Source of the DNA: Pseudobdellovibrionaceae bacterium
GTDB taxonomy: Bacteria; Bdellovibrionota; Bdellovibrionia; Bdellovibrionales; Bdellovibrionaceae
Direction of reading: 5' to 3'
DNA: 39,283 nt
Assembly: GCA_030158485.1 (NCBI GenBank)
Contig: JAOASS010000013.1
Span: 111,400 to 150,682, forward strand
In this document: piece after piece, positions 1 to 39,283 of the stretch
How positions within the stretch are numbered: the stretch's first letter is position 1
How the letters are laid out: every line of letters begins with the position of its first letter
Notes under the pieces: model-generated
The model's input: only the letters and a program-made list of their open reading frames with translations
What the model was told of the DNA's origin: nothing
The model's database searches: none
Made by a program: the position numbers and the translations under genes

Positions 1-59
1 CAATTCAAGTTAACTCATGTTCAGGCCCTCCTAGTTTGAACTCATTTTAGTTTTGTTTC

Positions 60-110
60 TTTTTTGACTTGTTGCAGAACCGCTCACCGGTTCTGCAACA
101 AGTCAAAAAA
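60..110. terminator. Perfect 23-bp palindromic hairpin, likely bidirectional terminator
   Basis: Arms 60-82 and 88-110 are exact reverse complements around a 5-base loop (83-87). The outer ends are a T-run on the left and an A-run on the right, so RNA from either strand would form a GC-containing stem followed by a U-rich tail. This suits a two-way Rho-independent terminator isolating the HNH gene from whatever lies to the left. A perfect dyad this long could also be a protein-binding site or repeat element. Confidence 0.75.
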
Positions 111-192
111 GCGTGAGCATGACTCTTTCGATCCATTTTTAGCAGAATAAACTTTTTCTTTTGGCGAATTACTACTCCAACAAATTTTTGTT

Positions 193-219
193 TTGACATA
201 TGTAAATTATATGTATATT
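193..219 (+). promoter_or_regulatory. Putative sigma-70 promoter of the HNH gene
   Basis: A perfect TTGACA (193-198) is followed after 15 bases by TATATT (214-219). The spacer is short, but the surrounding region is AT-rich and no gene is present. It sits 63 bases before the chosen ATG of the HNH endonuclease. The -10 choice is uncertain. Confidence 0.45.
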
Positions 220-281
220 AAAGTCGAGTCAAACCCTAACCCTCTTTGTTTTTATTTTTTAAATTTTACGAAAGGCCCTAC

Positions 282-1337
282 ATGTCCACAGTAAAACTCA
301 CAAATCAAGAATTAGAATTGCGACTCAAAGACTTTGTTTCAAAAGAAAGATTTCTTCTTCACATTATTCTAGATCATATAAAAGAAGTAGATCGACGAAA
401 ACTTTATTTAGAACGCGCATATTCTTCTTTGTATGAATATTTAGTTAAAGAACTCGGGTATTCAGGCTCCGCTGCAATAAGACGCCAAGAAGCCGCGCGA
501 ATGATAGTTCAGATCCCAGAACTGGGGCACAAAATCCAGTCCGGATCTATTAATCTAACTCAAATTTGTGAACTTTCACGTGCAATTAAACTAAAAGAAA
601 AATTAAAATACAAAGAAACTCTTGATAAGAAAACTTCTCGGATTTCATTAATCGAAAAATATCAAATAATTTCAAATATAGAAGGAAAATCGAATTTTGA
701 AACACAGCAAATTATATCAAACTCTTTGAGTCTACCTTTAAAAAAATATGACGTGGAAAGATCACAAAAAGATCAATCGATGCGACTTGAAATCACTTTT
801 ACAAAAGATCAATATGCAAAGCTTTTGCAGTGCAAAGAACAAGCAGCCCAGGCCCTCATTCAAAAAAATGAAAATCCGACTTGGGGCTCTGTCCTAACTT
901 ATTTATCAGAACATTACTTGAAAATAAATAAATCAGAAGTTTCAACAACAAGTTCTCAATTGAGACCTTCATCTTCAACTCAACATAGCTCTAGTTCTTC
1001 ACCCATTTCTAGACCTACTACCCATCTTAATTTACCGGCATCAAAAACACACGGGTCCATGGAATCTCGCTTACATAAGCCGTCAAATAAACAGCCGGCT
1101 CGTGTCACAAAAGAAGTGCGTAATTATATTATCAATCGAGATTTGAATTGCCAGTACAAAGACCCCCAAACACAAAAAAAATGCAGATCTACTTTCGCGC
1201 TACAAGTTGACCATAAAATACCTATCTGGACTCAACGAATTGAAGCTTTTTCGGAAATACATAAACCGGAAAACTTGCAAGTTTTATGTGCTCATCACAA
1301 TCGGTACAAATATCAAAAGGAATGCCATGCTCATTAG
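282..1337 (+). CDS. HNH endonuclease family protein
   Basis: Predicted 351-residue protein with an HNH nuclease domain at its C-terminus. The catalytic core is visible as QVDHKIPIW followed by NLQVLCAHHN. Two upstream cysteines (CQYKDPQTQKKC) are probably metal ligands. The N-terminal half is charged and helical. A Ser/Thr/Pro-rich linker (about residues 225-265) joins the two halves. I chose the ATG at 282 over an upstream TTG at 246 because GAAAGG lies 6 bases before it. Proteins of this layout occur as multi-copy stand-alone HNH genes in Bdellovibrio-like genomes. Their role is unknown; nicking or restriction of foreign DNA and mobility are possibilities. The gene is flanked by a hairpin and a hexamer array, which suggests a unit separate from the secretion operon. 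Confidence 0.85.
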   Translation: MSTVKLTNQELELRLKDFVSKERFLLHIILDHIKEVDRRKLYLERAYSSLYEYLVKELGYSGSAAIRRQEAARMIVQIPELGHKIQSGSINLTQICELSRAIKLKEKLKYKETLDKKTSRISLIEKYQIISNIEGKSNFETQQIISNSLSLPLKKYDVERSQKDQSMRLEITFTKDQYAKLLQCKEQAAQALIQKNENPTWGSVLTYLSEHYLKINKSEVSTTSSQLRPSSSTQHSSSSSPISRPTTHLNLPASKTHGSMESRLHKPSNKQPARVTKEVRNYIINRDLNCQYKDPQTQKKCRSTFALQVDHKIPIWTQRIEAFSEIHKPENLQVLCAHHNRYKYQKECHAH

Positions 1338-1391
1338 GCGAATGGAATGACCTTGTCATCTTGACTTATTTTGGATCCCCTAACTCTTTCC

Positions 1392-1506
1392 GTATCCGTA
1401 TCTGTGTCTGTATTCATATCTGTGCCTGTGTCTCTGCCTGTGTCTCTGCCTCTGCCTGTATCCGCATCTGTGTCTGTATTCATATTCGTGACTGTATCCA
1501 TATCCC
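1392..1506. repeat. Degenerate 6-bp tandem repeat array
   Basis: About 115 bases are built from hexamers of the type GTATCC, GTATCT, GTGTCT and CTGCCT in one phase. A 33-base segment at 1392-1424 recurs almost exactly at 1458-1490, 66 bases (11 units) later, so the array also grew by a larger duplication. It is open in several frames, giving alternating two-residue patterns such as Val-Ser or Asp-Thr, but no start is supported by a ribosome site. Copies of TTGGATCC lie on both sides (1371-1378 and 1518-1525). The flanks 1338-1391 and 1507-1649 hold no gene I can support. Confidence 0.8.
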
Positions 1507-1649
1507 CAGGAATCATCTTGGATCCAATTAAAATCTCAATTCTCTATGGCCTAGTTCTTTAATCAAATCAGATTCAACGTCGCGGAAGCTTGTTTGACTT
1601 AAAAAAGCTAGACACAGACCAAATCAAATAGGAAAATCATTTCCAGGAT

Positions 1650-3332
1650 ATGGATATCCAAAACGTATTGGTGAAAGCCACCACTCTTTCTGCTGAACAA
1701 GTCGTTTCGATTTTAAAATCGAATTCTGCCGTTCGACCTGTCACCATAGGCGAAGCTCTTGCTAAACGTGAATTTAGTTCAGCCGATGAACTCGTCGGCG
1801 AATTGTGTAAAGAATTGGGCTTAGAATTTATTAAAGACATTCCTTCAAATGATATCCTACTCGACTTAATTCGGGATATTTCGATCAATTATGCAAAACA
1901 ACACGGAATACTTCCTTTTAAATCCGATCAGGAATCTGTCACTGTCCTCACAAGCAATCCCGTGAACTTAAAAGCACTTGATGACTTGCGCGTTATGTTT
2001 GGAAAAAAAATTAAACCGATTGTGACGACTCATTTGAAATTACAAGATGCCATCAATCGAGTTTATGAAAAGAGCACTTCTAATTTACAAGGCCTTGACG
2101 AAATTCAAGAAGAAGACGTTGATCTGGAAGACAATATTATCGATCTTCTCGAAGCTGGCGATGACGATGCTCCCGTTATCAAACTCGTGAATTCACTTTT
2201 ATTTAGAGCCGTAAAAGAAAAAGCTTCCGACATCCACATTGAACCCTACGAACGGGATATGGTCGTTAGATTTCGTATCGATGGTATTTTATTTGATATT
2301 TTTAAACCACCTAAGCGTTTACAAAATTCAATTACTTCCCGAATAAAAGTCATGGCCAACTTAAATATTGCTGAAAAACGGCTTCCGCAAGATGGTCGCA
2401 TCCCGCTCAAATTAGGCGGCAAAGATATTGATATTCGACTTTCGACAGTTCCGACTTCAAACGGCGAAAGATTGGTTATGCGTCTTCAAGATCGATCAAA
2501 TGTTGTTCTTGAGCTCGAGCAGCTGGGCTTTTCAGAAAATAATATTCGAATTCTGGGAGAACTTTTAAAAAGAACTGATGGTATTATTCTGGTCACGGGC
2601 CCGACGGGCTCGGGTAAATCCACAACTCTTTATGCGGGACTTTCAAAGCTCAATAAAACAGATGTGAATATTTTAACCATCGAAGACCCTGTGGAGCAAA
2701 GAATCCATGGCATCGGTCAAGTTCAAGTCAATGCTAAAATTGGCCTGACATTCGCTAGCGGACTTCGATCCTTTCTGCGTCAAGACCCCGACATCATCAT
2801 GGTCGGTGAAATTCGAGATTTAGAAACCTGCGAATTGGCCATTAATGCTTCGCTGACTGGTCACTTAGTCCTATCCACTTTGCACACAAATGACTCTGCA
2901 GGTGCTTTTCCCCGAATGTTAGACTTAGGCGCCGAACCTTTTTTAATTGCAACTTCAGTTGCCGGAGTAGTCGCGCAACGCCTTATTCGAGTTTTATGTC
3001 CTCATTGCAAAGCACCTCATGATCCGACTGATTTTGAATTGCAATTGCTTGGCCTTAATCGAACTCATATCCGAGGCGCCCATGTTTGCAAAGCTGTTGG
3101 CTGCGATAACTGTAACCAAAAAGGTTATGTCGGACGAACTCAAATTCAAGAAATTTTAAATGTAACAGAAGATATCCGGTCCATGATTATGCAAAGAAAA
3201 GATAGCGCAACTATTAAGCGCCAAGCTGTCACAGCAGGTATGATTACTTTTCGCGACCATGGTATCCAAAAAGTTTTGAACGGAATCACGACTATGGAAG
3301 AACTCCTAAACAACACTCAATTGGATATCTAA
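1650..3332 (+). CDS. gspE: Type II secretion ATPase GspE
   Basis: 560-residue cytoplasmic secretion ATPase that powers pseudopilus assembly. The N-terminal part (about 1-150) is the region that docks on GspL. The ATPase core has Walker A GPTGSGKST (317-325) and Walker B with DPDIIMVGEIRD (379-390). A four-cysteine zinc module follows, with CPHC at 450-453 and CKAVGCDNC at 480-488. The Cys module separates GspE/PilB-type ATPases from PilT. It is the first gene of a long + strand operon, and gspF starts 3 bases after its stop. The ribosome site before 1650 is weak. It could be confused with PilB, but the gspF-N context makes GspE the better call. Confidence 0.93.
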   Translation: MDIQNVLVKATTLSAEQVVSILKSNSAVRPVTIGEALAKREFSSADELVGELCKELGLEFIKDIPSNDILLDLIRDISINYAKQHGILPFKSDQESVTVLTSNPVNLKALDDLRVMFGKKIKPIVTTHLKLQDAINRVYEKSTSNLQGLDEIQEEDVDLEDNIIDLLEAGDDDAPVIKLVNSLLFRAVKEKASDIHIEPYERDMVVRFRIDGILFDIFKPPKRLQNSITSRIKVMANLNIAEKRLPQDGRIPLKLGGKDIDIRLSTVPTSNGERLVMRLQDRSNVVLELEQLGFSENNIRILGELLKRTDGIILVTGPTGSGKSTTLYAGLSKLNKTDVNILTIEDPVEQRIHGIGQVQVNAKIGLTFASGLRSFLRQDPDIIMVGEIRDLETCELAINASLTGHLVLSTLHTNDSAGAFPRMLDLGAEPFLIATSVAGVVAQRLIRVLCPHCKAPHDPTDFELQLLGLNRTHIRGAHVCKAVGCDNCNQKGYVGRTQIQEILNVTEDIRSMIMQRKDSATIKRQAVTAGMITFRDHGIQKVLNGITTMEELLNNTQLDI

Positions 3333-3335
3333 CTT

Positions 3336-4553
3336 ATGCCTATTTTTGAGTACCGAGGTCTTTCCAAAAAAGGCGATCATATCAAAGGTATTGTTGACGC
3401 TGATAATATTCGAACAGCGAAAATGAAACTCAAAAAAGATGGCGTTTTTGTCACTGATATTAAAGACAAGAAAAAAACTCCAACCCAAAGAAAAGCTTCA
3501 TCGAATTTGGGAAAAGGGAAAGTGCCCGTTAAAGATTTAGCCTTAATGACACGTCAACTTGCAACTTTGATCAAAGCCAATATTCCCCTTGTTGACGCAC
3601 TCAGCGCCGTATCAGAACAAACAGAAAATCCCTCTTTATCAGAAGCGATTGCTGACTGCAAAAATCAAGTCAACGAAGGAAGTCCTTTCCACAAAGCACT
3701 CACTCGCTACCCGCATATTTTTTCTAAAATTTACTTATCCATGGCCGAAGCCGGAGAAGCTTCCGGCGCTCTTGATACAATTCTCATGCGCTTAGCAGAG
3801 TTTTTAGAAGCCGCAGCAGATTTGCGCCAAAGACTTTCAACTGCTTTAACATATCCAGTGATCATGCTTGTTGTTGTGATGGGTGTGATGCTTGGGCTTT
3901 TTACTTTTGTGATTCCGAAAATTGTCACAGTTTTTGAATCTTTTCCAGAATTGACTCTTCCCTGGTACACGCAAATGGTCATTTATGTTTCAGATATTTT
4001 CGTCAGATACTGGATGATTATCGTCGGTGGCCTGACTGCTTCTTATTTTCTTTTTTTCAGCTGGAAAAAAACTCCCTCTGGATCGGCGCAGTGGGATGCC
4101 CTGAGCCTGCAGCTTCCACTTTTTGGAGCCGTTGTCAGAATGGTTGCCGTCGCTCGATTTACACGCACCTTATCTACTCTTTTAGTCGGTGGCGTGCCTA
4201 TGCTTCAGGCAATGGAAATTGTTAAAAACGTTGTCGACAATGCCGTCATCGCCCAAGCGATAGAAAATGCTCGATCTAATATTTCAGAAGGGGAATCAAT
4301 TGCTGGACCTTTGAAAAAAAGTGAGCAATTTCCACCTCTTGTCATTCACATGGTCAGCATTGGCGAAAAAACCGGTGATCTTGAAAATATGCTAACGCAA
4401 GTTTCAGATGCTTACGACTTTCAAGTGACATCGAAAATCGAAGCCATGACATCCCTCATCAACCCTATCATTACTATCATTATGGGATTTATTATCTTTA
4501 TAGTCGTTATTTCAGTCGTGATTCCAATGATGGATATGACAGCTGGACTTTAA
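3336..4553 (+). CDS. gspF: Type II secretion inner-membrane platform protein GspF
   Basis: 405-residue polytopic protein with two T2SSF domains. Each carries the family's helical repeat, seen around residues 65-190 and 265-395. Membrane segments are predicted near 172-194, 223-243 and 375-398. The N-terminus (MPIFEYRGLSKKG) is typical of GspF. In the secretion machine it couples the GspE ATPase to the growing pseudopilus. Length matches the family. It lies between gspE and the pseudopilin genes, in the usual order. Confidence 0.93.
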   Translation: MPIFEYRGLSKKGDHIKGIVDADNIRTAKMKLKKDGVFVTDIKDKKKTPTQRKASSNLGKGKVPVKDLALMTRQLATLIKANIPLVDALSAVSEQTENPSLSEAIADCKNQVNEGSPFHKALTRYPHIFSKIYLSMAEAGEASGALDTILMRLAEFLEAAADLRQRLSTALTYPVIMLVVVMGVMLGLFTFVIPKIVTVFESFPELTLPWYTQMVIYVSDIFVRYWMIIVGGLTASYFLFFSWKKTPSGSAQWDALSLQLPLFGAVVRMVAVARFTRTLSTLLVGGVPMLQAMEIVKNVVDNAVIAQAIENARSNISEGESIAGPLKKSEQFPPLVIHMVSIGEKTGDLENMLTQVSDAYDFQVTSKIEAMTSLINPIITIIMGFIIFIVVISVVIPMMDMTAGL

Positions 4554-4599
4554 TTTCAGCATGGATTGGAATCGACTTGAAAAATCAAAAAAGGATTTT

Positions 4600-5013
4600 A
4601 TGAAATTAAATAAAAAAAATAACCGTGGATTCACACTCCTTGAAATTCTAATCGTTCTGGGAATTTTAGGTACTATCATGGCGATGGTACTCAGCCGTAT
4701 CAATGATTCAAGAAATCGTGCTAAAGTAAAAGAAGCGACTCTGAATTTAAATACTTGGAGTGAAGCCATCAACATGTACTACAATGACTGCGGAAAATAC
4801 CCCGCTTCGCTTGAAGCGATTTCAAGTGAAGATGCAGAATGTAAACAGTGGGAACCAGGCGCTTATAAAAAGTTAAAGCCCAAAGACCCCTGGGGTTCAG
4901 ATTTAGTCTACTCGCTTGACGGGAATAACTACATACTGAAGTCGCTTGGACAAGATAAAAAAGAAGGCGGCACAGGTAATGACTCAGACATCGACGCTGG
5001 ATCTGAAGGCTAA
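4600..5013 (+). CDS. gspG: Major pseudopilin GspG
   Basis: 137-residue precursor of the main pseudopilus subunit. A short basic leader ends at the prepilin peptidase site NNRG/FTLLE, with Glu at +5 of the mature protein, followed by a long hydrophobic helix. The C-terminal part keeps the GspG hallmarks: DPWG (97-100) and the acidic, glycine-rich calcium loop around 118-132. Cys64 and Cys81 may form a disulfide, which is not universal in GspG. I chose ATG 4600 because AAGGA (4591-4595) precedes it. The in-frame ATG at 4561 has no ribosome site and would give an overlong leader. It overlaps gspH by 35 bases. Confidence 0.9.
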   Translation: MKLNKKNNRGFTLLEILIVLGILGTIMAMVLSRINDSRNRAKVKEATLNLNTWSEAINMYYNDCGKYPASLEAISSEDAECKQWEPGAYKKLKPKDPWGSDLVYSLDGNNYILKSLGQDKKEGGTGNDSDIDAGSEG

Positions 5014-5587
5014 TAAAGGCTTCACTCTCATCGAGATCATGATTGTACTCGTTATCATGGGTGTCATCGTTGCCATGGGGCTGGGACGAGTTCGAAAAAA
5101 AGAAAATGATATCAAAAAAACAGCCCGAGAATTCTATATTTTGGGTAAAGAAATCAGAAATCAAGCTCGACTTAAAAGTGCCACATTTCGCCTTGTTCTT
5201 AATCTGGATGAAGGTGAACAGACTTACTGGGTTGAATCAGCTCAAGGCTTTCAAGGAAGACTGGCTGAAAAAGACTTAGAAGAAATTGCTAAACTCGATC
5301 CGGAAGAAAAGCCAAAAGAAGTCTTTGAAGAGGATAAAAGTGTACTCAAGAAAAAAAAGTCTTTGCCCGAAGGACTTTTCTTTAAATCTGTTGAAAACTT
5401 AGATGGCGAGCCTCGCACGACGGGCACTGCCACTGTTTATTTTTTTCCAAACGGATTTGTAGAAACAACAGCTTTACAAATTACAGATCGAAAAAAAATA
5501 ACTTGGACTCTTATTTATCAACCACTTACAGGGCAGGCTGATATTATTTCCGATGAAAGGTCCTTACGTGATGCAAAACGAGAATAA
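4979..5587 (+). CDS. gspH: Minor pseudopilin GspH
   Basis: About 202 residues with a prepilin leader cut at ANKG/FTLIE, +5 Glu, and a hydrophobic N-terminal helix (about 20-40). The mature domain is larger than many GspH proteins because of a charged Glu/Lys-rich stretch (about residues 100-130). GspH is one of the minor pseudopilins near the tip of the pseudopilus. I chose ATG 4979, which lies inside the end of gspG; an in-frame TTG at 4946 is also possible. The assignment to H rather than another minor pseudopilin rests mainly on gene order and the FTLIEIMIVL type of N-terminus. Confidence 0.82.
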   Translation: MTQTSTLDLKANKGFTLIEIMIVLVIMGVIVAMGLGRVRKKENDIKKTAREFYILGKEIRNQARLKSATFRLVLNLDEGEQTYWVESAQGFQGRLAEKDLEEIAKLDPEEKPKEVFEEDKSVLKKKKSLPEGLFFKSVENLDGEPRTTGTATVYFFPNGFVETTALQITDRKKITWTLIYQPLTGQADIISDERSLRDAKRE

Positions 5588-6098
5588 AGCCAAAAGGGGC
5601 TTTACTCTTCTTGAGGTGATTATTGCTGTTAGCATTATGTCGACAGGAATCCTTCTTATCGGCATGAGCTGGAGCGGAACATTTCAAAAAATGAAGCGAA
5701 CCCAAATCAACACGGAAGTTGTCGCTTTACTTGAAAGAAAAATGGCAGAGCTCGATGCCAAGTACAAAGGTAAGCCCTTAGAAAGTATTCCCGACAACGA
5801 AGAAGACACTTTTGGAACAGAGTACCCTCAGTACAAATGGAAAATGGAATCTCGCAAGTTTGAAATGCCTTCATTATCTGATTTTTTAGGTTCACGCGAA
5901 GGGGGCGTTGATCAAATGACACAAATGACGATGAAAGTTTTCACAGAACATTTATCGAAAACAATTAAAGAGGTCCGAGTCACTGTCATTTACACATTAC
6001 CAAGTAAAAAAGTTCAGTCTTTTTCAATTACAACATTTTATGTCGATTTTAATAAAGAACCCCCGATGCCCGCCCTTCCTGGTGGCGCTGGCTCATGA
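5571..6098 (+). CDS. gspI: Minor pseudopilin GspI
   Basis: About 175 residues with a short leader and prepilin site KRG/FTLLEVIIA, followed by a hydrophobic helix and a small globular domain. GspI forms the tip complex with GspJ and GspK. I chose ATG 5571, with AAAGG at 5556-5560; an in-frame ATG at 5553 would add six residues. It overlaps the end of gspH by 17 bases and shares an ATGA overlap with gspJ, a sign of translational coupling. The assignment uses order and N-terminus, since the globular part is weakly conserved. Confidence 0.82.
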   Translation: MQNENKAKRGFTLLEVIIAVSIMSTGILLIGMSWSGTFQKMKRTQINTEVVALLERKMAELDAKYKGKPLESIPDNEEDTFGTEYPQYKWKMESRKFEMPSLSDFLGSREGGVDQMTQMTMKVFTEHLSKTIKEVRVTVIYTLPSKKVQSFSITTFYVDFNKEPPMPALPGGAGS

Positions 6099-6898
6099 AA
6101 AACACAAAGGGATTTACTTTACTTGAACTGATTATCGCAATTTCGATTTTTGCTGTGATGTCAGCCTTTGTCGCGTCATCCATTCAAAATGGAATTAAAG
6201 CCAAGCGAAAAGTCCAAACAACAATAGATGAAGTTTCTCGCATGAGAGACTCACTTAAGCTTTTAGAAAGAGATCTCAATCTAGCTTATCATCATCTTGA
6301 TTGGGAAAAAGAGTTTCTGGAAAAAGTAAAAAAAAGTTCTGCCCCAGCCAATCCAACTAATCCCACTTTTGAACCACCCGCCGAAGTTAAAAGAATCGAT
6401 CCCACAACTCACTTTGTGGGATCTCAAGATAAAATGAATTTTGTCACCATGAACAACGCCCGTTTCCAAACAAACAAAAAAATGGCAGACTTCGTCGAAA
6501 TTGGCTACGAACTTAAAAACTGCTCCAGCACCGATGGCAAAACAAATTCATCATGTCTCTGGAGAAGGCAAGCTGGTGCTGTTGATCTTGATGTTACCAA
6601 AGGTGGTGATTCTCTTGTTTTGCTTGAAAATGTAACAGAACTTAAGTTTCGTTATTTAGGTGAAGGGAAGCAGGATTGGATATCAGATTGGAATTCCACT
6701 GATCAGACAACCGATGCTCTAATGAAAGGGAGATATCCACTGGCTGTCGAAATTTCAATCACGACAGAAAAACCTGAAAGTAAAAGAAAAAACTCCATGC
6801 AAATTGTAGCAAACATCCGTTTTCCAAATAATCCACAAAAAAAGTCGGGTTCTACAGGACCAGGGACGGAAGAAGCCGGGGGGGGACTTGGCTTTTAA
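6095..6898 (+). CDS. gspJ: Minor pseudopilin GspJ
   Basis: 267-residue pseudopilin with a very short leader, MKNTKG/FTLLE, then a hydrophobic helix and a larger C-terminal domain containing the stretch DLDVTKGGDSLVLLENVTE, which resembles GspJ proteins. The tail is Gly-rich and is encoded partly by a run of eight G (6878-6885) just before the stop. The gene starts inside the last codons of gspI (ATGA at 6095-6098) and overlaps gspK by 11 bases. GspJ belongs to the I-J-K tip complex. Confidence 0.85.
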   Translation: MKNTKGFTLLELIIAISIFAVMSAFVASSIQNGIKAKRKVQTTIDEVSRMRDSLKLLERDLNLAYHHLDWEKEFLEKVKKSSAPANPTNPTFEPPAEVKRIDPTTHFVGSQDKMNFVTMNNARFQTNKKMADFVEIGYELKNCSSTDGKTNSSCLWRRQAGAVDLDVTKGGDSLVLLENVTELKFRYLGEGKQDWISDWNSTDQTTDALMKGRYPLAVEISITTEKPESKRKNSMQIVANIRFPNNPQKKSGSTGPGTEEAGGGLGF

Positions 6899-8090
6899 AA
6901 ACGCTCTGCGCGTAATTAAAAATAAATCTGGAATTGCTATTATTACTGCAATTCTAGCGCTTGCGTTTATGACTTACTTAGCGACTGAAGTGACTTACGA
7001 TGCCACTGTCGAATATCTAGTGAATTCACAAGAGTTAAAAAGACTGAAAGCCTACTATGCCGCCAGGTCTGGGGTTGAAATCAGTCTTCTCAGAATCAAA
7101 GCTTATCAACAGGTCACTCAAAAATTAGGAAAAAATGCAGCAAATTATCCTATGATCAATCTGATCTGGCAATTTCCGCTGCAGTTTCCTTTGGCCGTTT
7201 CTGAAAACATGGGCCTCATGGCAAAAGATGATTTCAAAGAAGCCAATGAGTCTTCTTTTTTTGATGCCAATTTTGACACACAAATTTCAGATGAAGGTTC
7301 TAAAATTGACCTCAATGATTTGGTCTCACCTTCTCAAGTTCTTCGGGATCACACTCGAAAACTTTTGTTAAATTCTTTTGCTCAAGAAATTGAATCTAAT
7401 AAAAGATTTGAATCAAAGTACCGTAGCTTTAGATTTGAAGAATTAATTAATCAAATGGCCGATTTCATGTCTGACAAAAGAGCCAGCCTCAATGGTGGGG
7501 ACAAAAATGCAGCTTACAAAGACGAATATCAAGGTTATCCACCCAACAGAGCTTTTAGAACCATTTCAGAACTTCGAATTCTTCCTTTAATGGAAGAAGA
7601 TCTTTACCAGTTTTTAGAAAATAAAATTACGGTCTTTGGGCTTAAAGGCATCAATCCCAATACCGCAACAAAAGAAGTTTTGATGTCACTGGATCAAGGA
7701 ATAACACCCGAAATTGCCGATAAAATTATTAAAAGACGTAATGACGAAAACGAAGGAGGCCCCTTTAAGTCTGCCGAAGAATTCTGGGCGGCTGTAAACC
7801 AATTCGGCGCCCGCCTCAGTATCGACCCCAAAAATGTTCCCATCGTCACAGATACGCTTATTAGTTTCAGAATTAAATCAACTGGAGTTTACGGAAACGT
7901 CAGAACACAAATCGAAGCCGTCGTCAGTGATATTGATAAAGTTGCCTCGAGAGTGGCTGATTACGTCAAAAAAGAACAACCTGTTGTTGAAACACCGACT
8001 GGTGAACCGGCGGCACCCTCTCCAACTCCTGCCGCCCCAACCCCGATACCACCTGGTCCTCCTCGAATTCTTTACTGGTTCGAATATTAA
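6888..8090 (+). CDS. gspK: Minor pseudopilin GspK
   Basis: 400-residue tip pseudopilin, the largest of the set as is usual for GspK. The leader ends KSG/IAIIT and the mature protein lacks the +5 Glu, another GspK trait. A helix-hairpin-helix-like region includes GINPNTATKEVL, typical of GspK. The C-terminus carries an unusual Pro/Ala/Thr-rich tail (about residues 360-390). The only reasonable start is TTG 6888, directly after a G8 tract that may act as a strong but odd ribosome site. An 85-base gap follows before gspL. Confidence 0.88.
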   Translation: MAFKNALRVIKNKSGIAIITAILALAFMTYLATEVTYDATVEYLVNSQELKRLKAYYAARSGVEISLLRIKAYQQVTQKLGKNAANYPMINLIWQFPLQFPLAVSENMGLMAKDDFKEANESSFFDANFDTQISDEGSKIDLNDLVSPSQVLRDHTRKLLLNSFAQEIESNKRFESKYRSFRFEELINQMADFMSDKRASLNGGDKNAAYKDEYQGYPPNRAFRTISELRILPLMEEDLYQFLENKITVFGLKGINPNTATKEVLMSLDQGITPEIADKIIKRRNDENEGGPFKSAEEFWAAVNQFGARLSIDPKNVPIVTDTLISFRIKSTGVYGNVRTQIEAVVSDIDKVASRVADYVKKEQPVVETPTGEPAAPSPTPAAPTPIPPGPPRILYWFEY

Positions 8091-8175
8091 GACTAGTCTA
8101 GTTCGGCTTAAAAAACTCCCCACCTTTAGTTGTGTGTTCTAAAATTAAATCAAACGCTAAAGGAAAATCTGAAGA

Positions 8176-9834
8176 ATGAAAACGGTTGGTATTGATATTG
8201 GAAGTCATCAAATCAAAGTTGTTGAAATAACTTCGACAGCCCGTAGCTTTCACATTACAAATTATCACGTCCTTCAGTTAAAATACGGTGGACCACAAGA
8301 TCTTGATCTTGAAGTTATCGATTTTCTTCGCGGCCTTGTTTCAAAAATGGATCTTGAACAAACTCAATTCGTTTTAGGTCTGCGCCAAGACAAAGTCGCT
8401 GTTCGATTCCGTACTTTTCCTTTTACTGAAAAAAATAAAATAGCTAAAACTCTTCCTCTTGATTTAGAAGATGAACTTCCTTTTTCTGTTGATAATTCAG
8501 TTCTCGATTTTAAAATGATTCGCACTCGCGGCTCTCAAGCTGAAATTCTGGCTTGTGCGACACCTCGACACAATGTTGAAAAACTTGTTTCGTTTTTTCA
8601 AGATGTCGGTGCTCAACTTGATATTCTTTCCCCGGAAGGCGTTGCTTTTTCAAATCTGATTGAAAATTTTGATGGCCCTGTTCCTGTCGAACTGCCACTG
8701 TCTGTTGAATTAGATCACAGTCCCAACAAAAGAGAAGTCGAAGTCTTCTTGCACTTAGGTCACAGCCGAACTCTAGTTTGCGCTTTTGAAAAGCAAAGAC
8801 TTGTCAGTGTTCGAAGTCTCTTTTGGGGTGGACAAAATATAACCCAAGCTATCGCCACAAAATATCAACTTCCATTACCTGAAGCGCAAAAAGAAATGGA
8901 ACTAAAAGCTTTTATCTTAAATTCAAAACAACAAGCTAGTTTTGAAGCAAAAGTTTTCTCAGATACAATTTCGCAGTCTGTTCGAGAAATGGCTCGGGAC
9001 TTACAACTTTCCCTGTTAGAAATAAAAACAGAACTTCAATGTGAAATTAAAAATATTCAAACAACAGGTGGAGTCAGCCAAATCCAAGGCCTTGGAGCTT
9101 TCCTCACTCAGATGCTAGAGCTTCCAGTTAATAAAGTAAAACTGTGGGACCGATTTGGCCCGACTTTATTTGAAAAAAATGAAAGTTTAGAAGTAAAGCT
9201 CTCTGTCGCTTTGGGTCTGGCGCTCGAAGGTCTTAAAAAACCTCGAAACCCTGCTCTTAACTTTCTTCGTGGTGACTTATCGAATAAACCCTCAAGAATT
9301 AAAACACTTTGGGAAGACTTCAGTCTTTCGATCATGTGGGGAAGCGCACTTGTTATTGCGATGATAATTTGGGCAAGCCTACGTGTCGGATACGCTGATC
9401 ACTTGGCGCAAACTTCAAATGAAGTCCTTAAAAAACAAGCTCAAAATATAGCTAAACTCACTGCACGCAATGCCAACGAAAAAGGTGTTAAAAAATACAT
9501 CAATGAAAAACGCAAAGTTTCTGTTGAAATGGGAAATGTCGCAAAGATTATGAAAGTCACAACTGCTTTTGATGTTTTAAAAAGAGTGAGCGAACTCGTT
9601 CCGGCTCCAAACCAATTACGCTTAGATGTCAGACGCTTTTACGTTCAAGAGCAAAGAGTCTGGTTGGAAGGCTTTGTCAAAAGTCCTCTTGAATCAACTC
9701 TTTTACAGAATAGTTTAAAAAGTTTAGCTCTTGATGGAATGATCACGAAACAAAATCCTTCCATTCGTGGTCCAGCCGACAAGACCGTATTTGCATTTTC
9801 ATTCAATGTCGAACGTGGTCTCAGCAAGGAATAG
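8176..9834 (+). CDS. gspL: PilM-like GspL, type II secretion platform protein
   Basis: 552 residues. The N-terminus (MKTVGIDIGSHQIKVVEI) is the phosphate-binding strand of an actin-like ATPase fold shared by PilM and the cytoplasmic part of GspL. TTGGVSQIQGLGAFL is the second actin-type glycine motif. One membrane helix (about 385-405) is followed by a periplasmic ferredoxin-like domain. This cytoplasm-membrane-periplasm layout makes it GspL rather than free PilM, and gspM follows immediately. It should bind the N-terminal domain of GspE. AAAGGA lies upstream of the ATG but with a long spacing. Confidence 0.83.
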   Translation: MKTVGIDIGSHQIKVVEITSTARSFHITNYHVLQLKYGGPQDLDLEVIDFLRGLVSKMDLEQTQFVLGLRQDKVAVRFRTFPFTEKNKIAKTLPLDLEDELPFSVDNSVLDFKMIRTRGSQAEILACATPRHNVEKLVSFFQDVGAQLDILSPEGVAFSNLIENFDGPVPVELPLSVELDHSPNKREVEVFLHLGHSRTLVCAFEKQRLVSVRSLFWGGQNITQAIATKYQLPLPEAQKEMELKAFILNSKQQASFEAKVFSDTISQSVREMARDLQLSLLEIKTELQCEIKNIQTTGGVSQIQGLGAFLTQMLELPVNKVKLWDRFGPTLFEKNESLEVKLSVALGLALEGLKKPRNPALNFLRGDLSNKPSRIKTLWEDFSLSIMWGSALVIAMIIWASLRVGYADHLAQTSNEVLKKQAQNIAKLTARNANEKGVKKYINEKRKVSVEMGNVAKIMKVTTAFDVLKRVSELVPAPNQLRLDVRRFYVQEQRVWLEGFVKSPLESTLLQNSLKSLALDGMITKQNPSIRGPADKTVFAFSFNVERGLSKE

Positions 9835-9844
9835 GTTTAAAGAA

Positions 9845-10528
9845 ATGGCGCTCAATGAATTACGCGATAGATTGGGTCAACAACTCAAAGATCTTGGATC
9901 AAAGATTCAAGAATCTGCACTTTTTCAATCGTTAAAAGAAAAGTTTGATGACTTACCTACCAATCAACAAAAAATAGTTGTTGTTTTACTAGTCGCTGTT
10001 ATCAGTTTTTTTGTTTTTTCTTTTCCCTATGAAAACTGGTCGAATTCTTCCCAAGCCGTAACCGAGTTCGAAGAACGACGACAACTCATCAGAGATCTTC
10101 TAAAAGTGACAAAAGAAACAAGCGAGCTTCCTTCTTTCCCCCCAGCTCCAGAGCTCGGCCAAATTAAAACAGATATCGAGCTCCGACTTCAACAAATGCA
10201 GTTAGTACCCGAACAAATTGCGGGCGTTAACGTTGAAATGCCTTCGAACTCGAATCTTATTCCAATGGGCCGCCAAGATGGTGGAATCAAAGTGATTTTA
10301 AAAAAACTTAATCTTCGACAAGCAGTTGATATTACGTCTCAACTGCAATCAATGGAAACCGCGATTAAACTAAAAAACTTAAGCATCGATTCAAACTTAC
10401 AAGATCCACGGTATCTTGATGCCATTCTCGATTTTGTTGTTATTAAAATTCCGCAAATCAGCTTAGATACAACAAATACTGAATCTGAGGAAAGTAAACT
10501 GAGCCCCGGCAAAAGAGGACGTTTTTAA
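9845..10528 (+). CDS. gspM: Type II secretion protein GspM
   Basis: About 227 residues with a short cytoplasmic N-terminus, a single membrane helix (about 43-62) and a periplasmic domain with coiled-coil and ferredoxin-like character. This is the layout of GspM, partner of GspL in the inner-membrane platform. Sequence identity in this family is low, so position after gspL is the main evidence. I chose ATG 9845, ten bases after the gspL stop. An open frame extends upstream to 9767 but would overlap gspL by 68 bases. Its stop overlaps the gspN start by one base (TAATG). Confidence 0.8.
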   Translation: MALNELRDRLGQQLKDLGSKIQESALFQSLKEKFDDLPTNQQKIVVVLLVAVISFFVFSFPYENWSNSSQAVTEFEERRQLIRDLLKVTKETSELPSFPPAPELGQIKTDIELRLQQMQLVPEQIAGVNVEMPSNSNLIPMGRQDGGIKVILKKLNLRQAVDITSQLQSMETAIKLKNLSIDSNLQDPRYLDAILDFVVIKIPQISLDTTNTESEESKLSPGKRGRF

Positions 10529-11487
10529 TGTTTGAAGGTCTTAAAAAACTTTGGACTCTTTTTAAAAAAGTGAGACTTGGGCTGACTCTTTTTATCATTT
10601 CAACTTTCACTTTTTTTGTTATTCTTTTTCCGCTCAACGATCTGGGAGATTTAGTTTCGTCACAGGTTGCAAAGCTCACTCGAAATCAAGTCTATTTTCA
10701 GTTTGATGATTTAGCGCTCTCGGCGATTCCGCCAGGGCTGCAAATGTCTCACGTTTATATTGAAACAACACAGTTATCCGGCCTGAAAGCTCGCGATGTG
10801 ACACTTCTGCCTTCAGTCTTGGGTGCCCTGAAAGGTAAACCATTTGGAAGCGTCAAAGCTGATGGTTTATTAAAAGGTGATGTGAAACTCAATGTTTCAT
10901 CTGCTCCAAAAAGTGAAAGCGGAGCTGAAAGAACTTTGATTGAGCTCGTTGCAAAAAAAATCAGTTTAAAAGAACTTCGCAGTTTTTTAGGTCTTCCCTT
11001 TTTTATACAAGGTGATTTAAACATCGAGACAAAAACAACGGCTGATTTGACTCTGCAAGAACAGCCCGATATGGATTTGAATTTGGGACTGACTCGGTTC
11101 GAATTACCTCCAACTAATGTCAACACAGCTTTCGGCCCACTGACGATGCCCGAATTAAAATTAAAACAAATTGATTTGAAAGGTCGCCTGAGTGGCGGAA
11201 CTTTTATAATTGAAAAAGCCGATCTCGGGCAAGCAACTGATGAACTACAAGCGACTCTGAAGGGACAAATTAAAATTAATCTTTTGATGAATCTGCAAGG
11301 ACAAATCATACCTCAATTAGGAAGTTATAATTTAGACGTCGACCTGAGAACTCAGAAATCATTTCAAGATAAAGCGAATCTTTTTTTAAGCTTCTTGCAA
11401 TCTCACCAAATAAGTCCAGGCCAATATAAATTTAAAGTTGCTAGTCCACAGTGGGGCATCCCACCACAAATTACTACATTGCGTTAA
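10528..11487 (+). CDS. gspN: Type II secretion protein GspN
   Basis: 319 residues with one N-terminal membrane anchor (about 14-33) and a periplasmic beta-rich domain related to AsmA/GspN proteins, marked by repeated strand-turn patterns such as ALKGKPFGSVKADGLLKG. GspN is an accessory subunit found in many delta-type and Bdellovibrio-type secretion clusters. Its exact role is not settled; it may help with the outer-membrane secretin. It is the last gene of the operon. The 164 bases that follow hold small weak hairpins and the ssb promoter, but no clear terminator. Confidence 0.8.
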   Translation: MFEGLKKLWTLFKKVRLGLTLFIISTFTFFVILFPLNDLGDLVSSQVAKLTRNQVYFQFDDLALSAIPPGLQMSHVYIETTQLSGLKARDVTLLPSVLGALKGKPFGSVKADGLLKGDVKLNVSSAPKSESGAERTLIELVAKKISLKELRSFLGLPFFIQGDLNIETKTTADLTLQEQPDMDLNLGLTRFELPPTNVNTAFGPLTMPELKLKQIDLKGRLSGGTFIIEKADLGQATDELQATLKGQIKINLLMNLQGQIIPQLGSYNLDVDLRTQKSFQDKANLFLSFLQSHQISPGQYKFKVASPQWGIPPQITTLR

Positions 11488-11574
11488 TATCCGATGTGCG
11501 TCGGACGGAATGCTCGATAAAGTTGCAATAATAGGACAGACTTTGGTCTGCGCTATGCTTTGCGTATTCTTTGG

Positions 11575-11604
11575 TTGACGGCAAGAGACCGCCATTAATA
11601 AAAA
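11575..11604 (+). promoter_or_regulatory. Putative ssb promoter
   Basis: TTGACG (11575-11580) is followed by an AT-rich candidate -10 (TAAAAA, 11599-11604) after 18 bases. It lies about 48 bases before the ssb start. The -35 is convincing and the -10 is weak. It suggests that ssb is transcribed apart from the secretion operon. Confidence 0.35.
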
Positions 11605-11651
11605 TGACCTCGTTGGAATGATTGTCAACTTGAAGACGAGGGGGAGAAAAT

Positions 11652-12086
11652 ATGTCTGGAGTTAATAAAGTTATCATTGTGGGCCGCTTAGGCGCTGATC
11701 CTGAAGTTAAAACAATTAGTGCAGGATCAACAGTCACTCGTTTAAATGTCGCGACTAGCGAAGCTTGGACCGGCAAAGACGGTCAAAAACAAGAACGAAC
11801 AGAATGGCACCGAATCACTGTTTGGGGCAAACTTGCAGAAATTTGCGGAAAGCACCTCAGTAAAGGACGCCAAGTTTATGTTGAAGGTCGATTGCAAACT
11901 CGCTCTTGGGAAGATGCTCAAGGTCAAAAAAAATATGCAACAGACATTGTTGCTAACACAGTTCAGTTTTTAGGATCTGCAGGACAAGAACGAACAACGA
12001 CTTCTTCAAACGGATCATCTCAAGACTTCCAAGATTTCGGACCAGAACCTTCTTTTGATCAATCAAGTGATGAAATTCCATTTTAA
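11652..12086 (+). CDS. ssb: Single-stranded DNA-binding protein
   Basis: 144 residues. The OB-fold occupies about 1-112 and begins [20 protein letters not shown]. Aromatic DNA-contact positions are seen in [14 protein letters not shown] and in [16 protein letters not shown]. The acidic C-terminal tip ends DEIPF, the peptide that recruits repair and replication partners. The linker is short and Ser/Gln-rich. A G-rich ribosome site (GGGGGAG) precedes the ATG. It is a single gene with its own likely promoter and terminator. It protects single-stranded DNA in replication, recombination and repair. Confidence 0.97.
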
Positions 12087-12132
12087 AGAAACCCATCTGA
12101 TTAATCTCAAATGAACTAGACTTTAAGTTAAG

Positions 12133-12159
12133 AAGCCCTTGGGATTCCAGGGGCTTTTG
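12133..12159 (+). terminator. Rho-independent terminator after ssb
   Basis: Arms AAGCCCTTGG (12133-12142) and CCAGGGGCTT (12147-12156) pair over 10 positions with one G-U wobble around a 4-base loop, followed by TTGT. It lies 46 bases after the ssb stop. Its downstream half overlaps the candidate promoter of the next gene. Confidence 0.8.
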
Positions 12160-12167
12160 TCTACAAT
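12139..12167 (+). promoter_or_regulatory. Putative promoter of the lipoprotein gene (leaderless geometry)
   Basis: TTGGGA (12139-12144), a 17-base spacer, then TACAAT (12162-12167). The -10 ends six bases before the GTG at 12174, so transcription would start at or next to the start codon. The -35 overlaps the ssb terminator. Confidence 0.45.
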
Positions 12168-12173
12168 CAAGGG

Positions 12174-12599
12174 GTGCATCGACTCACTTTGATTTCTTTT
12201 TTTAAATTCACACTTTTAGCAATCACTGCATTTTTTTTATGTAGCTGCTCCCTTTATAAGTCAGATGGACGCAAAGCTTTTGAAAGTAGTGCCGAACAAA
12301 ATATCAGTCTACAAGATTTTAAACCGATTCAATGTGATGATATTAGCAAAGTGACTTACTGGTATGAAACTCGAATTTCTTCTCCCAAAAGTCAGTGGAT
12401 CGAAAGTTTGCCGCATTTAGAAGTCTGGCAAGATAATCTGATTGGATATCAAATTCGCATTCGAACTTATGAAAATCATACAGATCAGCCGCAGGAATTA
12501 AATTCTGTTACTCGTTGTCAATCTACTTTCTCATCGGTTGAAGAGTGGATTTCTTTACGCTCATTTTATTTAAAATCCTTAGAAGGAGAACAGCTTTGA
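12174..12599 (+). CDS. Small hypothetical lipoprotein
   Basis: About 141 residues. A hydrophobic N-terminal segment ends in LCSC, a lipobox-like site with the modified cysteine near residue 26, so export and lipid anchoring are likely. The rest is a small soluble domain with several Trp and Cys residues and no family I recognise. The start is GTG 12174; a TTG at 12189 is possible. There is no proper Shine-Dalgarno, and a -10 box sits exactly six bases upstream, which fits a leaderless mRNA. Its stop overlaps the TTG start of the next gene by 3 bases, so the two are probably co-expressed. Confidence 0.7.
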   Translation: MHRLTLISFFKFTLLAITAFFLCSCSLYKSDGRKAFESSAEQNISLQDFKPIQCDDISKVTYWYETRISSPKSQWIESLPHLEVWQDNLIGYQIRIRTYENHTDQPQELNSVTRCQSTFSSVEEWISLRSFYLKSLEGEQL

Positions 12600-13465
12600 A
12601 AAATATTTATTTTTTCATCTTTATTTTTACTTTTGCGTTCACTCACACTTCAAATGCTCAAACAATTGTTAACGTGAAAGAAAAAAAAGTTCTCATTGAT
12701 TTGGAAGGCGAAAACCTCAACCCTGGTGACAAGTTTTTTGCAGTTGACGAAGCTGGTAAAAGAAAAGCTCTTTTACAAATCAAACAAGTCAAGAATGGCA
12801 AAGCTGTCGCTGAGATTTTGAAAGGTGCTGCAATTTCTGGGATGGCCATGGTCGCAGCTGGTAAAGCTCATGCTAGCGCTCGAGAATCCAGCGCCGGTAG
12901 CATTCGAAGAGGGCCTCTTGTTGGATCAGCTTATGGATTCACAGGCGCCCTGATGATGAATACTATGAAAATCTCAAGTTTTGATACGACTAATTATGGT
13001 TCTAGATCCTTTGAAATGGTCGGCACGAACTTCGGAGCCAGTGTTTTTTATGATTACCCCTTATCTTCCAATTTATTTGCTCGTGGGCATGGAAGTCTTG
13101 AAATGTTCGATGTTAAAAAAAAATCAAGTCTTCCTATCTGTAAAAATGAAACCTCAACAGATTGTAATGCGACTTTTTTGCAAACTGGCTTTTATGGAAC
13201 ATTTAATCTGAGCCTGACTCCATCACCCAAAAGATTTTGGATTGGCGCTGGCGGTGGCGCTCTGATTTACTTATCTAAAGAAAGTACTGTTCTTCAAACA
13301 AGTCGTTTTTTCTTCAACACAATGATCATGGCGGCTGGTGGACTTGATTATTTCACAAGTCGTAACACTTTTATTCCGGTCACATTCGAATATCAAATTA
13401 TCCCTGACAAAGAAGCCGGAGTTACTTCTTTAGTGTTAAGAGCCGGCTGGGGTCGTAACTTTTAA
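12596..13465 (+). CDS. Signal-peptide beta-barrel outer-membrane protein, unknown
   Basis: About 289 residues. A hydrophobic signal peptide (LKNIYFFIFIFTFAFTHTSNA) would be cut after about residue 21. A short beta-rich domain follows, with the phrase LNPGDKFFAVDEAGKRKALL, and then a Gly/Ala region. The second half has alternating hydrophobic and aromatic strands (about 100-289) and ends in GWGRNF with a terminal Phe, as expected for an outer-membrane barrel. I chose TTG 12596 because AAGGAG (12583-12588) lies 7 bases ahead and the earlier frame start lacks a signal peptide. Partner of the preceding lipoprotein. Function unknown. Confidence 0.75.
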   Translation: MKNIYFFIFIFTFAFTHTSNAQTIVNVKEKKVLIDLEGENLNPGDKFFAVDEAGKRKALLQIKQVKNGKAVAEILKGAAISGMAMVAAGKAHASARESSAGSIRRGPLVGSAYGFTGALMMNTMKISSFDTTNYGSRSFEMVGTNFGASVFYDYPLSSNLFARGHGSLEMFDVKKKSSLPICKNETSTDCNATFLQTGFYGTFNLSLTPSPKRFWIGAGGGALIYLSKESTVLQTSRFFFNTMIMAAGGLDYFTSRNTFIPVTFEYQIIPDKEAGVTSLVLRAGWGRNF

Positions 13466-13488
13466 ACCCTAATCGCTTAGTGCCGATC

Positions 13489-14304
13489 TTAATCGATGTA
13501 AATATCCGGAATTAGTTTTTGGGTGGGATCAATTGCATAACTTTGAAGGTCTTTTCCCACCTGCAAAATTATGTCTTCATCAAAAAAAATCTGACTGTTT
13601 AATTCACGATTTCTGAGAATCTCAAAGGCTGCATCTGATACAATTTCAGGCTTTCGAGATCTTTTGATGGCTTCAGGCCCCCCTAATAAATTCTTGACCG
13701 CTGCCGTTGCAACTAAAGATTTGGGCCACAATCCATTGACTTGAATTCTTTCTTTTTTAAATTCTTCTGCCCAGCCTTTGACCATCATGCTCAAGCTGTA
13801 TTTCATCACACTGTAAGCCAGATAGGGCGCCAACCACTTTTCATGAAGTGTGCTGAGGGGTGGACATAAAGCGAGGATCGCGGGCTGTGATGACTTTCGC
13901 AGAAAAGGAAGCGCTTGTTGAACTGTGACAAAATGCCCTCTGACAATCACGCTGTGCATGAGATCAAAACGCTTCATTTCTGTTTTTTCAGTTGAAGTTA
14001 AAAAAATGGCACTGGCATTTAAAATAACGCCGTCGATTCCACCAAAATGATGATTTGCTTTTTCAATTGCTAACTGAATCGCGTTCTCGTCACGAACATC
14101 CAGCTGCAAAGCTAAAGCCTGTCCACCTGCTTTTTTAATTTCTTCAGCTGCTGTAAAAATCGTGCCTTCTAATTGAGGATGGGCTTCAACTGTTTTTGCC
14201 GCGATTACAATATTAGCACCTACGGAAGCTAACTTTTTGCCAATAGCTAAACCAATTCCGCGACTTGCTCCTGTAATAAAATATGTTTTATTTTTAAAAT
14301 CCAC
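13489..14304 (-). CDS. Short-chain dehydrogenase, HSDL2-like
   Basis: 271-residue Rossmann-fold oxidoreductase. The cofactor motif TGASRGIG is at 11-18 and the YxxxK catalytic pair is Y164 and K168 (AYSVMK). The usual NNAG is replaced by ILNASAI (95-100). The segment KTVEAHPQLEGTIFTAAEEI closely resembles hydroxysteroid dehydrogenase-like protein 2, a lipid-linked SDR subgroup whose substrate is uncertain. It starts at GTG with GGAAGGGC upstream and lies 20 bases after the rel gene, so it is probably the last gene of that transcript. It converges on the barrel gene at its left with 23 bases between them. Confidence 0.88.
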   Translation of the reverse strand: MDFKNKTYFITGASRGIGLAIGKKLASVGANIVIAAKTVEAHPQLEGTIFTAAEEIKKAGGQALALQLDVRDENAIQLAIEKANHHFGGIDGVILNASAIFLTSTEKTEMKRFDLMHSVIVRGHFVTVQQALPFLRKSSQPAILALCPPLSTLHEKWLAPYLAYSVMKYSLSMMVKGWAEEFKKERIQVNGLWPKSLVATAAVKNLLGGPEAIKRSRKPEIVSDAAFEILRNRELNSQIFFDEDIILQVGKDLQSYAIDPTQKLIPDIYID

Positions 14305-14324
14305 CGAGTTTCGCCCTTCCTATT

Positions 14325-16544
14325 TTAAGACATGACTCGCTCAACACCTAAAATACCACGAATTTTTTGAAGACCTAAAATAGCTTCCGATAATTGCTTT
14401 GCGTCTCTGACTGATATTTGAAAAACACAAATCGCTTTTTTATCTTTCGTTGTACGAACTTGAGCTGATTCAATATTAATTCCATGCACCGCAAAAGCTT
14501 CTGACATCATTTTCAATAGCCCTGTGATATCTTGTGATAAAACCTTAAGCTTCACATTTCTTTCTTGTCCGAGCTCTGCTTTTTTACTTGTCCACTGAAC
14601 TTCTACTTTTCGCTCCTGATCTAGCTCAAACGCTTTTTTACAATCAGAGCGATGAAGAGTGACACCGCGCCCTCTTGAAATAAAACCGACGATAGAATCA
14701 CCCGGAATGGGTGAGCAGCATTTTGCAAAATGCACAAGAACATCATCCATACCATCAACACTGACAAGTGATTTACTTTTCCTGATTTTCGTTTGCGCCG
14801 CTTTAACAACTTTATCCATAAATGACTGAGTTTCAGTCTTTTCTGTCTGCTGATTAAAGTTCGGGAGTAATTTCTCAACTAAATTTCGAGGTTCTAATTT
14901 CCCGTAGCCAACTCGAATGAACATTTCTTCCATTGAATGAAGACCAAAATCTTTTAAAAATTGATTAAAAACATCCCCTTGGAAATGTTTTGCAGCCGCG
15001 GCTCCAAATTTTCGAAATTCTTTTTCAACTAATTCTTTACCTAATATCAATGAACGTTTGCGTTGCTCTTCTTTTACGAACTGTCTGATCTTTGATTTTG
15101 CTTTGGAAGTCACTGCAAATTTTAACCAGTCTTTTGATGGAGACTGAGTTTTGGATGTTACAATTTCGATAGTATCGCCATTTTGCATACGGTATTTGAG
15201 TGGAACCATCTTTCCGTTTACACGAGCCCCCATACATGAATTTCCAAGATCCGAGTGAATACTATATGCAAAATCAAGCGGAGTTGCCCCTTCGGGAAAT
15301 TCTCTGACATCACCATTTGGAGTAAAAACATAAATTTCAGATTCAAAAAGATCTGTTTTAACAGTGTCTAGAAACTCTTCAGGGTTCCTGACATTTTGAT
15401 GCCACTGAACAAGCTCTCGAAGCCACTGTGCTTGTGCTTCCGTTTTATTCGAAGAAGCATTACCTTTTTCTTTATACTTCCAGTGCGCAGCAATCCCTCG
15501 CTCTGCAATCAAATGCATCTCTTGTGTCCGAATTTGAATTTCGATTCTTTCCCCACCGGGACCCATCACTGTTGTATGAAGTGATTGGTAATTATTAGCT
15601 TTGGGCATCGCAATGAAGTCTTTAAATCGGCCTGGCACGGGCTTCCAAATCGAATGGATATAACCAAGTGCTTCGTAACATTCTGGAATAGAACTCACAA
15701 TCACTCTAAAAGCTAAAACATCATAAACTTGTTCGTAATCCAGATCCCGTGACGTCATTTTTTTATAAATTGACCAAAGATGTTTTGATCGACCCTGAAC
15801 TTCATGTTTTAAGTTTGTCTTACCCAGGGCTTCGCCAATTTGCTTTCTTACTTCTTCAATATAACGATTTGTTTCTGCTTCAGACTTTTTAATTTGCTGA
15901 ACTAAAATATAATACACGTCGGGTCTATAATATCGAAAACAGAGATCTTCGAGTTCAATTTTAAGAGTGTTAATACCCATGCGACCAGCCAATGGACAAT
16001 AGATCTCAAGAGTTTCAAGAGCAATGCGTGATTGTTTATCATAAGGCATGTGGTGAAGAGTTCGCATGTTATGCAATCGATCTGCTAACTTCACTAAAAC
16101 GACTCGAACATCTTTACCCATAGCCACAATCATTTTACGAATATTTTCGCCCTGCTTTTCAACTGAGTTTCGAAATTTCATTTGATTGATTTTCGTAACC
16201 CCATCAACAAGTGTTGCAATGGTTTCACCGAATTCACGTTTTATATCATCTAGTGTCGCAGTTGTGTCTTCGACTGTGTCATGCAAAAGCCCCGTCACAA
16301 TAGTTTCAATGTCTAATCTTAGATCTGCTAGAATTCCTGAAACAGAAAGTGGATGAGAAATATAAGGCTCGCCACTTCTACGAAACTGTCCTTCATGATG
16401 TTTTTCAGAAAAAGTATAGGCTCGACGAATAAGATTTAAATCCGCTTGCGAATCGTACTTTGCAATTTTCTCGCAAAGTTCATCCACAGTTTTAAGTGGC
16501 TTCCATGAATGAAAATCGTCCGTTGTAAAATGGGCTTGAGCCAT
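14325..16544 (-). CDS. spoT: Bifunctional (p)ppGpp synthetase/hydrolase (RSH family)
   Basis: 739 residues, full-length RSH. The HD hydrolase domain has H64, H88-D89, E92-D93 and KLADRLHNMR (152-161), all intact. The synthetase domain carries RFKD ahead of the Y in NYQSLHT, the RXKD signature of bifunctional enzymes, so both making and breaking (p)ppGpp is likely. TGS (about 400-465) and a C-terminal ACT domain follow. It sits downstream of gmk and rpoZ, the same linkage as gmk-rpoZ-spoT in gamma-proteobacteria. No second RSH is in the window. It should control the stringent response. Confidence 0.95.
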   Translation of the reverse strand: MAQAHFTTDDFHSWKPLKTVDELCEKIAKYDSQADLNLIRRAYTFSEKHHEGQFRRSGEPYISHPLSVSGILADLRLDIETIVTGLLHDTVEDTTATLDDIKREFGETIATLVDGVTKINQMKFRNSVEKQGENIRKMIVAMGKDVRVVLVKLADRLHNMRTLHHMPYDKQSRIALETLEIYCPLAGRMGINTLKIELEDLCFRYYRPDVYYILVQQIKKSEAETNRYIEEVRKQIGEALGKTNLKHEVQGRSKHLWSIYKKMTSRDLDYEQVYDVLAFRVIVSSIPECYEALGYIHSIWKPVPGRFKDFIAMPKANNYQSLHTTVMGPGGERIEIQIRTQEMHLIAERGIAAHWKYKEKGNASSNKTEAQAQWLRELVQWHQNVRNPEEFLDTVKTDLFESEIYVFTPNGDVREFPEGATPLDFAYSIHSDLGNSCMGARVNGKMVPLKYRMQNGDTIEIVTSKTQSPSKDWLKFAVTSKAKSKIRQFVKEEQRKRSLILGKELVEKEFRKFGAAAAKHFQGDVFNQFLKDFGLHSMEEMFIRVGYGKLEPRNLVEKLLPNFNQQTEKTETQSFMDKVVKAAQTKIRKSKSLVSVDGMDDVLVHFAKCCSPIPGDSIVGFISRGRGVTLHRSDCKKAFELDQERKVEVQWTSKKAELGQERNVKLKVLSQDITGLLKMMSEAFAVHGINIESAQVRTTKDKKAICVFQISVRDAKQLSEAILGLQKIRGILGVERVMS

Positions 16545-16629
16545 ATCCTATGATATATCGGATTGGTAAGCCTTCAACAAAAGTCGGGTTTTAAACTTAT
16601 TTAATTTTTTATTAAAGACAGAATGAGTC

Positions 16630-16881
16630 TTATTCTTCGGAAGGTTTATTCAGATCGCGTTCGATTTCAGCTTTCATAGACGGAAAGTCCATATTGTTTT
16701 CATAGCCTACGTTACCAGCTGCCACTTCACGCAAAGAAGCTACAACAAACTTGTTTTGCTTGAAAGCCACAGTTGCTTCGGAACCTTTCATTAGCTGCTT
16801 CACGCGCTTTGCCACCATGAGAACCAAGGCAAATCGATTTGGAACTTTTTCTAAGCAATCTTCAACCGTGACACGAGCCAT
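16630..16881 (-). CDS. rpoZ: RNA polymerase omega subunit
   Basis: 83 residues beginning [26 protein letters not shown], the standard omega N-terminus with the conserved NRF and the Lys-rich helix that wraps the beta-prime tail. The acidic C-terminus is typical. GGAGG sits close before the ATG. It lies 27 bases after gmk and 85 before the rel gene. Omega helps assemble polymerase and in proteobacteria contributes to ppGpp binding, which fits the neighbour. Confidence 0.95.
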
Positions 16882-16908
16882 GAAACCTCCGAGATCAAAC
16901 TTTTATGA

Positions 16909-17475
16909 CTATTTGAGCCAATCATCAACGATTTTCTTAAAAATAGCATAGGACTTTTCAAAATCATCATTTACAATTTTCACGTCAAAAGTCGAGCTTT
17001 CTGCCATTTCACTTTCAGCATTGGCCATTCGAACTTCAATATCATGGGGAACTTTCCCATCTCGCTTTTCAATTCTTCGACGCAGCTCGTCAATGCTCGG
17101 CGGGAGGATAAAGATGGTTTTTGCGTCAGGAAACTTATTCTTGAATGTCTTGGCCCCTTGAACATCGACATCCATGATAACGCACTTTTCTTGTTTCCAA
17201 GCTTCCTCAATTTGATAATGAGGTGTCCCGTAAAGACTCGTATGAACATTTGCCCATTCAATAAAAAAATGGGCTCTGATTTTTTCTTCGAATTCTTCTT
17301 TCGAAACAAAGTAATAAGGATGACCTTGAGTTTCGCCTTTGCGAATTCCACGAGTTGTGTAAGTAATTGTATCGACTAACCGAAGATCTTCTTTACAAAT
17401 ACGGTCCACAAAGCTGGATTTTCCGGCTCCGCTGGGTGCAGCTAAAATAATCATTCGAGTTCGCTGGCTATTCAA
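16909..17475 (-). CDS. gmk: Guanylate kinase
   Basis: 188 residues. The P-loop APSGAGKSS (about 13-21) binds ATP and phosphorylates GMP to GDP. TYTTRGIRKGETQGHPYYFV is the GMP-binding region and VDVQGAKTFK the later nucleotide motif. The start is a TTG overlapping the end of yicC by 8 bases; an internal ATG at 17454 is the alternative and would still keep the P-loop. Part of the yicC-gmk-rpoZ-rel block. Confidence 0.94.
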   Translation of the reverse strand: MNSQRTRMIILAAPSGAGKSSFVDRICKEDLRLVDTITYTTRGIRKGETQGHPYYFVSKEEFEEKIRAHFFIEWANVHTSLYGTPHYQIEEAWKQEKCVIMDVDVQGAKTFKNKFPDAKTIFILPPSIDELRRRIEKRDGKVPHDIEVRMANAESEMAESSTFDVKIVNDDFEKSYAIFKKIVDDWLK

Positions 17476-18346
17476 TGTTTTGAACCTGTTCTCGTAATCG
17501 TTCGATAATTGTTTTTCCTTCTACCACAGCTTGTGTGATTGAGGAAACCTGAGATTTAGATCCAATCGTATTCATTTCACGGTGTAATTCCTGAATGTAA
17601 AAATCAAGCTTCTTACCTTCTGCATCCGAACTTGATAAAAGTTTTTGAACATTTTTAATGTGCTCAGCAAGACGAACTATTTCTTCATTCACATCGGCTT
17701 TTTCAAGTTGAATCAAAACCTCTTGCGAAAGACGCTGCGGGTCAATTTCCATTCCCTTGAGCCTTGAACGCATTCGAAGTTCAAATTTTTGCTGAAGCTC
17801 ACTGTCAGCAGATGAGCGAAGCTTTTGAACTTGGCTCACTGTCGAATCAAGTAGCTTCAAAGTTCGATCTAAATCTTTTTTTAAGAAAAGACCTTCCCGA
17901 TGTCGTTCACTGTCACAAGCTTTGAGACACTTTTCAAAAGTGCGAAAAATGAAGTTTTTTTCCTGAGTCTCAATTTCACTGCCCAGATCCCGAGTGATCA
18001 CATCAGGCCAGTGAGCAACAGTTTCAGGACGAAAATTTTGCGGAACTTTCATTTGATCAGCAATTTCTTTTAGAATCTTCACATAACGCTGAGCCAAAGG
18101 TTTGTTGAGTTTGATACTCATCGCCATTGATTGAGCAGATACTTTTCGGGAAATAAAAATATCAACTGTTCCCCGCTTAATATGATTCTGCAGACGTTTT
18201 TTAAGATCAGGTTCAAGGCTTAAGTACTCTTTAGGTAAATGAAATCGTGGTTCTAAGAAACGACCGTTGACACAACGAATGGAAATTTCAAGCTGTAATT
18301 GGGAAGTGTGGCTTCGAGCCGTGCCATAACCTGTCATGCTTTTCAT
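17468..18346 (-). CDS. yicC: YicC family endoribonuclease-like protein
   Basis: 292 residues starting MKSMTGYG, the invariant YicC N-terminus, followed by the YicC-like N domain and the C-terminal domain with ELHREMNTIGSKS near the end. The family is linked to RNA decay, with reported endoribonuclease activity in E. coli and B. subtilis. It is immediately upstream of gmk in many bacteria, as here, with an 8-base overlap. No unusual features. Confidence 0.93.
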   Translation of the reverse strand: MKSMTGYGTARSHTSQLQLEISIRCVNGRFLEPRFHLPKEYLSLEPDLKKRLQNHIKRGTVDIFISRKVSAQSMAMSIKLNKPLAQRYVKILKEIADQMKVPQNFRPETVAHWPDVITRDLGSEIETQEKNFIFRTFEKCLKACDSERHREGLFLKKDLDRTLKLLDSTVSQVQKLRSSADSELQQKFELRMRSRLKGMEIDPQRLSQEVLIQLEKADVNEEIVRLAEHIKNVQKLLSSSDAEGKKLDFYIQELHREMNTIGSKSQVSSITQAVVEGKTIIERLREQVQNIE

Positions 18347-18398
18347 TCTCAGAAGTTACCTGGGGTTCCTGCGGAAAGCAAGGTGCCTCAGAACAGTC

Positions 18399-19271
18399 TT
18401 ATGGTTTTTGCATCCACTGAATATCTGAATCTCTTTGAAACCAAGTTCTTTGTTTCTTCGCCAACTGCCGAGTTGCGATCACAATTTGCTCCTCTAATCG
18501 GTTTCGTGGAAGCTCTCCTTTTAAAAACTGAACGACTTCTCTATAGCCAACAGATTTAAGTGGAGTCCAATTTCCAAACCCTCTTTTAAGCAAATCTTGA
18601 GTTTCATCAATTAAACCGTTTTCAAGCATTCTTCTTGTGCGAATTCTAATTCTTTCTTCAAGGACTGAGCTATCCCACTTCAAACCTATTTTCTTGATGT
18701 TTCCCTGAAGCCCTTTCGTTTCTTTTTTTTCTGCCAGTAATTTCGTGATTTTTTTTCCAGGATTACTACGCAGAATCTGTACTGCTCGCATAATTCGATA
18801 TCGATCGTGAAGGTGAAGCTTTGCCGCATATTCCGAATCAGCCTTAATCACTTCTTGAAGCAGCTGACTTATGCCAAGATCAGAACTTCCTTCTTTTTCG
18901 ATTTGAGTTTTCAACTCAAGCGAAGGTTGCTCAATTTCGTAAAGCCCTTTTTCAAGGGCTAAAAAGTAAAAACCTGTGCCCCCTACAACATAAATTGGGA
19001 CGGATTCAGGAATTTTTGCCATTTCATTAAAAAAAATTTTACGGTAACCCGCTGAAGTGATTTCTTCCGGGTATTGAATTTGATCTAGTAAATAATGAGG
19101 AATTTTTTTTCGATCTTCTGCCGACGGCTTCGCAGCCCCAATATTGACTTCCTGGTAAAGCTGAATGGAATCACAATTAAAAATGACGCCGTTGTTTTTA
19201 AAAGCTTCTTCCATAGCCCATTCGGATTTACCCGATGCAGTCGGACCTAATACAAAAAAGAAATTTCTCAT
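18399..19271 (-). CDS. miaA: tRNA dimethylallyltransferase MiaA
   Basis: 290 residues. The P-loop GPTASGKS (9-16) is followed by the substrate motif CDSIQLYQEVNIGAAKP and by VVGGTGFYF, both diagnostic of MiaA. It transfers a dimethylallyl group to A37 of tRNAs that read UNN codons. It is linked to mutL, as in enterobacteria, and starts 3 bases after the mutL stop. Slightly short at the C-terminus but all the core motifs are present. Confidence 0.95.
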   Translation of the reverse strand: MRNFFFVLGPTASGKSEWAMEEAFKNNGVIFNCDSIQLYQEVNIGAAKPSAEDRKKIPHYLLDQIQYPEEITSAGYRKIFFNEMAKIPESVPIYVVGGTGFYFLALEKGLYEIEQPSLELKTQIEKEGSSDLGISQLLQEVIKADSEYAAKLHLHDRYRIMRAVQILRSNPGKKITKLLAEKKETKGLQGNIKKIGLKWDSSVLEERIRIRTRRMLENGLIDETQDLLKRGFGNWTPLKSVGYREVVQFLKGELPRNRLEEQIVIATRQLAKKQRTWFQRDSDIQWMQKP

Positions 19272-19274
19272 GAA

Positions 19275-21059
19275 TTAAACTCGTCGACCAAAATCTTTTT
19301 CAAGTTTATCAAAAGTCCACTCCAGACTGACGGGACGACCATGAGGACAAAAACTTGAAAGCGGAAATTCATCCATTTGCTCGAGCAGTGACTTCATTTC
19401 GGCTATACTGAGAGCTTGCCCTGCTCTGATGACGGAATGGCAAGCCAGTGTCGCACAAATATCAACAACTTTTTTCTCGAATTGAAAGCTTCCCCCTTTA
19501 TCTAAAACTTCGTCGGCCATTTTTTCCAAAATTTCTGCAAACACGCTATCTTTAACAAAAGCTGGGGCCGATTTAATACCGATTGTTGACGGTCCTAATC
19601 TTTCAATGGTGACTCCCAGTTTTTGAAATGATTCGTTCAACTGAAATATAACCTCGGCTTGTGCCATCGTTAAATCTATCGCCAATGGAAATAAAAAATC
19701 TTGTATTTCAATCTTGCCACCGGCCCAGGATTTCATCAGACGCTCAAAAGCGACTCGTTCGTGAGCTGCATGCTGATCGATTAAAACAACTTTGGATTCA
19801 TCTTGGGTGACGATGTAAGTTAAACCCACTTGTCCCATCACTTGTAACCTGGACCAAACCCCTGTCTGAATTGGGGTCTTCTCTTTTGTTTCAGACAAAG
19901 AAGATGCGTAAGATAATGTTCGAGCTTCCTCTACGCGAGCGGGAATATTCCACTCTGAATTTTTTTGCCTGTAAGTCGTCACCTGAAAAGCTTGATCATC
20001 AAACTTGAGAGCCTGATGAGGTGCCTGAAAATGAACTGGAGTCGGACTTGCCTGAGCGACGACTGATGCGGGGGACTTAAGCCAAGGCCCTTTTTCTAAT
20101 TCTGATCTCAACGTGTGATGAACAAAACGGAAAGCTTGCGATGAGTCCATAAACTTAACCTGAGACTTAGTCGGATGAATATTCACATCCACTTGATCTT
20201 CAGGCACTTTTAATTTCAAAACGCCGATTGGATATTCTCCATGCATCAATAGACTTCTATAAGCATCCATTAAAGCAGCTTGAAGAGCTCGATCCTGAAC
20301 ATGACGATCTTGAACAAAAATCCAAATATTTTTAGAAGTCTTGGCCACTTGATCCGGAGCCGTAAAATGAACTTCAACATTCCAACCGTCAGAAGTTTTT
20401 TCTTGTGCTGTGTAGAGGGGACCTATTTCAAGAACTTGTTGAGTTCTTTGAATTTGAGTTGAGACAGGTGAATACATCAAAATGAGTTTATCGTTTTCAA
20501 AGTAACGAAATTCAACTTGAGCACGAGTCAATGCCATGGCTTTGATTACATTCTTAATTGCTTGATGTTCTGCCGATTCAGATTTTAAAAATTTAAGTCG
20601 CGCTGGCACATTATCAAATAAATTTTCAACAATAATCCGAGTCCCAAAATCAGAGCTTACTTGATCAATAAGAGATTTTTTTCCAAAATCAGACTTAATT
20701 TGGCTAGCCTGTTCGTCACCTGAAGTGCGAGAAATCAAAGTCAATCGACTGACGGCAGCTAGGCTGGCTAAAGCTTCACCGCGAAATCCGTAAGTTTTGA
20801 GTTTCCATAAATCATCAGACTGACGAATTTTGCTTGTAGCAAATCGATCTAAAGCTAAGCTCAGTTGATTTGACTGAATCCCTTGTCCGTTATCCTGTAT
20901 TTCAACAAAACGACCACCATTTTTGACTTTCACAGTAATTTGAGTCGAATGCGCATCCAGACTGTTTTCGACAAGCTCTTTCACCATATGAGCGGGTCGT
21001 TCAACGACTTCACCAGCTGCTATTTGATCTCGAACTTCGGCGGGTAGTAATTCAATCAT
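19275..21059 (-). CDS. mutL: DNA mismatch repair protein MutL, endonuclease type
   Basis: About 594 residues. The N-terminal GHKL ATPase has E28 in VKELVENSLDA, DNGQGI (56-61) and GFRGEAL (91-97). The C-terminal domain has DQHAAHERVAFE (428-439), matching the DQHA(X)2E(X)4E metal site of MutL homologues that nick DNA, plus ACHSVIRAG and CPHGRP. This marks a MutH-independent mismatch repair system. I chose ATG 21059, which gives the standard MIELLPAEVRDQIAAGEVVE start; a TTG at 21095 would add 12 atypical residues. First gene of the mutL-miaA block. Confidence 0.95.
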   Translation of the reverse strand: MIELLPAEVRDQIAAGEVVERPAHMVKELVENSLDAHSTQITVKVKNGGRFVEIQDNGQGIQSNQLSLALDRFATSKIRQSDDLWKLKTYGFRGEALASLAAVSRLTLISRTSGDEQASQIKSDFGKKSLIDQVSSDFGTRIIVENLFDNVPARLKFLKSESAEHQAIKNVIKAMALTRAQVEFRYFENDKLILMYSPVSTQIQRTQQVLEIGPLYTAQEKTSDGWNVEVHFTAPDQVAKTSKNIWIFVQDRHVQDRALQAALMDAYRSLLMHGEYPIGVLKLKVPEDQVDVNIHPTKSQVKFMDSSQAFRFVHHTLRSELEKGPWLKSPASVVAQASPTPVHFQAPHQALKFDDQAFQVTTYRQKNSEWNIPARVEEARTLSYASSLSETKEKTPIQTGVWSRLQVMGQVGLTYIVTQDESKVVLIDQHAAHERVAFERLMKSWAGGKIEIQDFLFPLAIDLTMAQAEVIFQLNESFQKLGVTIERLGPSTIGIKSAPAFVKDSVFAEILEKMADEVLDKGGSFQFEKKVVDICATLACHSVIRAGQALSIAEMKSLLEQMDEFPLSSFCPHGRPVSLEWTFDKLEKDFGRRV

Positions 21060-21138
21060 TTGTTCAGAGTTACAGCAGGCCTTGAAATGTGTCAAAAATG
21101 AAGTCTTTGAAGTATAAAAAACAGCAACGCGTTAACCT

Positions 21139-21987
21139 TTAGTAAGGCCAATTCAAACCTATCGAAATACCTGATGTTGAAATCTTTTCCCAATAATATT
21201 GATAAAAAATCTGAGTTGAAATCGGGCCTAATCGGTAACTTAAACCAATCGGTATAACAAGACCTATCGTCAAATCTTCTAAAGTAAATTTTTTTTCATT
21301 ACCCGCTTCAATCACACGTGATTCAAAATGTGAAAATGTGGACGCGATACCCATTCCATAGTGAAAAAGAAAGTTTTGGCCTAACGGATTTGCCGAAACA
21401 AAAGAAATTTGCCCTTTTAAAATCCAACCGCTTGCTGGTGCCGATGTGATTTTCTGATAATAATCTGGAACCTGAAAAGTCGCCATGATTCGAGAATCAA
21501 AATAAAAAGGTCCTTCGACTAACGTATCAAATCCAGTCCAGTTCCAACCCCAAAAAGACAAATTGTCTTTTCGAGTTTGACCTAAAGTTTTTTCTTTCCA
21601 ATCAAGATTTTGAACGAATAAGCCCTGATAACGTAAAATCGCAAAAGTATTTTGAACTCTTTTTTCAGATGTGTAGGACTCCAAAGGTCTTTCAACTTCA
21701 GCTTTCTCTTTTTTAATTTCAGAAAGTGTATTCACAGCGCCCGCTTTAATATCAACAGACGAAATCCAACCAAATTGATTGTTTTTCATTTTCACTTTAT
21801 AAAACGGGCCCACGGGCTTGTTCGCCATCTGAAACCGATCACCACGTTTTGCTGTCGCGATGACATTTGCATCAAAATCTGCTTTTAAATAAATATAAGT
21901 TTCAGAGACAACGACTGTCCCTAGCTGCGCACCGAAAACATTTAAACTGAATAGGAAAATAAGATTAAGAACGAATTTGCCAAACAC
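21139..21987 (-). CDS. Exported SH3-like and beta-barrel protein, unknown
   Basis: 282 residues with a signal peptide ending near FGA (about residue 19). A bacterial SH3-like domain (about 20-80) follows, shown by VVVSETYIYLKADFDANVIA and FYKVKMKNNQFGWISS. A Lys/Glu-rich linker leads to a C-terminal half of amphipathic strands ending GLNWPY with a terminal aromatic residue, suggesting an outer-membrane or periplasmic beta structure. SH3b domains often bind peptidoglycan. It starts at GTG inside the last 23 bases of the glycosyltransferase, with AGAGG upstream, so it is probably coupled to it. Function unknown. Confidence 0.75.
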   Translation of the reverse strand: MFGKFVLNLIFLFSLNVFGAQLGTVVVSETYIYLKADFDANVIATAKRGDRFQMANKPVGPFYKVKMKNNQFGWISSVDIKAGAVNTLSEIKKEKAEVERPLESYTSEKRVQNTFAILRYQGLFVQNLDWKEKTLGQTRKDNLSFWGWNWTGFDTLVEGPFYFDSRIMATFQVPDYYQKITSAPASGWILKGQISFVSANPLGQNFLFHYGMGIASTFSHFESRVIEAGNEKKFTLEDLTIGLVIPIGLSYRLGPISTQIFYQYYWEKISTSGISIGLNWPY

Positions 21988-22657
21988 GGTAGAAGGCCTC
22001 TAAAACAATTTGACTGTTCATTTTACTTTGTCCCACTAATCGATCCGCAAAAATAATCGGCACTTCTTGATACTGAAAACCTTTTCTACATGCTTTGTAT
22101 TTTAATTCGATTTGAAAGCTGTAACCATTCGAGCGAATAGTCGGTAAATCAATATCCCTTAGGACTTTGGCTTTCCAACCATTGAAACCGCCTGTCCAAT
22201 CTCGAATGGGGAAGCCTAAAATCAATCTGGAATAAAAACTGCCCCCACGAGACACTATTTTTCTAAGCCTCGTCCAATTCACAGTCGAGCCCCCCTTAAC
22301 GTAGCGAGAGCCAATCACAAAATCATTATTTTTACTTGCTTTTAATAAAGACGAAAGATCTTCTGGTCGATGGGAAAAATCGGCATCCATTTCAACAATA
22401 AATTCAAAACCATGATCAAGTGCCCAATTAAAACCAGCGATATAAGCACGGCCCAAACCCTCTTTTCCTGCACGAGAAAGAAGATGCAATTGTGGATATT
22501 TTTCTTGCATATCACGCACCACCTGAGCTGTACCGTCTGGCGAATTATCATCAACAACTAAAATATTGATTTCTTTTTCTTGGCGAAAAAGTGCCGGTAC
22601 GAGTTCGGCAATATTTTCTTTTTCATTAAAAGTGGGCACAATAACGATTGATTTCAT
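21965..22657 (-). CDS. GT2 glycosyltransferase, polyprenol-phosphate mannosyltransferase-like
   Basis: About 230 residues in a GT-A fold. MKSIVIVPTFNEKENI is the nucleotide-binding start, DDNSPDGTA the first acidic motif and MDADFSHRPED the metal-binding DXD region. GSRYVKGG and the RDWTGGFNGW segment are typical of dolichol/polyprenol-phosphate mannose synthases. It would move a sugar from a nucleotide donor to polyprenyl phosphate at the inner face of the membrane. No C-terminal membrane helix is present, as in the soluble DPM1 type. I chose ATG 22657; a TTG at 22693 would add 12 residues. Confidence 0.88.
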   Translation of the reverse strand: MKSIVIVPTFNEKENIAELVPALFRQEKEINILVVDDNSPDGTAQVVRDMQEKYPQLHLLSRAGKEGLGRAYIAGFNWALDHGFEFIVEMDADFSHRPEDLSSLLKASKNNDFVIGSRYVKGGSTVNWTRLRKIVSRGGSFYSRLILGFPIRDWTGGFNGWKAKVLRDIDLPTIRSNGYSFQIELKYKACRKGFQYQEVPIIFADRLVGQSKMNSQIVLEAFYRVWQIRS

Positions 22658-22749
22658 CGAACCAAAATACCCTTGAGCCTTATGCTTCAGCAATTAAAAT
22701 CGGCTGTTTGACAATGAAAGATTAAGAAGTAAGCCGCAGAGTTTAATCT

Positions 22750-23166
22750 TTAGATCTTGAGCGAAACATTTTTCTTTTCAACTGGCAGAGGCCTTGTCGG
22801 CAAATTAAGTGGTCGACGCAAAAGAGCGATGGGGTCAAGGGCCCGTCGATCCATATATTCCGTCACCATTTCGGCTGCTTTTTTAGGGTTTTTCACATAA
22901 ACAACAGGGTCAAAACCACAACTTCGACAAACCATGTGAACACGCCAGCGAATCTTAATAAAAGCTTCTGCGATCATGACGGCTACAACAAAAAAAAGGA
23001 GACTCTTCGGATTCCAGGTTCTCCAAATTAAAAAACTCAATGCACTTGATAGCAAAAAGCTCCAGAATAAATGTCGACTCCGAACGGATTTTTCCGCATA
23101 GACAGTTCGTGGACTTTTACAAAAAGCGCAGTAGCATGATCTTTTCACTCTTTTTAAGTTTGGCAC
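22750..23166 (-). CDS. Small zinc-ribbon membrane protein, unknown
   Basis: 138 residues. Two CxxC pairs (CAFC near residue 13 and CRSC near 80) look like a zinc ribbon split by a hairpin of two membrane helices (about 32-50 and 55-70). The C-terminal tail is basic and Pro-rich. I recognise no named family. The start is GTG 23166, with GTG 23148 possible. It is divergent from the exported protein at 23231, with only 64 bases between them that must hold both promoters. Confidence 0.65.
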   Translation of the reverse strand: MPNLKRVKRSCYCAFCKSPRTVYAEKSVRSRHLFWSFLLSSALSFLIWRTWNPKSLLFFVVAVMIAEAFIKIRWRVHMVCRSCGFDPVVYVKNPKKAAEMVTEYMDRRALDPIALLRRPLNLPTRPLPVEKKNVSLKI

Positions 23167-23194
23167 ATTCCGGTCCAGACTCCAAGATCCAGAC

Positions 23195-23224
23195 TTGGGT
23201 TTATCTTGTTTTCAGCTTTATAAT
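23195..23224 (+). promoter_or_regulatory. Promoter with consensus -10, leaderless geometry
   Basis: TTGGGT (23195-23200), an 18-base spacer, and a perfect TATAAT (23219-23224). The ATG at 23231 follows after six bases, so the transcript would begin at or beside the start codon. No ribosome site precedes that ATG. Confidence 0.6.
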
Positions 23225-23230
23225 CAATTT

Positions 23231-23869
23231 ATGAGAAATTTATTAATGGTCTTCCTTTTTATCAGCTGGACTCAAGCCTGGGCCCAAGGGCAATACAACC
23301 CTCAAGATCGATCTTATGAAATGACTTATGAAGATTTGGTTCAAGAGCTCTCGGCACAGAAAAAAAATGTGACGGACTCTCCAACTGAAGTCATGGGCTT
23401 TGATCGCATTCAAGCGCTCTTTGGATACTCATTTTCTGCCATGAATTTTAATCTCGCAACAAAATCAAGCTCTTTTAATATGAATGGGATTGATATCCGC
23501 GCAAATGGCCAACTCAGCCAATCAAACTGGCAGCTCGAAGGTGGTCTTAAAAATTATGCCAAAGTTTCAAATGGTGATGAGTCTGCTGAATCTCGAATCC
23601 TCACAACTTCACTTCGTAATCAAAACTATCTGAACGCCAAGCTTCTTTATGTCATTGGATTTTCAAGCTCAGTTCACTGGATTAATACTCAGGACTCTGG
23701 AAAAAGTCGTAACGAAATTGATCTCAGTTTAAATATAGTAGCCGGTGTTAGATCTCCCCTTTCCCCGCAACTATCCTGGGGAATTGATATCAACGCTTAC
23801 TCTCCAGTTTCAGGAAAAACCCTTAAGGGCGGAGTTGAAGCAGTAGTTCTTTTAAGCTCAACCCTCTAG
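23231..23869 (+). CDS. Exported protein with beta-barrel character, unknown
   Basis: About 212 residues. A clear signal peptide (MRNLLMVFLFISWTQAWA) is cut near residue 18. The mature part starts with a short linker and coiled segment, then alternating strands and many Ser/Asn/Gln residues, suggesting an outer-membrane or periplasmic beta protein. No named family is visible. I chose ATG 23231 because the signal peptide begins there. There is no Shine-Dalgarno; a consensus -10 box lies six bases upstream. Confidence 0.7.
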   Translation: MRNLLMVFLFISWTQAWAQGQYNPQDRSYEMTYEDLVQELSAQKKNVTDSPTEVMGFDRIQALFGYSFSAMNFNLATKSSSFNMNGIDIRANGQLSQSNWQLEGGLKNYAKVSNGDESAESRILTTSLRNQNYLNAKLLYVIGFSSSVHWINTQDSGKSRNEIDLSLNIVAGVRSPLSPQLSWGIDINAYSPVSGKTLKGGVEAVVLLSSTL

Positions 23870-23916
23870 TTTTTTTGTTGTCATCGGATCGGATTCAAGA
23901 CAATCTTGAATAAACT

Positions 23917-24510
23917 ATGGCTGAAACTCGCGATGTCAACACAACAAATTTTTTACTCAACTTAAAAAATGATTTTCTTTTCATCTTAGAATTTCTCAAA
24001 AATCCAATTCAAAATATTTCACACCTTCCTCATTGGACTTGGAAAAAATCTGTTCTAATCAACATTATCATTTCCGTTGCTGCGGGAACTTTGAATGGGC
24101 TGATCCCACCTAATATCTATAATATCGCATTTGGGATTATCTTCATGCCACTTATTACATTTCTATTAACACATATTTTAAGTGGATTTTTTTATTATTA
24201 TTTTCAAGTTTTTGAGAAAAGAACAGTCGACTTTTTAAACTTATTAAAAATGGTTGTTTTAGCGAATGTGCCTTTTTTGATTCTTCACAGCCTGACAAGT
24301 TTGCTGCCGCCCCTGACGCTGATTGGGCTTGCGTTTTCGGCGCTGCTTTTGATTGTCGGCCTGACTGAAAGTTTTTCACTTGATCGGAAGCGAGCCATTA
24401 AGTTGGTCAGCGTTCTTTATGTGATGGTCTTTGTTGTTTGGCTTTGGGAAAAAATAGACACCCGAAAACTGAGCCGAACTTTTTCTGCGCCTTATGAACA
24501 AATTCAGTAA
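23917..24510 (+). CDS. Yip1-like multi-pass membrane protein
   Basis: 197 residues with about five hydrophobic segments (near 47-70, 73-97, 110-135, 137-153 and 160-178). A cytoplasmic N-terminus contains LEFLKNPIQNISHLPHW, which resembles the opening of Yip1-domain proteins. The bacterial Yip1 family is of unknown function. The last residues are soluble and basic. It is a separate gene 47 bases after its neighbour and converges on flagellin across the structured gap. Confidence 0.65.
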   Translation: MAETRDVNTTNFLLNLKNDFLFILEFLKNPIQNISHLPHWTWKKSVLINIIISVAAGTLNGLIPPNIYNIAFGIIFMPLITFLLTHILSGFFYYYFQVFEKRTVDFLNLLKMVVLANVPFLILHSLTSLLPPLTLIGLAFSALLLIVGLTESFSLDRKRAIKLVSVLYVMVFVVWLWEKIDTRKLSRTFSAPYEQIQ

Positions 24511-24530
24511 AAAATAAACCTTGATCCTGA

Positions 24531-24650
24531 CTAAATAAAAATTTTGTTCGAATCCTCTTTATCCATTTTCCTAAGTTCGAGGACCCAGACCTGCACTGAT
24601 CTGAGCCCTCACGGATTGGATAGTTACGGATCACGAACAATTCATTTTTA
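24531..24650. other. Long multi-stem structured element between convergent genes
   Basis: The outer stem pairs TTGTTCG (24544-24550) with CGAACAA (24634-24640) and continues as ATCC (24552-24555) with GGAT (24628-24631). A middle stem pairs TATCCA (24560-24565) with TGGATA (24617-24622). An inner stem pairs GAGG (24579-24582) with CCTC (24607-24610), and CAGA (24586-24589) with TCTG (24600-24603). T-rich or A-rich stretches flank both ends. It could be a two-way terminator, a processed RNA or a 3' stabilising structure of flagellin mRNA. No other gene lies in 24511-24663. Confidence 0.5.
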
Positions 24651-24663
24651 AATTAAAATATAA

Positions 24664-25497
24664 TTAACCAATTAGTTTCAAAGCCATCGAATTAACAGAA
24701 TTAGCTTGAGATAATGTTGCGACTCCAGACTGAAGAAGAATATTATTTCGAGTCATTTCAGAGGAAGCTTGTGCCACATCTGTATCACGAATTCGTGAAT
24801 TTGCAGCACTTAAGTTCTCATACTGATTATGTAAATTATCGACTGTTGAAGTCATGCGATTCTGAAGTGCTCCTAAATTAGAACGCATTCCATTCACATT
24901 ACTTTGAGCTTCATCAAGGACAGTGAGTGCATCTTGTGCCCCTTCTTTCGAAGAATAATCAAGATCGCTGATATCAAGACCACTCAAAGTCGCATTGTTT
25001 TCTGACGGATCCCAAGCGATGCGATTATCTTCTGCAGCTCCATAAAGGCCCACTTGAAAATCAAACGATGGGGAATCACCATTCAAAAGTTTTGTCGTAC
25101 CCCAAGTTGTGACATTGGCAATACGATCAATTTCAGATTTTAATTGCATAACTTCTTTATTTAAAAAGCCCCGCTCTTTATCTCCTACGGTATCAGAAGC
25201 TGCCTGGATCGCTAATTCACGAAGACGTGTTGAGATATTTGAAATTTCATTTAAACCACCTTCAGCAGTTTGAATCATTGAAATACCGTCATTCGCATTT
25301 CTTGCAGCTTGCATTCCTGATCTCAATTGAGATTTTAAACTCTCTGAGATCGCAAGTCCGGCAGCATCGTCCGCTGCTTTATTAATTCGGCTACCTGATG
25401 CTAACTGCGCCATACTGTTTTGAATAACACGTTGGCTGCCAATTAAGTTTCTTTGTGCATTCAGTGCCGCTACGTTTGTTGATACTCTCATTCCCAT
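24664..25497 (-). CDS. fliC: Flagellin
   Basis: 277 residues, the filament subunit. The D0/D1 N-terminus starts MRVSTNVAALNAQRNL and includes SGSRINKAADDAAGLAISE. The C-terminus has DVAQASSEMTRNNILLQSG and ends SMALKLIG. The variable middle is short (about 140-190), so the outer D2/D3 domains are nearly absent, as in the small flagellins of Bdellovibrio. I chose ATG 25497 with GGAGGA 8 bases upstream. The frame stays open to 25575 but the extra residues are not flagellin-like. It is exported by the flagellar type III apparatus. Several flagellin copies are usual in this lineage and only one is in view. Confidence 0.96.
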   Translation of the reverse strand: MGMRVSTNVAALNAQRNLIGSQRVIQNSMAQLASGSRINKAADDAAGLAISESLKSQLRSGMQAARNANDGISMIQTAEGGLNEISNISTRLRELAIQAASDTVGDKERGFLNKEVMQLKSEIDRIANVTTWGTTKLLNGDSPSFDFQVGLYGAAEDNRIAWDPSENNATLSGLDISDLDYSSKEGAQDALTVLDEAQSNVNGMRSNLGALQNRMTSTVDNLHNQYENLSAANSRIRDTDVAQASSEMTRNNILLQSGVATLSQANSVNSMALKLIG

Positions 25498-25613
25498 AAA
25501 TCTATCCTCCGCTATTGCTGTTGTGCTGTTTGTTAATCCGTTTTGTCTTTGGTCTTGGTCTGCCCAGTACTTCATCTTAAGTCGTTAGGCTTACTCAACC
25601 GCTGACCCTCTAC

Positions 25614-25640
25614 GTTTCGTCAGTCTGATCCAGTTATTTA
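25614..25640 (-). promoter_or_regulatory. Putative sigma-28 (FliA-type) promoter of flagellin
   Basis: Read on the - strand, TAAATAAC (25640-25633), 11 bases, then GACGAAAC (25621-25614). This keeps the spacing of the flagellar consensus TAAAGTTT-N11-GCCGATAA, with TAAA intact and five of eight -10 positions. The start would fall near 25607, giving a flagellin leader of about 110 bases. Confidence 0.45.
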
Positions 25641-25694
25641 CGAGACTCTGGCCTAGATTTTCAGGACAAAACGCAGATCGAGTGCTTTTCTTTT

Positions 25695-25771
25695 GTCTAG
25701 AGAATCAAGACGAGACGTGACTGGACTCGACAAGAGTCACAATCAAGACTTATCTCGAGGTCTTGCTAGAC
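25695..25771. other. Nested dyad upstream of flagellin promoter
   Basis: GTCTAG (25695-25700) pairs with CTAGAC (25766-25771), CAAGAC (25706-25711) with GTCTTG (25760-25765), CGAGA (25711-25715) with TCTCG (25753-25757) and GTGACT (25717-25722) with AGTCAC (25735-25740). The arms are collinear, so one long interrupted cruciform is possible. It lies between the dut stop and the flagellin promoter. It could be an operator, an activator site or the end of the dut transcript, but no T-run follows on the - strand. Confidence 0.45.
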
Positions 25772-25795
25772 TAAAAAAATAGAAAAAAGGATTAT

Positions 25796-26251
25796 TTAAG
25801 CTTTTCCGGTTGAGCCAAATCCGCCGGCACCACGCTCTGTGGTTCCTAATTCATCAACTAAACTAAATTCAGCAGTGATCACAGGTGCAATAACAAGTTG
25901 AGCGACGCGATCTTGATCATGAATTGTAATCGGCGTGCGACCTAAATTGATCAGTATGATTTTAACTTCTCCACGATAATCCGCATCAATAGTCCCGGGA
26001 GTATTGAGTACCGTCAAACCTTCTTTTGCAGCCCAGCCACTTCGAGGCCGTGACTGAATTTCGAAACCCAGCGGAATTTCAAAACTTAAACCCGTTGGAA
26101 TCATCACCCGTTCTCCTGGATTCAAAATTAGAGTCTGTTCAATCTGTGCTCGGACATCAAAACCACTTGCACCTAAAGATTGATACGCTGGCAATTCACC
26201 TTTAAAGTGAGCCCATTTTTTTAAAAGAACACTAATTTTATGAATGCTCAT
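25796..26251 (-). CDS. dut: dUTP diphosphatase
   Basis: 151 residues, a trimeric dUTPase that turns dUTP into dUMP and keeps uracil out of DNA. Motif 1 is ASGFDVRA, motif 2 includes PRSGWAAKEGL, motif 3 is LNTPGTIDADYRGE and motif 5 is RGAGGFGSTG at the C-terminus. I chose ATG 26251, which overlaps the protease stop as ATGA. The frame extends upstream to 26338 but that would bury it in the protease gene. Last gene of the rpsO-pnp-protease block. Confidence 0.96.
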   Translation of the reverse strand: MSIHKISVLLKKWAHFKGELPAYQSLGASGFDVRAQIEQTLILNPGERVMIPTGLSFEIPLGFEIQSRPRSGWAAKEGLTVLNTPGTIDADYRGEVKIILINLGRTPITIHDQDRVAQLVIAPVITAEFSLVDELGTTERGAGGFGSTGKA

Positions 26252-27519
26252 GTAAACTCCCAACTTTTCCACCAGTTTTCTTTTTGAGAAAGAGCTGGTC
26301 CCATCAAAACGCCCGCAATTTTTTCGGGGCGAATCCACTTATCAATAAATTCATGAAGATCATCCGAAGTCACAGCTTGAACTTCACTCACAATAGATTC
26401 AGGCGATCGATACTTTTCAAAAATAAATTCATTTATCGCAATCGAATTCATTCTGTTATCCACATCATCAGCTCCCAAAAGGAGACTGCCCACCACTTGG
26501 GTTTTGTAATTTTCAATTTCTGATTTCTTGAGACCTTGTTTTTTGATTTTTCGAAACTCATGAGCCACAAGCTCTGCCAGTTGTTCAATCTTGTCAGGCT
26601 CAACACCCGCATAAAAGTTCATCACACCTGTATCGATAAAACTATTCATCATGGAATAAGTCGCATAAGCCAAACCTTTACGTTCACGAATACTTTGATA
26701 CAAACGAGACGTCATACCGCCCCCCAGAACCGTATTCAAAATGACTCCTGCAAAACGATCTGGTGATTCAAAATGTGGAAAAGGCATCCCAATCAAGAAA
26801 TGAATTTGTTCAGTTTCTTTTTCTTTAACCCAACGTTCAGATTTCCAACGAGGCTTGAGATTTCTTTTTGTCGGATTGCTTTTTTTCTTGTTTGCTAAAA
26901 GCTGTTCTGCTTTTCGAACAAGCTCTTCGTGATCAATATTGCCTGCTGCACTGATAATAAGATTAGAACCCTGATAAGTTTTTTTATAATGAGCATAGAC
27001 TTCACCCATTTTGATATGAGTTACAGTTTCTAAGCTTCCCAAAATAGAGCGACCTAAAGGATGGTGACCAAAACAACGTTCAAAGAAATGATCATACACA
27101 TAATCTTCAGGTGATTCTTCAGCCATTGCAATTTCTTGCAAGATCACGCTTTTTTCCCGAATAAAATCTTTTTTAGAAAACTTCATATTAGAAACAAGAT
27201 CCGTTAGAATATCCAGGGCTTCACCCCAGTGATCTTTTAACACAAGCGCGTGGTAACAAGTATTTTCTCGGCTTGTAAAGGCGTTAAGTTCGCCACCAAG
27301 AGCTTCAAGCGAACGAGCAATTTGATAACTTGTTCGAGTTTTAGTCCCTTTGAAAACCATGTGTTCCAAGAGGTGTGAAATACCGATTTGCTTTATTGGC
27401 TCATCTCGAGTTCCCACGTCAACCCAAATACCCATGGCAACAGCACGGGACTCTGGGTGAAATTCACTCACCACTCGAATCCCATTTTTGAGAACACTTT
27501 TTTTAAATCTTCTTTCCAT
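26248..27519 (-). CDS. M16 family zinc peptidase (processing-peptidase type)
   Basis: 423 residues. The inverted zinc motif HLLEH near residue 49 and the downstream Glu in EIAMAEESPEDYVYD are the metal ligands and catalytic base. GGGMTSRLYQSIRERKGLAY is the second-domain signature. This is the bacterial relative of mitochondrial processing peptidase (B. subtilis YmxG/MlpA type). Its position right after pnp is conserved in many bacteria. Physiological substrates are not defined. It starts 3 bases after pnp ends. Confidence 0.93.
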   Translation of the reverse strand: MERRFKKSVLKNGIRVVSEFHPESRAVAMGIWVDVGTRDEPIKQIGISHLLEHMVFKGTKTRTSYQIARSLEALGGELNAFTSRENTCYHALVLKDHWGEALDILTDLVSNMKFSKKDFIREKSVILQEIAMAEESPEDYVYDHFFERCFGHHPLGRSILGSLETVTHIKMGEVYAHYKKTYQGSNLIISAAGNIDHEELVRKAEQLLANKKKSNPTKRNLKPRWKSERWVKEKETEQIHFLIGMPFPHFESPDRFAGVILNTVLGGGMTSRLYQSIRERKGLAYATYSMMNSFIDTGVMNFYAGVEPDKIEQLAELVAHEFRKIKKQGLKKSEIENYKTQVVGSLLLGADDVDNRMNSIAINEFIFEKYRSPESIVSEVQAVTSDDLHEFIDKWIRPEKIAGVLMGPALSQKENWWKSWEFT

Positions 27520-27522
27520 TAC

Positions 27523-29616
27523 CTACTGCAACAGGGCTTTACGTGAAAGTTTGATACGACCTGCACGATCCACTTCAAGAACTTTAACTTCAATCACTTC
27601 GCCTTCTTTTAACACATCACTGACTTGACGAACGCGTTCATGAGCAATTTCTGATATATGTAAAAGACCTTGTGTGTTCGGCATAATTTCAACAAAAGCA
27701 CCAAATTCAGCAATCTTAACAACACGGCCTTTATAAGTTTTGCCGACTTCTGCTTCTGCCACAATTTCATTAATCATAGCAATAGCACGTTTTGTTGCTT
27801 CAGGATCGCTTGAAGCCACGTGAATTTTACCACTGTCTTCAATTTCGATCTTAACACCCGTAGCTTCAGTAATCCCTTTGATCACTTTACCGCCCGGACC
27901 GATCACTTCTCTGATTTTATCAGGCCTAATTTGAATTGTTTCAATTCTTGGAGCAAATTCGGAAATTTGACCCCGAGGCGTTCGGATCACTTTTTCCATT
28001 TCACTTAAAATGTGCAAACGACCTTCTTTTGCTTGATTCAAAGCTTTTTCCATCACTTCAAAAGTAACAGAATCAATTTTGATATCCATTTGAACAGCTG
28101 TGATACCTTCAGTTGTTCCCGCAATCTTAAAGTCCATGTCACCTAAGTGATCTTCGTCACCCAAAATATCAGTCAGAACGGCCACTCGGTCATTTTCTTT
28201 GATTAAACCCATCGCAATACCGGCAACGTTTCCTTTAATTGGAACACCGGCATCAAGCAGAGCTAAAACCCCAGCACATACAGTTCCCATTGAAGAAGAA
28301 CCATTACTTTCTAAGACTTCACCCACAATACGAATAGTATAAGGAAATTTTGCTTGATCTGGAAGAACAGCTTTGAGCGCACGCTCTGCTAAATTACCAT
28401 GACCGATTTCACGTCGACCCTGGCCACCAAACCGGCCTGTTTCACCAACTGAGTAAGGAGGAAAATTATAGTGAAGCATAAAGCGACGCTTAATATTTCC
28501 AAGCAATGCGTCAACGATTTGTTCGTCATCGCCTGTTCCTAAAGTGACTGTTCCTAAACACTGAGTTTCGCCCCGAGTAAAAAGACCCGAGCCATGAGCT
28601 CTTGGTAAAATTCCCACTTCGTTAGAAATTGGACGAACTGTTTTAACATCACGACCGTCAATACGAATAGCACGATCTAAAATCATCGAACGAGCCACAT
28701 TATATTTTAAATCTTCAACAACTGTGCTGAGTTCTTTTTTACGAATAACTAAAGCGTCTTTGTCCGTAATGACTTTTAAGAACTTTTCTTTTGCTTGATC
28801 TTTTGCTTGAGCCACCAAAGCATATCGTTCAGTTTTATCTTTTGTACTTAAAGCTTTTTCAATTAAAGGTTTTAAGAAACTTTCTGTCTGAGTTCTGAAG
28901 TCAGCATCAACTTGAGGAGGCGTAAAGGCCCGCTTTTGTTTTGATCCTGTTTTTTCACGAAGTTCATCTTGAGCATTTAAAAGCGGCATCAAAGACTGAT
29001 GACCAAACTTAAGTGCTGCCATAGCGTCAGCTTCAGAAATAAATTTAGTTTCGCCTTCAACCATTAAGAGTCCCTGGCGGGTTCCCGCAACCACAAGATC
29101 CATATCAGATTTTTCAACCTGCTGTGGAGTTGGATTCGCAATCAATTGACCATCAACACGTGCCACTTGCACTGAAGCTGTTGGCCCTTCGAAAGGAATA
29201 TCAGAAATGTGAAGTGCTGCAGAAGCCCCAAGAGAAGAAAGAATATCGATAGGAAACGAACCATCTGCAGAAAGCACAGTGGCTACAACTTGTGTGTCAA
29301 AACGATATCCTTCTGGAAACTTCGGTCGAATCGGCCGGTCAATCAGACGCGCTATCAATATTTGTTCTGTATTGGGTCTTCCTTCACGTTTAAAGTATCC
29401 ACCCGGAATTTTTCCTGTAGCGTAGAACTTTTCCTGGTACTCAACTGTGAGTGGAAAAAAATCAACGTCTTTGGGTTCTTTGGCAGAAACCGCTGTGACC
29501 AGAACCATATTGGCCCCGGAGGTCACGAGCACGGATCCATCCGCTTGCTTCGCAAGGCGGCCCGTTTCGATTGTAATCTGGCGGCCACCAACGGAAGTCG
29601 TAACTGTGGTTTTCAT
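27523..29616 (-). CDS. pnp: Polyribonucleotide nucleotidyltransferase (PNPase)
   Basis: 697 residues. Two RNase PH domains flank a helical domain, with RPIRPKFPEGY and GSGLFTRGETQ among the core motifs. A KH domain (IREVIGPGGKVIKGI) and an S1 domain (GRVVKIAEFGAFVEI) follow at the C-terminus. It degrades RNA from the 3' end using phosphate and may add tails. rpsO is immediately upstream with 6 bases between stop and start, the classic rpsO-pnp pair. Length is normal for the family. Confidence 0.97.
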   Translation of the reverse strand: MKTTVTTSVGGRQITIETGRLAKQADGSVLVTSGANMVLVTAVSAKEPKDVDFFPLTVEYQEKFYATGKIPGGYFKREGRPNTEQILIARLIDRPIRPKFPEGYRFDTQVVATVLSADGSFPIDILSSLGASAALHISDIPFEGPTASVQVARVDGQLIANPTPQQVEKSDMDLVVAGTRQGLLMVEGETKFISEADAMAALKFGHQSLMPLLNAQDELREKTGSKQKRAFTPPQVDADFRTQTESFLKPLIEKALSTKDKTERYALVAQAKDQAKEKFLKVITDKDALVIRKKELSTVVEDLKYNVARSMILDRAIRIDGRDVKTVRPISNEVGILPRAHGSGLFTRGETQCLGTVTLGTGDDEQIVDALLGNIKRRFMLHYNFPPYSVGETGRFGGQGRREIGHGNLAERALKAVLPDQAKFPYTIRIVGEVLESNGSSSMGTVCAGVLALLDAGVPIKGNVAGIAMGLIKENDRVAVLTDILGDEDHLGDMDFKIAGTTEGITAVQMDIKIDSVTFEVMEKALNQAKEGRLHILSEMEKVIRTPRGQISEFAPRIETIQIRPDKIREVIGPGGKVIKGITEATGVKIEIEDSGKIHVASSDPEATKRAIAMINEIVAEAEVGKTYKGRVVKIAEFGAFVEIMPNTQGLLHISEIAHERVRQVSDVLKEGEVIEVKVLEVDRAGRIKLSRKALLQ

Positions 29617-29622
29617 GTGTTA

Positions 29623-29892
29623 TTACTTTCTGATATCGAGTTCTTTAATCAATGAATCGTATTTTTTATGATTTGTACGCTTCAAGTAATCTAAAAGTTT
29701 ACGACGTCTGTTAACAATCGTGATCAAACCACGTTGTGAGTGCACATCTTTTTTGTGTACTTTGAAATGCTCTGTTAATTCATTAATACGAGCCGTGATC
29801 AAAGCAATTTGAACTTCAGAAGAACCCGTATCGAGATCTGAGCGTTTAAATTTTTTAAGAATATCAGCTGTTTTTTGTTTTTCGACGGCCAT
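29623..29892 (-). CDS. rpsO: Ribosomal protein S15
   Basis: 89 residues, the normal S15 length. It shows [21 protein letters not shown], the S15 signature region, and [21 protein letters not shown], which contacts 16S rRNA helix 22. A strong AGGAGG lies upstream of the ATG. It has its own promoter (30019-30047) and a folded leader, and is followed by pnp. In E. coli S15 represses its own translation. Confidence 0.98.
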
Positions 29893-30018
29893 TAACGTCC
29901 TCCTAGAGAATTGAGATCATATCTGATCTGATTTAAAATCGGTATTTCATAAAATATGAAAAAATTCCGTTAGCCCTTGAAAACGTCATGGCTGTCGCAT
30001 CCAAAGCTAATGCCGGAA
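29893..30018 (-). promoter_or_regulatory. rpsO structured 5' leader
   Basis: About 120 bases of likely untranslated leader. AGATCA (29914-29919) pairs with TGATCT (29924-29929) just ahead of the AGGAGG. A second stem pairs 29945-29950 with 29956-29961. TTAGC (29970-29974) can pair with GCTAA (30006-30010) and is followed on the - strand by a run of T. The last could be a weak terminator or attenuator. S15 autoregulation is known to use leaders that differ between phyla; this one has not been matched to any. Confidence 0.45.
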
Positions 30019-30047
30019 GTTATAGGCTGATTGAAGCTCTAGGTCAA
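30019..30047 (-). promoter_or_regulatory. Strong sigma-70 promoter of rpsO
   Basis: On the - strand, TTGACC (30047-30042), a 17-base spacer and TATAAC (30024-30019), with five of six matches in each box. Transcription would start near 30012, about 120 bases before the rpsO ATG. It lets rpsO-pnp be expressed apart from the rimP-truB genes. Confidence 0.7.
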
Positions 30048-30096
30048 TAAGCAAAAATTCAGTGTTTTTAGAGAGTTAGAATAAAAAATAAAAACT

Positions 30097-31020
30097 TTAT
30101 TCAGCACGTTCAGAAAAAACGCGCTTGATCTTGAATCCTTGACCCTTTTCGTAGGCAATCAAAGCCAAAAGTCTATCATCTTTCATTGACACTGCTTGCA
30201 GCATGCTGCTTTCGCTAGGGTCAACAAGGCCAATCATCAATCGCCGCAAATCATGACTAATTTGACCGTTCAATAGTAAAGTTTGATCAAATCTTTGAAC
30301 TCGAGCTTTTTTAAGTTGCGGCAAAGCCCAGCTCATCGAGATATAATTTGAAGGCAAACGCCCCTGGTCCACTTGTTCTTGAGTTTCTTCAAGTGAAAGC
30401 GCTTGTTCCAATGAAAAAGGCTGTGAGCGAGTCCGAACTAAAGACTTCATACAAGCCCCCGTTCCCAATCGATCACCTAACTGATCGACCCAGGTTCTGA
30501 TAAAACTTCCTTTTGAGCATTCCAGATCAACCCAAAACGTTTTATTTGAATCCGTCGTCTGATCCACATTCCAAAACTTCATGATTTTTTGAGGTGTTTC
30601 AATCACTTTGTTTTCTCGAGCTATTTCGTACAATTTTTGCCCGCCCACCTTAACTGCAGAATACATAGGAACAGGCCATTCAAATTCACCGCTGAGCTCT
30701 TGCACTGCTTGAGTCACTTTTTGAATGTGTTCAGAAGTTACTTCTTTTTCTTGTAAAGTTTTTCCAGTGACATCCAGCATATCTGTCTTAAGACCCAAAA
30801 GAACTTCAACCGAGTAAGCTTTGTCTCCGTCCATGATGTAAGGGCTTAGTTTTGTTGCTTGTCCCAATAAAAGAACCATCAGGCCTGATGCCAAAGGGTC
30901 CAAAGTTCCAGCATGACCGACTTCACGGGTTTTAAAAATTTTTCGAGCTTGATCAACAAGATCATGACTTGTGACACCGGAAGGTTTTTTGACAAGAAGC
31001 AAGCCGTTGATGGAACTCAA
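30097..31020 (-). CDS. truB: tRNA pseudouridine-55 synthase TruB
   Basis: 307 residues. GHAGTLDPLASGL carries the catalytic Asp41. The N-terminal KPSGVTSHD and GDKAYSVEVLLG are also typical. The PUA-like C-terminal part is present. It makes the universal pseudouridine in the T-loop of tRNA. It starts at TTG directly against the rbfA stop, with no alternative ATG. It ends the rimP-nusA-infB-rbfA-truB run, the same order as in E. coli. A 204-base gap follows before rpsO. Confidence 0.95.
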   Translation of the reverse strand: MSSINGLLLVKKPSGVTSHDLVDQARKIFKTREVGHAGTLDPLASGLMVLLLGQATKLSPYIMDGDKAYSVEVLLGLKTDMLDVTGKTLQEKEVTSEHIQKVTQAVQELSGEFEWPVPMYSAVKVGGQKLYEIARENKVIETPQKIMKFWNVDQTTDSNKTFWVDLECSKGSFIRTWVDQLGDRLGTGACMKSLVRTRSQPFSLEQALSLEETQEQVDQGRLPSNYISMSWALPQLKKARVQRFDQTLLLNGQISHDLRRLMIGLVDPSESSMLQAVSMKDDRLLALIAYEKGQGFKIKRVFSERAE

Positions 31021-31407
31021 CTAGGACTCTTCTTCCGTTTCAGTTGGTTTTTTTTGAGTTGAAATATCAGATAGAATTTTTTCAATTTTAAGAACTTGTT
31101 CTGTTGTGTGATCTTTTAAAAATGTCAACTTGGGGCAGTAACGCATTTTAAGTTTTCCACCAATATAATCTTGGATTTCAAAAGCGCGATTTTGTAAAGT
31201 ATGAATGACTTCGCCAATATCACCTTCTTCACCTAAAACGCTGATGTAAACTTTTGCGGTCCTTAAGTCTGCTGGCATTTTGACTAAAGCCACTGTCACA
31301 AGGCCAGGCAGTGGATCGGAAAAACCAGATCTTAAATACTGCGCAATCTGGATCTGAACTTCTTTTTCAACACGGGCGACTCTTCGCCCATCACCCATGT
31401 TCTTCAT
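31021..31407 (-). CDS. rbfA: Ribosome-binding factor A
   Basis: 128 residues with the KH-like RbfA fold. RRVARVEKEVQIQIAQYL is the opening helix and TAKVYISVLG the central strand. MRYCPKLTFLKDHT is the late conserved segment, and an acidic tail follows. It helps the last steps of 30S maturation. It sits 9 bases after infB and directly before truB. AAGGGA is close to the start. Confidence 0.93.
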   Translation of the reverse strand: MKNMGDGRRVARVEKEVQIQIAQYLRSGFSDPLPGLVTVALVKMPADLRTAKVYISVLGEEGDIGEVIHTLQNRAFEIQDYIGGKLKMRYCPKLTFLKDHTTEQVLKIEKILSDISTQKKPTETEEES

Positions 31408-31416
31408 TATGTCCCT

Positions 31417-34389
31417 TTAAGCTTTTGCTTCCGGATGTAATTCACGAATTTTTTCTTCTTTGATAAAAGCTTCAATCACGTCGCCGACTTTAATATCATT
31501 GAAATTTTCAATTCCGACACCACATTCAAAACCTTGAGCCACTTCTTTTGCATCGTCTTTGAAACGCTTAAGACTTGTAATTTTGCTTTCGATAATAATT
31601 TTACCATCACGAATCAAGCGCACTTGATTTGATCTTTGGATTTTACCGTCAACAACTGAACAACCTGCGATCATCCCAGCTTTTGGAACAGTGAATGTAT
31701 TACGAACTTCTGCGCGTCCCATGACTTTTTCAACAATATCAGGTGTCAGCATTCCACCCATAACTTTTTTCATATCATCTACCATTTCATAAACGATTGA
31801 ATAAGTCCGGATTTCTACGCCGATCTGTTTTGCTTTATTCATTGAAACTGTATCAGGACGAACATTGAAACCTAAAATCATACCCTTTGAAGTTTGGGCT
31901 AAAAGAACATCTGATTCAGAAATTCCACCCACAGCGCTTAAAAGAACTTTTGTTTTAACTTCGGGTGTGTCAAGTTTTGCAAGCATTCCTAAAATAGCTT
32001 CAACAGAACCATGCACGTCAGCTTTCACGATAATCGGTAAGATTTTTAAATCACCTTGTTTAGCTTTAGAAAATATTTCTTCTAATGTTTTCTTCTGACC
32101 CAGTTGAGTTTGAGTTGCCAAGAACTGTTCACGACGGTTAGCTGCAACTTCTTCGGCCGCTTTTTCATCTTGAACGATATCCCAACGATCACCCGATGCC
32201 GGGACATCATCAAGACCCAAAACTTCTACGGGATAGCCAGGTAAAACTTTATTAATTTTTTCACCACGGTCATTTGTTAATGATTTAACGCGGCCTTTAG
32301 TCGTTCCCGCCACAAGATACTGACCGACTTCGATGGTTCCATCTTTCACAAGAAGAGTGGCTACAGGTCCGCGACCTTTTTCCATTTTAGATTCGATGAC
32401 AAGCCCTGTTCCTGAACGTTTCGGATTGGCTTTCAGTTCTTGAATTTCAGCAACCAGTTTAATTTGCTCTAGGAGCTCATCAATTCCTGTTTTCTTCATG
32501 GCAGAAACCGGAACGTAAATTGTCGTTCCGCCCCACTCTTCAGGAACTAATTCCATTTCTGTTAATTGCTGTTTTACTTTTTCCGGATTAGCACCGGGCT
32601 TATCCATTTTATTAACAGCCACAATGATCGGAACTCCTGCTGCTTTTGCATGAGAAACTGCTTCTTGCGTCTGAGGCATCATTCCATCATCAGCTGCGAC
32701 CACAATCACGGCAATGTCAGTTGCATTGGCACCACGAGAACGCATTGCTGTAAAAGCTTCGTGGCCCGGAGTATCCAAGAAAGTAATAGGATAACCATCC
32801 GCTAATTTCACCGAATAGGCACCAATATGCTGAGTGATACCTCCAGCTTCACCTGCTGCCACTTTTGCAGATCGAATGGCATCGAGTAAAGATGTTTTAC
32901 CATGATCAACGTGACCCATGATTGTCACAACGGGGGGACGAATAATTCTTTCAGCGTCTAATTCACCAAAAGCCACTTGATCAACCATGTCTTTTTCTGA
33001 CTTCTGGATGTTTTTAGCTTCCCAGCCAAATTCAGGAGCTATCAAAGCTAAAGTATCAGCATCCAAATCAGAGTTAATAGTGGCCATAACGCCATTTTTC
33101 ACCAAAACTTTAATCAATTGCGGTGCTTTTAATCCCATTTCTTGAGCTGCCGCTGAAACTTTCATCGTTCCATAAACTTCTAAAATTCTTTTTGAAGCTT
33201 TCGGAGTCGTCAGCTGAGTTTTGTTCGCCATCCGACCTAAAATATCTTTTTTCTTTTTAGGTTGAAAAACCATTTCGCGCTTACGAAATTCAACTGCATT
33301 GAACTCTTTGAGTTCTTCAAGTTCTCGTTCTTTAGCTGTTGGACCTGTTGCGACAGGAGGCGCAACTTCAACACGTTTAGTTCGTTTAGCGTGTTCTCGT
33401 CTTCTTTCAAAATCAACATCAAATCCGCCTGGAGTAATTGGTTCCGGCATCGGATTTGATTGAGCGACGAATCCAGCTCTTAATCCACGGTTAGCTGTAC
33501 TTCGAGGGGGGCCTGAAAATCCACCAGTTCGAGCTCCACCAGGACCACTACTTTGATTTCCACCGGGAGCGCCTGCGCGACCTTGATAACCACTACCCTG
33601 GGGAGCTTGCACTCGCGCCAAATCCATTCGTCCAACAATATTTCTTCGAGGAGCATTCACAGGAGTTTGAGAACTTGCAACTCCGCTACTTCCGATAGCG
33701 ACTTCTCTTTTACGAGCAACGAGCGGAGCCGCCGCAGGAGTTGTTGTGACAGGAGCCGACTGTACGGCTGGCGCGACTGGCACAACAGGAGAAACCATCG
33801 TTGTCACAGGCTGCTGAGACTGAGCCACAGGAATTGCAGCAAGTGCTTCAACTTTAGCAACTGGCACCTCAGGAGCTGATGCTACAATTGGTTTTACCGA
33901 AGCCACAGGCTTTGGAACGCTTGCAACAGCTTGGACAATTTCAACTTCCGGCACGACTGATTTTTCAATGATTTGAGACTTTTCAGCAACAACAACTTCT
34001 TCATGTTCAGATTCAGTTTGCAGCTGTTGGTCTTCTTCAAGATTTTCATCCGATGTTTCAGCGACAGTCGCTTTTCTTCGCACAACAGTTGATTTTGCAA
34101 CTGGTGCCGTTTTTTTAGTTGTCGTTGCTGCTGCCGCAGCTTTAGCTGAAGCCACCACAACTTCTGCTTTTTTAGCAGGAGCTTTTCGAGTCGCAGTTTT
34201 TTTAGGTTTAGCAGCTTCAGAAGATTTATCACCACCATGAAGCTTGACTTTAAGTTGCTCAAGAACTTCGGGCTCGAGTTCTGCCATATGAGACTTCACC
34301 GGCAAATGCCACTCACGGATTTTGTCCATCAGTGCTAGGGGCGTCATCCCGATTTCTTTGGCATATTCAAAGACTTTTGGATTACTCAC
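31417..34389 (-). CDS. infB: Translation initiation factor IF-2
   Basis: 990 residues. The GTPase G1 motif GHVDHGKT is at 492-499, with DTPGHE (G3) and NKMDKPGAN (G4) following, then domains II-IV including the C-terminal fMet-tRNA-binding part. The N-terminal 480 residues hold an IF2N-like unit, a long Ala/Val/Pro/Lys linker with Gly-rich stretches, and a second IF2N-type segment. This is longer than in E. coli. It starts at GTG with AGGGAG 8 bases ahead and lies 3 bases after nusA. The linker DNA is repetitive and GC-richer than the surroundings. Confidence 0.97.
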
Positions 34390-34392
34390 TCG

Positions 34393-35796
34393 TTATTCTC
34401 CCTTTGATTCCTGATCATCTTGCGACAGTTTTGAAAGTTCTTCTTTCAAACGCTGCTCAGCTTGTTCTTTCGATGATCCAGCTGATTTGGTTTCTTTCGC
34501 CGCAGAAGGAAGAGATGGAATTGGAGTTCCTTCTTTTTCGTATTGGGCTATTAATTTTTTTGCATCTTGAATTAACTTTTCGGCTTTGGCCGGATCATCG
34601 TAGCCAGGCACGCTCATCACTTCTTCAGTGGCAGCTTGCGCTAAAACTTTGAAAGAAGCGAAACCAGATTGGTAAATATTTTGAGCCATCGTTTCATTCA
34701 TGCCAGGAATTAGCATCAAGTTAAAAATACTTTCTGCTGTTCGTGAAGAAGAAGCGCTTTCTGATAAAATATCCAACTTCCAACCCGTTAGCTTTGCAGC
34801 TAATCGAACGTTTTGGCCTTTGCGACCAATAGCAAGACTTAGTTGAGAATCGGGAACAACCACTTCCATTTCACGAGCGGCTTCATCAACAAATACTTTC
34901 GCAATTTCAGCTGGCGCCAAAGCATTCACAACGTAGCGAGTGACGTCTTCGTCCCAAGGAACGATATCAATTTTTTCACCTTTTAGTTCTTGAACAATAT
35001 TTTGAACTCGCGAACCTTTCATTCCAACACAAGCTCCGACCGGATCAACAGCTGCATCTTTAGAACGAACTGCGATTTTAGCACGCTGCCCGGGTTCACG
35101 AGCCGCTGCCATAATTTCCACAATGCCATCGTAGATTTCAGGAACTTCCAATTCAAAAAGTTTAATCAAGTACTGCTCTGAAGCTCGAGACATAATGATT
35201 TGAGGACCACGAGTGCTTTGACGAACTTCAAGTAAAAAACCTTGTAAGCGATCGCCTGGCTTATATTGTTCACCCGGAATTTGTTCCCGCGGCGGAATAA
35301 AAGCTTCGGTTCGACCTAAATCAACAACGATGGCACCTTTTTCAACTCGTCGGGCAATCCCGGATGCGATTTCACCTTTTCGTTGTTCAAATTCGTTAAA
35401 AATAATTTCCCGTTCGGCATCGCGAACTTTTTGTAAAATAATTTGTTTTGCAGTTTGGGCAGCAATACGACCTAAATCGCCCGCTTCCATCTTAATCCCG
35501 ATTGAGTCGCCTAATTGAGCCTGAGGATCCAACTTTAAAGCTTCGTCTTGAGTAATTTCAACTTCTTCATCGATAAAAGCTTCTTTTGTTACAACTTCTT
35601 TAAATTCAAAAAGTTCAATTTCACCTGTTTCATCATTGTAGCTGGCTTCAATTTCTCGGTAAGTTCCGTATTTTTTACGAGCAGCCAGAAGCATTCCTTG
35701 AGTAATCGCTTCAACAATCACTTGTTTGTCGATGCCTTTGTCTTTTCCAACTTGTTCAATCACTCGGCTTAACTCAGAGAACATATTATCAGCCAT
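34393..35796 (-). CDS. nusA: Transcription factor NusA
   Basis: 467 residues. The N-terminal polymerase-binding domain (about 1-125) is followed by the S1 domain with GAIVVDLGRTEAFIPPREQIPGE. Two KH domains come next, including GACVGMKGSRVQNI and LAIGRKGQNVRLAAKLTGWK. A single C-terminal helix-hairpin-helix region (LMLIPGMNETMAQNIYQSGF) and an acidic tail end the protein. It affects pausing, termination and antitermination. Classic rimP-nusA-infB order. Confidence 0.97.
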   Translation of the reverse strand: MADNMFSELSRVIEQVGKDKGIDKQVIVEAITQGMLLAARKKYGTYREIEASYNDETGEIELFEFKEVVTKEAFIDEEVEITQDEALKLDPQAQLGDSIGIKMEAGDLGRIAAQTAKQIILQKVRDAEREIIFNEFEQRKGEIASGIARRVEKGAIVVDLGRTEAFIPPREQIPGEQYKPGDRLQGFLLEVRQSTRGPQIIMSRASEQYLIKLFELEVPEIYDGIVEIMAAAREPGQRAKIAVRSKDAAVDPVGACVGMKGSRVQNIVQELKGEKIDIVPWDEDVTRYVVNALAPAEIAKVFVDEAAREMEVVVPDSQLSLAIGRKGQNVRLAAKLTGWKLDILSESASSSRTAESIFNLMLIPGMNETMAQNIYQSGFASFKVLAQAATEEVMSVPGYDDPAKAEKLIQDAKKLIAQYEKEGTPIPSLPSAAKETKSAGSSKEQAEQRLKEELSKLSQDDQESKGE

Positions 35797-35825
35797 ACAA
35801 GATACCAGACCCTTTCAAATTCACC

Positions 35826-36335
35826 TTACGGTTTTAATTTTTTTGGCATTTCAAAAACAACTTTAGCTTTTTCAATTTTTTCAAACGGCAGACTGATGTC
35901 GTCCCCTTTTTTGTTTTCTAAAACCAAAGTATCGTTTCTAAATTCTTTTAAAATAGCTTCGACTTGTTTTGCTTTTTTTAAAGTGGGTTCGTGAACACCC
36001 ATTTCTTCAAAAGCAATCCCTGTTTTAACCCAGATTTTTTTGCCGACTACTTTTTCAAAGTGCCAAGCTTTTCGTAAAATCCGATCAATTCCAGGAGTCG
36101 AGACTTCTAAGTTATAAGGTCCACCCGGAACCAATTCATCTTGATCAAGAGCTGCATCTAGCCCCCTTGAAACGTTCGAACAGTCTTCAACACCGACTCC
36201 ACCCTGTTTATCGATAAACACACGCAAAGTCCGGCCGGCACCGATTCCAGAAAAATCCGCATCATAGAGATAACAACCTTCGCGCTCAGAAATTTCTTGG
36301 CAGATTTTTTCGACTTTTTCGAACCATTCAATCAT
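35826..36335 (-). CDS. rimP: Ribosome maturation factor RimP
   Basis: 169 residues. The N-terminal alpha-beta domain contains GRTLRVFIDKQGGVGVEDCSNVSRGL and VSTPGIDRIL, both hallmarks of RimP, followed by a small SH3-like C-terminal domain. It supports 30S assembly. It is the first gene of the nusA operon, 29 bases before nusA. A terminator for the upstream genes lies just ahead of it (36365-36396). No strong promoter is obvious in the 30 bases between that terminator and the start, so the operon promoter may lie farther upstream and read through it. Confidence 0.94.
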   Translation of the reverse strand: MIEWFEKVEKICQEISEREGCYLYDADFSGIGAGRTLRVFIDKQGGVGVEDCSNVSRGLDAALDQDELVPGGPYNLEVSTPGIDRILRKAWHFEKVVGKKIWVKTGIAFEEMGVHEPTLKKAKQVEAILKEFRNDTLVLENKKGDDISLPFEKIEKAKVVFEMPKKLKP

Positions 36336-36364
36336 TAAAATGAAACCTATAACTTTTTAAGCTT

Positions 36365-36396
36365 TAAAAAAACAAAAGGCCCATCTTGGGCCCTTA
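36365..36396 (-). terminator. Rho-independent terminator after rimI
   Basis: GGCCCA (36378-36383) pairs with TGGGCC (36387-36392) around three bases, extended by weaker pairs. On the - strand it is followed by TTTTG and seven T. It lies about 70 bases after the rimI stop and about 30 bases before rimP. Confidence 0.75.
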
Positions 36397-36466
36397 AGTC
36401 TTGAGATACACTGGTTAACGAACAAGATCAAGTGGCCATGAAAGGAAGATGACGAAGGCCTTCAAA

Positions 36467-36922
36467 TCATTCAACTTTGTAGCTCATCAAAAGGGCCGCT
36501 GCCCCATCCTGATAGTAATTTTTTCTTCGTCCAAACTCTTTAAATCCCAGCGAGCCATACAGTTTAATCGCTTTCAGGTTCATTTCGTGAACTTCAAGCA
36601 GAACTTCACCAGGCTTTAAAAAGCTTTGCCGCGTTACGTTATTTAAGACTTCGGTTAAGAGTCTTTTCATCAGCCCCAACCCTTGTGACGCCGGAGAAGT
36701 GCCAAGCCAAAGAATTTCTAAAGGGTTGCTCGACCCTCCCAAAAAACACAAGACCGACTGCATTTGGCCTGAATGCCACAAACCCCAACAATTATCCTCT
36801 TGAAATGATTTTAAAAAACTTTCCCCAGTCCAATTAAAGTCCGCAGCCTGCTTCATCTGCGCCGCCCAAATTTCAAAATCAATTTGATCTGATTTATTTG
36901 TTGGTTGAAGTTTTCGAATCAA
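36467..36922 (-). CDS. rimI: GNAT acetyltransferase, RimI-like
   Basis: 151 residues in a GNAT fold. SPASQGLGLMKRLL is the acetyl-CoA pyrophosphate loop (Q/RxxGxG/A type). LEVHEMNLKAIKLYGSLGF and RRKNYYQDGAAALLM match RimI, which acetylates the N-terminus of ribosomal protein S18. The start overlaps the SurA-like gene by 29 bases. Other GNAT enzymes are possible, but the C-terminal YYQDGAAALLM block favours RimI. Confidence 0.82.
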   Translation of the reverse strand: MIRKLQPTNKSDQIDFEIWAAQMKQAADFNWTGESFLKSFQEDNCWGLWHSGQMQSVLCFLGGSSNPLEILWLGTSPASQGLGLMKRLLTEVLNNVTRQSFLKPGEVLLEVHEMNLKAIKLYGSLGFKEFGRRKNYYQDGAAALLMSYKVE

Positions 36923-37568
36923 CTTTTTTCTCGCTTTTCAAATCTTCATCTAATGAAGTTCCCAATTCAGCTAAATCATTTCGAATTTGGTATTTTGTCT
37001 TCAAAGCACTGAGCCATTCTTTCACTCTTTGTTGCTGACTTTCTTTTTGCAAAAAAAGTCGGATATTACTTTTTTGCCCTTCCAGCGGAGTCGAACCAAA
37101 CTTGACACGATTTTTATCGTAATAATCTTGAATTTCCTGATCCGTTACAATCGCAGCTAAAGAAGACGCTTTAAGTTTTAAATAATCATGAGCGATTTTT
37201 TTTCTTTCAATCCAAGTTCGGAGTTCTTCATCTGTCACATCTAATTTTTTCCAAGTCGAATTATTTTGCAATCGAACTTTGACAGATTGTACTAACGACT
37301 GAAGTTCTTCTGAATCGATTTTAATTGCCGATAAATTTTGAGATTCTCGGTAAATTGCAATTTCAAAAAGAGCTTGCCCAACCTTATCTTGAGAAAATTC
37401 AAGTTCAGTTTCTTTCATTTCTTTTTCTAAAGACCGACCTACAAGCTCAATCGCTTTGACTTCTCGGGAAGTGACAACTTGAAATGCAGAAGTTCCAACC
37501 GTTTGGGTCAAAACAGTTTGCGCCGTTAATAGATGGGAGTTGAGCAGAATAAAAAAAATAAATCTCAT
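36894..37568 (-). CDS. SurA-like periplasmic protein without a visible PPIase domain
   Basis: 224 residues. A signal peptide ends near LLTA (about 16). The helical part that follows, with EIAIYRESQNL, VRLQNNSTWKKLDVTDEELRTWIERK and ATVTDQEI-type segments (VTDQEIQDYYDKNRVKFG), resembles the N-terminal chaperone domain of SurA/PrsA proteins. No parvulin catalytic domain can be seen, so it would be a chaperone-only form. The C-terminus is Lys/Asp-rich. It lies between two outer-membrane-related units and upstream of rimI, and may help barrel folding; this is inference. Confidence 0.68.
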   Translation of the reverse strand: MRFIFFILLNSHLLTAQTVLTQTVGTSAFQVVTSREVKAIELVGRSLEKEMKETELEFSQDKVGQALFEIAIYRESQNLSAIKIDSEELQSLVQSVKVRLQNNSTWKKLDVTDEELRTWIERKKIAHDYLKLKASSLAAIVTDQEIQDYYDKNRVKFGSTPLEGQKSNIRLFLQKESQQQRVKEWLSALKTKYQIRNDLAELGTSLDEDLKSEKKVDSKTSTNK

Positions 37569-37602
37569 AGAGAAATTATGTTACATGAGCTCACGCAAGA
37601 AA

Positions 37603-37657
37603 GAAAAGAAAAAAATCCAAAAGGGCTTTAAGCCGAACTGGCCTAAAACCCTTTTGG
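37603..37657 (-). terminator. Strong Rho-independent terminator of the outer-membrane protein gene
   Basis: Arms 37617-37634 and 37640-37657 pair over 18 positions with two G-U wobbles and a 5-base loop. On the - strand a long T-rich stretch follows (37616-37603). It lies between the stop of the outer-membrane protein (37681) and the start of the SurA-like gene (37568), so it should separate the two. Confidence 0.88.
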
Positions 37658-37680
37658 TAGACACCAACCACAAGTTTTTT

Positions 37681-38955
37681 TTAAAAAGCAATTTTTGCTG
37701 ATAAAGAAATCGTGTAATAATCCAAATCTTCGATCGGAGTGCGATAGCCGTACTGGCTATTGACCGCATTCTGGTAAGGACTTTGACTGATATTATCAGT
37801 GCTATAATTTCGTCGAACAATCAGGTTTTTCATGTAACGAGCATCAAAACCGACAGTCATTTTGGGACTAAATTCGATCTCAACACCGATGATACCGCCC
37901 ACATCAACTGAGTGTGATTCAGACTTATCTAAATTATAAGGTCGTTGAAAGTTTTTATCAGACCACTGAAATTCACGATAAGAGTACTGACCGACAGCTC
38001 CAAGAACTGGCTTGACCATTCCATTCAGCATGTACCATTTCGTCGAGATAGCTCCTGAGTATTGATTCACATCAAAAACATCAGGGCGCCCAGCGTATGA
38101 AAAGTTATTCACATTTTTGGCTTCGAAATTAGCATAGATAAAAGTACCTTCGACAGCAAAGTTATCATCGTACTTGTTACCAAATGTAAACCCAAGTGCG
38201 TAGTTACCTAAAATATGATCTGCTCCATCAACAACAGGCACGCCAATCATACTTGAAAAGTATTTCTGATGAACCGGAGGCACCGGCATTGAAACTGACA
38301 TTTCAGCTTCAACTTTGTCTGCAGCTTGAACTTCTTTTTCAGTTGCTATTTCAACAACCGCTTCTTCTTTTTTCTCAACAGCAGCTGGAGTTGCAGCTGG
38401 TAATGCAGATTGAGGAATAATGATAATTTGCGGAGCCGGAGCGACAGGTGAAGCCGGCACAGGAGCCGCTGATGTCGATGGCGCCACAGCTTCGGCGTTA
38501 TTTAACTTATCACCAAACAAAGCTTGAGCTCTGCGTTTTTCATCTTCTAATCGAGATTGCTCAAGCTTTTCAACAATTCTGACTTCAGTTGAAGTTTCAG
38601 CGTCTTGCCGAGCTCGACGTAAAGATTCAGCACGAGACTCCGTCAAAGGAGAAGCTTCAATAACAGTTGTTGGTTGCTTTTGAACAGCTGCTGCACTTGA
38701 AGTCGACTGTGAAGTCGCTGTTGGTGTTGCTTGGTTCAAAATATAGATAGGCTGACCTGAAACAGGCGCCTGGCTAGCTTGAGAAGCCACAGGTGCTTGG
38801 ACTTGCTCAGTCTGAGTCTGCGCTTTTGCTTCTGTCGGCTGAGTTGAATACATCTGATTCAGCTCAGTATCGACTTCGTTATCGAGGTTGGTTTGAGCGT
38901 ACCCCATGGCGGAAAGTACACTGAATACCAACACAAGTGAGAACGACTTTTTCAT
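37681..38955 (-). CDS. Outer-membrane beta-barrel protein with low-complexity N-terminal region
   Basis: About 424 residues. The signal peptide MKKSFSLVLVFSVLSAMGYA is followed by a Gln/Thr/Ala/Pro-rich region (about 20-205) with a charged helical segment near 100-145 and repeated Pro-Ala-Pro runs. The C-terminal 200 residues form an OmpA/Opa-like barrel with strands such as FAVEGTFIYANFEA and WYMLNGMVKPVLGAVGQY, ending SLSAKIAF with the terminal Phe expected for BAM insertion. I chose ATG 38955 because AAGGAG lies 8 bases ahead. The frame runs on to 39147 but the extra part is not exported-like. Specific function unknown. It is likely highly expressed, given its terminator and leader. Confidence 0.85.
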   Translation of the reverse strand: MKKSFSLVLVFSVLSAMGYAQTNLDNEVDTELNQMYSTQPTEAKAQTQTEQVQAPVASQASQAPVSGQPIYILNQATPTATSQSTSSAAAVQKQPTTVIEASPLTESRAESLRRARQDAETSTEVRIVEKLEQSRLEDEKRRAQALFGDKLNNAEAVAPSTSAAPVPASPVAPAPQIIIIPQSALPAATPAAVEKKEEAVVEIATEKEVQAADKVEAEMSVSMPVPPVHQKYFSSMIGVPVVDGADHILGNYALGFTFGNKYDDNFAVEGTFIYANFEAKNVNNFSYAGRPDVFDVNQYSGAISTKWYMLNGMVKPVLGAVGQYSYREFQWSDKNFQRPYNLDKSESHSVDVGGIIGVEIEFSPKMTVGFDARYMKNLIVRRNYSTDNISQSPYQNAVNSQYGYRTPIEDLDYYTISLSAKIAF

Positions 38956-39040
38956 AGATAAATCTCCTTGTGGCGGAATCTTCCCCTGAAGAAACCGGTT
39001 TCTGGTTTTGTGTCGCTTACACACAAGAGCATGCCTTGTG
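38956..39040 (-). promoter_or_regulatory. Structured 5' leader of the outer-membrane protein gene
   Basis: A 14-base perfect palindrome AGAAACCGGTTTCT lies at 38990-39003, and CACAAG (39022-39027) pairs with CTTGTG (39035-39040) farther upstream. Both fall in the expected untranslated leader before the AAGGAG. They may be mRNA hairpins or operators. Confidence 0.35.
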
Positions 39041-39173
39041 CCAAGATTCGGCTTTGAACAGACCAGCACTAAACCCTTAAAAAGATTAACCATCTGAAAT
39101 GTCAGAAAAATTTTACATGCCATCAAAAGTGACAAGCTCCGTGACACACCGTGAAAAAAAGAAAAGAGACTCC

Positions 39174-39202
39174 TTGATGTGAAGGGCCAATTTCATTAGA
39201 TT
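39174..39202 (+). promoter_or_regulatory. Putative promoter of tRNA-Leu
   Basis: TTGATG (39174-39179), a 17-base spacer and TAGATT (39197-39202), each with four of six matches. Transcription would start near 39209, about 22 bases before the tRNA. The rest of 39041-39173 holds no gene I can support. Confidence 0.4.
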
Positions 39203-39230
39203 CGGATCCTGTTTTAGTCCTATCAAAGTG

Positions 39231-39283
39231 GCCCTGTGGTGGAATTGGTAGACGCGCTGGACTCAAAATCCAGTGTCCGCAAG
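39231..39283 (+). tRNA. tRNA-Leu(CAA), cut by the window end
   Basis: The acceptor strand GCCCTGT is followed by a D-arm with TGGAATTGGTAGACGCG. The anticodon stem CTGGA/TCCAG encloses loop CTCAAAA with anticodon CAA, reading UUG. The last bases (GTGTCCGCAAG) begin the long variable arm expected of leucine tRNAs. The T-arm and 3' end are outside the window. Confidence 0.93.

Follow-up and report, generated by a model that had tools for sequence, protein, structure and literature searches.

Bidirectional intrinsic terminators with A-tracts are an established feature of the gaps between convergent genes (PMC7566282). RNAs from the 3' ends of flagellin messages have also been described; for instance, the E. 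coli FliX RNA is cut from the fliC mRNA, binds Hfq, and base-pairs with its targets (PMC10578931). In Bdellovibrio bacteriovorus HD100, the attack-phase small RNA APsRNA4 (562,984-563,081, + strand) was reported as intergenic, by authors who found nothing significantly homologous to it in other genomes; Bdellovibrio attack-phase genes are under the control of FliA (PMC3627812).

The window considered here is a stretch of 39,283 nucleotides from a Pseudobdellovibrionaceae bacterium, whose genome encodes seven flagellins. One of the flagellin genes is convergent with a gene for a Yip1-domain membrane protein, and most of the 153-nt gap between them (115 nt) is occupied by a single unbranched imperfect hairpin, located 14 nt downstream of the flagellin stop codon and 26 nt from the Yip1 stop codon. 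The features of the locus are as follows:

23917-24510, + strand: Yip1-domain membrane protein gene (PF04893, E 2.8e-9), convergent with the flagellin gene
24533-24543, - strand: T-rich tail 3' of the basal stem, as read from the flagellin gene, AATTTTTATTT
24536-24650, - strand: whole element, one imperfect hairpin of 43 pairs without branches
24592-24597, - strand: terminal loop of the inner stem, 6 nt
24598-24610, - strand: inner 13-bp stem, 5' arm GAGGGCTCAGATC, partner 24579-24591, three G-U pairs
24611-24622, - strand: middle stems, 5' arms, partners 24560-24565, 24569-24571 and 24575-24576
24628-24640, - strand: basal stem, 5' arm TTGTTCGtGATCC, partner 24544-24555, 12 pairs
24641-24649, + strand: T-rich tail 3' of the basal stem, as read from the Yip1 gene, TTCATTTTT
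24644-24650, - strand: outermost A/T stem, 5' arm, partner 24536-24542; its A-tract reads as a T-tract on the opposite strand
24664-25497, - strand: flagellin gene, 277 aa (PF00669, E 1.3e-36; PF00700, E 6.7e-24)
25614-25640, - strand: putative flagellin promoter, TAAA-N15-GACGAAAC, from alignment with a congener

By the E. coli consensus, this putative promoter would be sigma-28-like, and the corresponding flagellin promoter of the congener, TAAA-N15-TCCGAAAG, has identical spacing.

On the - strand, the predicted folding energy of the element is -45.3 kcal/mol (z -7.4), with a weaker fold on the + strand (-31.6 kcal/mol, z -4.3), and on neither strand did any of 200 dinucleotide shuffles of the 120-nt stretch fold equally well. 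The element ranks third among GC-corrected folds in the 39-kb window, and fifth of 145 by z when isolated gene 3' ends are compared across 440 kb of its own genome, a background consisting of the window and 20 sampled 20-kb stretches. Its z is extreme, yet continuous with those of other terminators and within the terminator tail. There are no rival hairpins within the gap. The strand preference has a basis in the wobble pairs, as the three G-U pairs of the inner stem and the one in the basal stem all turn into A-C mismatches on the + strand, so that the fold favours the flagellin strand; this bias is a hint, but not proof, that the - strand RNA matters. The initial annotation had described collinear outer, middle and inner stems spanning most of the gap and exceeding the needs of a terminator, and both descriptions hold, with the edges it gave (24531-24650) correct to within 5 bases.

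Other strong folds are present in the window. The strongest, at 1-163, is a perfect terminator-like hairpin of ~23 bp with flanking A and T tracts. A strong 18-bp hairpin with a T-rich tail (37604-37723, - strand, z -6.1) follows the gene at 37681-39147, and is apparently an ordinary terminator. Between the dUTPase and flagellin genes lies a long imperfect hairpin (25684-25803, - strand), the outer arms of which, GTCTAG...CTAGAC, are also kept in the congener, as is the block GTCTCGTCYTGATTCTCTRGAC.

With a probability of about 0.7, the element is a bidirectional terminator of unusual size that also stabilises 3' ends, and serves two convergent transcription units as their common 3' end. On each strand, a stable hairpin is followed by a T-rich tract (TTTTATTTAG and TCATTTTTAA), with convergent genes on either side and one T-tail per strand. 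Known bidirectional intrinsic terminators similarly lie between two stop codons, and combine a stable hairpin with two T-rich tails and a preceding A-tract (PMC7566282). The differences are ones of scale and build, as the element has 43 pairs in 115 nt where the usual stem has roughly 8-15 pairs, and is composed of three nested stem blocks. The counterpoint to a terminator is thus its length, two to three times that necessary. A hairpin followed by a tail was found by a simple scan at 23 of the 52 convergent gene ends of this genome; the element itself is absent from a generic terminator scan that allowed loops of 3-8 nucleotides and required a T-run directly after an uninterrupted stem. Flagellin genes whose products are 71-75% identical to that of the window mostly end in ordinary short hairpin and T-tract terminators soon after the stop codon, and an ordinary hairpin and T-tract terminator also follows the flagellin paralogue at C4:170501 of the same genome. 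The motif CTCCGTT precedes the terminator in 7 of 49 flanks of related flagellins (0.4 expected, with close relatives partly responsible for the excess), and its window counterpart is a degenerate ATCCGTG only.

In the mechanism that we propose, a transcript arriving from either side would fold the inner stem first, and would then zip outward into one long hairpin. The basal stem, TTGTTCG/CGAACAA, would abut a T-rich tail at the base of the hairpin, and RNA polymerase would therefore be released in both directions, with a single tract acting as the A-tract before the hairpin on one strand and as the T-tract on the opposite one. Neither the middle nor the inner stems would be required for release. 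Instead, on the strand with the stronger fold, that of flagellin, the extra stems would probably stop 3' exonucleases and keep an abundant mRNA stable; the flagellin message should be abundant because the sigma-28-like promoter is common to the congener and because of FliA attack-phase control. We infer that termination in vivo and mRNA stabilisation both occur at the element, which most likely marks the end of the flagellin and Yip1 messages. A stabilising 3' structure, one of the proposals of the initial annotation, is plausible.

Another proposal was that the hairpin is a small RNA derived from the flagellin message, for which there is a precedent in the same order. In HD100 (genome G036), in which a c-di-GMP-I riboswitch is found at the published merRNA coordinates, the start of APsRNA4 lies 30 nt past the end of a flagellin gene (stop codon at 562,954). 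Its 3' part, GGGGTCGCCCACA...CTCGTCTTAAGCCCACC, recurs with the terminator behind orthologous flagellins, in a layout consisting of a hairpin whose loop reads GCCCACA, the linker CTTAAGCCC, a terminator hairpin and a T-tract. Two loci are of particular relevance:

L188:3985-4110 (from 562,984): APsRNA4-type RNA of HD100
C9:167215-167283 (L172:12215-12283, L208): APsRNA4-type RNA of the genome studied here, behind the flagellin gene C9:166325-167149

An exact copy of the linker CTTAAGCCC is present in 26 of 36 flanks, representing several of the order's families and including a few near-duplicates, and four more have it with at most one mismatch. Because MAFFT misaligned the stems, covariation was assessed by swapping arms between species. 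Pairing between the two arms of the first hairpin proved to be species-specific, with a mean of -8.9 kcal/mol for native and -5.6 kcal/mol for swapped combinations, and 5000 permutations gave no result as favourable. Of 119 related genomes, 56 contain the pattern CCCACA-N(2-28)-CTTAAGCCC, as against ~14 matches for a reversed-pattern control, some of the long-spaced matches probably being due to chance. A relaxed Rfam search of the C9 locus was empty. Just upstream of the flagellin gene that precedes APsRNA4 lies APsRNA3 (561,854-561,981; L188:2855-2982), a position that suggests a possible flagellin leader subject to attenuation.

Other flagellin 3' flanks carry different arrangements. In the genome studied here, a second type (C9:170546 onward; L041:2332-2480; z -6.4) consists of a hairpin with a TCTCC-like loop, GGTACCAACCTACCC, and a terminator hairpin ending in GGGGTACTT, and this type is also found at L184, L070, L072, L073, L080, L086, L088 and L089. 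A third, in other Bdellovibrionota, has the order AAGATCACCCTCA ... GAGCTGAC ... GATCTGTTTCCTGCG immediately 5' of the terminator (L100:2468, L101:2503, L107:2672, L114, L115, L118, L119, L123, L090, L094 and L099), with no Rfam match for the loci tested. In five further flanks (L077, L078, L079, L084 and L087), a common hairpin, TTTTTTGGGTGGGGCGAAGACCTCCGCCCTATCCAAAAA, lies between the stop codon and the terminator.

For the window element, production of such an RNA would entail cutting of the flagellin mRNA near its stop codon, with the stable hairpin then regulating flagellar or other mRNAs. The position of APsRNA4 behind a flagellin gene, the presence of its homologue behind another flagellin of the same genome, the origin of FliX in the fliC message, and the bias toward the flagellin strand are all consistent with this scenario. 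Like APsRNA4, the element is directly behind a flagellin stop codon, belongs to the same bacterial family, and has a stable hairpin end (PMC3627812), but it lacks the GCCCACA loop, the CTTAAGCCC linker and the separate terminator, and thus every conserved motif of that RNA. A sequence model of the APsRNA4 type (R2) matches the L188 and L172/L044 loci and leaves the window element unmatched. The likeness to FliX extends to a location at the 3' end of a flagellin mRNA (PMC10578931), whereas neither Hfq nor ProQ has a match in the genome of the element (98% complete), and the element exposes no long single-stranded seed, most of its bases being paired and only the terminal loop of 6 nt and the short internal ones free. 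Given the absence of an APsRNA4 match, of Hfq or ProQ matches, and of an obvious exposed seed, and conservation that does not reach beyond the genus, a small RNA at this position is unlikely. A CsrA sponge was also considered, as CsrA is encoded in the genome, and was rejected because the predicted fold places the 3'-arm GGA triplets in stems and not in loops.

The extent of conservation is best seen in the congener, Bdellovibrionales bacterium Ga0074139 (G001; L010/L048), which belongs to the same genus and has an identical gene order with a shorter gap. Here, the gap contains a perfect hairpin of ~14 bp with a stem sequence different from that of the window element, most of the pairing in the outer and middle stems has been broken or deleted, and the 5' flank is partly alignable (TG-TCCG-AAC-TCCA). 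Covariation among relatives, suggested by the initial annotation as a check, amounts to eight pairs changed on both sides between window and congener, a count that carries little weight as it comes from two sequences in a model-fitted alignment, and is accompanied by the loss of most of the outer and middle stems. The genome search with a structure model that it also suggested did recover a relative, but went no further than the genus, as the covariance model R1, built from the window element and the congener gap, matches those two places only among 60 related genomes. No flagellin gene adjoining a Yip1 gene was found outside the genus among the loci examined, Rfam gave no match to the element at gathering or relaxed thresholds, a phage collection yielded no match, and in its own genome only AT-rich fragments resemble it. 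The suggestion of a new regulatory RNA thus finds no support. Since conservation stops at the genus, the element is better described as a lineage-specific elaboration of a 3'-end hairpin than as a conserved RNA family.

The congener hairpin has no good T-tail on either strand, and termination there may therefore need something else. This arrangement raises the possibility that the window structure, too, is a stabilising 3' stem only, shielding the message against exonucleases, with release either dependent on Rho or taking place at a site further downstream. Retention in the same place of a perfect hairpin without a T-tail, next to a 5' flank that is partly conserved while the stem has changed, would fit such a role, but in the window element each strand has a T-tail, making this explanation quite improbable. 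A mobile repeat of the MITE or REP type, or a chance palindrome without RNA function, might be suspected from the long imperfect inverted repeat and the greater length of the gap relative to that of the congener, but is very improbable in view of the single copy, the z of -7.4, the location exactly between two stop codons, and wobble pairs that are all G-U on the flagellin strand.

The window element is for the most part a known device in oversized form, and the APsRNA4-type RNA identified alongside it is the more novel finding. A broader scheme, speculative and rather doubtful, is that Bdellovibrio-like flagellin mRNAs carry paralogue-specific 3' RNAs that accumulate as attack-phase small RNAs, with the APsRNA4 type, the ACCAACCTACCC type and the window hairpin, the youngest and genus-specific, each behind a different paralogue. 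APsRNA4, reported without a known function or homologues, either forms the 3' end of a flagellin message or sits immediately after one, and RNAs of its type have a covarying structure conserved across the order, including in a genome without a findable Hfq or ProQ. The APsRNA4-type RNA thus provides a concrete handle on how these predators might use the ends of flagellin mRNAs as regulators.
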